A stretch of DNA of 45,510 bases from Actinomycetota bacterium (GCA_018268675.1 JAFDWB010000017.1:1-45510), one strand, 5' to 3'. Counted from the first letter of the stretch, positions 1-45,510 are shown. A program made the numbers and translations. Notes: generated by a model from the sequence alone, not told the origin.

Positions 1-1002
1 GGGGTCGGCCTGAAGATGCTGCTGGATCCCTACAGCGAGTTCACCTCGGGCTCCTTCCGCGACATCGACATCGTCATCCCGCCGGGCACGGTGGCCAGCG
101 CGCTGCCGCCGGACGGGCCGATCATGCTCTATTGGGAAGTCGGCTCGGTGATCATGGGCTCGTTGCTGCGGGCCTTGGCGGAGGCGCTCGGCGAGCGCGC
201 GCTTGGCGGCGACACCGGCTCCAACAACGTCCACAACGCCTGGGGCGTCGGCCCCGAGGGGATTCCCTGGGCCTGCTCCTCGCTTGCCGGGGGCGAGACG
301 GGTCCGTGGGGCGCCAACAGCGCCGCCGACGGCGACGGCCACACCTGCCCGTACCTGCTGAACATCATGTCGCCGTCGTTGGAGTCGCTCGAGGCCGACT
401 TCCCGCTGATGATGCTGCGCAAGGAATACGTCCCCGACACCGCCGGCGCCGGCTTCAACCGCGGCGGCGCGGCGATCGTCAAGGACGTCATGTGGACCGG
501 ACCGGCCGAACACCAGTCGCTGCCGATGCGCTTCAAACACCCGAGCGGGATCGGCGTCCGCGGCGGCCGCGACGGAACCAACGGGGCGGTCTGGGTGTTC
601 GGACCCGACGGCCGCGCGACCAGCGGCGAGGGGGTCTTCGTCGCCGCCGACGATGACTCGGTCTACGCCGCGGCGACACCGATCGCCGGCGTGCTCGACC
701 CGGCGACCAACATTCCCGACCCGGCCGGCGAGTACGTCTACTTCGGGGACCCGCGGGTGCGGACCACCGCGGTAGGAGCCACCTACCGGTACCTGACCAA
801 CGGTGGCGGCGGCTGGGGCGACCCTTTCGAGCGCGATCCGGAGCGGGTCAAGCGCGACGTCCGTGATGGCTACATAACGATCGACGCCGCGGCCCGCGAT
901 TTCGGCGTCGTGGTCGGCGGCGATCCGGAGCACGACCCCGAGGGACTTACCGTTGACGATGACGCGACCGCGCGCCTGCGCGCGGCCGCCAAGGAGGGCT
1001 GA
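1..1002 (+). CDS. HyuB-type hydantoinase/oxoprolinase subunit, C-terminal half (cut by window edge)
   Basis: The reading frame is open from base 1 and lacks its N-terminal half, which lies outside the window. It aligns along its length with the last ~330 residues of the complete HyuB at 15182-17152: both have the KMLLDP stretch, the GGWG block in the middle, SAGAGKxRGG-like glycine-rich turns and the closing GGGGWGDPxERDPE motif. HyuB proteins pair with HyuA in ATP-dependent hydantoinases, oxoprolinases and the biotin-independent acetone/acetophenone carboxylases. A matching HyuA is probably upstream. The alcohol dehydrogenase start lies 4 bases after the stop, so it heads the same operon as an oxidoreductase series. 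Family assignment is secure; substrate is unknown. Confidence 0.9.
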   Translation, partial: GVGLKMLLDPYSEFTSGSFRDIDIVIPPGTVASALPPDGPIMLYWEVGSVIMGSLLRALAEALGERALGGDTGSNNVHNAWGVGPEGIPWACSSLAGGETGPWGANSAADGDGHTCPYLLNIMSPSLESLEADFPLMMLRKEYVPDTAGAGFNRGGAAIVKDVMWTGPAEHQSLPMRFKHPSGIGVRGGRDGTNGAVWVFGPDGRATSGEGVFVAADDDSVYAAATPIAGVLDPATNIPDPAGEYVYFGDPRVRTTAVGATYRYLTNGGGGWGDPFERDPERVKRDVRDGYITIDAAARDFGVVVGGDPEHDPEGLTVDDDATARLRAAAKEG

Positions 1003-1005
1003 CAC

Positions 1006-2109
1006 TTGAGCGACAACGCTGTCGCGATGCTGCAGTACGGGACCAGGGACCTACGCGAAACCGAGGTGCCGAAGCCGAAACTGGTCGAGGGCTCGGCCCT
1101 GCTCCGGGTCGAGGCCTGCGGCCTTTGCGGGTCCGACATCGAGTCGCTGCGCGGCGAGGACTGGGCGACCTTCCCGCGGATCATGGGCCACGAGATCGTC
1201 GGCACCGTCGAGGCGGTCGGCCCTGGCGGGCGCCCCGACCTGAAGGTCGGCGACCGCGTCGCCGTCGACCCTTGGATCCCCTGCGGTGGCTGCCGTTACT
1301 GCCTCGCCGGGATGGGTCAGTTCTGCGACCGCAACCCCTTCGACAACTCGCGCCTCGCCTGTTACGGCTACATCACCACCGACAACGAACCGGGCCTCTG
1401 GGGTGGCTACTCGAGTCACGTCTACCTGCACCCGATGGCCGTCACCTACCAGATCCCGGACTCGATCGACCCACTCGACGCGGCGCTCTGGCAGCCGATG
1501 GCGGCGGGGATCCAGTGGGCGGTCAAGGAGCCCGGCCTGACGGTCGGCTCGACCGTCGCGATCCTCGGCTGCGGCCAGCGCGGCCTGACCTCGACGCTCG
1601 CCGCGCGTGGCGCGGGAGCCGCGACGATCATCGTCACGGGGCTCGGTAAAGACGCGCGCAAGCTGGCGCTTGCCACCGAGTTCGGCGCCGACCATGCGAT
1701 CGACGTCGAGCAGGAGGACCTGAAGGAGCGGATCGACCACATCACCGGCGGCGAAGGCGTCGACATCGTCGTCGACACCTCGTCCTTCTCGATCCAGCCG
1801 GTCGTCGATTCGATCTCGCTGGTCCGCAAAGGCGGCACGATCGTCTTCGCCGGCCTGAAGGCGAAGGAGGTCGACGGCTTCCCGGTCGACGAAGCGATCA
1901 TGAAGGGGATCCGGATGCAGGGCGTGCTCGGTATGCCGCCCGACGCCTACCGGCGCTCGATCGCCCTGATCGCCACCGGTGAGGTCCCCATCGCCCAGAT
2001 GCGGACCCACGTCTTCGACTACCACGAAGGCATGAAGGCGGTCGACACGCTCTCGGGCAAGATCGAGGGCGAGGACGCGATCAACGTCGTCCTCAGCCAC
2101 GAGGGCTGA
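1006..2109 (+). CDS. zinc-dependent alcohol dehydrogenase (MDR family)
   Basis: A 367-residue medium-chain dehydrogenase, the usual family length. The N-terminal GroES-like domain has the catalytic-zinc cysteine in CGLCGSD (near residue 41) and GHE near residue 62. A structural zinc loop follows, CGGCRYCLAGMGQFC. The Rossmann domain carries VAILGCGQRG around residue 185, with GADHAID downstream. Start is TTG at 1006, chosen because AAGGAGGG sits 8 bases before it and the family N-terminus fits. It likely oxidises an alcohol (or reduces a ketone) in the pathway served by the adjacent HyuB and SDRs. Cytosolic. Substrate cannot be assigned. Confidence 0.9.
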   Translation: MSDNAVAMLQYGTRDLRETEVPKPKLVEGSALLRVEACGLCGSDIESLRGEDWATFPRIMGHEIVGTVEAVGPGGRPDLKVGDRVAVDPWIPCGGCRYCLAGMGQFCDRNPFDNSRLACYGYITTDNEPGLWGGYSSHVYLHPMAVTYQIPDSIDPLDAALWQPMAAGIQWAVKEPGLTVGSTVAILGCGQRGLTSTLAARGAGAATIIVTGLGKDARKLALATEFGADHAIDVEQEDLKERIDHITGGEGVDIVVDTSSFSIQPVVDSISLVRKGGTIVFAGLKAKEVDGFPVDEAIMKGIRMQGVLGMPPDAYRRSIALIATGEVPIAQMRTHVFDYHEGMKAVDTLSGKIEGEDAINVVLSHEG

Positions 2110-2111
2110 GC

Positions 2112-2876
2112 ATGAGCGAGCAGAAGCGCGTGGCGCTGATCGCGGGCGCGAGCGGCGGGATCGGCGGCGAGACGGCGCGGACCCTGGCCCGCGAGGGCTA
2201 CGACCTGGCGCTCTCCTACCGGAGCAACGACGAGGCGGCGGCGAAGATCGCCGCCGAGGTCGAGGAGCTCGGCGCGACCGCGCGGACCTACAAGGCGACG
2301 CTCTACAAGTACGCCGAGGTGAAGGCGATGGTCGACCATGTGGTCGCCGACTTCGACCGGATCGACGCGACGATCTACGCCGCCGGCCCGTACCTGCCGC
2401 AGCGCTGGGTGACCGAGTTCGATCCCGCCGAGATGGACGACATCCTGCGCGACGACACGGTCAGTTGCTGGAACCTGCTCCACGCCTCGGTGCCGGCCCT
2501 GCGCGAGACCGAGGGGGCGATCGTCTCGGTCTCGACCCCGGCGGTGCGGCGTCACGCTCGCAAAGACCTGCTGTCCTCGGTGCCGAAGGCGGCGATCGAG
2601 GCGCTGATCCGGGCGGTCGCCTCGGAGGAGGGGCGCTTCGGAGTCCGCGCCAACGCGGTCGCCGTCGGCGCCCTCGAGGACGGGATGTACCACCGCCTCC
2701 TGGCCGAAGAGGACTTCGACGAGCGTTGGATCGAGGTGACGAAAAGCGTCGTCGCGCTGGGTCGGCTGGGTAAGGCCACCGACATCGCCGAGGCGATCTC
2801 GTTCCTCGTCTCGCCCGAGCGGGCCGGCTACGTGTCCGGCCAGACCCTGACCGTCGACGGAGGCTACGCACTATGA
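2112..2876 (+). CDS. SDR-fold protein lacking the catalytic tyrosine (SSxPK subfamily, copy 1)
   Basis: A 254-residue Rossmann protein with the NAD(P)-binding GASGGIG near residue 12 and the C-terminal VDGGYAL typical of short-chain dehydrogenases. Two hallmark motifs are altered: the usual NNAG is IYAAGPYLP (about residue 88), and the YxxxK motif is S155-S-V-P-K159, so the catalytic Tyr is Ser while the Lys stays. An Asp (D152) occupies the position 7 before Lys where FabI enzymes have their Tyr. Two paralogues in this window (3676-4452 and 6861-7628) share all these changes. It begins 2 bases after the dehydrogenase stop and overlaps the next SDR by ATGA. It is either a reductase with altered chemistry or a non-oxidoreductase; fold is certain, function is not. 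Confidence 0.85.
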   Translation: MSEQKRVALIAGASGGIGGETARTLAREGYDLALSYRSNDEAAAKIAAEVEELGATARTYKATLYKYAEVKAMVDHVVADFDRIDATIYAAGPYLPQRWVTEFDPAEMDDILRDDTVSCWNLLHASVPALRETEGAIVSVSTPAVRRHARKDLLSSVPKAAIEALIRAVASEEGRFGVRANAVAVGALEDGMYHRLLAEEDFDERWIEVTKSVVALGRLGKATDIAEAISFLVSPERAGYVSGQTLTVDGGYAL

Positions 2877-3679
2877 GCAACGGGAAAGGAAAGGTCGCGA
2901 TCATCACCGGCGCGGGGGGTGGGGCCGGGCGCGCGGCCGCGAAGGTGTTCGCGGCCGACGGCTACTCGGTGGTCGCCGCCGACATCGACGCCGAGGGCGT
3001 CGAGCAGACGGTCGGCGAAATCGAGGCGGACGGTGGCGTCGCCACCGCCTCGGCGACCGACATCGCCGATCGCGACGCGGTCGAGGCGATGGTGAAGCTG
3101 GCGGTCGACACCTACGGCGGCCTCGACGCGGCGGTCAACAACGCCGCGATCCCGCAGGTCATCCGCGACGGCCGTCCCTCCGGGACCCTGATCCACGAGA
3201 TGAGCTTCGAGGAGTGGGACCGGGTGATGAAGATCAACCTGTACGGAACCTTCTTCTGCCTGCAGAGCGAGATCCGGGCGATGCGCGAGCACGGCGGAGG
3301 ATCGATCGTCAACATCTCCTCGTCCTCGGCGGTGCGGGCACTTGAGGGTCTCGCCGCCTATATCTCGACCAAGAAGGCGATCTTCGGCTTGACCGAAGTC
3401 GCCTCGATCGAGAACGGCCGCCACGGGATCCGGGTCAACACCGTGATCCCGGGCAGCGTCACCGAAACCAAGATGACGTTCCTCGAAAGAGGAGACCCGG
3501 CGGCTTCGGATCGCTCCTACGCCGAAGTCAGCCCGCTAGGCCGTGGTCAGAAACCCGCCGAGCTCGCCGCCGCGATCCTCTTCCTCTGCTCCGACGCGGC
3601 CTCCTACATCACCGGCACCTCGCTGCTCGTCGACGGCGGGACCACGGTGCGGCACCCGAGCTCGAAGGAGATGGAGTGA
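2873..3679 (+). CDS. short-chain dehydrogenase/reductase (canonical)
   Basis: A 268-residue classical SDR. It has the cofactor motif TGAGGGAG near residue 12, NNAAIPQ near residue 86, the catalytic Ser in NISSSSAV, and the YISTK (Tyr-x3-Lys) pair, then a C-terminal TSLLVDGG. This enzyme therefore keeps the full catalytic set that its two neighbours lack. ATGA overlap with the preceding gene and GTGA overlap with the next show translational coupling within the 1-4452 operon. Likely an alcohol/ketone interconversion of a pathway intermediate; substrate unknown. Confidence 0.9.
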   Translation: MSNGKGKVAIITGAGGGAGRAAAKVFAADGYSVVAADIDAEGVEQTVGEIEADGGVATASATDIADRDAVEAMVKLAVDTYGGLDAAVNNAAIPQVIRDGRPSGTLIHEMSFEEWDRVMKINLYGTFFCLQSEIRAMREHGGGSIVNISSSSAVRALEGLAAYISTKKAIFGLTEVASIENGRHGIRVNTVIPGSVTETKMTFLERGDPAASDRSYAEVSPLGRGQKPAELAAAILFLCSDAASYITGTSLLVDGGTTVRHPSSKEME

Positions 3680-4452
3680 ACGCCGACGAAGACTCGAAGG
3701 TGGCGCTCGTCGCCGGCGCAAGTGGCGGCGTCGGTCGGGTCATCGCCGCGCGCTTGGCGGTCGACGGCTACGACCTGGCGCTGACCTATCTCGACGAAGA
3801 TGAGCATGCCGAGCGGGTGGCCGCAAAGGTGCGCGAAGACGACCGGCGGGTCGAGCTGTTGCCGCGGGTCGACCTCGGCGACGACGAGGCGGCGGCGGCG
3901 ATGGTCGCCGAGGCGAGCGCCCGGTTCGGCCGGATCGACCTGGTCGTCTACGCCGCCGGGCCCTGGATCCCCCTGGCCTGGATCAGCACGCTCGATCCGA
4001 AGAAGATGCGCGAGGTCGTCGAGGCCGACGCGCTCGGTTGCTTCAACCTCCTGCGGGCCGCGGTCGCACCGTTGCGCGAGACCCGTGGGGCGGTCGTCGC
4101 GTTGACCACGCCTGCGCTCCGCCGCCATGCCAACCAGGACACGATGTCCTCGGCGCCGAAGGCGTACATCGAGGCGCTGATCCGCGGCGTCGCCTCGGAG
4201 GAGGGGCGCAACGGGATCCGCGCCAACAGTGTCGGCTGCGGGATCACCGAAGGCCCCGGCCTGGTGCAGAAGCTGATCGACGGCGGTTACTTCGACGACG
4301 CCTACTTCGACGCCGTGCGCCACAACGTTGCGCTCGGGCGGATGGCGCGGCCGGAGGAGATCGCCGAGGCCGTGGCCTTCCTCGCCTCGCCGATCCAGGC
4401 CGGTTACATCACCGGTCAGAGCCTGGTCGTCGACGGCGGCTACACCGCCTGA
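3676..4452 (+). CDS. SDR-fold protein lacking the catalytic tyrosine (SSxPK subfamily, copy 2)
   Basis: A 258-residue Rossmann protein starting at GTG in a GTGA overlap with the previous stop. It has GASGGVG near residue 14, VYAAGPWIPL in place of NNAG, and S158-S-A-P-K162 in place of YxxxK, with Asp155 seven residues before the Lys. The C-terminus is VVDGGYTA. Overall it closely resembles the protein at 2112-2876: SSxPKAxIEALIR, GVASEEGR and RANSV blocks are shared. Having two such proteins on either side of a canonical SDR suggests they work together, perhaps as a hetero-oligomer, but that is inference. It ends the first operon; the convergent gene on the other strand ends 21 bases away. 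Confidence 0.85.
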   Translation: MNADEDSKVALVAGASGGVGRVIAARLAVDGYDLALTYLDEDEHAERVAAKVREDDRRVELLPRVDLGDDEAAAAMVAEASARFGRIDLVVYAAGPWIPLAWISTLDPKKMREVVEADALGCFNLLRAAVAPLRETRGAVVALTTPALRRHANQDTMSSAPKAYIEALIRGVASEEGRNGIRANSVGCGITEGPGLVQKLIDGGYFDDAYFDAVRHNVALGRMARPEEIAEAVAFLASPIQAGYITGQSLVVDGGYTA

Positions 4453-4473
4453 TCGCGATCCTCGCGCGGACGC

Positions 4474-5007
4474 TCAGCCGAGCGTCACCGAGTCGCGCCA
4501 GCGGATGGCCAGTTCGGCCTCCTCGCCGCCTGTCGCCACCAGCCGGTCGACGCCGCGCATGAAGACGTCCGGGTCACCTTCGGTGAAGAAGACGCGCAGG
4601 GTGCGACGGGCGAGTCGCCAGACCCCGTCCACCTCGCGGACCAGTGCGTCTTCGTAGCGGCCGACCAGCGTGTAGCAGTCGGTGCCGAGGATGTGGCGGG
4701 CCTGCAGCGCGCAGACGGCGCCGGCGCGATCGCCGTCGAGCTCGATCGCGAGGTTGGCGATCAGATGCTGGGTGGCGTCGAGCCCGCCGAGACCGCCGCG
4801 CAGGTGCTCGATGATCCGTGCGCCGGTCTGCTCGCCGCCGTACTCGAGGTAGTCGACGATGCCGCCGGTCGCGAAAGACTGCTCGACCAAGGGCCAGTCT
4901 TTGTCGTCGAGCGCGGTCGAGTAAGCGGTCAGGCGGGCGCCGATCCGCTCGCGGTCGACCAGCTCTCTCAGCTCGTCGTCAGCCAATGAAGGAGCCACCG
5001 TTGACAT
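4474..5007 (-). CDS. SnoaL/NTF2-like protein
   Basis: A 177-residue protein of the NTF2-like alpha+beta barrel family. It has an N-terminal helix-forming RERIGARLTAYSTALDDKDW, then the FATGG..DYLEYGG strand pair, an NLAIELDGDRA hairpin and a closing VDGVWRLARRTLRV strand pair. Related folds include SnoaL cyclases, ketosteroid isomerase, limonene-epoxide hydrolase and small dioxygenase subunits. Its start overlaps the 3' end of the upstream SDR (4979-5740, same strand) by 29 bases, so the two are co-translated. A role in isomerising or hydrating a cyclic intermediate is plausible but cannot be decided. Confidence 0.75.
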   Translation of the reverse strand: MSTVAPSLADDELRELVDRERIGARLTAYSTALDDKDWPLVEQSFATGGIVDYLEYGGEQTGARIIEHLRGGLGGLDATQHLIANLAIELDGDRAGAVCALQARHILGTDCYTLVGRYEDALVREVDGVWRLARRTLRVFFTEGDPDVFMRGVDRLVATGGEEAELAIRWRDSVTLG

Positions 5008-5740
5008 CGAGCACCGCGCCGACCGTGAAGCTTGCCGCCGGAGAGCAGAGCAGGGCGATCGGCCAGCCGAGCTCGTGAGGTTTGCCCATCCGCCCGATCG
5101 GGATCGAATCGGGGTTGAAGGTCATCGGCGCCGAGAGGGGCGTTTCGACTGGACCGGGGGCAACGCCGTTGACGACCACGTTCTGCGGCGCGCCGCGGCG
5201 AGAGAGCCAGCGGACGACCGAATGGACGCCGCCTTTGGAGGCCGCGTAGGCGGCGTACTCGAACGAGTCGTTGGCGACGGCGCCGCCGTTGCGGCCCGCG
5301 GCCGAGCCGACCAGGACGATGTTGCCGCCGCCTCGCGCCCCCATCTGGTCGATGCAGGCGCTCGCCAGCCGCATCGGCGCCCGCAGGTTGATCTCGAGCA
5401 CCCAGTCGAAGCCCTCCTTCGAGGACATCCCAGCGGGCGGGGCGAACACCCCGGCGACGGCGGCGAGCGCATCGTAGGGCCCTTCGTCCATCAGCCCGTC
5501 GAGGAAGTCGTCGTCGATCAGGTCGCCCTGGATCGCGGTCACCTCGGCGCCCGCAGACTCGGCCTCGGCGGTGACCTCGACCATCGGCGAGATGTCGGTG
5601 ATCACCAGATCGGCGCCGAGCTGGGCCAGGCAGGTCGCGGTGGCGCGGCCGATGCCGCTCGCCGCACCGGTGAGCAGGACCCGCTCGCCGTCCATACTGA
5701 TGCCGGCCGGAACCCCGTTTGCGGCCTCGCTTCCCTCCAT
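4979..5740 (-). CDS. short-chain dehydrogenase/reductase (canonical)
   Basis: A 253-residue SDR with TGAASGIG, a YAAYAASK segment containing Tyr-x3-Lys, the PG motif in GVAPGPVETP, and the end motif DVNGGSFIG. The N-terminus carries about 15 extra residues; an internal ATG (codon 16, 5695) would give a more typical start just before the Rossmann strand, so the exact start is uncertain. It is divergent from the epoxide hydrolase at 5799, with the 58-base gap holding the AT-rich promoter element. It leads a two-gene operon with the SnoaL-like gene. Substrate unknown. Confidence 0.85.
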   Translation of the reverse strand: MEGSEAANGVPAGISMDGERVLLTGAASGIGRATATCLAQLGADLVITDISPMVEVTAEAESAGAEVTAIQGDLIDDDFLDGLMDEGPYDALAAVAGVFAPPAGMSSKEGFDWVLEINLRAPMRLASACIDQMGARGGGNIVLVGSAAGRNGGAVANDSFEYAAYAASKGGVHSVVRWLSRRGAPQNVVVNGVAPGPVETPLSAPMTFNPDSIPIGRMGKPHELGWPIALLCSPAASFTVGAVLDVNGGSFIG

Positions 5741-5764
5741 CGGACTCCCTCCTTCGTCGGTGCA

Positions 5765-5798
5765 GAAATTCTACTTTAGATTAGGTTATGGTGGAAAC
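5765..5798 (+). promoter_or_regulatory. promoter/operator of epoxide hydrolase, leaderless type
   Basis: This is an AT-rich island in very GC-rich DNA. TTCTACT (5769-5775) and AGATTAG (5778-5784) are followed by TATGGT (5787-5792), a TANNNT -10 box placed at -12 to -7 relative to the ATG at 5799. The message would therefore start at the start codon; no usable Shine-Dalgarno lies at a normal distance. The element upstream of 7628 (minus strand) matches it in the same register. Confidence 0.65.
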
Positions 5799-6848
5799 AT
5801 GGAGATCGTCCGGGCGGTCCACGAGACCCCGCGCCACCGCACCTCCTACCTCGCGGCGGGACCCGAGGACGGCCCGCTGATCGTCTTCGTCCACGGCTGG
5901 CCCGACCTGGCGCTGAGCTGGCGCAATCAGCTGCCGGTCTTCGCCGGCCTCGGCTTCCGCGCGGTCGCGCCGGACATGCGCGGCTACGGCGACTCCTCCG
6001 CGCCCGCGGGGCGCGAGGCCTACTGCCAGCGGGAGATCGTCGCCGACATGCTCGAGTTGCTCGACGGGCTCGGCCGCGAGAGCGCGATCTGGGTCGGCCA
6101 TGACTGGGGCGCTCCGGTGGTCTGGAACATCGCCTCACATCACCCGGATCGCTGCCGCGCGGTCGCCGGGCTCTCGGTTCCGTACCACACGCTCGAGTAC
6201 GGGCTCGAGGCGCTGATCGAGCTGGTCGACCGCGGCCTCTACCCGGCCGACGAGTTTCCCGCCGGGCAGTGGGACTACATGCTCTTCTACGAGGAACGGT
6301 TCGAGCGCGCCTCGGCCGTCTTCGAGGCCGACGTCGAGAAGACCGTCAAGGCGCTCTTCCGCTCGGCCGGCCCCGAGTTTGCGGGCAAGCCCGCCTACAC
6401 GGCGAAGATCCGCCGCCAGGGCGGCTGGTTCGGCGGTCGCGACGCGGCGCCCGACCTGCCGCTCGACCCGGCGGTGCTCTCGGCCGCGGAGGCGCGGCTC
6501 TACGTCGAGGCGCTCTCGCGCACCGGCTTCGCGGGCGGTGACGCCTGGTACGTCAACCACGCCGCCAACCGCGCCTACGCCGGCGAGGCGGTGGCCGGGG
6601 GCCGGCTCGAGATGCCGGTCCTGTTCCTCGTCGGCGCCTACGAGTACACCTGCGATTGCCTCACCTCGCGGCTCGCCGAGCCGATGGGCGAACACTGCGC
6701 CGATCTGACCACGGCGACGCTCCCGAGCGGCCATTGGCTGGCCCAGGAGCGCCCGGCGGAAGTGAATTCGGCCCTCGCGGCATGGCTTGCCGGGCGGGTC
6801 GGGGCGCTGCCGATCCTCGCCCGCTCGCAGCCGCCCGTGCGGCTTTGA
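5799..6848 (+). CDS. epoxide hydrolase, alpha/beta-hydrolase fold
   Basis: A 349-residue soluble epoxide hydrolase-like protein. HGWPDLALSW holds the HGxP oxyanion motif, GYGDSS follows, the nucleophile is the Asp of VGHDWGAPVVWN, and the catalytic His is in SGHWLAQERP near the C-terminus. A cap domain of about 130 residues with aromatic residues sits between. The frame is open further upstream, but that stretch overlaps the divergent SDR; the ATG at 5799 begins right where homology should start and is preceded by a correctly placed -10 box. It opens an epoxide to a diol. A second epoxide hydrolase lies at 28723-29736. Convergent with the SDR at 6861, 12 bases apart. Confidence 0.88.
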   Translation: MEIVRAVHETPRHRTSYLAAGPEDGPLIVFVHGWPDLALSWRNQLPVFAGLGFRAVAPDMRGYGDSSAPAGREAYCQREIVADMLELLDGLGRESAIWVGHDWGAPVVWNIASHHPDRCRAVAGLSVPYHTLEYGLEALIELVDRGLYPADEFPAGQWDYMLFYEERFERASAVFEADVEKTVKALFRSAGPEFAGKPAYTAKIRRQGGWFGGRDAAPDLPLDPAVLSAAEARLYVEALSRTGFAGGDAWYVNHAANRAYAGEAVAGGRLEMPVLFLVGAYEYTCDCLTSRLAEPMGEHCADLTTATLPSGHWLAQERPAEVNSALAAWLAGRVGALPILARSQPPVRL

Positions 6849-6860
6849 GGGCGGCGGCGC

Positions 6861-7628
6861 TCAGACGCTGTAGCCGCCGTCGACGTAGATCGTCTGGCCG
6901 GTGATCCACGCCGCCTCGGGGGAGACCAGGAAGCGGGCCAGGTAGGCGATGTCCTCGGGGCTGCCGAAGCGTCGCATCGGCGTCGCCCGCGCGGCCATCT
7001 CCAGGGTTGCGTCGTCGTAGTGGCCGGACTCCTTCATCGATTCCCACATGCCCTCGCCTTCGAGCATGCCGACGCCGATCGTGTTCGCCGTGACGCCGTA
7101 GCGACCCTCCTCGACGGCGATCGCCTTGATCACCCCTTCGATCGCCGACTTGGGGATGCTGGAGAGCGAATCGCGCTTCGCGTAGCGGGCGACCGCCTGG
7201 GTCGAGAGGGCGATCACCGAGCCTTCGCCGTCGCGCAGGTGGGTGACCGCCGGGCGCAGCAGGTTGAAGCAGGCCATCACGTCCTGCGAGAGGACGCGTT
7301 CGAGATCGGCCGCCCCCATCTGCGAGAAGTAGCTGAACGGGATCCGCGGGCCGGCGGCATAGATCGCGGCGCCCAGCGGGACCTCGGCGGCGAGCTCCGC
7401 GATCGTCGCGGCGCTCGCCTCGGCCTCGGTCAGGTCGATCGGCAGGGCGCGGGCGATGCCCCCGGCGCGCTCGACCCGGGCGACCGTCTCCAGTGCGCCG
7501 TCGCGGTTGCCGCGGTAGGTCGCGGCGACGTTCCAGCCCGCTTCGGCCAGGGCCTTCGAGATCGCCCGGCCGATTCCGCCAGAGCCACCGCCGACCAGCG
7601 CCCAGCGACCTTTCCCGACATCGTCCAC
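6861..7628 (-). CDS. SDR-fold protein lacking the catalytic tyrosine (SSxPK subfamily, copy 3)
   Basis: A 255-residue Rossmann protein with GGGSGGIG near residue 13, IYAAGPRIPF replacing NNAG, and S156-S-I-P-K160 replacing YxxxK, with Asp153 seven residues before the Lys. VDGGYSV closes it. The frame stays open far upstream over the divergent crotonase gene, but the only sensible start is GTG at 7628: it gives the family N-terminus and has TATGCT at exactly -12 to -7, indicating a leaderless message. It is the third member of the tyrosine-less group and stands alone as a single-gene unit. Confidence 0.82.
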   Translation of the reverse strand: MDDVGKGRWALVGGGSGGIGRAISKALAEAGWNVAATYRGNRDGALETVARVERAGGIARALPIDLTEAEASAATIAELAAEVPLGAAIYAAGPRIPFSYFSQMGAADLERVLSQDVMACFNLLRPAVTHLRDGEGSVIALSTQAVARYAKRDSLSSIPKSAIEGVIKAIAVEEGRYGVTANTIGVGMLEGEGMWESMKESGHYDDATLEMAARATPMRRFGSPEDIAYLARFLVSPEAAWITGQTIYVDGGYSV

Positions 7629-7660
7629 GGTCGCAGCATAATCTAATCTGGAGTAGAACA
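7629..7660 (-). promoter_or_regulatory. shared divergent promoter/operator (SDR minus, crotonase plus)
   Basis: Read on the minus strand, TTCTACT (7658-7652), AGATTAG (7649-7643) and TATGCT (7640-7635) precede the GTG at 7628. Aligned from the start codon with the element before 5799, 25 of 34 positions agree by hand count, start codons included. The same block lies upstream of the plus-strand crotonase at 7701, so a protein bound here could control both directions. Confidence 0.65.
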
Positions 7661-7700
7661 CGGAGTGAAACGGAGGACGGATGAGGTTGGAGGAGACGCT

Positions 7701-8495
7701 ATGAGCGAGTCGCCGGTCCTGCTCGAGGTCGAGGACGGCATCGCCCGCCTGCGGCTGAATCGACCGGAGGCCTCCAACGCCCTCAACAAGCCGCTCTTCG
7801 TGGCGTTGATCGACGCGGTGCGCCGGCTGCAGCGCGACGACTCGGTCCGCGTCGTCCTGCTGAGCGGGGCCGGACGGAACTTCTGTGGCGGTGGCGACGT
7901 CGCCGAGTTCGCCTCCGCCGGCGACGACGTCGCCGCCCACCTGCGTGAGGTGACGGCGATGCAGGAAGCGGCGGTCGGTGGCCTGGTCAACCTGCGGGCA
8001 CCCGTCGTCGCCATCGTCCACGGCGCCGCGACAGGCGGCGGCGGGACCGGGCTCGTCTGCGCCTCCGACCTCGTCCTCGCCGGCCCGAAGGCGAAGTTCA
8101 TGCTCGGCGTGACCCGGGTCGGGATGGCCCCGGACGGCGGTGTCTCGGTCGCGTTGACCCAGGTCGTCGGCCTTCGTCAGGCCCTGCGGCTGGCACTGCT
8201 CAACCCGCTGCTGGGCCCGCAGGAGGCGCTCGCGATCGGGCTGGTGACCGAGGTGCTGCCGGACGACGAGGCGCTCGCTGCGCGGGCCGAGGAGGTCGCC
8301 GCCCAATTGGTCGCGGGTGCCCCCTTGGCCCAGGCCGAAACCAAGCGGCTCTTCTGGCAGGGCGTCGGCCGCTCTTTCGCCGACAGCCTCGCCGACGAGT
8401 CTCGGACGGTTGCCACCCTGGGCGGCACCGGCGATGCGCGCGAGGGCCTGGCAGCCGTGCTGGAGCGGCGGGCGCCGGGGTTCGGGGAGCCATGA
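7701..8495 (+). CDS. enoyl-CoA hydratase/isomerase family protein, PaaG-like active site
   Basis: A 264-residue crotonase-fold protein. The oxyanion-hole motif FCGGGDV and GAATGGGGTGLVCASD are present. The two hydratase glutamates are missing: the first position lies in GGTGL and the second in GVTRVGM. Instead it has GMAPDGG, with an Asp where PaaG-type enoyl-CoA isomerases keep theirs, so isomerase or another crotonase reaction is more likely than hydration. ATG at 7701 is chosen over an in-frame ATG at 7665 because GGAGGAG lies 6 bases upstream. It overlaps the next gene by ATGA. Confidence 0.88.
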   Translation: MSESPVLLEVEDGIARLRLNRPEASNALNKPLFVALIDAVRRLQRDDSVRVVLLSGAGRNFCGGGDVAEFASAGDDVAAHLREVTAMQEAAVGGLVNLRAPVVAIVHGAATGGGGTGLVCASDLVLAGPKAKFMLGVTRVGMAPDGGVSVALTQVVGLRQALRLALLNPLLGPQEALAIGLVTEVLPDDEALAARAEEVAAQLVAGAPLAQAETKRLFWQGVGRSFADSLADESRTVATLGGTGDAREGLAAVLERRAPGFGEP

Positions 8496-9373
8496 GCCCC
8501 CGCTCCGAGGTCGCGCCGCAGCGCATCTCGTTCGACTCCCACGGCCTCGAGCTGGCGGCCGACCGCTGGGAGCCCGAGGGCGAGTCCGACGGCACCGTCC
8601 TCCTGCTCCACGGCGGCGGTCAGACGCGGCACTCCTGGGACCGCTCCGCCGGCGACCTGCACGGGCTCGGTTGGACGGTCGTGACGATGGATCTGCGCGG
8701 TCATGGCGAAAGCGAGTGGGACGCCGAGGGCCGTTACTCGGTCGATTGGATGGCGGAGGACATCTTGATCGTCTGCGGCGAGCTCGAGGCGGAGGCGCCT
8801 GGCGTGCCGCCGGTACTGGTCGGCGCCTCGATGGGCGGCCTGGCGGCGCTCCTAGCGGTCGGCCGGCGGTCGGAACCTTGCCGCGCCCTCGTCTTGGTCG
8901 ACATCGCGCTGCGGGTGGAGCCGGAGGGTTCGCGACGCATTCGCAGCTTTATGATGCAGAAGCCAGAGGGGTTCGAATCGCTGGAGGAGGCCGCGGCCGC
9001 GATCGCCGCCTACAACCCGAACCGGACCCGGCCGGTGCGTCCCGAGGGGCTGCGGAAGAACCTCCGCCTCACCGACGAGGGTCGTTGGCGCTGGCATTGG
9101 GACCCTGAGATCCTCAACCAGAGCCACGACACCGAGGATCCCGAACATCCGATCCGGGTCAGGCTCCGAGAGGCCGCCCGGACGGTCACCGTGCCGACCC
9201 TGTTGGTCCGCGGCCTGCAGTCGGACGTGGTCAGCGACGAGGGGCTCGCCGAAGCGTGCTCGATCCTCCCCGAGGCGACGGTGGTCGACGTCTCCGAGGC
9301 CGGCCACATGATCGCCGGTGACGACAACGAGACTTTCCTCGACGCGATCAGGGCCTTTCTGGAGCGGCTGTGA
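8492..9373 (+). CDS. alpha/beta hydrolase
   Basis: A 293-residue hydrolase. The oxyanion loop is LLHGGGQTRHSW, the nucleophile Ser sits in the elbow VGASMGGLAAL near residue 112, and the catalytic His is in SEAGHMIAGDD near the end. A short lid region with PNRTRPVRPEG lies between. The class includes esterases, lactonases and MhpC-type C-C bond hydrolases, and the sequence does not decide between them. It is translationally coupled to the crotonase before (ATGA) and the SnoaL-like gene after (GTGA), suggesting sequential steps on one intermediate. Confidence 0.87.
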   Translation: MSPRSEVAPQRISFDSHGLELAADRWEPEGESDGTVLLLHGGGQTRHSWDRSAGDLHGLGWTVVTMDLRGHGESEWDAEGRYSVDWMAEDILIVCGELEAEAPGVPPVLVGASMGGLAALLAVGRRSEPCRALVLVDIALRVEPEGSRRIRSFMMQKPEGFESLEEAAAAIAAYNPNRTRPVRPEGLRKNLRLTDEGRWRWHWDPEILNQSHDTEDPEHPIRVRLREAARTVTVPTLLVRGLQSDVVSDEGLAEACSILPEATVVDVSEAGHMIAGDDNETFLDAIRAFLERL

Positions 9374-9870
9374 GCGGTCCGGCCGAGATTGAGCGGATCG
9401 CCGATCGGCTGGCGATCGAGGAGCTCCTGGTCCGCTACAGCGACTGCCTCGACACGCGCCGGATCGAGCGCCTCGAGACCGAGGTCTTCGCCGCCGACGC
9501 CGATGTCGACTTCGGCTGGGGCCATTGGACCAGCGCGGCCGAGGTGACGGCCTGGATGCTGGCGACCTTCGAGCGCTTCTCCGGCACCCTGCACGCGGTC
9601 GGCAACCAGCTGATCGAGCTCGACGGCGACACCGCCTCGAGCACCTGCTGCGTCCAGGCCTACCACTGGCTCCGCGACAACGACGACGGTGATCGGATGC
9701 GGCCCGCCGACTTCGTCTTCACCGGCATGTACGAGGACCGACACCGCCGCACGCCGGACGGCTGGCGGATCGCCTGGCGCCGCTTCCGCCGGCTCGGTGT
9801 CTCCTCGGTCGGGGTCGGCGTGGTGCCTGACTGGATGCGGCTCGATCGCGAAAGGGAGCCGGACGCCTAG
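9370..9870 (+). CDS. SnoaL/NTF2-like protein
   Basis: A 166-residue NTF2-like protein: IADRLAIEELLVRYSDCLD opening helix, VDFGWGHW strand, GNQLIELDGDTA hairpin, and a TPDGWRIAWRRFRRL closing strand. This is the arrangement of the SnoaL_4 group, often found beside oxygenases or crotonases in aromatic and steroid catabolism. Start is GTG in a GTGA overlap with the hydrolase. Its stop codon overlaps the stop of the convergent enoyl-CoA hydratase within the four bases CTAG, so no terminator separates the two operons. Confidence 0.75.
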   Translation: MSGPAEIERIADRLAIEELLVRYSDCLDTRRIERLETEVFAADADVDFGWGHWTSAAEVTAWMLATFERFSGTLHAVGNQLIELDGDTASSTCCVQAYHWLRDNDDGDRMRPADFVFTGMYEDRHRRTPDGWRIAWRRFRRLGVSSVGVGVVPDWMRLDREREPDA

Positions 9871-10652
9871 CGTCCGCTCCAGACCGGCGCTCGACGCTCG
9901 AAGAAGGCTGCGACCCCCTCACGGGCGTCGTCGGTGTCGACCGTCCGCGCCACCGCGAGGTCGTTGAGCCGCCAGGCCTCCTCCTCGTCGGCACCCGCGC
10001 CGTCGAGGACGACCATCCGCGATTCGCGGACCGCCAGCGGGCTGCAGGTGGCGATCTCGGCGACCAGTGCGCGCGCCCCGGCGAGCGCCTCGCCGGGGTC
10101 GCAAAGAACGTTGACGAGACCGTGCTCATGGGCCGTCTCGGCGGCGATCGGATCGCCGGTCAGCGCCGCCCGCATCGCGACGTTGGTGGGCAGTCTGCGG
10201 GCCAGCCGGAAGAGGCCGCCGCCCGCCGGGACGAGGCCGCGCTTGGCCTCCGAGAGCGCCAGCCCTATCCCGCGCGCGGCGACGACGAGATCGCAGGCGA
10301 GGACGATCTCGGTGCCGCCGCCGTAGCTCGAGCCGTCGAGCGCGGCGATCAGCGGCTTGGTGCGCGCGCGGCCGGCGATGCCACCGTAGCCGCCCCGCTC
10401 GGTCCAGACCCCTTCGTGCTCGCCGTTGCCGACCAGCTTCAGGTCGGTGCCCGCGCAGAAGACCGGCGGCGCCCCGGTGAGGATCACCGCCCGCACCCGC
10501 TCGTCGGCTTCGGCCCGGTCGAGATGGCCCTCGATCGCCGCCGACATCGCCGGCGTCAGCGCGTTGCGGGCCCGCGGCCGGTCCAGGGTGATGACCGCGC
10601 AGTCGTCGGCCTCCTCGTAGTGGACCGCTTCCGCCTCCTGGTGGTGGACCAT
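9867..10652 (-). CDS. enoyl-CoA hydratase/isomerase family protein
   Basis: A 261-residue crotonase with both hydratase glutamates preserved: one in YGGGTEIVLACD, one in LSEAKRGLVPAGGG. The acyl-CoA binding FCAGTDL motif is near residue 65, and the C-terminus has the usual DAREGVAAFFERRAP. ATG at 10652 follows AGGAGGGG at normal spacing; the frame remains open upstream only as an antisense artefact over the next operon. It is a monocistronic unit divergent from the SDR operon at 10728 and probably hydrates an unsaturated acyl-CoA in the same pathway. Confidence 0.9.
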   Translation of the reverse strand: MVHHQEAEAVHYEEADDCAVITLDRPRARNALTPAMSAAIEGHLDRAEADERVRAVILTGAPPVFCAGTDLKLVGNGEHEGVWTERGGYGGIAGRARTKPLIAALDGSSYGGGTEIVLACDLVVAARGIGLALSEAKRGLVPAGGGLFRLARRLPTNVAMRAALTGDPIAAETAHEHGLVNVLCDPGEALAGARALVAEIATCSPLAVRESRMVVLDGAGADEEEAWRLNDLAVARTVDTDDAREGVAAFFERRAPVWSGR

Positions 10653-10670
10653 CACCCCTCCTGACGGATT

Positions 10671-10707
10671 CTCGAATTTGGAATAGATTCTATGGAAGGT
10701 TAGAAGG
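10671..10707. promoter_or_regulatory. divergent promoter/operator between hydratase (minus) and SDR operon (plus)
   Basis: The AT-rich block contains the inverted repeat ATAGA-T-TCTAT (10683-10693), which supplies a TATGGA-like -10 on plus and TAGAAT on minus, and a nearby GGTTAGAA (10698-10705). Both flanking genes have good ribosome-binding sites (AGGAGGGG and GGAGG), so unlike 5799 and 7628 these messages have leaders. Confidence 0.5.
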
Positions 10708-10727
10708 CTCTCGGGACGGAGGTCAGG

Positions 10728-11504
10728 ATGAGTGAAGGGGAGCAGCGGATCGCGGCCGTAACCGGCGCCTCGGGCGGGATCGGCAGGGCGATCGCTCTGC
10801 GCCTGGCCGCGACCGGCGCCATGGTCGAGATCGCCTCGCGCAACGAGGCTGAGGGAGCGGCGACCGTCGCCGCGATCGAGGAGACCGGCGGCATCGGTCG
10901 ATTCACGCGGGTCGACGTCGCGATCCCGGACCAGGTCGAAGGGTGGATCGCCGAGCTGCACGGCCGCCGCGGTCGGCTCGATTGGCTGGTCAACAACGCC
11001 GGCACGAGTGGCGGCTGGGTGCGGATCGAGGATCAGGGGCCGGGCGAGTTCGAACGGCTGCTGGCGGTCAACGTGCTCTCGGCCTGCTGCGCCTTGCGCG
11101 CCGCCCTCCCGCTGATGCGGGCGCAGGGCCACGGCTCGATCGTCAACGTCGGCTCGACCGCGAGCGTGCAGGGGATCGGGATGATGTCCGTCTACTCGGC
11201 GACCAAGCACGCGATCCTCGGCCTCACCCGCGGCGCGGCGCTGGAGAACGCCGACGTGCCGATCCGCGTCAACTGCATCTGTCCGGGGATCATCGACACC
11301 GACCTGATGCGCGAGATCGAGGGCGCGGTCAGCCCGGATGAGCCGGAGGCGGCGCTCACCGCCTTCGCCGCGACGGTGCCGATGAAGCGTTATGGCAGCC
11401 CGGCGGAGATCGCCGCGGCGGTCGAGTTCCTGCTCGGCGAGGACTCCGGCTACGTCACCGGCACCGGGCTCACCGTCGACGGCGGAGTGATGAGCGGTGT
11501 CTGA
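10728..11504 (+). CDS. short-chain dehydrogenase/reductase (canonical)
   Basis: A 258-residue SDR: TGASGGIGRAI cofactor loop, NNAGTSGG, VGSTASV with the catalytic Ser, YSATKHAIL holding Tyr-x3-Lys, and CPGIIDTDLM after the active site. VDGGVMSGV ends it. ATG at 10728 sits 6 bases after GGAGG. It heads a coupled operon (cupin, NmrA-like, CaiB, CitE remnant). Likely NAD-dependent oxidation of a hydroxy intermediate, possibly a hydroxyacyl-CoA; not decided by sequence. Confidence 0.9.
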   Translation: MSEGEQRIAAVTGASGGIGRAIALRLAATGAMVEIASRNEAEGAATVAAIEETGGIGRFTRVDVAIPDQVEGWIAELHGRRGRLDWLVNNAGTSGGWVRIEDQGPGEFERLLAVNVLSACCALRAALPLMRAQGHGSIVNVGSTASVQGIGMMSVYSATKHAILGLTRGAALENADVPIRVNCICPGIIDTDLMREIEGAVSPDEPEAALTAFAATVPMKRYGSPAEIAAAVEFLLGEDSGYVTGTGLTVDGGVMSGV

Positions 11505-11949
11505 CGGCGCCCCGCCGCGCCGGATCGTCTGTGCGCTCGACGACGCAGGCGCCGCGGCGATCGCCGCCGACGGACCGGCGCTGCCGGTCGACCACACCGC
11601 GGGCGCGGTCTGGCGGATCTGGGCGGCCGACGGGCCGGCCCAGATCGGCGCCGCCGAGCCCGCCCACGGCCCTGAGTTCTTCCCGCCGGCGGGCGGTTCG
11701 CGCGTCTATCTCAGCGAGATGCCGGTCGATCCGAACCCGATCGATCCGGCGACCCGCATGCACGCCACCGACACCGTCGACTTTGCGATCGTCGTCTCCG
11801 GTCGCGTCCGCCTCATCCAGGGCGACGGCAGTCAGGTCGAGGTCGTCCCCGGCGCGGTGATCGTCCAGGCCGGCACCGAGCACGCCTGGGAAAACCCCGG
11901 GCCCGACCCGGCGCGGATCGTCTTCGTCCTGCTCGGGGCGAGCGCTTGA
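11497..11949 (+). CDS. cupin-domain protein
   Basis: A 150-residue protein with one conserved cupin barrel: HATDTVDFAIVVSGRVRLI is motif 1 and PGAVIVQAGTEHAWENPG is motif 2. Some metal-ligand positions are altered (motif 1 begins HATD rather than HxH), so metal binding is uncertain. Start is GTG, overlapping the SDR stop by 8 bases. Small cupins like this sit beside catabolic oxidoreductases as isomerases, dioxygenases or binding proteins; the sequence does not tell which. Confidence 0.75.
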   Translation: MSDGAPPRRIVCALDDAGAAAIAADGPALPVDHTAGAVWRIWAADGPAQIGAAEPAHGPEFFPPAGGSRVYLSEMPVDPNPIDPATRMHATDTVDFAIVVSGRVRLIQGDGSQVEVVPGAVIVQAGTEHAWENPGPDPARIVFVLLGASA

Positions 11950-12821
11950 TCCTCGTCACCGCCGCCCACGGGACCCAGGCCCGCCGGCTGATCCCGCGGC
12001 TGGCCGCGGCCGGGACGCCGGTGCGGGGACTGCGCCGGGCGGGCGATGCGGAGGAGGTCCGCGCTCTGGGGGCGAGCGAGGTGATCGTCGGCGATGCCGC
12101 CGACCCCGAGGTGCTGGCGCGGGCGATGCGCGGCGTCACCGCCGTCTATCACGTCGGCCCCACCGCCCATCCCTGCGAGGCCGAGATCGGGGTCGGCGTC
12201 GTGAACGCCGCGGCGGCCGCCGGGGTCGGGCACTTCGTCTACGCCTCGGTCCTGCACGCGCGGATCAGCGCCCTTTACAACCACCGCGCCAAGCTCGTCG
12301 TCGAGGAGCAACTGGTCGGGGCCGGGATGCCGTTCACGATCCTCCAGCCCGCCGACTTCATGGAGACGCTGAACTACAGGCGGGCCTTTCGCGACGGCGT
12401 CTTCCGGCTGATCTGGAGTCTCGAGCGGCGCCAGGCGCTGGTCAGCGTCGAGGACCTCGCCGCGGTCGGCGCCCGTGTCCTCACTGAGGGTGAGACCCAC
12501 TTCGGCGCGACCTACGAGCTCAGCTCGGCCGGCTGCTGGACCGCCCATGAGATCGCCGCCGAGATCGGCCGACTGGCCGGGCGCGAGGTGGTCGCCGAGC
12601 GGCTCGACGTCGAGGCGGTCCTTGGTCTCTACGGGCACGACGAGTACGGGGAGGAGGGCGAGCGCTACCGGCGCGACTTCTTCGATGCGCTGATCCGCTG
12701 GTACGACAACCACGATTTCGTCGGCAACCCGTGGGCGCTGCGGACGCTACTCGGCCGCGAGCCGCTCGACCTGCCCGCTTTCCTCGCGGCCCGCCTCCCC
12801 GCGCTCGAGGCCAGGCCGTGA
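11946..12821 (+). CDS. NmrA-like/atypical SDR NAD(P)-binding protein
   Basis: A 291-residue protein of the atypical, extended SDR group. It opens with MILVTAAHGTQARRLIPRL in the position of the GxxGxxG loop, although that loop lacks most of the glycines. GDAADPEVLARAM, FVYASVLHARISAL and FTILQPADFMETL follow the NmrA/isoflavone-reductase layout. Start is TTG in a TTGA overlap with the cupin. The poor glycine loop could mean weak or altered cofactor binding, as in the regulatory NmrA protein, or a reductase or epimerase. Function open. Confidence 0.7.
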   Translation: MILVTAAHGTQARRLIPRLAAAGTPVRGLRRAGDAEEVRALGASEVIVGDAADPEVLARAMRGVTAVYHVGPTAHPCEAEIGVGVVNAAAAAGVGHFVYASVLHARISALYNHRAKLVVEEQLVGAGMPFTILQPADFMETLNYRRAFRDGVFRLIWSLERRQALVSVEDLAAVGARVLTEGETHFGATYELSSAGCWTAHEIAAEIGRLAGREVVAERLDVEAVLGLYGHDEYGEEGERYRRDFFDALIRWYDNHDFVGNPWALRTLLGREPLDLPAFLAARLPALEARP

Positions 12822-14011
12822 GCGCCGGGCCGCTCGCCGGAACCCGGGTGGTCGACGCCGCGACGCTGCTGGCCGGACCGTTGATCGCCACCCGGATGGC
12901 CGACTTCGGCGCCGAGGTGATCAAGGTCGAGCACCCCCGCGGAGACACCTTGCGCGAGCTCGGCTGGAACGACGGCGGCACCTCCGTCTACTGGAAGACG
13001 GCCTCCCGCAACAAGCGCTGCTGCACTCTCGACCTCGGCTTACTCGCAGGCCAGGAGCTGATGCGCGAACTGGCGCGCGGTTGTGACGTTCTGATCGAGA
13101 ACTTCCGCCCCGGGACGATGGAGCGCTGGGGGCTCGGATGGGAGACCCTGCACGATCTCAATCCCGGCCTGATCATGGTCCGGGTCACCGGCTTCGGCCA
13201 GGACGGGCCCTACAGCGCCCTGCCCGGCTTCGGCACGCTGGCCGAGGCGATGAGCGGCCTCGCCTCGGTACTCGGCGACCGCGACCGACCGCCGATCGTG
13301 CCGCCGCTTCCGGCCGCCGACGCGATCACGTCGGCGGAGGGAGCGTTCGCGGTGATGGCGGCGCTCTACCGGCGCGACGCGGGTGAGGGCGGGGGACAGC
13401 TGATCGACCTCAGCCTGCTCGAGTCGATGGTCTCCTTCATGGCCCCACAGGTCAGCGCTTACGACCGCCTCGGGCTGGTCGCCGAGCGCGATGGCAGCCA
13501 GGCCCCGTTCAGCTCCCCGCGTGGCGTCTACCGCACCTCGGACGACGGCTGGCTGGCGCTCTCGACCAGCGCCCAGAGCGTCGCCGATCGCCTTTTCGCC
13601 GCGATCGGGCGGCCGGAGCTCGCTGAGGATCCCCGCTTCTCCTCGACCGTCGCCCGACTCGAGCACCGCGAGGAGGTGGACGGCTATATCGCCGAGTGGG
13701 TCGCCGTGCGCCCCCTGGCGGAGGCGGTCGACACCCTGCGCGACGCCGACGTCGCCGCCGCCCCGGTCTACACCGCCGCCGACGTGGCAGACGACGAACA
13801 CCTGCGAGCCCGCGGGGCACTGGTCCGCGTCCCCGACCCAGAGGGCGGCACGGTGCTGATGCACAACGCCCTGCCGCGCCTCTCCGAGACGCCCGGCGAG
13901 GTGCGCGAGGCGGGCCGACCACTCGGGGCCGACAACGATTACATCTATGGCGACCTGCTCGGGCTCGGCCCCGACCGGCTTGCCGAACTGAACCGCGAAG
14001 GGGTCATCTGA
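12818..14011 (+). CDS. CaiB/BaiF-type (class III) CoA-transferase
   Basis: A 397-residue class III CoA-transferase. Family signatures are VVDAATLLAGPLIATRMADF, GAEVIKVEHPRGD, NKRCCTLDL, LIENFRPGTMERWGLGW, VTGFGQDGPYS and GQLIDLSLLESM. These enzymes move CoA from an acyl-CoA donor to a carboxylic acid, which is the usual way to activate a carboxylated product without ATP. Start is GTG in a GTGA overlap with the NmrA-like gene. The next gene in the operon was a CitE-type lyase that has decayed. A second, divergent CaiB relative lies at 25325-26524. Confidence 0.9.
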   Translation: MSAGPLAGTRVVDAATLLAGPLIATRMADFGAEVIKVEHPRGDTLRELGWNDGGTSVYWKTASRNKRCCTLDLGLLAGQELMRELARGCDVLIENFRPGTMERWGLGWETLHDLNPGLIMVRVTGFGQDGPYSALPGFGTLAEAMSGLASVLGDRDRPPIVPPLPAADAITSAEGAFAVMAALYRRDAGEGGGQLIDLSLLESMVSFMAPQVSAYDRLGLVAERDGSQAPFSSPRGVYRTSDDGWLALSTSAQSVADRLFAAIGRPELAEDPRFSSTVARLEHREEVDGYIAEWVAVRPLAEAVDTLRDADVAAAPVYTAADVADDEHLRARGALVRVPDPEGGTVLMHNALPRLSETPGEVREAGRPLGADNDYIYGDLLGLGPDRLAELNREGVI

Positions 14012-14054
14012 TACCGAGTCCGCCGCCTACCACCCCGCGCCGCTCCCGCCCTCG

Positions 14055-14753
14055 CTTCCGGGTTCGTCGGCAAAGATGCTCGGCAAGGCGTCCGGCCTCC
14101 CCGCCGACGAGCTGATCATCGACCTCGAGGACGCCGTGGCGCCGAGCGCCAAGGACGAGGCGCGGGCACTGGTCGTCGATTCGGTCGGCTCGGCCGCCTT
14201 CGCGGGGAAGCGGCCGGGCGTGCGAGTCAACGCGCCGCGCAGCCGCTGGTGCCATCTCGACATCGCGGCGATCGGCGCGGCGCCCGGGGCGGTCGGGACG
14301 CTGGTCGTATCCAAGGTCGAGGGGCTCCGGCGACTCGCCTTCGTCGACCGCCTCCTCGCCACCGCTCGATTCGCTGATCGTCGGCTACGCCGACCTCACC
14401 GCCTCGCTCGGCCTCCGCCGCCGCCGACCTCGATCTATGCCGCCCGGGCCAACGGCCTGCAGGCGATAGACGGCCCCCACCTCGGTGTCGCGGTCGACTC
14501 GGATTTCGAAGCGGCGGTCGCCCGCGCCCGAGATCTCGGCTTCGACGGCAAGTGGGCGATCCACCCGTCCCAGCCCGAACACCTGAACGAGGCTTTCAGC
14601 CCGACCGCCGCAGAGCTGAGCTGGGCGAGGGCCGTGCTCGACGCGCTCGAGGCCGCCGAACGGGAGGGCGGCCGCGGCGCCGTCGCGCTCGAGGGCGAGA
14701 TGCTCGACGAGGCGGTCGGAGCGGCCGCACGTCGCATCCTGGCACGCGCCTGA
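14055..14753 (+). pseudogene. HpcH/HpaI-CitE family lyase, decayed
   Basis: The stretch PGSSAKMLGKASGLPADE.. then IDLEDAVAPS and the end SKWAIHP-like segment (FDGKWAIHPSQ) match citrate-lyase beta/malyl-CoA lyase-like proteins. Three lesions show. First, the usual N-terminal strand is not encoded: no start codon lies in frame between an upstream stop at 13989 and the ATG at 14076, already inside the domain. Second, after VDRLLA (14360) the homologous PLDSLIVGYADLTASLG is in the next frame, from 14362. Third, the frame returns at about 14437 (YAARANGLQAIDGP) with some 15 residues missing between. An open frame spans 14076-14753, but it would encode a scrambled active-site region. Sequencing error is possible but would need several events. 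Confidence 0.7.
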
Positions 14754-14778
14754 AGGCCGCCCGCGCACCGTTGAGGCT

Positions 14779-14791
14779 GGTTCCCGGAACC
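14779..14791. promoter_or_regulatory. palindrome GGTTCC-C-GGAACC upstream of the carboxylase-like operon
   Basis: A perfect 6+1+6 inverted repeat in the 121-base gap between the CitE remnant and the zinc-ribbon gene. Its symmetry and location about 85 bases upstream of the operon start suggest a protein-binding site. No function can be assigned from sequence alone. Confidence 0.35.
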
Positions 14792-14843
14792 GTTCCCAGA
14801 ATCTTTGCCGGGACCTCGCGGAGATGGTAGTTTTCCTTCCGAG

Positions 14844-14853
14844 GTTAGAAAAT
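14844..14853. promoter_or_regulatory. GTTAGAAAAT element, left member of an inverted pair
   Basis: The 10-mer GTTAGAAAAT lies 21 bases before the ATG at 14875; its exact reverse complement ATTTTCTAAC occurs at 15154-15163, just upstream of HyuB. It belongs to the TTAGA-type elements found before most operons here and could supply a TAGAAA -10 box. Confidence 0.45.
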
Positions 14854-14874
14854 GGGAGCGAAGGAAGAGGGAGT

Positions 14875-15135
14875 ATGGGTCTTGAGTCGTTGATGCCGAT
14901 GCCGCCATCGGGAGATCGGATCTCGGTCGAGCGCAAGCCGGTCGATGAGACTTGTCCCAAGTGCGGTTCTGGCAATGTGGCCCGCTATCCAGTGGCAAAT
15001 TTCATTGGTCCACGGATGGTGACCAAGTGCCAGGACTGCTTCCACAGCCTGTCTGTGGACGTGCCGACCGAGGAAGACCACTGGCCGCCGTGGCGGTCGG
15101 CGACGCTCGATTGGCCGACGTCACGGGCCGGCTAG
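14875..15135 (+). CDS. small zinc-ribbon protein, possible carboxylase accessory subunit
   Basis: An 86-residue protein with two CxxC pairs 24 residues apart, CPKCGSGN and CQDCFH, forming a zinc ribbon. No signal peptide or membrane segment. ATG at 14875 follows GGAAGAGGGAG; the in-frame ATG at 14824 lacks a site and overlaps the promoter element. It lies immediately upstream of HyuB (15182). Acetone and acetophenone carboxylases contain a small zinc-binding subunit besides the HyuA/HyuB-like ones, so this may be its counterpart, though it is far shorter than the acetone carboxylase gamma subunit. That role is inference. Confidence 0.7.
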   Translation: MGLESLMPMPPSGDRISVERKPVDETCPKCGSGNVARYPVANFIGPRMVTKCQDCFHSLSVDVPTEEDHWPPWRSATLDWPTSRAG

Positions 15136-15153
15136 TCGTTCAGAGCGCGGCAA

Positions 15154-15163
15154 ATTTTCTAAC
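15154..15163. promoter_or_regulatory. ATTTTCTAAC element, right member of the inverted pair
   Basis: Exact reverse complement of the 10-mer at 14844-14853. It lies 18 bases before the HyuB start. The two copies bracket the zinc-ribbon gene about 310 bases apart, a spacing that would suit a repressor bridging two sites, or two separate promoters. Confidence 0.45.
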
Positions 15164-15181
15164 TGTGAACAGAGAGGGAAG

Positions 15182-17152
15182 ATGAGTACGACGATTGACG
15201 GCGGCGGGGTCGCGGAGCGCGGGATCGACGCGCCGACCGCACGGGCGCGCTACGGCTACGACCTGATCGACCTGGAGACGCTGCGGTATGCGGTGATCGA
15301 GGTCTCGCGGGACATGATGGACGCCCTGATGCGAAGCGGCTTCTCGCCGATCGTCCGCGACATCCGCGACTGCACCGCCTGCGTCCACATGAGGACGGAC
15401 GCCGGCTGGGAGATGATCGCCTCGACCGAGGGGTGCGTCCAACACGCTTTCACCTCGCAGCACATCGTCAACTTCGCGATGTCGGAGTGGGACGAGGAGG
15501 CGCTGCGGCCCGGCGACACCATCTTCGTCAATGACCCCTGGCGCGGCGCGATCCACTGTTCCGATGTCAACGTGATCCGTCCCGTCCTGGTCGACGGCAG
15601 ACCCGAGTTCATCCTCCACACGACGAGCCACGTCGCCGACCTCGGCGGCGCCACCCCAGGCGGTTTCGCCCAGGGGGTCGAAACGTGTTTTGAGGAGCAA
15701 CTCAAATTTCCGCCGATGCTGCTCTACGCCGAGGACGTCCCGGTCCGCTCCACTTTCAACTACCTGCTCGAGAACAACCGCGTCCCGGCGATGATGCTGG
15801 GCGACCTGCGGGCCCTCGCCGGCAGCCTCGCGGTCGGCGAGAAACGGCTCAAGGAGTTGATCGAGCGCTACGACGTCGATCAGGTCCGGGCGGGCAGCGC
15901 CTACGGGATGGACATCACCGAGGCGGCGATGCGGGCTGGGATCAGGCGCCTGCCGGATGGCGACTACCGGGCCGAAGACATCATCGACGACGATGTCATC
16001 GTCCAGGAGCCGATCCCGGTCGTGATGACGGTCAAGGTGCGCGGCGACGAGCTCGAGATCGACTACTCGGAAAGTGCCCGCCAGCCGCGCGGCAGCGTCG
16101 GCTCGGCCTGGGTCGAGGCGGTGCGGCCGATCGTCGGCGCGAAGATGCTGCTCGACCCATCTTCACCGGTCAACAGCGGCACGCTGCGACCGATCCAGGC
16201 GATCATGCCGCCCGGCTCCACCGTCCTCGTCCTGCCGCCCGCCAGTTGCTCCGACCACGTCGAGATCGGCGGTCGCGCCGTCGACCTGATCACCACCGCG
16301 CTCGGCAAGGCGGATCCCGAGCATGCGATCGCGGCCGACTGCGGCCACGCCGGGATGCTCGCCGTCTCCGGCATCGACGGTCGTCCCGGCCGCGAGGGCA
16401 CCCCGTGGGCGTCGTTCGCGTTGCCCGGCGGCGGTTGGGGCGCGACCTGGAAAGGCGACGGGCTCTCCTGCTGCATCATCGCCCTCGGCACCGGGCCGCG
16501 GACCTCGGTCTGGGAGCACATCGAGGAGGAAGCGCCACTGCGGATCTGGCAGCACGAGCTGATGCCAGACTCGGCCGGCGCCGGCAAGCACCGGGGCGGG
16601 CTCGGCGGCATCTACGCGGTCGAGGCGATCTCACCGACGATCATCTCGATCGTCGGCGACCGCTCGCGGGTCGGTGCCCCGGGCGTGGCCGGCGGTGGCA
16701 CCGGGATGCCCTTCTACGCCTGGCTGTCGGAGGACTTCAAGGGCGATACCGACCCGACCGACCTGCGCGGCTGGACGCCGATGTTCGGGATGCTCGACGA
16801 GAACGGGATCCCTGACCCGGACGGCGGCGCCTTTTCAGCCGGCACCCTCTACCCCTCGGCCAAGGTGCCGCTGATGACGCTGCAGCCCGGTCAGGCCGTG
16901 CGCCTCGTGATCGGCGGTGGCGGCGGTTGGGGCGACCCGCTGGAGCGCGATCCGGAGGCGGCGCTGGCCGACGTCGAAGACGGCTACACGAGCGCCGCCT
17001 TCGCCGAGCGCTACCACGGCGTCGTGGTCCTCGACGAGGAGCGGCTCGACCTCGACGCGACCGAGTCCCTGCGGGCCGAGCTGCGCGCCAAGCGCGAGGT
17101 CGGCGAGTGGTCGGTCCCGACCGCCTGCCCGCCCAGCTGGCGCGTCGACTGA
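15182..17152 (+). CDS. HyuB-type hydantoinase/oxoprolinase/ketone carboxylase subunit
   Basis: A 656-residue complete HyuB-family protein. The metal/substrate region NDPWRGAIHCSDVN lies near residue 116, HTTSHVADLGGATPGG near residue 147, MMLGDLRALAGSL near 204, and GGGGGWGDPLERDPE near 580. ATG at 15182 has AGAGAGGGAAG upstream. HyuB works with HyuA (20695-22767), which supplies ATP-dependent phosphorylation; here three genes (thiolase and two acyl-CoA dehydrogenases) separate the two subunits. With the zinc-ribbon gene just upstream, the arrangement favours a ketone-carboxylase-like role over a hydantoinase, since no hydantoin or amino-acid genes are near. Substrate unproven. Confidence 0.9.
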   Translation: MSTTIDGGGVAERGIDAPTARARYGYDLIDLETLRYAVIEVSRDMMDALMRSGFSPIVRDIRDCTACVHMRTDAGWEMIASTEGCVQHAFTSQHIVNFAMSEWDEEALRPGDTIFVNDPWRGAIHCSDVNVIRPVLVDGRPEFILHTTSHVADLGGATPGGFAQGVETCFEEQLKFPPMLLYAEDVPVRSTFNYLLENNRVPAMMLGDLRALAGSLAVGEKRLKELIERYDVDQVRAGSAYGMDITEAAMRAGIRRLPDGDYRAEDIIDDDVIVQEPIPVVMTVKVRGDELEIDYSESARQPRGSVGSAWVEAVRPIVGAKMLLDPSSPVNSGTLRPIQAIMPPGSTVLVLPPASCSDHVEIGGRAVDLITTALGKADPEHAIAADCGHAGMLAVSGIDGRPGREGTPWASFALPGGGWGATWKGDGLSCCIIALGTGPRTSVWEHIEEEAPLRIWQHELMPDSAGAGKHRGGLGGIYAVEAISPTIISIVGDRSRVGAPGVAGGGTGMPFYAWLSEDFKGDTDPTDLRGWTPMFGMLDENGIPDPDGGAFSAGTLYPSAKVPLMTLQPGQAVRLVIGGGGGWGDPLERDPEAALADVEDGYTSAAFAERYHGVVVLDEERLDLDATESLRAELRAKREVGEWSVPTACPPSWRVD

Positions 17153-17168
17153 CCGAACGGTGGCGGCG

Positions 17169-18368
17169 ATGGCGGCAGGTCGACGGGCGGTGATCGTCGA
17201 TATCGCGCGCAGCGCCGTCGGCCGGGCCCACAAGGGCTCGCTGGTCGACGTCCGTCCCGATGACCTCGCGGGCTCGGTGCTGCGCTCGCTGCTCGACCTC
17301 TACCCAGAGATCGAGCCCGGGGCGATCGACGACCTGGTCTGCGGCTGTGCGTTCCCCTGGGGCGAGCAGGGCTACAACGTCGGTCGTCTGGTCGGCCTCC
17401 TCGCCGGCCTGCCCGACCGCGTCCCGGCGATGACCGTCACCCGCCTCTGCGCCTCCTCGCTGCAGGCGCTGCGGACCGCCGCGCACGCGGTCGAGCTGGG
17501 CGAGGCCGAGACCGTCGCCGTTGTCGGCGTCGAGTCGATCTCGCGGGTCGGCCGCGGGATCGAGCTGGCCGAGCCGAACCCGCTGCTCGACCCGGAGGCT
17601 CCCGGCGAGACGCTGGCCGCCGTCTTCATGCCGATGGGGATGACCGCGGAGCTGGTCGCCGACGATTACGGGGTCAGTCGCGCGCGGATGGACGCCTTCG
17701 CCCAGCGCTCCCAGGAACGGGCCGTCCGGGCGGGGGAGAGCGGCTTCAGCGCCCGCGAGATCCTGTCCTTCGAGCTGCCCGACGGGACGGTATTCGCGAC
17801 CGACGAGGGGCCGCGGCCGACTTCGACCGCGGAGAAGTTGGCGGCGCTCGAGCCAGCCTTCCGGAAGGGCGGCAAGGTTACCCCGGGCAACTCCTGCGCT
17901 CTCAACGACGGCGCCGCTGCGGCGTTGGTGATGTCGGCCGAGCGCTGCGCCGAGCTGGGGCTCGAGCCGCGCGCCGAGATCGTCTCCTCAGCGGTCTCGG
18001 CGGTCGATCCGTCGCGGATGGGAATCGGCCCGATCGAGGCGATCGACCGGGCGCTCGAGCGGGCCGGGGCGGGCATCGACGATCTCGACGTCTTCGAGCT
18101 GAACGAGGCCTTCGCCGCCCAGGTGCTGCCGGTCTGCGACGAGGTCGGGATCGACCCCTTCGACGACCGCGTCAACCCGCACGGCGGTGCGATCGCGGTC
18201 GGCCACCCGTTCGGGATGACCGGCGTGCGGATCATGGCGACGCTCTTGAACGGGCTGGACCAGCGCGACGGCGAGCTCGGCCTGGAGACGATGTGCGTCG
18301 GCGGCGGCCAGGGCCAGGCGATGGTGGTCCGCCGGCTGGCCGGGCCGCAGCGAGTGGCGGTGGCATGA
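17169..18368 (+). CDS. thiolase (acetyl-CoA acyltransferase)
   Basis: A 399-residue thiolase. The acylation Cys is in VTRLCASSLQAL near residue 90; NEAFAAQ, GHPFGMTGVR and CVGGGQG supply the Asn/His/second Cys set near the C-terminus, so all catalytic residues are present. ATG at 17169 is used; an in-frame GTG at 17160 is an alternative and there is no clear ribosome site for either, consistent with coupling to HyuB, which stops at 17152. Thiolysis of a beta-ketoacyl-CoA would logically follow carboxylation of a ketone and CoA activation. It overlaps the next gene by ATGA. Confidence 0.92.
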   Translation: MAAGRRAVIVDIARSAVGRAHKGSLVDVRPDDLAGSVLRSLLDLYPEIEPGAIDDLVCGCAFPWGEQGYNVGRLVGLLAGLPDRVPAMTVTRLCASSLQALRTAAHAVELGEAETVAVVGVESISRVGRGIELAEPNPLLDPEAPGETLAAVFMPMGMTAELVADDYGVSRARMDAFAQRSQERAVRAGESGFSAREILSFELPDGTVFATDEGPRPTSTAEKLAALEPAFRKGGKVTPGNSCALNDGAAAALVMSAERCAELGLEPRAEIVSSAVSAVDPSRMGIGPIEAIDRALERAGAGIDDLDVFELNEAFAAQVLPVCDEVGIDPFDDRVNPHGGAIAVGHPFGMTGVRIMATLLNGLDQRDGELGLETMCVGGGQGQAMVVRRLAGPQRVAVA

Positions 18369-19477
18369 GCGTCACCGGGACCGATTCGACGCTCGAACTG
18401 CTGGCCGACGTCGCCGACGAATTCGCCCGCCCGGACGCCGGGCGCGCGCGCCGGGTGCGCGATGCAGGCGGTCGCATCGACCACGAGGCCTGGGAGAGGA
18501 TCGCGGCGGCCGGCTGGATCGGGATCACGGTGCCGGAGGAGCTCGGCGGGGCCGGGCTGGGGTCGCGGGCGGTGGCGATCGTCGCCCGCCGGCTCGGCTA
18601 CGCGGCCTTCCCCGAGCCCTTCGTCGCCGTCGGCGTCCTCGGCCCCGAGCTGCTGGCGGCCGCCGGAGAGAAGGCCGGGGAGACGCTCGCGGAAACGATC
18701 GAGGGCAGGCTTCTCTGCGCCGTCGCGAGCCAGGGCTTCGAAGGTGGGCTTGGTGAGGCGGCGGTCGAGGTCGAGCATGAAGACGGTGCGCTGAGCGGTC
18801 GCGCCCGCTTCCTCGGCCTCGCCGACGCCGACCTCTACCTGGTCGCGGCGCGGGAGCCGGCCGGAATCGGCATCCACGCGGTGCCCGCCGATGCCGCCGG
18901 TCTCGAGGCGACGATCGAGCTGCGCGCCGACGGGGCCGCCGACGTCCGGCTCGTCCTCGATCGGGTCGCGGCCGACTCGTTGATCGCCGCGCCCGACGGC
19001 GGCCCGGCGCTCGCCGGAGCCCTGGATGCGGCGCGGCTGGCCCTCTCCGCCGAGCTGGTCGGCTTGGCCGAACGGGTGCTCGAGATCACCCTCGACTACC
19101 TGCGCCAGCGCAGACAGTTCGGTAAGCCGATCGGCGCACAGCAGGCGTTGCAGCACCGCGCCGTCGACCTCTGGATCCAGGTCCAGCTGGCCGGTGCGGC
19201 ACTGGAGGCCGCAATCGACGTCCTCGAGGCCGGGGCCGATTCGGAACGCCGCGCCGCCGCCACCTCCGGCGCAAAGGCCCGCGCCGCCGCTGTCGCGCGC
19301 CGCGTCTGCAACGAGGCACTGCAGCTCCATGGAGCGATCGGCTTCACCGACGAGTACGAGCTTGGCATCCACTTCAATCGGGCGCTGGCGCTGGCGCCCT
19401 GGCTCGGCACCGCCGTCGAGCACCGCCGCCGTTTCGCCGAGCTGTCCCCGATCGCGGGCGGTGAAGGGGCGGCATGA
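18365..19477 (+). CDS. acyl-CoA dehydrogenase, subunit-type 1
   Basis: A 370-residue FAD-dependent acyl-CoA dehydrogenase. IGITVPEELGGAGLG is the N-terminal helix-domain signature, RRQFGKPIGAQQALQHR the C-terminal one, and LHGAIGFTDEYELG the FAD-contacting end. The middle beta-domain is short and lacks the usual TEPxAGSD motif, as in partner subunits of heteromeric enzymes. It overlaps a second, full-motif acyl-CoA dehydrogenase by ATGA. In actinobacterial steroid catabolism such adjacent pairs form alpha2beta2 enzymes in which one subunit lacks part of the site; a similar complex is likely here. Confidence 0.9.
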   Translation: MSVTGTDSTLELLADVADEFARPDAGRARRVRDAGGRIDHEAWERIAAAGWIGITVPEELGGAGLGSRAVAIVARRLGYAAFPEPFVAVGVLGPELLAAAGEKAGETLAETIEGRLLCAVASQGFEGGLGEAAVEVEHEDGALSGRARFLGLADADLYLVAAREPAGIGIHAVPADAAGLEATIELRADGAADVRLVLDRVAADSLIAAPDGGPALAGALDAARLALSAELVGLAERVLEITLDYLRQRRQFGKPIGAQQALQHRAVDLWIQVQLAGAALEAAIDVLEAGADSERRAAATSGAKARAAAVARRVCNEALQLHGAIGFTDEYELGIHFNRALALAPWLGTAVEHRRRFAELSPIAGGEGAA

Positions 19478-20655
19478 GCGAGGTTTTCGGAGTCGAGCAG
19501 GAGCGCGACTGGAACGAGCTCGAGGACGCCGAGTTCGCGGCGATCGTCCGCGACTGGGTGAGCGAGAACTACCCACCCGAGCTCCGCTTTCCGTCCCGGC
19601 GGCTGTTCTGGGCCGAACAAGGCGAGTGGGTCAAGAACCTGGCCCGCAAAGGCTGGATCGCGCCCGGCTGGCCGCGCGAGTTCGGCGGCATGGGCCTCTC
19701 GCCGGTCAAGCAGGTGCTCTTCGCCGAGCAGTTGGAGCGCCAGGGCGTCGCCCGCTTCCAGGATCACGGCATCACCCAGGTCGGCCCGGTGATCCAGCGC
19801 TTCGGCACCGCCGAGCAGCACCGCCGCTGGCTGCCCCCGATCCTCGCCGCCGAGGACATCTGGGCGCAGGGCTACTCCGAGCCGGAGGCGGGGTCCGACC
19901 TGGCGAGCCTGCGGACCCGGGCCCGCCGCGACGGCGACGAGTACGTCGTCGATGGCCAGAAGATCTGGACCACCCTCGCCCACGACGCGACCCACATCTA
20001 CTTCCTCGTCCGCACCGACCCCGATGCGCCGAAGCCGCAGGCCGGAATCAGCTTCCTGCTCAGCCCGATCGACGCGCCGGGGATCACGGTGCGACCGATC
20101 CGCGACATCTCCGGTCATGAGGAGCTCTGCGAGGTCTTCTTCGACTCGGTCCGGGTCCCGGTCGAGAACCGGGTCGGCGCCGAGAACCAGGGCTGGACGG
20201 TCGCCAAGTCGTTGCTCGGCCACGAGCGGATCAACGTCGGCAGCCCGAAGCAGCCGGGTTACGCGCTGGAGATGGTCGCAGCCGTCGCCCGCGAGCGCGG
20301 CCTGCTGGAGGACCCGATCTTTCGCGACCGCCTCGCCCAGCTGCAGCTCGACGTCGCCGATCTCGGTGCCGCCTACACCCGCTACATCGCGCAGCTCGCC
20401 CGCGGCGAGGAGATCGGCCCCGACGTGTCGATGCTGAAGATCTGGGCGACCGAGACGGTGGCCGCGATCGCCGACCTGATCATCGAGGCGGGCGGCGCCG
20501 CCGGGGGCATCGCCGGCGAGGTGGCGATCGGCTCGGGAGAGCTCGATCTGCTGGGAGCTTTGTACAAGGCGCGGCCGGCGATGATCTACGCCGGCTCGAA
20601 CGAGATTCAGCGCAACATCATCGCCACCGCGGTGCTCGGGTTGCCCCGTGCCTAG
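19474..20655 (+). CDS. acyl-CoA dehydrogenase, subunit-type 2
   Basis: A 393-residue acyl-CoA dehydrogenase that keeps the FAD/substrate motif GYSEPEAGSDLASLRT near residue 130 and KIWTT in the beta-domain, plus KARPAMIYAGSNEIQRNII at the C-terminus. ATG at 19474 overlaps the stop of its partner. Together the two would introduce an alpha,beta double bond in a bulky acyl-CoA. The following HyuA has its own ribosome site after a 39-base gap, so it may also be translated independently. Confidence 0.92.
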   Translation: MSEVFGVEQERDWNELEDAEFAAIVRDWVSENYPPELRFPSRRLFWAEQGEWVKNLARKGWIAPGWPREFGGMGLSPVKQVLFAEQLERQGVARFQDHGITQVGPVIQRFGTAEQHRRWLPPILAAEDIWAQGYSEPEAGSDLASLRTRARRDGDEYVVDGQKIWTTLAHDATHIYFLVRTDPDAPKPQAGISFLLSPIDAPGITVRPIRDISGHEELCEVFFDSVRVPVENRVGAENQGWTVAKSLLGHERINVGSPKQPGYALEMVAAVARERGLLEDPIFRDRLAQLQLDVADLGAAYTRYIAQLARGEEIGPDVSMLKIWATETVAAIADLIIEAGGAAGGIAGEVAIGSGELDLLGALYKARPAMIYAGSNEIQRNIIATAVLGLPRA

Positions 20656-20694
20656 CGATGGCCCCGAAGGGTTTCGAACGAGGAGGAGTTGACG

Positions 20695-22767
20695 ATGAGT
20701 GATGGAAACGGACAGTCCGCCTGGTGGGTGGGGATCGATGTCGGCGGGACCTTCACCGACGTCGTCGCGATCAACCGCGCCACCGGCGAGGTGCGTGACC
20801 ACAAGGTGCTGACGACCAAGGGACGGCAGGAGGTCGGCGTGCTGGAAGCGCTGCGCGAGGCGGTCGACGACGTCACCGAGGTCGGCGAGATCGTCCACGG
20901 CCACACCTCAGGCATCAACGCGGTGCTGAGCCGGCAAGGAGCGAAGACCGCGCTGCTCGCGACCGCCGGCCACCGCGACCTGCTCGACATCGGGCGGATG
21001 GACCGGGCCTTCGGCGAGAGCCTCTACGACCCGACCTGGATGCGCCCGCACCAGGTGCGGCCGATTGTCCGTCGCCGCGACCGCTACGGCGTGCGCGAGC
21101 GCAGCGGTCCCGACGGCGCCTCGGTCCTCGACCTCGACGAGGAGCAGGTGCGTGAGATCGCCGCTGAGCTGAAGGAGCGGGGGATGGAGGCGGTCGCCGT
21201 CTGCTTCATCAACTCCTACGTCGCCCGCGACCACGAGGAGCGCGCCGCCGAGATCCTCCGCGAAGAGCTGCCCGACGTCTACGTGCAGACCTCCGGCCTC
21301 TACCCGGTGACGAAGGAGTCCGAGCGCGCCAACACGGTCGTCTTCGACGCCTATGTCGGGCCGATCGTCACCGATTACCTGCACCGCCTGGAGCGGGACC
21401 TACGCGATGCCGGGTTCGGCGGGACGCTCTGGATCATGACCATGAACGGTGGCGTCGGCTCGGTCGCCGAGACCTCGAAGGCACCGGTCTTCCAGCTCGT
21501 CTCGGGCCCGGTCGGCGGAGTCAGCGGCGGCGTCCACCTGACCCGCACCAGTGCCGGGGGCGCCCAGAACCTGCTGACCATGGACGTCGGCGGGACCAGC
21601 ACCGACGTCGCCGCGATCCAGGCCGGCGAGACGCCGATGACCGACCTCTGGACCGAGGAGCACGGGCTGACGATGGCGATCCCGGCGGTCGACGTGACCA
21701 GCGTCGGCTCCGGCGCCGGCAGCATCGCCCACATCGACTCGCTGGGGGCCCTCAAGGTCGGGCCGGAGTCGGCCGGCTCCGAGCCCGGCCCGGCCTGTTA
21801 CGGCCGCGGCGGCACGCGGCCGACGGTGACCGACGCCTGCGTCGCGCTGGGGATCCTGCAGCCCGACCTGTTCGCCGGCGGCGCCCTGCCGCTCGACGTC
21901 GGGGCCGCCGCGACGGCGCTGGCCGAGCTCGGCTCACAGCTCGGCATGTCGATGTTGGAAACCGCCAACGGCACCTACCGGCTCGCCTGCTCGGACATGG
22001 CGGCCTCGATCCGCTCGATCTCGACCTACCGCGGCCTCGACCTGCGCGAGTTCGCCCTGCTCGCCTTCGGTGCCGCCGGGCCGATGATGGCGGGCCAGGT
22101 GGCGCGCGAACTTCAGCTCGGCACGGTGATCGTTCCCGAGCGCCCGGGCGGCTACTCGGCCTTCGGTCTCCTCACCAGCGATATCCGCGTCACCAAGGCG
22201 CGCTCGCCGATGAAGACGGTCGCCGCCTACGGGGCCGAGCAGCTCGAGGCCGACTACCGCGAGCTGGAGGAGGAAGCGATCGCCGACCTCGTCGCCCAGA
22301 ACGTGAAGCGGGAGGACATCGTCCTGCAACGCGAGTTCTTCGCGATGTACGCCGGGCAGACCTGGGACAACCGGCTGCCGCTGGCCTCCGGAACGCTTGA
22401 TGACCAGCGGTTGGAGGAACTGTCCGAGGGGGTTCACGAGTTCTATCGCGGCCGCTACGGCTTCAGTGCCGGAGAGCTGCCGATCGTGCTCAGCGCGCTC
22501 GAGGTGACCGGGGTCGCGCGGCGCGAGCCGCTGCGCCCGGGCGACGCGGCGGCGGCCACCGGCGACGCGCTGCTGCGCCACGCTCCGGTCCGCCTCGACG
22601 CGATCGACAGCGACGAGGTGCCGGTCTACGCGCGCGAGCGGCTGCCGGTCGAGACGCCGATCGAGGGGCCGGCGGTGATCGTCGAGGACTACGCGACGAC
22701 CCTGATCGACGCCGATTCGAGCGCCAAGGTAGCGGCCTCCGGTGAGCTCGTGATCACCCTCTCGTGA
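20695..22767 (+). CDS. HyuA-type ATPase subunit of hydantoinase/oxoprolinase/ketone carboxylase family
   Basis: A 690-residue HyuA-family protein with the ASKHA-type ATP-binding fold: GIDVGGTFTDVV near residue 11 is the phosphate-1 motif, TMDVGGTSTDVA near residue 296 the second, and VGSGAGSIAHID the adenosine loop. VHGHTSGINAVL is the conserved N-domain turn. ATG at 20695 is chosen because GAGGAGG lies 7 bases upstream; a TTG at 20689 is in frame but inside that site. In acetone and acetophenone carboxylase the homologous subunit phosphorylates the substrate and/or bicarbonate. It pairs with HyuB at 15182 (same operon). The stop overlaps the next start by GTGA. Confidence 0.92.
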   Translation: MSDGNGQSAWWVGIDVGGTFTDVVAINRATGEVRDHKVLTTKGRQEVGVLEALREAVDDVTEVGEIVHGHTSGINAVLSRQGAKTALLATAGHRDLLDIGRMDRAFGESLYDPTWMRPHQVRPIVRRRDRYGVRERSGPDGASVLDLDEEQVREIAAELKERGMEAVAVCFINSYVARDHEERAAEILREELPDVYVQTSGLYPVTKESERANTVVFDAYVGPIVTDYLHRLERDLRDAGFGGTLWIMTMNGGVGSVAETSKAPVFQLVSGPVGGVSGGVHLTRTSAGGAQNLLTMDVGGTSTDVAAIQAGETPMTDLWTEEHGLTMAIPAVDVTSVGSGAGSIAHIDSLGALKVGPESAGSEPGPACYGRGGTRPTVTDACVALGILQPDLFAGGALPLDVGAAATALAELGSQLGMSMLETANGTYRLACSDMAASIRSISTYRGLDLREFALLAFGAAGPMMAGQVARELQLGTVIVPERPGGYSAFGLLTSDIRVTKARSPMKTVAAYGAEQLEADYRELEEEAIADLVAQNVKREDIVLQREFFAMYAGQTWDNRLPLASGTLDDQRLEELSEGVHEFYRGRYGFSAGELPIVLSALEVTGVARREPLRPGDAAAATGDALLRHAPVRLDAIDSDEVPVYARERLPVETPIEGPAVIVEDYATTLIDADSSAKVAASGELVITLS

Positions 22768-23711
22768 GCGCCCCATACCACGCCGCGGTGCTCGTCGGAG
22801 ACCTCGACGAGGCTCTCGACAATTTCGAAGATGTACTCGGAATTGCATTCCGGGAACCTGACGAACGGGCCTTACGCCCGTTCGATCGGGACGCGGACGG
22901 GAGAGGGCCAACGGGGCCGGTGCGCTTCGCCTTCTCGGTCGGGAGCTCCCCCCACGTCGAGCTGATCGAGGCCCAGGAAGGGGGCCTCTTCGGTGCCGCC
23001 ACGGGCCTTGGCGTCCACCACGTCGGCGCCTGGAGAGAGGGGATGGATCGGGTCCGCGAGGAGCAGGCGGAAGCCGGCCTGGAGACGGCTGCTCGCTTCG
23101 CTGATCCGGACGGGGTCGAGCGGGTGTTCTACGCCGGCGAGCGGCCCCTGATGCTGGAGACGGTCAACGCTCGCCTGCGGCCGGACTACGAAGCCTGGTT
23201 GGCCGCCGGGTCGCCGCGCCCGAGCGCCTCTCCAGCGCGCGGAGGGACCTACCACCTGGCTTACCTCGTTGCGGACATCGCGGCGGCAATGCCACTTTAC
23301 GAGCGGCTTCTAGGGGTCGAGTTCCGGCCGACGATGAAGCGCCCGATGATCACCGGCGTCGGTCCCGAGAAAGGCGATCCGAGCGGCGAGAAGATCGAGG
23401 TCGAGTTCACCTACTCGCTCGGCGAGCGGACTCCTTACGTCGAGCTGATGCAGATGCGCGACGACGACTCGGTCTTCGGCCGCGCGGTCGGCGAGGGCTT
23501 CCATCACCTCGGAATCTGGTCGCCCGATCCACAGGTGGCGCGGGCCGCGCAGCTGGCGGCGGGCGCCGAGATCGAGGCCCGCTACTTCAGTAAAGACGGG
23601 GTCGAGCGCGTCTGTTTCGCCAGCTTCGGCGGCGTTCGCGGCGAGTTCGTCAACGAAGCGATCCGCCCGCAGACCGAAGAATGGCTGCCCGTCGGCAGCC
23701 ACCGCGGTTGA
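22764..23711 (+). CDS. two-domain VOC (glyoxalase/dioxygenase fold) protein
   Basis: A 315-residue protein with two vicinal-oxygen-chelate repeats: the first starts YHAAVLVGDLDEALDNFEDVLG, the second YHLAYLVADIAAAMPLYERLLG near residue 156. In each, His near the start, His in the VHHVG/FHHLG strand and Glu near the end (MLETVN, EFVNE) could form the metal site, so both halves may bind metal. Start is GTG in a GTGA overlap with HyuA. Candidates are an extradiol-type dioxygenase, epimerase or lyase. The stop is followed by the first real gap (92 bases) in this run. Confidence 0.8.
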   Translation: MSAPYHAAVLVGDLDEALDNFEDVLGIAFREPDERALRPFDRDADGRGPTGPVRFAFSVGSSPHVELIEAQEGGLFGAATGLGVHHVGAWREGMDRVREEQAEAGLETAARFADPDGVERVFYAGERPLMLETVNARLRPDYEAWLAAGSPRPSASPARGGTYHLAYLVADIAAAMPLYERLLGVEFRPTMKRPMITGVGPEKGDPSGEKIEVEFTYSLGERTPYVELMQMRDDDSVFGRAVGEGFHHLGIWSPDPQVARAAQLAAGAEIEARYFSKDGVERVCFASFGGVRGEFVNEAIRPQTEEWLPVGSHRG

Positions 23712-23731
23712 CGCAATTTTCGAATCTCCGA

Positions 23732-23750
23732 TAGGATTTGCCTAATCTAA
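23732..23750 (+). promoter_or_regulatory. promoter and operator before the luciferase-like gene
   Basis: TAGGAT (23732-23737) resembles a -10 box, followed directly by CCTAATCTAA (23741-23750), whose reverse complement TTAGATTAGG is identical to ten bases of the element before 5799. The operator would overlap the start of transcription. This promoter could make the 23804-26524 genes a separately started unit. Confidence 0.5.
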
Positions 23751-23757
23751 TGCAGAT

Positions 23758-23783
23758 TTGAAACTTCGCGCGCGGAGTTTCAA
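23758..23783 (+). other. hairpin in the leader of the luciferase-like gene
   Basis: TTGAAACT and AGTTTCAA are perfect inverted repeats, extended inward by CGCG/CGCG with one U-G type pair, making an almost continuous stem over 26 bases. It lies between the promoter element and the GAGGAG site of the gene at 23804. No T-run follows. It may be an mRNA-stability element, an attenuator or a terminator for the preceding gene. Confidence 0.5.
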
Positions 23784-23803
23784 GTGAGGAGTTTTCAAAG
23801 AAA

Positions 23804-24913
23804 ATGCACGTCGGCATGGGGTTCTTCTTCCAGGGCGGTGAGGACCGCAGCGACCATGAGGTCTACGCCCAGCAACTCGATTTCCTCGGTGAGGCCGAGG
23901 CGCGAGGCTTCGATTCGATCTGGACCGCGGAGCATCACTTCACGCGGTATCAGATGATGCCCAACCCGATCCAGTTCCTGACCTACGCGGCGGCCAAATC
24001 GGAGCGCGCGAGACTCGGGACGATGGTGATGGTGCTGCCCTGGCACGACCCCGTCCGGGTCGCCGAGGAAGTCGCGTTCCTCGATACCGTCTCGCGGGGT
24101 CGCGTGGTCCTCGGCGTCGGTCGCGGCCTCGGCCCGATCGAGTTCGACAACTTCCGCCTCAAGATGGGCGAGTCGCGCCAGCGCTTCACCGAGTACGCGA
24201 AGGCGATCTCCGACAGCCTCGAGAGCGGCGCGATCGAAGCCGACGGAGAGCTCTACAAGCAGCCGCGCGCCGAGCTGCACCCACCCGCCACCGCCAGCTT
24301 CCGTGGCCGCACCTACGCTGCCGCCGTCTCGCCGGAGTCGGCAGAGATCGTTGCCCGTCTTGGCTACGGGCTGATGTTGATCGCCCAAAAGCCGTGGAGC
24401 ACGGTGCTCGAGGAGACCGAGTCCTACCGCACGCTTTTCCGCGAGCTGAACGGCGAAGAGCCGCCGCAGCCGGTGCTGGTCAACTTCACCGCGGTCGATC
24501 CCGACCCGGCGCGGGCGAAGGAGATGCATGCTGAGTACGCGTTCAGATACTCGGCCTCGGCGGTCGGCCATTACGACTTCACCAACCCGCGGCTGGAGAA
24601 TGTCAACGGCTACGAGTACTACGCGGGCCTGCGGCGCAACATCCAGAAGCACGGCCTGCCTGCCTTCACCCAGTTCCTCGCCGATCTGCAGATGGCGGGC
24701 ACCCCGGACGAACTGGTCGAACAGACGGTCGAACGGGCGCGGGCGCTGAACGCGGGCGGCGTCGTCAACATCTTCGACTTCGGCGGCATGCCATTCGAGG
24801 TCTCGCGCCGTAACGTCGAGGTGTACGTGGAGCAGGTGCTGCCGCGGCTGCACGAGGTCGACACGTTCCGCGACATCTGCAAGCCGATCCCCGAGTCGAC
24901 TCCGGTTGGCTGA
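23804..24913 (+). CDS. LLM-class (bacterial luciferase-like) flavin oxidoreductase
   Basis: A 369-residue TIM-barrel flavoprotein: MHVGMGFFFQGG first strand, FDSIWTAEHHFTRYQMMPNP with the conserved EHHF, LGTMVMVLPWHDPVRVAEE, and LDTVSRGRVVLGVGRG near residue 95-108. These are the motifs of luciferase-like monooxygenases and F420-dependent oxidoreductases; which cofactor is used cannot be told. ATG at 23804 with GAGGAG about 12 bases upstream. It could insert oxygen (for example Baeyer-Villiger-type) or reduce an intermediate. The next gene starts at TTG inside its last codons (TTGGCTGA overlap). Confidence 0.88.
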   Translation: MHVGMGFFFQGGEDRSDHEVYAQQLDFLGEAEARGFDSIWTAEHHFTRYQMMPNPIQFLTYAAAKSERARLGTMVMVLPWHDPVRVAEEVAFLDTVSRGRVVLGVGRGLGPIEFDNFRLKMGESRQRFTEYAKAISDSLESGAIEADGELYKQPRAELHPPATASFRGRTYAAAVSPESAEIVARLGYGLMLIAQKPWSTVLEETESYRTLFRELNGEEPPQPVLVNFTAVDPDPARAKEMHAEYAFRYSASAVGHYDFTNPRLENVNGYEYYAGLRRNIQKHGLPAFTQFLADLQMAGTPDELVEQTVERARALNAGGVVNIFDFGGMPFEVSRRNVEVYVEQVLPRLHEVDTFRDICKPIPESTPVG

Positions 24914-25328
24914 CTCCGGGCGACTCCTCGGCTTCGAGCACATCGGGGTATCGGTTGCCGATCTCGAGGCGATGGTCGCCTGGTACTCGGGTGCCCTCGA
25001 TCTCGAGGTCGAAGGCGACTTCGAGATCGCCGCGCTCGGGGTGCGCGGCTCGGTCCTCTCCAGGGCCGGGTTCAAGGTCGAGCTGATCGAGATGGAGGGG
25101 TCGGCCGGCGACCCGAACGCGGAGCTCGGCCCGGGCGCGGCGCTCTCGCGTCGGGGTCTCGGCCACGTCTGCCTCCGGGTCGCGGGGATCGAGGCCTTCT
25201 ACGAGGTGCTGCTCGCCCGCGGCGCCGTCGCCATGATCGCGCCCCGTCCGTCGCCGCTGCCCGGGTGGAAGTACGCCTACGTCGGCGATCCGGAGGGCAA
25301 CCGGATCGAGCTGATGGAGGCCTCCTGA
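24906..25328 (+). CDS. single-domain VOC protein
   Basis: A 140-residue VOC protein similar in layout to methylmalonyl-CoA epimerase and glyoxalase: FEHIGVSVADLEAMVAWYSGALDLE, ending YVGDPEGNRIELME. Putative metal ligands are His in EHIG, His in GHVCLRV and Glu in IELME. Start is TTG at 24906, overlapping the previous stop by 8 bases. Role may be epimerisation or isomerisation of a CoA-linked or keto intermediate. Confidence 0.8.
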   Translation: MADSGRLLGFEHIGVSVADLEAMVAWYSGALDLEVEGDFEIAALGVRGSVLSRAGFKVELIEMEGSAGDPNAELGPGAALSRRGLGHVCLRVAGIEAFYEVLLARGAVAMIAPRPSPLPGWKYAYVGDPEGNRIELMEAS

Positions 25329-26524
25329 GCAGCGAGGTCCTCGACGGGATGACCGTGGTCGAGGGGTCGGCCTTCGTCGCCGCCCCGCTTGGCGGCATGA
25401 CCCTGGCGCAGAACGGCGCCGATGTGATCCGCTTCGACCAGATCGGTGGCGGCCTCGATTTCGGCCGCTGGCCGCTGGCCGCCGACGGCCAGAGTCTCTT
25501 TTGGGCCGGCATGAACAAGGGCAAGCGCTCGATCCAGCTCGATCTGCGGTCGGATCGCGGCCGCGAGCTGGCCGGGGCGCTGGTCGCCGCGGCGGGCAAC
25601 TTCCTGACCAACTTTCCGGCCCGCGGGTGGCTCGACTTCGAGACGCTGCGGGCACGCCGCGAGGATCTCGTGATGGTGGCCCTGACCGGCAACCCCGACG
25701 GCACCAGCGAGGTCGACTACACGGTGAATCCGGCGACCGGCTTCCCTTGGGCGACCGGGCCGCGCAACATGGCCGAGCCGCTGAACAGCATCCTTCCTGC
25801 CTGGGACATCGCGATGGGCACGTTGGCGGCGTTCGGGCTGCTCGCCGCCGACCGCCATCGCGGCCTCACCGGCCACGGCCGGCTGGTCCGGCTGGCGCTC
25901 TCCGATGTCGCCTTCGCCACCGTCGGCAACCTGGGACGGATCGCCGAGGCGCAGCTCGGCGGTCGCGACCAGCCGAAGGACGGCAACTATCTCTACGGGG
26001 CCTTCGGCCACGATTTCGAGACCCGCGACGGTCGGCGGGTGATGGTGGTGGCGCTGACCGCGCGGCAGTGGCGGGCGCTGCAGGAGGTGACCGGGATCGC
26101 CGGGCCTTGCCGCTCGATCGAAGGCGCCACCGGTCATGACCTGGAGAGCGAGAGCGGCCGGTTCGACGCCCGCGACCTGATCGCCGCGCTGCTTCGTCCC
26201 TGGTTCGCGGCCCGGGACCTCGCCACGGTGCGCGAGCTCCTGGCCGGGGCCGACGTCTCGTGGGGGCCATACCAGACCTTCGGACAGCTGGTCGACGAGG
26301 ATCCGCGCTGCTCGGTCCAGAACCCGCTCTTCGAAGCGGTCGAGCACCGCGGCGTCGGCACCTACCTGACGCCCGGCTCACCGCTTTGGTTCGACGGCAT
26401 CGAGCGGCGCCCGGTGGAGTCGGCGCCGCGGCTCGGCGAGCACACCGAGCCGATCCTCGCCGACCTGCTTGGCCTCTCGGCCGGCGAGATCGGCCGCCTT
26501 TACGACGACCGCGTTGTCGCCTGA
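25325..26524 (+). CDS. CaiB/BaiF-type CoA-transferase, 2-methylfumaryl-CoA isomerase-like
   Basis: A class III CoA-transferase of ~399 residues: VVEGSAFVAAPLGGMTLAQNGADVIRFD, NKGKRSIQLDLRSDRG, NFPARGWLDFETL and GRLVRLALSDVAFATVGNLG. The last block fits the group that includes intramolecular CoA-transferases (mesaconyl-CoA C1-C4). Homology begins at LSSEVLDGMTVVEGS, before the first ATG (25349). In this operon every junction is an NTGA overlap, and here the frame would begin CTG at 25325 in CTGAGC, so a CTG start is proposed; ATG 25349 is the conservative alternative. Ends 3 bases from a convergent gene. Confidence 0.85.
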   Translation: MSSEVLDGMTVVEGSAFVAAPLGGMTLAQNGADVIRFDQIGGGLDFGRWPLAADGQSLFWAGMNKGKRSIQLDLRSDRGRELAGALVAAAGNFLTNFPARGWLDFETLRARREDLVMVALTGNPDGTSEVDYTVNPATGFPWATGPRNMAEPLNSILPAWDIAMGTLAAFGLLAADRHRGLTGHGRLVRLALSDVAFATVGNLGRIAEAQLGGRDQPKDGNYLYGAFGHDFETRDGRRVMVVALTARQWRALQEVTGIAGPCRSIEGATGHDLESESGRFDARDLIAALLRPWFAARDLATVRELLAGADVSWGPYQTFGQLVDEDPRCSVQNPLFEAVEHRGVGTYLTPGSPLWFDGIERRPVESAPRLGEHTEPILADLLGLSAGEIGRLYDDRVVA

Positions 26525-26527
26525 CGC

Positions 26528-27550
26528 TCAGACGAACTCGAAGAGCGTCTTCATGTGGCCACCGTCGCCGGCCGCCATCGCGGCGAATACCGCGGTCGCG
26601 TCCTCGGGACGGTGGACGTGGGTCGCCAGCTCCTCGACTGGCATCCCGGCGGCGATCAGCTCGATCACCGAGCGGATGTCATCGTCGTCGAAGGCGAAGG
26701 TGCCGCGTAGCTCGAGCTCGTGCCAGACCAACATCGGCACGTTTACCTCGGGGAGACCCTCGTAGGCGGCGGCGATCGCCACCACCCTTCCGCCGGAGCG
26801 GGCCATCTGGATCGCGTCGGCGAGGCACTGTGGCGAGTGGTTGGCGACCAGCACGACGTCGAAGCCGACCCCGTCGGTCATCTCCCTGCCCGTCTCGACC
26901 ACCGAGGCGGCGCTCGGATCGACGGTGGCGGCGCCGGTCAGTCGGGTGAGGAGGTCGAGATTGGAAGGCTTCAGATCGGAGACCAGCAGGCGCGCCTCGT
27001 GGACGTGGTGGCAGATCAACGCCGCCAGGGCACCGATCGGCCCGGCGCCGAGCACCGCGACCGACGACCCCTTCGCCGGTTCGGCGCGGCGGACGGCGTG
27101 GTGGGCGACCGAGGTCGGCTCGATCATCGCCCCGGCCCGCCAGTTGACCTGGTCGGGGAGGCGGTGGAGGACTTTGGCCGGCATCGCGATCAGGTCGCTG
27201 AACAGCCCCGGCAGGTCCAGCCCCGGTAGCTTCGCGCTTTCGCATTGGGTCGGCCGGCCCGCGCGGCAGGCGGCGCACTCACCGCAGACGACGAGCGGGC
27301 TGACGAAGACCCGGTCGCCCGGGCCCCAACCGTGGACTGCGGACCCCGTCCGGACGACCTCTCCGGAGACCTCGTGGCCGAGGATCTGCGGCGCCCGGCG
27401 GAGGAAATGGTTGTTGGCGTACACAGACATGTCGGTGCCGCAGATGCCGCCGGCCTGCACTCGGACGAGGACCTCGTCGGCACCTGGCTCGGGCTCGGGG
27501 AGGTCGCGCAGCTCGACCTCGTAGCCGTCGTTGAGATAGATCGCCCTCAC
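26528..27550 (-). CDS. zinc-dependent alcohol dehydrogenase (threonine dehydrogenase-like MDR)
   Basis: A 340-residue MDR dehydrogenase. Catalytic zinc: Cys in GGICGTDMSVY and GHEVSGEVV; structural zinc: CGECAACRAGRPTQC; cofactor loop: VAVLGAGPIGALAAL. Start is GTG at 27550 in a GTGA overlap with the luciferase-like gene upstream on this strand; the frame remains open further but overlaps that gene. It probably oxidises a secondary alcohol. Forms a two-gene operon with 27547-28686. Confidence 0.9.
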   Translation of the reverse strand: MRAIYLNDGYEVELRDLPEPEPGADEVLVRVQAGGICGTDMSVYANNHFLRRAPQILGHEVSGEVVRTGSAVHGWGPGDRVFVSPLVVCGECAACRAGRPTQCESAKLPGLDLPGLFSDLIAMPAKVLHRLPDQVNWRAGAMIEPTSVAHHAVRRAEPAKGSSVAVLGAGPIGALAALICHHVHEARLLVSDLKPSNLDLLTRLTGAATVDPSAASVVETGREMTDGVGFDVVLVANHSPQCLADAIQMARSGGRVVAIAAAYEGLPEVNVPMLVWHELELRGTFAFDDDDIRSVIELIAAGMPVEELATHVHRPEDATAVFAAMAAGDGGHMKTLFEFV

Positions 27551-28686
27551 CCGCGCAGCCCGGCTTCGGTGAGCAGCGGCAGCACCCGCTCGCCGAAGTA
27601 GTCGAGTTCCTCGTTCCAGTTGAGGAAGCCGAGCATCACCCCGTCCATCCCCGCCTGGTTGATCTGCCCGAGCTGCTCGACGACCTGTTCGGGGGTGCCG
27701 ACGACGCGCGCCGCGCCCGCCCCGGCGACGAAGAATTCGGCCAACGGGCCGTGCATCTGCTCGTTGAAGGAGCCGCTCTCGACTCCGAGGACCGACATCC
27801 AGTTGTGGGCGGCGCGCCAGTCGGCCATGTCGATGATCTGCTGGTGGACGGCCTGTGCCTCCTCCTCGGTGTCGCGGCAGATGACCAGGCCGTAGGTCAG
27901 CACGCCGATGTCGCGGCCGTGCTCCTCGTTGGCGACCCGCTTGATCTCGCGGGTGTAGTTGCGCGCCCCTTCGAGGTCGGCGAACGAGCTGAAGTTGAAG
28001 TCGGCGTGGCGGGCCGCCCAGGCGCCGCCGGTGGGGGAGTTGCCGGCGTTGAGGATCGGCGGCCGCGGCTGGATCGGCTTCGGCCGTGCCTGGGCGTCCT
28101 TCAACTGCAGGAAGCGACCGTCGAAATCGAAGTGCTCGCTCTCCGACCAGAGCCGGTCGACGACGTCGATCCACTCGGAGCCGTATTCGTAACGGGTCTC
28201 GTGGTCGCGCTGCTGGACCCCGAACATCTCGAACTCGGGCACCAGCCAACCCATCACGACGTTCATCCCGAACCGCCCGGCGGAGACGCTGTCGATCGTC
28301 GCCCCGGCCTTGGCGGCGACGATCGGGTGGACGATCGGCGCGTGCACGGTGGCGAAGGTCATGATGTTCTCCGTGCTGGCCGCCATCGCCGAGGCGTAGG
28401 TGAAGGTCTCGTAGTTCTCGCCGAGGAAGTCCATCTCACCGCCGACCCCGCGCCAGCGGGCCACCGGGATGTAGGCCTCGAAGTCGAGCGCATCGGCCTT
28501 CCGTGCCAGCTTCAGGTGGTAGTCCCAGTCGATCGTCCAACTGCTCGGCGCCTGGGAGATGATCATCCCGCCGCTGCAGTTCATCGAGAACAGCCCGAGC
28601 TTCAGCTTCTTCTCGTTGTAGAGCGGGACGTTGAGGCGTCGGTACTCGGCGAGCTCTTCCCGCTCACTCTGCTTGGTCGATGGCAC
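27547..28686 (-). CDS. LLM-class flavin oxidoreductase, RutA/SfnG-like monooxygenase
   Basis: A ~379-residue luciferase-like protein: LKLGLFSMNCSGG first strand, ADALDFEAYIPVARWRG, FATVHAPIVHPIVAAK, IDSVSAGRFGMNVVMGW, and PPILNAGNSPTG. The N[VI]V.GW and AG.S.TG motifs are those of FMN-dependent group C monooxygenases such as RutA and SfnG, which cleave C-N or C-S/C-C bonds. GTG at 28686 is preferred over TTG at 28719 because GGAGGAGGG lies just upstream of it. The promoter element sits at 28720-28728. Its stop overlaps the dehydrogenase start. Confidence 0.88.
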   Translation of the reverse strand: MPSTKQSEREELAEYRRLNVPLYNEKKLKLGLFSMNCSGGMIISQAPSSWTIDWDYHLKLARKADALDFEAYIPVARWRGVGGEMDFLGENYETFTYASAMAASTENIMTFATVHAPIVHPIVAAKAGATIDSVSAGRFGMNVVMGWLVPEFEMFGVQQRDHETRYEYGSEWIDVVDRLWSESEHFDFDGRFLQLKDAQARPKPIQPRPPILNAGNSPTGGAWAARHADFNFSSFADLEGARNYTREIKRVANEEHGRDIGVLTYGLVICRDTEEEAQAVHQQIIDMADWRAAHNWMSVLGVESGSFNEQMHGPLAEFFVAGAGAARVVGTPEQVVEQLGQINQAGMDGVMLGFLNWNEELDYFGERVLPLLTEAGLRG

Positions 28687-28719
28687 AATCCCTCCTCCGG
28701 GTTCGGTCGACGGCGACAA

Positions 28720-28728
28720 AATCTACTC
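28720..28728 (-). promoter_or_regulatory. GAGTAGATT element before the RutA-like gene
   Basis: On the minus strand GAGTAGATT includes TAGATT (28725-28720), a plausible -10 box about 34 bases before the GTG start, and GAGTAGA matches the block at 7651-7657. It overlaps the last codons and the TAG stop of the epoxide hydrolase upstream. Confidence 0.4.
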
Positions 28729-29736
28729 TGGGTTCGGTTTTTGGTCAAGCAGGTCGGCGCAGAAGGAGGAGACCGCGCGGTTCAGCACGTCGGCCCGCTC
28801 CCACTGCACGAAGTGGCCGCTTTCGCCGACCAGGTAAGGGCCGACGCGGCGCCGCAGGGCGACCTCCATCCGGCGCGGGTAGTTGGGGCCGACGATTTCG
28901 TCTTCGACTCCGTAGAGGATCAGCGAGGGGGTCGAGAGATTGGGCTCGGCCAGTCGCGGGACGGCGGAGCGGAGCTCACGGTTTACGCCGGCCTCGTAGT
29001 AGCCGAGGCCGGCGCGGAAGCGCGCCGCGTCGGCGAACGGCGCGGCGAGGAAGGCGGCCGCGGAGCCGTCGACGTTGCCCTCTCCGGCGAGGTGACGGAC
29101 CGGGTGGTCGGGCCGCCAACGCCGGCCGCGCAGGAAGGTTTCGACATATCCCACCCGGGCCTCGGGCGAGTCGAGTTCGGCTACCAGCGCATCGGCTTCG
29201 GCGCCGTGGACGTGGAGGTGATCGGAGACCGCGGCGATCTCCTCGAACTGGCTGCCCGCGATCCCCGCCTCCTCGTATTCGGTCGGTAGGTGCGGACTGA
29301 GGCCGTTGAAGACGACCTGGCGGAGGACCAGGTCGGGGCGGCTGAGCGCGAGGTGCTGGACGACCGCCGAGCCGACGTCGCCGCCGACCAGGACGCAGCG
29401 CCGGTGGCCGAGGGCCGCCAGCAGCGCTGCGATGTCGCCCGCCGAGGCCGGAATGTCGGCGAACTCGCGCGGGCCGGGGGGGACCGAAGAGTCGCCGAAG
29501 CCGCGGGCGTCGGGCACGATCACCTCGAACCCGGCTGCCGCCAGTGGTTCGATGTTCCGCCACCAGAGGCGCTTCGAGCCTGGCCAGCCGTGGACGAGGA
29601 CGACGGGCAGTCCACCGACGCCCTCGCGGTGAAAAGCGATCTCGGTGCCGTCGGCGAGTCGCTCGCGGTGGGTCGGGAAGTGACTCGGATCGAGCGGCGG
29701 AGAGGGGATCTCGTGTCGCATTCGGAGGGGCGTCAA
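28723..29736 (-). CDS. epoxide hydrolase, alpha/beta-hydrolase fold
   Basis: A 337-residue protein with VHGWPGSKRLWW (HGxP), GFGDSS, the nucleophile Asp in VGGDVGSAVVQHL (GGD in place of the usual GHD), and the catalytic His in GESGHFVQWERAD. The cap domain is present. Start is TTG at 29736, preceded by GGAGG at 8 bases and by a 26-codon ORF ending one base before; ATG at 29721 is the alternative. It differs strongly from the epoxide hydrolase at 5799, so the two are not a recent duplication. Likely opens an epoxide made by an oxygenase of this region. Confidence 0.86.
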   Translation of the reverse strand: MTPLRMRHEIPSPPLDPSHFPTHRERLADGTEIAFHREGVGGLPVVLVHGWPGSKRLWWRNIEPLAAAGFEVIVPDARGFGDSSVPPGPREFADIPASAGDIAALLAALGHRRCVLVGGDVGSAVVQHLALSRPDLVLRQVVFNGLSPHLPTEYEEAGIAGSQFEEIAAVSDHLHVHGAEADALVAELDSPEARVGYVETFLRGRRWRPDHPVRHLAGEGNVDGSAAAFLAAPFADAARFRAGLGYYEAGVNRELRSAVPRLAEPNLSTPSLILYGVEDEIVGPNYPRRMEVALRRRVGPYLVGESGHFVQWERADVLNRAVSSFCADLLDQKPNPE

Positions 29737-29737
29737 C

Positions 29738-29818
29738 TCATTCGCCTCCGGCGCCGAAGAAGTCGCCCAGGATCGTCGCCACCTCGCCGGACTGTCGCAG
29801 TGTCTCGCACCCTGACAT
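29738..29818 (-). CDS. possible 26-residue leaderless micro-ORF
   Basis: ATG at 29818 opens a 26-codon frame (MSGCETLRQSGEVATILGDF and six more residues) whose TGA ends one base before the TTG of the epoxide hydrolase. TAGGTT lies at -14 to -9 from the ATG, as expected for a leaderless message. There is no recognisable domain. It may be a coupling leader peptide for the hydrolase, the tail of a lost gene, or chance. Confidence 0.3.
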   Translation of the reverse strand: MSGCETLRQSGEVATILGDFFGAGGE

Positions 29819-29826
29819 CGCCTTGG

Positions 29827-29863
29827 AACCTAACGCATTTTCTGGAGCAAATTAGATTACCCT
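29827..29863. promoter_or_regulatory. divergent promoter/operator for the MFS gene (plus) and epoxide hydrolase unit (minus)
   Basis: ATTAGATTAC (29851-29860) runs into TACCCT (29858-29863), a TANNNT box 8 bases before the ATG at 29871, again with no ribosome site. On the minus strand TAGGTT (29832-29827) faces the micro-ORF. The AGATTA core is shared with the elements at 5778 and 7643. Confidence 0.55.
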
Positions 29864-29870
29864 GGGCACG

Positions 29871-31316
29871 ATGGAAGATTCCTTGACCGTCGGGGCGACG
29901 GGGAAGAAGCTGATCGCTGTCGCCTGCGCCGCCCAGTTCATGGCGATGCTCGATGTCGCGATCGTCAACATTGCACTGCCTTCGATCCGTACCCAACTGG
30001 GCTTCACCGATGCCGGCCTGCAGTGGGTGGTCAACGCCTACACGTTGGCCCTGGCCGGCTGCCTGATGCTCGGCGGCCGGGCCGGCGACCTGCTCGGCCG
30101 GCGGACCGTCTTTCTCGCCGGCATCGGCCTCTTCACCCTCTCCTCGCTCGGCTGCGCGCTCGCCGACTCGAGCGGCAGGCTGATCGCCGCGCGGGCCGTG
30201 CAGGGGGTCGGCGGGGCGATCGTCTCTCCGGCCAGTCTGGCGATCCTCTCCTCGAGCTTTCCCGAAGGCCACGCGCGGAATCGCGCGCTCAGCGCCTGGG
30301 CGGCGATGTCGGGTTTCGGCGGCAGTGTCGGGATGCTGCTCGGCGGTGTCCTCACGCAGGCCTTCGGTTGGCCCGCGATCTTCCTGATCAACGTCCCCGC
30401 CGGAATCCTCGTCCTCGCCTTCGCGGTCGGGACGATCCCCGCCGACGGCCCGCGGCCGGCCGGGCGCCGGTTCGACGTGCCGGGCGCGGCGCTGATCACC
30501 GCGGGCCTCTCGCTCCTGGTACTCGGGATCGTCCGCAGCGAGGCGCTCGGTTGGGGCTCGCTCGGAGTGCTCCTGCCCCTTGCCGCGGGCCTGGCGCTGC
30601 TCGTCGTCTTCGGCCTGGTCGAGTGGCACTGGGCGAGCGACCCGCTGGTGCCGCCGCGGGTCCTCCGCGATCCGCAGCTGCGCTCGGCGAACCTGATCGT
30701 GATCCTGCTCTTCCTCGGCGGCTTCTCGATGTGGTATTTCCTCTCGCTCTACCTGCAGCAGGTGCGCGGCGCCGACGCGCTCGAAGCTGGACTTTCCTTC
30801 CTGCCGTTGACCCTTGCCGTGTTCGCCTCGACGACGACGGCGCCGCGGGCGATCCGCGCCCTCGGCGTGCGCACCGTGCTCTGTCTCGGGCTTTGCGGCG
30901 TCGGTGCCGGGTTGCTCATCTTGACCGGGGTCTCGCCCGCCGGCAGCTACGTCACCGATGTCCTGCCGGGCGGCATCGTTGCCACGGTCGGCCTCGGCTT
31001 CGCTCTGGTGGCGGCGACGATCGCCGCGCTGGAGGGCGCCGAGGCGGACGAGGCTGGGCTCGTCTCCGGCATTCTCAACACCTCGCGCCTGGTCGGCGGG
31101 GCGCTCGGGCTGGCCGGCTTCGCCACGCTCGCCACCAGCCGCACCGACAGCCTCCTGGCCGGTGGCTCGAATGCCCTCGAGGCACTCAGCGGCGGCTACT
31201 CGGCCGCCTTCCTCGCGGGCGGCATTGCCAGCCTCGTCGCTGCGGGCCTCGCGCTGCTGCTGATCCGCACGAGCCCGGCGGCCGACCAGGCGCTGCTCGA
31301 TCGGGTGGAGATATGA
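29871..31316 (+). CDS. MFS drug-efflux-type transporter (DHA2, 14 TM)
   Basis: A 481-residue EmrB/QacA-type transporter. LDVAIVNIALPSI in helix 1, GGRAGDLLGRRTVF (motif A), the R..QGVGGAIVSPASLAIL segment (motif B) and GSVGMLLGGVL (motif C) are clear, and about 14 hydrophobic helices fit the length. Located in the cytoplasmic membrane, driven by protons. Within a catabolic region it may export a toxic intermediate or import substrate. The start is leaderless with the AGATTA element directly upstream. It overlaps the hydrolase gene by ATGA. Confidence 0.92.
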   Translation: MEDSLTVGATGKKLIAVACAAQFMAMLDVAIVNIALPSIRTQLGFTDAGLQWVVNAYTLALAGCLMLGGRAGDLLGRRTVFLAGIGLFTLSSLGCALADSSGRLIAARAVQGVGGAIVSPASLAILSSSFPEGHARNRALSAWAAMSGFGGSVGMLLGGVLTQAFGWPAIFLINVPAGILVLAFAVGTIPADGPRPAGRRFDVPGAALITAGLSLLVLGIVRSEALGWGSLGVLLPLAAGLALLVVFGLVEWHWASDPLVPPRVLRDPQLRSANLIVILLFLGGFSMWYFLSLYLQQVRGADALEAGLSFLPLTLAVFASTTTAPRAIRALGVRTVLCLGLCGVGAGLLILTGVSPAGSYVTDVLPGGIVATVGLGFALVAATIAALEGAEADEAGLVSGILNTSRLVGGALGLAGFATLATSRTDSLLAGGSNALEALSGGYSAAFLAGGIASLVAAGLALLLIRTSPAADQALLDRVEI

Positions 31317-32068
31317 GCGGCGCGCTCGGCTTCAGCCTGCGCGAGGGCGGCTCCGGCCGCCCCTGCCTGGTCCTTCACGGCGGCGGCGGGCCGGTGACCG
31401 TCGCACCGCTCTCGCGGGCACTGTCGCGGACGATGCGCACGCTGACTCCGACCCACCCCGGCTGGGACGGTGAACTGCCCGAGGGGATCAGCCAGATCGC
31501 CGACCTCGCCGCCCTCTACGGACGCCACCTCGCGACCGCCGACCTCGAGGACGTGGTCGTGATCGGCTCCTCGCTCGGCGGCTGGATCGCTGCCGAGCTG
31601 TGCCTCGGTGTGGAGGCCGCCCGGATCACCGACCTGGTCCTGATCGACGCGGTGGGGATCGCGGTCGAGGGTGAGACCCTGGCCGATTTCTTCGCCCTCG
31701 ACGCCCGCGGCGTCGCCGAGCACTCCTTCCACGACGCCGACCGTTTCTACGTCGACCCGGAGTCGCTCAGTACGGAGCAGCGCCGGCGGGGCCGCGATGG
31801 GATCGAGGCGATGAGGGCGCTGGTCGGCGATCCCTACCTTCACGACCCCGGCCTCCGTGACCGCCTCGCGGGGATCGCCGTGCCGACCTTGGTCATCTGG
31901 GGCGAAGACGATCGGATCGCCTCCGCCGCTTACGGGCGCGCCTACGCCGCGTCGATCCCCGGGGCCCGTTTCGAGCCGGTCCGCGAGTGCGGCCACGTGC
32001 CGCAGCTCGAGCGCCCCGAGGAGACGCTGGCCCTGATCGAGCGGTTCCTCGACCGGGGCCGGGCCTGA
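31313..32068 (+). CDS. alpha/beta hydrolase
   Basis: A 251-residue hydrolase: LVLHGGGGPVTVAPL oxyanion loop, Ser nucleophile in VIGSSLGGWIAAEL near residue 84, Asp in IWGEDDRIAS and His in ECGHVPQLERPEE. The layout resembles MhpC/BphD-type C-C hydrolases and esterases; two acidic/serine features common to both groups prevent a choice. Coupled to the transporter by ATGA. Its stop lies 1 base from the stop of the convergent thiolase. Confidence 0.86.
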   Translation: MSGALGFSLREGGSGRPCLVLHGGGGPVTVAPLSRALSRTMRTLTPTHPGWDGELPEGISQIADLAALYGRHLATADLEDVVVIGSSLGGWIAAELCLGVEAARITDLVLIDAVGIAVEGETLADFFALDARGVAEHSFHDADRFYVDPESLSTEQRRRGRDGIEAMRALVGDPYLHDPGLRDRLAGIAVPTLVIWGEDDRIASAAYGRAYAASIPGARFEPVRECGHVPQLERPEETLALIERFLDRGRA

Positions 32069-32069
32069 A

Positions 32070-33266
32070 TCAGGCGGCTTCGAAGACCGCGGCGACCCCC
32101 TGGCCGCCGCCGACGCACATCGTCTCCAGCCCCAGCCTGCCGCCGCGCCGTCGCAGCTCGTGCAGGAGCGTGGTCATGATCCGCACCCCGGTGGCACCGA
32201 CAGGATGGCCGAGCGAGATGCCTGAGCCGTTGACGTTCAGCCGCTCGGGGTCGTGCCACCCCCAGCTCTGCAGCACCGAGAGGACCTGGACGGCGAACGC
32301 CTCGTTGATCTCGACCAGGTCCATCTGGTCGAGGCTGTGGCCGGTGCGGTCGAAGAGTTTCTTCACCGCGGGCACGGGGCCGATCCCCATCGTCGCCGGC
32401 TCGCAGCCCGCCGCGGCCCAGCCGACCAAGTAGCCGAGCGGCTCGAGGCCGAGCTCTTCCAGCTTGTCCTCGGCGACCACGAGGCAGGCGGCGGCGGCGT
32501 CGTTCTGCTGGGCCGCGTTGCCCGCGGTGACCGTGCCTCCCGCCATCACCGTCCGCAGTTTGGCCAGCCGCTCGACGGTCGTGTCGGCGCGCACGCCCTC
32601 GTCGCGGTCGACCGTGATCGGGTCGCCGCGGCGCTGCGGCACGCTGACCGGCACGACCTCCTCGGCGAAGCGCCCGTCCTCCCAGGCGGCCGCCGCGCGC
32701 TGCTGACTGCGGGCCGCGAACTCGTCGGCTTCGGCGCGGTCGATCTCGAACTCACGCGCGAGGTTCTCGGCGGTCTCGATCATCCCCGAGATCTCGCCGA
32801 ACCGCCAGACCGGCTGCGAGCGTTCGCGGCCGCGGTCGAGGCGGTCGTGGAGGACGATCGCGCCGCTCTTCTTGCCCCAGCGGGTGTCGGTGGCGTAGCG
32901 CTCGATGTTGCTCATGCTCTCGACTCCACCGGCGAGGACGACGTCGGCGACCCCGGTCTGCACCTCCATCGCGGCGATCGCGATCGCCGTCAGTCCGCCG
33001 CCGCAACGGCGGTCGATCTGGAAGCCCGGCGTGGAGATCGGCAGGCCCGCGTGGAGCGCCGCCCAGCGGCCGATGCAGGGCGTCTCGGAGTTGGCGTAGG
33101 ACTGGGCGAAGGATACGTCCCCGATCAGCTCGGGATCGATTCCGGTCCGCTCCATGACTGCTTTCACCACGGTCGCCGAGAGATCCTCGACGGGGACCGG
33201 CTGCAGCGAGCCCCCGAAGGCTCCGACCGGGGTGCGAAGGGGCGAGACGATGGCGGCACGACGCAT
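32070..33266 (-). CDS. thiolase (acetyl-CoA acyltransferase)
   Basis: A thiolase of ~398 residues. All catalytic elements are visible: NEAFAVQ, NVNGSGISLGHPVGATGVR and CVGGGQG at the C-terminus. The acylation site, normally VNxxCxSG, reads IDRRCGGGLTAI near residue 88, with Cys present. Two ATGs compete: 33272 and 33266; the latter has GGA at better spacing and begins MRRAAIVSPLRTP, the family start. It follows the CoA-transferase (33284) by about 17 bases and is surely co-transcribed. Probably the last step releasing acetyl- or propionyl-CoA. Confidence 0.92.
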   Translation of the reverse strand: MRRAAIVSPLRTPVGAFGGSLQPVPVEDLSATVVKAVMERTGIDPELIGDVSFAQSYANSETPCIGRWAALHAGLPISTPGFQIDRRCGGGLTAIAIAAMEVQTGVADVVLAGGVESMSNIERYATDTRWGKKSGAIVLHDRLDRGRERSQPVWRFGEISGMIETAENLAREFEIDRAEADEFAARSQQRAAAAWEDGRFAEEVVPVSVPQRRGDPITVDRDEGVRADTTVERLAKLRTVMAGGTVTAGNAAQQNDAAAACLVVAEDKLEELGLEPLGYLVGWAAAGCEPATMGIGPVPAVKKLFDRTGHSLDQMDLVEINEAFAVQVLSVLQSWGWHDPERLNVNGSGISLGHPVGATGVRIMTTLLHELRRRGGRLGLETMCVGGGQGVAAVFEAA

Positions 33267-33283
33267 GTTCATTCCTTTTCGAG

Positions 33284-34552
33284 TTACTGCGGGACAAGTT
33301 GGTTGGCCGCCGCTTCGGCTTCGATCGCCTCGCGGTGGCTCGGATCGACCAGCTCCAGCATTCGGCGCGGTCGCTCGCTCAAGGTCAGGCCGCGGAGGTC
33401 GGCGGCTCCGTGCTCGGTGACGAACACGCCGGCGTCGGCGCGTGGGGTGCTGACCGGCCCGCTGAGGCGGGCGACGATGCGGCTGGTGCCGGCCGCGGTC
33501 GAAGGCAGGGCGACGATCGGCAGGCCGCCCTCGGAGCGAGCCGCGCCGCGCAGGAAGTCCATCGCGCCGCCGACCGCGCCGCGGTAGCGGCCGCCCGCGA
33601 CCTCGGCGTTGACCTGGCCGGTGAGGTCGACCTCGAAGGCGGTGTTGAGGGCGACGAAGCGGCGCTGCGCGGCGAGCAGCTCGGCGTCGTGGGTGTAGCG
33701 GGTGTCGCGGAGCTGCAGCTCCGGGTTGCCGTCGGCGAAGCGGTAGAGCCGCTCGCTGCCGATCAGGACCGCGGCGACCGAGACGCCGGGGTCGACGGTC
33801 TTCCGCGCGTTGGTGATGACGCCGGCCTCGATCAGGTCGAGCGCGCGGTCGCCGATCGAGCCGCTGTGGAGGCCGAGGTCCCGGTGGTCCGACAGCGCCG
33901 CGAGGATCGCGTCGGGCAGGCTACCGATCCCGGTCTGCAGGGTCGAGCCGTCCTCGACCAGCTCGCCGATCCGCCGCGAGATCTCGCGCTCGACGTCGCT
34001 GGGCTCCCGTGGCTCGACCGTCAGGGGCGGCGCCGCGCCGGGGACGAGGAGGTCGAAGTCGTCCTCCTTCAGCAGGCGCGAGCTGGTGCGCGGGGCGTGC
34101 TCGTTGACTTCGCCGATCACGACGCGGGCGTTCTCGATCGCGGCGGAGAGGTACTCGTCGGCGAAGCCGAGGCTGTAACGGCCCTCGAGGTCGGGCGGGG
34201 ACACCTGGAGGAGGACCACGTCAACCGGCAGCCGCCGGTCGCCGATCAAGCGCGGGTAGTCGGAGTAGTGGACCGGCAGGATCTCGAGGACGCCGGCGGT
34301 CGAGAGCCTGCGGTTGGAGCCGGCGGCGGTGTAGGAGAGGAAGGTGACGAGGTCGGCGTGCTCGGGCTCGACCGTGTCGCTCAGGTTCATCGCGAAGAAG
34401 CAGCGGAACGGGCCGATCCGGTGCCGCGCCTCCAGCAGCGGCGCGGTCAGGCCGCGCGGCTCGGCGGCCGCCTGGCCCCAGACCACGGTGTCGCCCTCCC
34501 GCACCCAGCGGTCTGGTTCGAAGCCGGTGCTGCTCGTCGCGGACGCCGCCAT
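33284..34552 (-). CDS. acetyl-CoA hydrolase/transferase family CoA-transferase
   Basis: A 422-residue protein of the ACH1/4-hydroxybutyrate CoA-transferase family (class I). The catalytic Glu lies in NTAFEVDLTGQVNAE, followed by GAVGGAMDFLRGA and VFVTEHGAADLRGLTL, the usual C-terminal signatures; LQTGIGSLPDAIL lies in the middle. It would transfer CoA between a short acid and acyl-CoA. With GGGAGTAGGA upstream of its ATG, it leads the operon ending in the thiolase. This is a third CoA-transferase in the window, from a different class than the two CaiB types. Confidence 0.9.
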   Translation of the reverse strand: MAASATSSTGFEPDRWVREGDTVVWGQAAAEPRGLTAPLLEARHRIGPFRCFFAMNLSDTVEPEHADLVTFLSYTAAGSNRRLSTAGVLEILPVHYSDYPRLIGDRRLPVDVVLLQVSPPDLEGRYSLGFADEYLSAAIENARVVIGEVNEHAPRTSSRLLKEDDFDLLVPGAAPPLTVEPREPSDVEREISRRIGELVEDGSTLQTGIGSLPDAILAALSDHRDLGLHSGSIGDRALDLIEAGVITNARKTVDPGVSVAAVLIGSERLYRFADGNPELQLRDTRYTHDAELLAAQRRFVALNTAFEVDLTGQVNAEVAGGRYRGAVGGAMDFLRGAARSEGGLPIVALPSTAAGTSRIVARLSGPVSTPRADAGVFVTEHGAADLRGLTLSERPRRMLELVDPSHREAIEAEAAANQLVPQ

Positions 34553-34575
34553 TCCTACTCCCGGTACTCGTGTCG

Positions 34576-34607
34576 AATTATCTATCTGATATTAGAATCC
34601 ACTCTAG
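34576..34607. promoter_or_regulatory. divergent promoter between CoA-transferase (minus) and enoyl-CoA hydratase (plus)
   Basis: An AT-rich stretch in which TAGAAT (34593-34598) stands 9 bases before the ATG at 34608, leaving a leader of only a few bases and no ribosome site. On the minus strand TAGATAAT faces the CoA-transferase. The ATTAGAAT core again has the TTAGA sequence. Confidence 0.6.
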
Positions 34608-35399
34608 ATGACGGAGCTGGTCCACTACGAGGTTGAGCGGGAGATCGCGACGATCACCCTCGACAACCCGCCGCTGAACGTCTTCAACCTGGCGATGGCG
34701 CCGCAGCTCGACGCCGCCCTCAAGCGCGCCGAGTCCGACCGAGGCGTGCGTGCGGTGATCGTCACCGCGGCCGGCGACCGCGCCTTCTGCGCGGGCTCCG
34801 ACATCGCCGAGTTCGACGAGTTGATGGAGCCGGGCCAGGTCGTCCCGCGCAAGCTCGGGCGCCAGTACGAGGTCTTCAGCCGGCTCGACGAGTTCCCCAA
34901 GCCGACGGTGGCGGCGTTGGTCGGCATCGTCTTCGGCGGCGGAGTTGAGATCGCGGTCTGCTGCGACATCCTCGTCGCCGACGAGAACGCCCGCTTCGCC
35001 TCGCCGGAGATCAAGCTGGGCGTCTTCCCCGGCAGCGGTGGCCCGGTACGGGTGACGCGGCGGGTGGGGGAGGGGCGGGCGAAGGAGCTGATGTTCCTGG
35101 CCGAACCGATCTCCGCGGCCGAGGCGCGAGCCTGGGGACTGATCAACCGGATCGCGCCCGCGGGTGAGGCGCTCGCGACCGCCCGCGCCGTCGCCACCAC
35201 GCTGACCGAACGCCCGCCGCGAGCCCTCCGTTACCTGAAGGAGGCGATCGGCATGTCCTTCGACACCGACAAACACGAGGCGCTGAGATCGGCCCTCGTC
35301 CTGAGCGACCGCGCCTTCTCCTCGCCGGAGTGCGAAGAGGGTGTCGCCGCGTTCCGCGAGAAGCGCCCCGCCCGCTTCCCGCCCGACCCGGGCGACTGA
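34608..35399 (+). CDS. enoyl-CoA hydratase
   Basis: A 263-residue crotonase with NPPLNVFN, FCAGSDIAEF, and both catalytic glutamates: FGGGVEIAVCCD and SPEIKLGVFPGSGG. The C-terminal ECEEGVAAFREKRPARF is typical. Start ATG at 34608 follows a -10 box so closely that the message is essentially leaderless. It hydrates a 2-enoyl-CoA. Its stop lies 4 bases from the end of the convergent GntR remnant, marking the right edge of the catabolic region. Confidence 0.92.
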   Translation: MTELVHYEVEREIATITLDNPPLNVFNLAMAPQLDAALKRAESDRGVRAVIVTAAGDRAFCAGSDIAEFDELMEPGQVVPRKLGRQYEVFSRLDEFPKPTVAALVGIVFGGGVEIAVCCDILVADENARFASPEIKLGVFPGSGGPVRVTRRVGEGRAKELMFLAEPISAAEARAWGLINRIAPAGEALATARAVATTLTERPPRALRYLKEAIGMSFDTDKHEALRSALVLSDRAFSSPECEEGVAAFREKRPARFPPDPGD

Positions 35400-35403
35400 G
35401 GCT

Positions 35404-36116
35404 TCAGGTCCGCTCGGCCGGCTCGGCTTCGGCGCCGACGACCAGCTCGGCGATCAGGTCGACGCCGCGCCGGAGATGGCGCTCCATCGCGGCGCTTGCG
35501 CGGGCGCCGTCGCCGGAACCGAGGGCGTCGACGATGTCCCGGTGCTCGTGTTCCTCCATCTCCCGCAGCTCGATCGAGGCGCCGCTGATCGCCAGCGCGA
35601 CGAAGCGGGAGAGTGCCTCGCGCAAGCCGTCGATCATCTTGGTGAGGCGCGGCCGTCCCACCGCGACGTAGATGCGGCGATGGAACTCGGCCTTCAGCTC
35701 GACCCGCTGGCAGATCCGCCGCGAGGCGGTCTCGTTCAGCGTCGCCGAGAGGCGCTCGAGGTCCTCCAGCTCCGCCTCGGTGAGCCGCGCCGTTTGCCAG
35801 CTCCGCCGCCCGCGGTTCCAGCAGGAACAGGATGTCGTAATTTTCGTGGGGATCGGTGTGGGTGGGGGGCGGTGACCACCGCGCCCCGGTGGGCATCGTG
35901 GTGGATCAGGCCCTCGCGGGCGAGCGTCGCGAACGCCTCCCTGCCCGGCGTGGTGCTGGTGCCGAGCAGCTCCGCGGTCTCCGCTTGGCGCAACCGCGTG
36001 CCGGCCTTCAGTTCGCCGAGGACGATCATCCGCCTCAGCTTTTGCGCCGCGACCCCGGCCTTGGTGGTCGGGACGCGCGCGGCGCGTCCAAGCCCGATCT
36101 CTTCACCCCGCTTCAT
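35404..36116 (-). pseudogene. GntR-family regulator with FCD domain, two frameshifts
   Basis: Three frames together spell a FadR/FCD-type regulator. MKRGEEIG.. to HRGAVVTAP has the winged-helix part (AAQKLRRMIVLGELKAGTRL, ETAELLGTSTTPGREAF). After a run of six C (minus strand, about 35867) the frame changes to DPHENYDILFLLEPRAAELA, and after AAA (about 35788) to RLTEAELEDLERLSATLN and the FCD domain ending at 35404. Each change is a single extra base in a short homopolymer, so real decay and sequencing error are both possible. As read, no full regulator is made. It is the only transcription-factor gene seen in the window. Confidence 0.8.
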
Positions 36117-36163
36117 TCCGTGCAGGGGAACCCTAATCGCCGGACCGCGGCTCCCCGAAACGA

Positions 36164-36193
36164 CACCGGCCGCGTCGGTGGACGCGGCCGGTG
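36164..36193. terminator. 13-bp perfect stem, possible terminator
   Basis: CACCGGCCGCGTC and GACGCGGCCGGTG pair perfectly around a GGTG loop. There is no T-run on either side, as is often the case for hairpin terminators in GC-rich actinobacteria. It lies upstream of the GntR remnant, so it may have ended transcription coming from a lost gene on the minus strand or shielded the regulator promoter. Confidence 0.45.
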
Positions 36194-36448
36194 CTTGATT
36201 CAGCGAAATATTTCCACAGTTCTTCGTAGTGTTTTTCGTATTCGTGTGGGGTGCGCAAACTCGAACCTGCCCGAACGAGGCGTCCCATCGGGCGACTCGC
36301 TCCCGGCGACCATCGGGGCACTCCTCGCGGCCACCCCGCTGGCGGTCACGGTCATGGCGATGCGACCCGATCAGAGGTCGAGGATCTGGCATTTCAAGAC
36401 CACGCTCGACCGCGGGACCTGATCCGGCGAACCTGCTCTCCGGCGCCG

Positions 36449-36505
36449 TCAAGCAGCGATGCGGTACTCGTTGATCAGGCCGCCGAGGCGGGCGCGTCTG
36501 CTCAC
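36449..36505 (-). pseudogene. possible transposase/integrase C-terminal tail
   Basis: On the minus strand a frame reads SRRARLGGLINEYRIAA then stop. Tails of the form RLGGLIxEYxxAA are known to me from actinobacterial integrase-core transposases. Nothing upstream in frame continues the similarity, so only a remnant would remain. Weak call, based on a short motif. Confidence 0.3.
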
Positions 36506-36626
36506 CCCTCTGACGTCCGACGCGCCCGAGGGCAAGGGCACGACATTCGCACGCGCCGGGGTGGCGGGATCCAGGCCCCGGTGTGGACGGTGCCCCTGAC
36601 GATAGGGAAACGCGCCCTGACAGGCC

Positions 36627-37942
36627 TGGCCTGGACCCCTCCAACGTTGTCACCCGAGGCCGCGTGATTCAGTAGACGCCTCGCTCTCCCGGGCATCCTC
36701 CCAGGTCTCCCTCACCTCCTTCGGTGTGCGGTGGCCGAGCCCCGAGTGGGGTCGGTGGTGATAGGTCTCGACGTAGGCGGCGATCGCCTGTCGAGCCTCC
36801 TCGAGGGTCTCGAACTCAGAGCGCCAGACCAGGCGCTCCTTCAACTTCGAGAACCACGACTCGATGAAGGCCTGGGACTCCGGGTCGCGGTAGCCGCCGC
36901 GACGGTGGGTGATGCCGAGTCCGGCGAGATGGGCACGGAACCCACGCGATGTGTAGGCGGTGCCGTTGTCCGTGCCCAGCGTCAGTCGACCCGGCTCGAT
37001 CGAATGGGCGGCGACGGCGGCCTCGACGACCGCCCCGGCCTCCTGGCGGCGGCAGCGCAGGTCGAGGGCGAAGCCCGGGATCTCCCGGGTGCAGCAGTCG
37101 ACGATCGCGTTCAGGTGGCACCAGCCGTGCTCGGCCACCCAGACCGAGGTCATGTCCATGTGCCGGAGCTGGTCGGGGCGCTCGACCCGGAAGAAGCCCG
37201 GTCGACGGCCGGAGGGCCGGTGGCGCTGCAGCAGGCCCTCGGCCCGCATCACCCGCTGCGCCCGCTTGCGGGAGATCGGCCGCTCGATCTCCCGGCTCGT
37301 CAGGGCGGCCACCATCCGGGTGCCGTCGGTCGGGTCGGCCCGGGCGACCTCGACGATCGCCCCGGTCGATCGTCCCGGTGGCCGGCCGCCCCTGGGCGGC
37401 CGGCCTTGTCTTCGGGGTGCGGTAGATCGCCTGGCGGGAGATCTGCAGGACGCGCGCCACGACGGCGACCTTGCGGCCGCCGGCGACGAGTCGGCGGGAC
37501 CGGGCGACGCGCTCCCTCACTCCCGGCCCCGCAAATGCTTCCCCCGCGATGTCGAGCTCCTAGGTCTTGCGACCGAGGGCGCGCCCCGGCTCGCCGATCT
37601 TCTTGCGGAGCTCCTTCTCCGCCCGGCGCTCGTCCTTGCCCGCGAGCGCGGCCTTGCCGCCCTCGAGGATCTTGTCGCGCCAGGAGTGGTAGAGGGCCTC
37701 CGCCACGTCGTGCTCCCGACAGACGTCCCTCACCGACCGGTCGCCCCTCATCCCGGCGATGACCATCTCCAGCTTCTGCTGGGCACCGCGTTGCTTGCGT
37801 TGCTCTGCCGACTCGATCTCCTTGGTGGTCGAGCGGCCATCCTGGGTGCCGTCCCGGATGACTCGTCGGGGCTCCGCCCCTCCTCGGCATCCGGGCCTAA
37901 TCAGCCCAGGTGGGTGTCAACGCGGGGACGGGGTCCAGGCCA
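36627..37942 (-). mobile_element. IS3-family element, decayed, with terminal inverted repeats
   Basis: The left end begins TGGCCTGGACCCC (36627-36639); the right end, read inward from 37942, begins with the same 13 bases, and both continue with CGTTG-[TA]-CACCC after a short divergent part. The length of ~1316 bases suits IS3 elements, and the enclosed genes are IS3-type orfA and orfB on the minus strand. No clear target duplication is visible at either side. The transposase is interrupted by a stop and a frameshift, so the copy should be inactive. Confidence 0.75.
36650..37833 (-). pseudogene. IS3-family transposase (orfA + orfB), stop and frameshift
   Basis: The minus strand reads STTKEIESAEQRKQRGAQQ then MVIAGMRGDRSVRDVCREHD (orfA helix-turn-helix) to ALGRKT, then TAG at 37562-37560, then ELDIAGEAF.. 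in the same frame: the position is usually a Tyr codon, so this looks like a nonsense change. The frame continues through RVLQISRQAIYRTPK to TIDR, where an extra G in a GGGG run (about 37370) shifts to AIVEVARADPTDGTRMVAAL and the integrase core. That core keeps its DDE set: HMDMTSVWV, GTDNGTAYTS and SQAFIESWFSKLKERL. The shift is in the +1 direction, unlike the -1 programmed frameshift of IS3 elements. Confidence 0.78.
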
Positions 37943-38044
37943 GCTTCGGCCTGCGACCTCGACGTCCTCGGCAGGGTCGGCGTCGTCTGCGGAGCGGCCG
38001 GCGGCGCGGTGCTGCCACATAGTCGGCGCTCGACAGGTTCACCG

Positions 38045-38397
38045 GTACCGGGGGTGGCCATCAGGAGCGGACCGCCGCTGTCGCCATTGCAGGTCGCGTA
38101 TCGGTAGGCTCTCGGCGCCCGTAACGGCGCCGCGATCCGCCTCGCGACGACGCAGACCTGGATCGAAGGCACGGCGGCCGTGATGGCCGGTTGGGGGCTG
38201 ACGACCCCGAACGGGGAACCCGCGGAAACGCTCCATGCGGGCGAATCGGTGGTGCAGGCCCCAACACAGCGGCATCCCCCCCGTACCGGTATGTAGCTGG
38301 GCACGAGCCAGGTGAGATTCGGGTCGACTGCGACCCGGCTGACCGAGGAGACGGTCTTTTCAGGGGAGGCCCAGTCGACATTTCCGGTGCCGGGCAC
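38045..38397 (-). pseudogene. trypsin-like serine protease remnant with an inverted middle segment
   Basis: On the minus strand 38397-38295 reads [18 protein letters not shown] then [12 protein letters not shown], which is the protease region before the catalytic Asp. At 38108-38045 the same strand reads YATCNGDSGGPLLMATPG, the active-site serine block. The part that belongs between them, [16 protein letters not shown] then [15 protein letters not shown], is instead on the plus strand at about 38112-38275. Flipping that segment would restore the normal order. The expected NDxA motif reads NGAA, so the catalytic Asp is also lost. N-terminus (His57 region) and C-terminus are absent. Confidence 0.65.
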
Positions 38398-38398
38398 G

Positions 38399-38511
38399 GC
38401 ATCGGCGCCGAGATCGAGCGCATCTCGGCCGATCAGATCAACGACGCCTGGGAGCGCGTGCTGGGCTCCGACATCCGCTACCGCTTCGTGATCGACAATT
38501 CGACGCTATAG
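38399..38511 (+). pseudogene. C-terminal tail of a zinc alcohol dehydrogenase
   Basis: The plus strand reads [20 protein letters not shown] then [15 protein letters not shown] and a TAG stop. This is the characteristic end of NAD(P)-dependent cinnamyl-alcohol-dehydrogenase-type MDR proteins (IxxAYERMLKSDVRYRFVID-like). Only ~36 codons remain and the join to the protease remnant at 38398 is abrupt, so a rearrangement removed the rest of the gene. Confidence 0.6.
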
Positions 38512-38641
38512 GCCGACGCTCTGTCGAGGCCGAGAGTCCGTCCCGCCAGCTTAGAACCTGTCTCAAAACCCGCGCGCACGCCCGGCGGCGCCGCACACAC
38601 TTCGCTGGGCGTCGTCCTCAGTCGGGTTCTTAGGTAGGTCC

Positions 38642-39598
38642 TTAGCTGTAAGACCCGACCACGTTGTTCCGCTTCAGCTCGCCGAGGCGGGCTCCGGGCG
38701 ACCTGTGGCTGAGTGAGCCGTGTGGTCTGTGCCAGTTATAGAACTCGAGCCAGCCGGATAGTGCCGCCGTCCGCTCGGCCGAGGAGCGATAGATCGCCCC
38801 GTAGGCCCAGCCGCCGAGCATCGTGCGGATGAACCTCTCCGCCTTGCCGTTGGTGCGCGGCCGATAGGGGCGGGTGCGGAGGTGGCGGACCTTCAAGGCC
38901 TTGCAGGCGATCGCGTGCACGGTCGAGCGATAGGCGCCGCCGTTGTCGGTCATCAGCCGCTCGACCCTGATCCCGTGGCCGCGGTAGAAGGCCACGGCCC
39001 GGCGCAGGAAGGCGACACACGTCTTCGCCCTCTCGTCGCCCAGGACCTCGACGTAGGCCAGGCGGGTGGCGTCGTCGACGCAGACGTGGACGAACTCCCA
39101 TCCGGCGCCGCGGGCGTGCTTGGTGCGCCTGCCGGTCGCCCGGTGCCCGGCGCCGCGCTCGATCCGCACCAGCTTCTTGACGTCGATGTGGATCAGCTCT
39201 CCCGGCTTCTTTCGCTCATAGCGGTTGGGCGGCTCTGCCGGCTCCAGGCGAGAGAGCTTGCCGAGCCCGATCCGCCGCAGGATCCCCGAGACCGTCGAGA
39301 GCGCCATGCCCAGGCACTCGGAGATCTCCGCGCCGGTCATCCGCACGCGCCGCAGGGCGGCGATCGCCTCGACCGTGCCCTCCTCGGTGCGGTTGGCCAC
39401 CGTCCCCGGGGCCGAGCTGCGGTCCACGAGGCCGGCTTCGCCCTCCCCCCGGTAGCGGTCTACCCACTTGCGGGCGGTGCGCTCGCTCACTCCGGCGGCC
39501 TCGGCCGCCTCCGTGAGCGACCAGTCCTCCTCGACGACGCGCCTCACCATCGTCAGTCGCCCCTTCGGACCGAAGGGGGCATTAGCGTGAATCTTCAT
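38642..39598 (-). CDS. IS481-family transposase
   Basis: A 318-residue transposase, intact. The N-terminal helix-turn-helix is GRLTMVRRVVEEDWSLTEAA then EAAGVSERTARKWVDRYRG; the second DNA-binding part has ISECLGMALSTVSGILRR. The integrase core has the DDE triad in ELIHIDVKKL, RLMTDNGGAYRS and GKAERFIRTM. ATG at 39598 is chosen over 39631 because AAGGAGA stands 6 bases upstream and the family start MKIHANAPFGPKGR follows. The C-terminus RNNVVGSYS is encoded by the left terminal repeat. Looks functional. Confidence 0.92.
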   Translation of the reverse strand: MKIHANAPFGPKGRLTMVRRVVEEDWSLTEAAEAAGVSERTARKWVDRYRGEGEAGLVDRSSAPGTVANRTEEGTVEAIAALRRVRMTGAEISECLGMALSTVSGILRRIGLGKLSRLEPAEPPNRYERKKPGELIHIDVKKLVRIERGAGHRATGRRTKHARGAGWEFVHVCVDDATRLAYVEVLGDERAKTCVAFLRRAVAFYRGHGIRVERLMTDNGGAYRSTVHAIACKALKVRHLRTRPYRPRTNGKAERFIRTMLGGWAYGAIYRSSAERTAALSGWLEFYNWHRPHGSLSHRSPGARLGELKRNNVVGSYS

Positions 39599-39657
39599 CC
39601 GGGTTCTCCTTGGTGCTGGGTGGATCGACACCCCCAGCCTCCAAGGAGACCCGGATG
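39596..39657. repeat. inverted repeat carrying a ribosome site and ATG on both strands
   Basis: CATCCGGGT..CTCCTTGG..GCTGGG and its complement form arms of about 25 bases with few mismatches. As a result both strands read AAGGAGA[A]CCCGGATGAA: one is the transposase start, the other opens outward at 39655 as MNNVVRNYI and stops within the right terminal repeat. The structure could be a remnant of duplication at the IS end or could limit transposase translation when read through from outside. Confidence 0.6.
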
Positions 39658-39792
39658 AACAACGTGGTCAGGAATTACATCTAGGACACCCACGGCTCCC
39701 GGCTCTCCTTCGAGGAGGACCGGGTCAGGGACGACGAGCGCGGTCCTCGACTCGCCGGGGCGCCACCTGGCGCGGCGCGCCGGCCCGGGGCG

Positions 39793-40446
39793 TCAGCTGT
39801 CGGCGAGGCCGCCGAGGAAGAAGAAGGGGTTCGGGGGGCGCTCGTGCCAGGCGGCGCCGAGCGAGCCCTCGGCGGTGACCTTGCTGTCGGCGGGCGCCTC
39901 GGCGCGGATGCGGTCGGCGAGTTCCTTGGCGGCGTCCTCGTCGGCGGCGCCGACGACCATGTAGCGCCAGCGGCGCACCGGCTGGAGGCCCTCCGCCTGC
40001 AGCCGCGCGGCGAACTCCTTCGCCTCGCGGTGGGAGGGGAACTCGACCCGGACCTCGAACTCGGCGTACCCGTCGTGGGCGGCGACCTCTTCGTCCTCGG
40101 TCTTCATCAGTCGTTCGCGCTCGGCGGCCTTCTCCGCGTCGGTGGTGGGCTCGGGCGCGTCGGGGTCCTCCCAATCCTCGGCGACCGGGTGCCAGTGACG
40201 CAGCTCCGTGGTCGCCCTCCACCCCTGCGCATCGACGTATTTGCGCACCGCCGCATCGGCGCGGTCGAGCTGGTCGCGCTCCCCGGCGTAGAGGAAGATC
40301 TGCGCGTCGTCGTGGCTGACGATCACCCGCTTGTCCACATCCATCGCGAGGTCGTGTTCGAGCTCGGCGGAGCTGATCGCGTCGGCCAGCTTGCGCGCGG
40401 TCCCGCGGTCTTCGAGGCCGATCTGAAGTCGCCAGTCGTCGTCCAT
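39793..40446 (-). CDS. conserved hypothetical protein, RraB-like C-terminal domain possible
   Basis: A 217-residue soluble acidic protein beginning MDDDWRLQIGLEDRGTARKL. The middle is a charged linker (DWEDPDAPEPTTDAEKAAER). The C-terminal part, EFEVRVEFPSHREAKEFAAR then a RRWRYMVVGAADEDAAKEL strand-helix unit, resembles ferredoxin-like or RraB-type domains, as does the N-terminal half, hinting at two repeats. No catalytic motif, signal peptide or membrane segment is visible. ATG at 40446 is preferred over 40485. Function unknown; may be a regulator or a scaffold. Confidence 0.7.
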   Translation of the reverse strand: MDDDWRLQIGLEDRGTARKLADAISSAELEHDLAMDVDKRVIVSHDDAQIFLYAGERDQLDRADAAVRKYVDAQGWRATTELRHWHPVAEDWEDPDAPEPTTDAEKAAERERLMKTEDEEVAAHDGYAEFEVRVEFPSHREAKEFAARLQAEGLQPVRRWRYMVVGAADEDAAKELADRIRAEAPADSKVTAEGSLGAAWHERPPNPFFFLGGLADS

Positions 40447-40492
40447 GCAGGGAAGCCTAGTGGGGCCGCCGAGATTGCAGTACAAAGGCCTG

Positions 40493-41234
40493 ATGCAGGT
40501 GCCGGGCTTCCTCGCCGAATGGCGGCTGGACGGGACGATCGGGCTCGTCTTCTCGCTGCTGACCGTCGCGGTCGGCGTCGTCTACCTGGCCGCCGCCGAG
40601 CTGGGCCGACGGCGGGATCGGCGCGGCGGCCGACGAACACCTCTCCGCCCACATGGTCGAGCACATGCTGATCTGGCTCGCCGCGGCGCCGCTGCTGGTC
40701 GCCGGAGCGCCGATCCGGCTCGCCTTCTTCGCGCTCGGCCGGACCGGTCGCCACCGGCTCGCCGCCGCCCTCCACTCCCGCCCCGTCGTCGCGCTCACCG
40801 GCCCGATCCTCTCCACCGTCCTCTTCTCCGCGGTGGTGGTGATCAGCCACATCCCCGCCGTCTACGACCTGACCCTGGAAAATGGCCTCGCCCACGTCGG
40901 CGAGCACGCCCTCTACCTGCTCACCGCGACGCTGGTCTGGGCGCCGCTGATCGGGGCCGACCCGCTCCCCCACCGGGCCGGCGCGCGCGGCCGCTGCCTC
41001 TGTGTCGCCGCCTGCATGATCCCGATGGCGGCGATCTCGATCTGGCTGCTGGCGGCAGGCGCGCCGGTGTACGGGCCCTACCGGGAAGCGCTCGGCACGG
41101 CCGCGGCGCTCGCCGACCAGCAGCTGTCCGGGCTGATCATGCTGGTGGCCGGGATCCCGGCGTTCGCGATCGCGGCGGTCGCGGAGGCGCCGGCGTGGGA
41201 CCCGCGCCTGGCCGACTCGGGCGAGGTGCCGTAG
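40493..41234 (+). pseudogene. CtaG-like (caa3 oxidase assembly) membrane protein, internally deleted/frameshifted
   Basis: The part SAHMVEHMLIWLAAAPLLVAG onward, with several hydrophobic helices (ILSTVLFSAVVVISHIPAVY, HALYLLTATLVWAPLIG, ACMIPMAAISIWLLAAG), matches the Caa3_CtaG family. The N-terminal helix IGLVFSLLTVAVGVVYLAAA, beginning at ATG 40493, is in a different frame; in the frame of the main part an upstream stop occurs near 40560 and no start precedes ATG 40653. The second helix normally found between them is missing. Either a deletion broke the gene or a shorter protein starts at 40653, which itself encodes 193 residues. Confidence 0.65.
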
Positions 41235-41262
41235 CGCGGCGGGCGGGGACGGCAGGCGCGGG

Positions 41263-42762
41263 CTAATCTACCCAGCCGAAGGTCCGCTCGACCGCCTTGC
41301 GCCACTGCCGGTGGCGGCGCTCGCGCTCCTCCTCACCCATCCGCGGCTCCCAGCGACGATCCTCCGCCCAGCGCTCGCGCAGCTCCTCGGTGCCCGACCA
41401 AAAGCCGGTCGCGAGGCCGGCGGCGAAGGCGGCGCCGAGGGCCGTCGTCTCGATCACCGCCGGACGGATCACCGGCACGCCGAGCACGTCGGCCTGGAAC
41501 TGCATCAGCAGCCCGTCGGCGGTCATCCCGCCGTCGACCTTCAGCGCCGCGAGCGGCACCCCGGCGACCTCGTTGGCGGCGTCGACCACCTCGCGGCTCT
41601 GCCACGCGGTCGCCTCCAGCGTCGCCCGCGCGAGGTGGCCCTTGTTGGCGTAGGCGGTGAGGCCGACGATCGCGCCGCGGGCGTCTTCGCGCCAGTAGGG
41701 GGCGAAGAGCCCGGAGAAGGCGGGGACGAAGTAGACGCCGCCGTTGTCCTCGACGCTCGCCGCCAACGCCTCGATCTCCGCCGCGCTCTCGATCAGCCCG
41801 ATCCGGTCGCGCAGCCACTGTACGGCGGCGCCGGTCACCGCGATCGAGCCCTCGAGCATGTACTGCGGCGGACCGTCGGGACCGAGCCGCGCGCCGACCG
41901 TGGTCAGCAGCTTGTCGGTGTGGACGATCTCGGCGCCGGTGTTGAGCAAGAGGAACGAACCGGTGCCGTAGGTGTTCTTCGCGTCGCCGGGGTCGAAGCA
42001 GGTCTGGCCGACCATCGCCGCCTGCTGGTCGCCGAGCATGGCCGCCACCGGGCGCCCGCCGAGCGCCGTCCCATGCACCTCGCCGTAGACCTCGGCGGAG
42101 GAGCGGATCGCCGGCAGCATCGCGCGCGGGATCCCGATCAGGTCGAGGCTCGGCTGGTGCCAGTCGAGCGTCTCCAGGCTCATCAGCATGGTGCGGCTCG
42201 CGTTCGAGACGTCGGTGGCGTGGACGCCGCCGTCGGGGCCGCCGGTGAGGTTCCACAAAACCCAGCTGTCGATCGTGCCGAAGGCGAGCTCGCCCGCCTC
42301 GGCGCGGCGGCGCGCCCCCGCGACGCGGTCGAGGATCCAGGCGATCTTCGGGCCCGAGAAGTAGGTCGAGAGCGGCAGGCCGACCGCGCGGCGGAGGCGG
42401 TCCGGGCCCGCATCGCCGGCCAGCGCGCCGACGAGGTCGGCGGTCCGCGTGTCCTGCCAGACGATCGCGTCGTGGATCGGCTCGCCGGTCTCGCGGTCCC
42501 AGACCACGGTCGTCTCGCGCTGGTTCGTGATCCCGATCGCGGCGACGTCGCCGGCCTCGGCGCCGGAGCTCGCCAGGGCGCCCCCGATCACCTCGCGCAC
42601 CCGCCGCCAGATCTCCGTCGGGTCGTGCTCGACCCAGCCCGCTCGCGGCGTGATCTGCTCGTGCTCGCGCTGGTCGACCGCCCTGATCCGCCCGTCGCGG
42701 TCGAAGAGGATCAGGCGGGTCGAGGTCGTCCCCTGGTCGATCGCCGCGACGTACTCCGCCAT
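41263..42762 (-). CDS. glpK: glycerol kinase
   Basis: A 499-residue FGGY kinase. [16 protein letters not shown] is the N-terminal ATP-binding motif; [29 protein letters not shown] and WQDTRT are glycerol-kinase specific; [25 protein letters not shown] and the second FGGY region [21 protein letters not shown] follow. It phosphorylates glycerol to glycerol-3-phosphate in the cytosol. No glycerol facilitator or GlpD gene lies beside it in the window. Ends 28 bases from the convergent CtaG-like gene and is divergent from the DUF4232-like gene. Confidence 0.97.
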
Positions 42763-42829
42763 CGGCCCATCCTCGCCGATAGGAATGACGGGGCTTCCCA
42801 GAACGCGATCGAAGGGCTACCTTTCCGGC

Positions 42830-43345
42830 ATGAAAGCTCGCTTGCTGTTCACCCCGTTGGCGGCCGCCGCGCTTCTCGCCGCGGCCGTGCTCGCGCCCAC
42901 CGCCGCCGAGGCGACCGCCGCCAAGGCCTGCCCGGCCTCGGGCCTGGTCATCTGGGCAGGCGAAGAACCGGGGGGCGGGACGGCGGGCAGCGTCTACTAC
43001 CGGATCGAGTTCACGAACCTTTCCGGCGCCACGTGCACCCTGTCCGGCTACCCGAAGGTGAACGCGGTCGACCTGAAGGGCCGGCGGATCGGCGCGCCCG
43101 CCACCCACGAAGCGGGTAAAGCGCGGCGCGTGACCCTCGCCCCGGGCAAGAGCGCGACCGCCACGCTGCGGATCGTCGACGCCCTGAACTTCCCGACGAA
43201 CCAGTGCAAGGTGACGATCGCGGCGGGCCTGCGCGTGAGCGTCCCCGGCGGTACCGGCACGAAAGTCGCGCCGCTCGCCTTCGAAACCTGCGCCGACGCG
43301 AGCTCCAAGACCCTCGCCGTCGCCCCGGTCGCGCCCGCGGCCTGA
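42830..43345 (+). CDS. secreted protein with DUF4232-like domain
   Basis: A 171-residue protein with a clear signal peptide: MKARLLFTPLAAAALLAAAV then LAPTAAEATAA, cleaved probably before KACPAS. The mature part has YYRIEFTNLSGATCTLSGYP, VTLAPGKSATATLRI and FETCAD, with four cysteines that can pair, as in the DUF4232 group common in actinobacterial exported proteins. Function of that group is not known. ATG at 42830 is used although the frame is open far upstream over glpK. Confidence 0.8.
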   Translation: MKARLLFTPLAAAALLAAAVLAPTAAEATAAKACPASGLVIWAGEEPGGGTAGSVYYRIEFTNLSGATCTLSGYPKVNAVDLKGRRIGAPATHEAGKARRVTLAPGKSATATLRIVDALNFPTNQCKVTIAAGLRVSVPGGTGTKVAPLAFETCADASSKTLAVAPVAPAA

Positions 43346-43404
43346 CGCTCCACCGACACGGGGGGTGGGCGAAACCGTGACGGGGTCGGCCTGTTACGGG
43401 AGGA

Positions 43405-44532
43405 ATGAAGCGAAACGGACTTAGAGCCTGTCTCATCGCCATCGGCCTGGCAATGGCCGCGCTCCTCGTGCCTAACGCGGCCGCGGCGGCGCTGCCCGCG
43501 AACTTCTGGGGCGTCGTCGCCAACGAGACGCCGACCGAAGCGCAAGGGCAGGTGCTCAGGCAGGGCGGGGTGGAAAGCCTGCGGATGCCGATCAACTGGG
43601 CGGGCGTGCAGTCGGCGCCCGGCGCCGCGCCCGACTGGAGCGGCGTCGATCCCACCGTGCGCGCCGCCGCCGAGGCGGGCCTCTCGGTCCTCCCCTACCT
43701 CGGCGTGCCGCCGCGCTGGGCGGTCGCCTACGAAGGGGTGGGCGGGGCGCAGGCGCCGCGGAGCCTGCCGGTGCAGACCGCCGCCCAGCGCTCGGGGTGG
43801 CGTGAATTCCTCCGGCTGGCGGTCTTCCGCTACGGCCCCGGCGGCAGCTTCTGGGCCGAAAACCCGCTGCTCCCGCCGCGACCGATCCGCATCTGGCAGA
43901 TCTGGAACGAGGAGAACTACAAGTACTTCGCCGCGCGCCCGAACCCGTCCCAGTACGGGCAGCTCGTGGTCCAGTCCTACCACGACCTGCGCAGCGCCGA
44001 TCCGGGCGCCAGGATCGTCCTCGGCGGGCTCTTCACCCGGCCCAAGGGTGGGAAGGCGAAGCCGGTACCGGGGCGGATCAAGCGGTCCTACCTCGCCGCC
44101 GACTTCCTCGAACGCCTCTACCGCTCGACGCCCGCGATCCGCGGCAAGTTCGTCGCCGTCGCCCTCCACCCGTACTCGTACAGCTACACGCAGCTGACCC
44201 CGGAAATCGAAGAAGTCCGGGCGGCGCTGAAGCAGTCCCGCGACCCGGGGCGGGCGATCTGGCTCAGCGAGCTCGGCTGGAGCAGCGGCACGCCGAGCGC
44301 CGCCAACGGCCACAACGCGTTCGAGAAGGGGTGGCGGGGGCAGGCGCGCGAACTGAGCGGCGCGTTCAAGCTGCTGCGCGCGAACGCGGCCACCTGGCGG
44401 GTCCAGCGCGTGTACTGGTTCTCCTTCACCGATTCCCCCGGAACCTGCAACTTCTGCGACGGCTCGGGACTGTTCGGACCCGGTTTCGCGCCGAAGCCCG
44501 CCTGGTCGGCGTATAAGCGCCTGGGACGCTGA
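43405..44532 (+). CDS. secreted glycoside hydrolase, clan GH-A-like TIM barrel
   Basis: A 375-residue exported protein. Signal peptide: basic MKRNGLRACL, then IAIGLAMAALLVPNAAAAAL. The mature part is a beta/alpha barrel with SLRMPINWAGVQ, the acid/base Glu in IRIWQIWNEENYKYF (about E169) and the nucleophile Glu in AIWLSELGWSSG (about E289). This spacing and the two strand-end glutamates fit clan GH-A (GH5/GH39-like) enzymes; the sugar substrate is not readable. Four cysteines near the end (CNFC) may bind metal or form disulfides. GGGAGGA precedes the ATG. Confidence 0.82.
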   Translation: MKRNGLRACLIAIGLAMAALLVPNAAAAALPANFWGVVANETPTEAQGQVLRQGGVESLRMPINWAGVQSAPGAAPDWSGVDPTVRAAAEAGLSVLPYLGVPPRWAVAYEGVGGAQAPRSLPVQTAAQRSGWREFLRLAVFRYGPGGSFWAENPLLPPRPIRIWQIWNEENYKYFAARPNPSQYGQLVVQSYHDLRSADPGARIVLGGLFTRPKGGKAKPVPGRIKRSYLAADFLERLYRSTPAIRGKFVAVALHPYSYSYTQLTPEIEEVRAALKQSRDPGRAIWLSELGWSSGTPSAANGHNAFEKGWRGQARELSGAFKLLRANAATWRVQRVYWFSFTDSPGTCNFCDGSGLFGPGFAPKPAWSAYKRLGR

Positions 44533-44628
44533 GGCGCGCGGCGGCCAGGGCGCCGCCAGTTTCCTTGCAGGGTCAGGCCCGGACGGCCGGCCGGCGACCG
44601 GTCAGGAGTACCTTCGCTTCGAGGGCTC

Positions 44629-44943
44629 ATGAACGGTCGGCGCAGCGAAGACGGTCTCCACGCGGCTATCGTGTCGGGGTTCCTGGTCGGGCTGGTGGTT
44701 CTCGGGTTGCTGGGGGTGCCGGCGCTGCTGGTAGCGGCGATCGGCACCGTGGTGGCGGCGGTCGGGATCGGCCTCTTCCACCGCCGGCTCGAAGGGCGGG
44801 CGCGCGGCTCCTCGCGAGCGGGCGGCGGCCGGCGGGTGCCCGACGAGTACGTGCCACGGGTGCTGGAGAGCAGTTCGAGGCGGCGGCGCGCGGTCCGTCC
44901 GGGGCGCCGCCGGCATGCGTCCGCGCCCCTGCGTTTCCGCTGA
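44629..44943 (+). CDS. small membrane protein, unknown function
   Basis: A 104-residue frame with a hydrophobic block AAIVSGFLVGLVVLGLLGVP followed by ALLVAAIGTVVAAVGIGLF, forming one long or two short membrane helices, then a strongly basic tail (RRRRAVRPGRRRH). The start has GAGGG upstream at moderate distance. The basic tail would sit in the cytoplasm. No family recognised. Coding is likely but not certain, since GC-rich DNA gives many open frames. Confidence 0.5.
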   Translation: MNGRRSEDGLHAAIVSGFLVGLVVLGLLGVPALLVAAIGTVVAAVGIGLFHRRLEGRARGSSRAGGGRRVPDEYVPRVLESSSRRRRAVRPGRRRHASAPLRFR

Positions 44944-45064
44944 ATTTCCGGCCGAACCGCTGTGCTAGCGTCCCGGATACTGGGATCGGGTCGACTTACC
45001 GGACGGGGGACCCACCTAGGATCGTCCTGATATCGACCCTCGTCCTGGGAAGGGGTAGGTCGGT

Positions 45065-45510
45065 ATGAGTGGACGTTTCGGAAGGCCGAAGGGAGGCCGC
45101 CGGCTTTGGTTCGCGACGCTGCTCATGGCGCTTGCGGCGGCAGTAGTGCTGGCGGCGTGCGGCGGCAGCGGCGGCACGACGACGACCACGGCGAGCGGCG
45201 GCGAAGGGCCCAACGGCATCACCCCGGCGCCCGAATTCTCCGCCGCGGAACTCGAAGCACCTGCCGGCGCCAACTGGATCACGAACGGCGGCAGCATGTC
45301 GAACGACCGCTTCTCGACCCTCTCCGAAATCAACACCGAAAACGTCAAGGAACTGAAGGGCGACTGGGTCACCAAGATCGGCCAGAACGCCACCGCGGCC
45401 AAGTTCTCCGCCGAGGGCCAGGCGATCGAGTACGAAGGGACGATCTACATCACCGACGGGGCCGACGACGTCTTCGCGATCGACGCCCACAACGGCCACC
45501 GGCTCTGGAC
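45065..45510 (+). CDS. PQQ-type beta-propeller lipoprotein, N-terminal part (cut by window edge)
   Basis: The 148 codons present begin with a lipoprotein signal: MSGRFGRPKGGRRLWFATLL then MALAAAVVLAACGG, with the lipobox LAAC. After a Gly/Thr-rich linker come ANWITNGGSMSNDRFSTLSE and VKELKGDWVTKIG, then AIEYEGTIYITDGADDVFAI then DAHNGHRLW, the first propeller blades of quinoprotein alcohol-dehydrogenase-like proteins. The gene runs past the window, so the PQQ-binding residues cannot be checked. Probably an extracytoplasmic dehydrogenase or a non-catalytic propeller. Confidence 0.85.
   Translation, partial: MSGRFGRPKGGRRLWFATLLMALAAAVVLAACGGSGGTTTTTASGGEGPNGITPAPEFSAAELEAPAGANWITNGGSMSNDRFSTLSEINTENVKELKGDWVTKIGQNATAAKFSAEGQAIEYEGTIYITDGADDVFAIDAHNGHRLW

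Follow-up and report, generated by a model that had tools for sequence, protein, structure and literature searches.

A zinc-ribbon protein is the faithful partner of a separate HyuA/HyuB branch that may include ATP-dependent ketone carboxylases

To our knowledge, the characterised ketone carboxylases that use ATP but no biotin fall into just two kinds, and we know of no automatic annotation that can tell such enzymes from lactamases and hydantoinases. A locus in which a small zinc-ribbon gene stands beside HyuB, in the company of genes for CoA-dependent metabolism, raises the question of what its HyuA/HyuB pair does and whether the ribbon belongs to the enzyme. This locus lies within an actinomycetotal stretch of 45,510 nucleotides (the window), which is contig C8 of a 4.2 Mb assembly in 95 contigs. 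The genome apparently shares its genus with the Actinomycetota MAG SZAS-9 (contig JAFDWO010000028.1).

Table 1. Genes at the HyuA/HyuB locus, in window coordinates
Feature	Coordinates	Strand	Evidence and remarks
CaiB/BaiF-type (family III) CoA-transferase	12815..14011	+	PF02515, 389 bits; GTG start at 12815 inferred from domain start
CitE/HpcH-like lyase gene, apparently damaged	14076..14753	+	Expected SLIVGYADLTASLG motif in frame +1
Zinc ribbon, 86 aa	14875..15135	+	CPKC-x21-CQDC, conserved DHWPPWR tail; proposed Zn small subunit
HyuB, 656 aa	15182..17152	+	PF02538, 401.8 bits; insert at about residues 505-560
Thiolase	about 17169..18368	+	PF00108/PF02803; TIGR01930 above cut-off; RLCASS, GHPFGMTG, MCVGGGQG
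Acyl-CoA dehydrogenase, small PimD-like partner	about 18365..19477	+	Domain/family search
Acyl-CoA dehydrogenase, large PimC-like partner	19474..20655	+	Domain/family search
HyuA, 692 aa (ASKHA kinase fold)	about 20695..22767	+	PF05378/PF01968; DVGGTFTDV, DVGGTSTDV, GSEPGP
Two-domain VOC/glyoxalase-type protein	22764..23711	+	PF13669; 4-base overlap with HyuA

Domain searches and the sequence bear out the gene content given by the first-pass annotation, namely a zinc ribbon, HyuB, thiolase, paired acyl-CoA dehydrogenases and HyuA on one strand, with the ribbon directly 5' of HyuB and the thiolase and dehydrogenase genes between HyuB and HyuA (Table 1). It had also noted that hydantoin and oxoproline genes are missing nearby, and indeed no racemase, carbamoylase or oxoprolinase-type gene occurs among the window genes scanned. 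A Shine-Dalgarno-like ggaagaggg precedes the ribbon ATG, and stop and start codons overlap by 4 bases at three junctions (thiolase/small dehydrogenase, small/large dehydrogenase and HyuA/VOC), which gives the locus the look of a coupled operon. The CaiB gene and the damaged CitE-like gene upstream (mid-gene frame change, about 45-50 residues absent, from sequence and domain search) and the VOC gene downstream probably belong to the same operon. GC3 of the window's large genes is 0.87-0.94. The genome is rich in paralogues, with 15 HyuB and 12 HyuA matches; a second, contig-truncated HyuB that the first-pass annotation missed lies in the window itself at 1-1002.

How regularly the ribbon accompanies HyuA and HyuB can be judged from other genomes. 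Searching close relatives with HyuB as query yielded eight loci, from Pseudonocardia acidicola, P. sulfidoxydans, P. dioxanivorans CB1190, Candidatus Frankia californiensis, Pseudofrankia, Aeromicrobium, a Betaproteobacteria MAG and SZAS-9. All eight carry a homologous ribbon in the same place (about 48-69% identical to the window's), and in most of them, including those of Pseudonocardia, Frankia, Pseudofrankia and Aeromicrobium, the order is HyuA-HyuB-ribbon. A ribbon profile was also searched against whole genomes independently of HyuAB, and the surroundings of its matches were then read. Matches occurred in 3 of 396 genomes of a phylum sample, 29 of 297 genomes of the Pseudonocardia family and 2 of 369 genomes of the class of the Betaproteobacteria MAG. 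A plasmid search yielded one Burkholderia ribbon locus, and a plasmid search for HyuA gave no match at E <= 1e-120.

HyuA and HyuB stand beside the ribbon in 37 of the 38 loci recovered with the ribbon sequence as the sole query (some of them near-duplicates), so the ribbon is a rare protein that hardly occurs outside HyuAB loci; the lone exception, L115, has neither HyuA nor HyuB. The usual orders are HyuA-HyuB-ribbon, which is that of acxABC, or ribbon-HyuA-HyuB, and the ribbon is tightly spaced from its neighbours, often by 4-61 bases or with overlap. This genome-wide association rules out a chance adjacency of ribbon and HyuB. The zinc ribbon is the faithful partner of one separate HyuA/HyuB branch in Actinomycetota and Betaproteobacteria, and its conservation with HyuA/HyuB, on which the first-pass annotation had staked its proposal, is strict within that branch. 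Among open-licence papers, we found none on ribbon-linked HyuAB and no Pseudonocardia study.

Conservation of the window's own gene order, which had been suggested as a check, did not hold. The order HyuB-thiolase-acyl-CoA dehydrogenases-HyuA occurs in no other locus read; HyuA and HyuB are adjacent elsewhere, the nearest relatives included. With its inserted cassette, the window locus is a locally reshuffled version of a common gene set, not a conserved type of operon. That the arrangement is absent from all other loci read, and comes from a draft contig of a 95-contig assembly, would also suit an assembly error, but the clean junctions, intact frames, several overlapping stop/start codons and uniform base composition make this explanation very improbable.

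As to what the ribbon is, its motif reads CxxC-x21-CxxC, and the DHWPPWR tail conserved in the window's subtype is long and free of cysteine. No Pfam or NCBIfam family scores above cut-off for it. In family searches at E up to 1, the gamma subunit family PF08882 (Acetone_carb_G) was neither listed for the window's own ribbon nor one of the families that came up most often for nine ribbons, and profile comparison gave no match between the ribbon and fused acetone-carboxylase gamma domains. The ribbon had no significant match among solved structures, and none of the 5L9W chains matched it. An AF2 model (pLDDT 73) shows a small ribbon hairpin whose tail is poorly ordered, and a fold search with it returned no match at E < 0.001. 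Identity with the known carboxylase gamma subunit is ruled out, as the Pfam, structure and profile comparisons all found no homology. The suggestion that the ribbon resembles the small zinc subunit of the carboxylases thus survives as far as it describes a conserved partner of HyuAB, and fails as far as it implies kinship with known gamma.

We infer that the ribbon is a physical subunit of the HyuAB enzyme. It could instead serve in assembly, metal delivery or regulation, with its gene retained next to HyuAB; short zinc ribbons have many roles, L115 keeps the ribbon without HyuAB, and the modelled hairpin with its poorly ordered tail has no significant structural match. We consider this unlikely, because the gene order, the tight spacing and the conserved DHWPPWR tail would suit a stoichiometric subunit, and a matching insert in HyuB suggests a docking site.

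This insert was recognised from the length of a linker, defined by alignment as the residues between the conserved RGG and GGG motifs (473-581 in the window HyuB). The linker has 109 residues in the window and 107-115 in all 47 ribbon-linked HyuB measured, close to the 107 of ApcD and the 110 of AcxA; it has 80 residues in CapB, 77 in N-methylhydantoinase and 70-86 in nine HyuB without a zinc partner. An insert of about 30 residues is thus common to ribbon-linked HyuB, ApcD and AcxA, whereas caprolactamase, N-methylhydantoinase and the nine paralogues that have no zinc partner all lack it. Three paralogues from the same genome have linkers of 95-98 residues, that is, a slightly shorter insert, and exactly these three carry a C-terminally fused PF08882 domain, which was found after the linker lengths had been measured; in one of them (L033) most cysteines of the fused domain are gone. 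Because the fused domains coincide with these linkers, we conclude that a long linker and a zinc small subunit go together in both lineages that have them, in at most two independent events. The likeness of the window HyuB to a carboxylase, as first proposed, is strengthened to the extent that it carries an insert otherwise seen in gamma-binding carboxylases.

The metal-site residues D60, H125, D128 and H150 are conserved throughout ribbon-clade HyuB in the alignment, and their equivalents are D41/H99/D102/H124 in CapB (PMC8453981) and E89/H150/D153/H175 in Acx (PMC5543143). A histidine corresponding to AcxA His111 occurs in 24 of 43 ribbon-linked HyuB but likewise in CapB, and none of the residues tested separates carboxylases from hydrolases. 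A structure prediction of the window HyuB had a pLDDT of 55 and was left unused.

Phylogenetic trees, which were built quickly, have long reference branches and draw their references from PDB alignments, place ribbon-linked HyuB on one side of a branch (SH-aLRT 100, insert columns removed) and ribbon-linked HyuA in one clade (SH-aLRT 97; 34 rows, among which the HyuA of the window and a second HyuA at the C92 locus were treated as ribbon-linked). In the free trees the ribbon clade comes out close to N-methylhydantoinase and to unlinked paralogues, among hydrolases and away from Apc/Acx. In AU tests, joining it to Apc/Acx and their kin was not rejected for HyuB (p 0.35) or for HyuA (p 0.52, with a score slightly above that of the free tree), and neither was joining it to N-methylhydantoinase (HyuB, p 0.47). 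Phylogeny alone leaves the function unsettled. In the free trees the HyuA/HyuB pair forms a clade of its own and does not fall inside a hydantoinase or oxoprolinase clade, the outcome that the first-pass annotation had named as a refutation, although the AU tests also allow a union with N-methylhydantoinase; a grouping with Apc/Acx is allowed by the tests and not shown.

The main rival to a carboxylase is an ATP-dependent hydrolase working in a CoA pathway on a lactam, an imide, or a ring that is hydantoin-like or borne on a CoA thioester. HyuA would activate the carbonyl and HyuB hydrolyse it, the ribbon would only stabilise the complex, and the acid formed would enter CoA metabolism. Among solved structures both subunits match two hydrolases best, N-methylhydantoinase and caprolactamase, with Apc and Acx scoring far lower; caprolactamase scores highest in NCBIfam, yet below its cut-off, and the ribbon clade lies among hydrolases in both quick trees. 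Set against this, the described hydantoinases, CapAB and N-methylhydantoinase have neither a zinc small subunit (PMC5214803) nor the insert, and the tree joining the ribbon clade to the carboxylases is not rejected. We regard a hydrolase as a real possibility, held at rather less than even confidence, and leave a small remainder to other roles.

Comparison with the individual systems leads to a similar position. In composition the window set is most like Acx of Xanthobacter autotrophicus (5SVB/5M45; PMC5543143), with one HyuA-type kinase, one HyuB-type metal subunit with the long insert, a small zinc subunit, the ATP motifs and the metal site (E/D, H, D, H). Most ribbon relatives also have the A-B-small order of Acx, the window instead having ribbon-HyuB-(cassette)-HyuA. 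However, the ribbon is unrelated to Acetone_carb_G, the HyuA and HyuB of the window set score much closer to hydrolases, and the window HyuB is shorter, apparently without the C-terminal arm of about 90 residues. Apc of Aromatoleum aromaticum (5L9W; PMC5214803) shares the long-insert HyuB-type subunit and a zinc small subunit, but has two distinct HyuA-type subunits (alpha and alpha') and an epsilon subunit where the window set, like Acx, has a single HyuA. Its gamma subunit carries Cys22/25/75/78, a spacing of about 49 against 21 in the unrelated ribbon. Caprolactamase CapAB/OplAB (6YRA; PMC8453981) has the HyuA/HyuB pair, ATP motifs and metal-site residues, but lacks a zinc small subunit and has the short linker; N-methylhydantoinase (7HK5), the best-scoring solved relative, is one fused chain with a short linker and no ribbon. 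The two-subunit type represented by Hyd, CapAB and N-methylhydantoinase (PMC5214803) is not matched either, given the ribbon gene beside HyuAB in nearly every locus. The window set lacks defining features of Acx, Apc and plain Hyd, and is filed under none. Judged from sequence, the ribbon-linked set is a third zinc-subunit lineage, neither Apc, Acx nor plain hydantoinase, because the ribbon reaches no Pfam or NCBIfam cut-off and does not resemble gamma, and because of the HyuB insert and the separate clades.

The genomic neighbours bear on the choice between carboxylase and hydrolase. In 14 loci of the window's subclade the most frequent are SDR (13 loci), ALDH (9), AMP-ligase (9), acyl-CoA dehydrogenase (6) and CaiB (4), with thiolase in 2, and the AMP-dependent acyl-CoA ligase lies directly 3' of the ribbon in several of these. 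Pseudonocardia and Frankia have the order HyuA-HyuB-ribbon-SDR-thiolase-ligase, and two betaproteobacterial loci have a gene for a zinc alcohol dehydrogenase between ribbon and HyuA. The CoA-dependent context proposed from the window alone extends to its relatives, whose neighbours are CoA-linked and alcohol/ketone-redox genes. Neither aminotransferase nor amidase is among the 25 commonest neighbour families of the 14 loci, and the lack of amine-handling, carbamoylase and racemase genes among common neighbours speaks against a hydrolase. CoA genes do not themselves exclude one, since IaaCE hydrolyses 2-oxoindoleacetyl-CoA within a CoA pathway (PMC5214803, PMC8453981). By analogy, the neighbour set fits an acetophenone-type scheme, which consists of alcohol oxidation, carboxylation, CoA activation and thiolysis (PMC5214803).

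We suspect, with about even confidence, that HyuA, HyuB and the zinc ribbon together make up a single ATP-dependent enzyme, a separate lineage within the hydantoinase/ketone-carboxylase superfamily, for which we favour ketone carboxylation. In this scenario, HyuA would phosphorylate the enol of the ketone and bicarbonate, and the activated species would move to the HyuB metal site, where a beta-keto acid would form. The ribbon would take the part that gamma plays in Acx/Apc, docking on HyuB at its extra segment or close to it. The CaiB CoA-transferase in the window, or the AMP-ligase in many relatives, could then make the beta-ketoacyl-CoA, which the thiolase would cleave, and the acyl-CoA dehydrogenase pair may continue beta-oxidation. 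The Apc pathway likewise goes on by CoA activation and thiolysis.

More tentatively, and as a joint proposal that we hold to be possible rather than probable, the ribbon-linked set could be a third, undescribed class of biotin-independent ATP-dependent ketone carboxylases. HyuAB from the hydantoinase side would have gained an unrelated zinc ribbon and a docking insert in HyuB, the gain of the ribbon being parallel to that of the Acx/Apc gamma subunit, and Actinomycetota and some Betaproteobacteria may use the enzyme to carboxylate alicyclic or other larger ketones. If an unrelated ribbon was recruited to the place of gamma, it would become testable why Acx and Apc need a zinc subunit far from the active site. 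The small zinc partner together with the HyuB insert offers a simple sequence rule that splits the HyuA/HyuB superfamily, and this rule names a distinct lineage in culturable genera such as Pseudonocardia.

Small zinc ribbons also accompany other enzymes, and the partner enzyme of VdcD/ShdD is UbiD-like rather than HyuAB. The ribbon has a weak, non-significant match to this phenolic acid decarboxylase protein (7AE5), which likewise pairs a small CxxC/CxxC ribbon with a (de)carboxylase.

Fifteen HyuB and 12 HyuA family matches were found in the genome that contains the window (4.2 Mb), and judged from this one genome the HyuA/HyuB complement is large. A second locus with the small zinc-ribbon protein, on contig C92, has the ribbon gene followed by an LLM-like gene, HyuA, HyuB and another HyuA, after which comes the beginning of one more HyuB. 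The two HyuA are 82% identical to each other, and this HyuA/HyuB set is a recent tandem duplication. Three HyuB paralogues of the same genome carry a C-terminal fusion to Acetone_carb_G, the gamma (zinc small subunit) family of acetone carboxylase; the fused domain at C87:212011 seems to have lost the majority of its cysteines.

The truncated HyuB in the window is 62% identical to HyuB on C92, and 50% identical to the HyuB that adjoins a second-subtype ribbon at locus L053. Given that C92 starts with a HyuB N-terminus in a matching orientation, the window's contig and C92 might adjoin each other.

Neither HyuA nor HyuB was found in the surroundings of the ribbon gene at locus L115, in another genome (G607), whereas related loci that share its neighbour genes carry both. 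Thus, this solitary ribbon is probably a remnant.

Features of the window and of related loci
Feature	Location	Remark
Ribbon gene, solitary	G607:C17, around 8460	L115
Second ribbon locus	G000:C92, L038:330-8396	window's genome
HyuB, C-terminal half	window 1-1002	truncated at contig start
Fused gamma domain	G000:C87:51314-51529	HyuB C-terminus
Fused gamma domain	G000:C87:212011-212256	HyuB C-terminus
Fused gamma domain	G000:C92:65466-65681	HyuB C-terminus
CitE/HpcH-like gene	window 14076-14753	mid-gene frame change; ~45-50 residues absent
Integrase-core/IS481-type transposase genes	window 36650-39631	n=2

The CitE/HpcH-like gene just upstream of the window's ribbon is either decayed or affected by an assembly error. 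Further CoA-catabolism genes lie close to the two transposase genes, a hint that this part of the window could be a catabolic island, either mobile or assembled.
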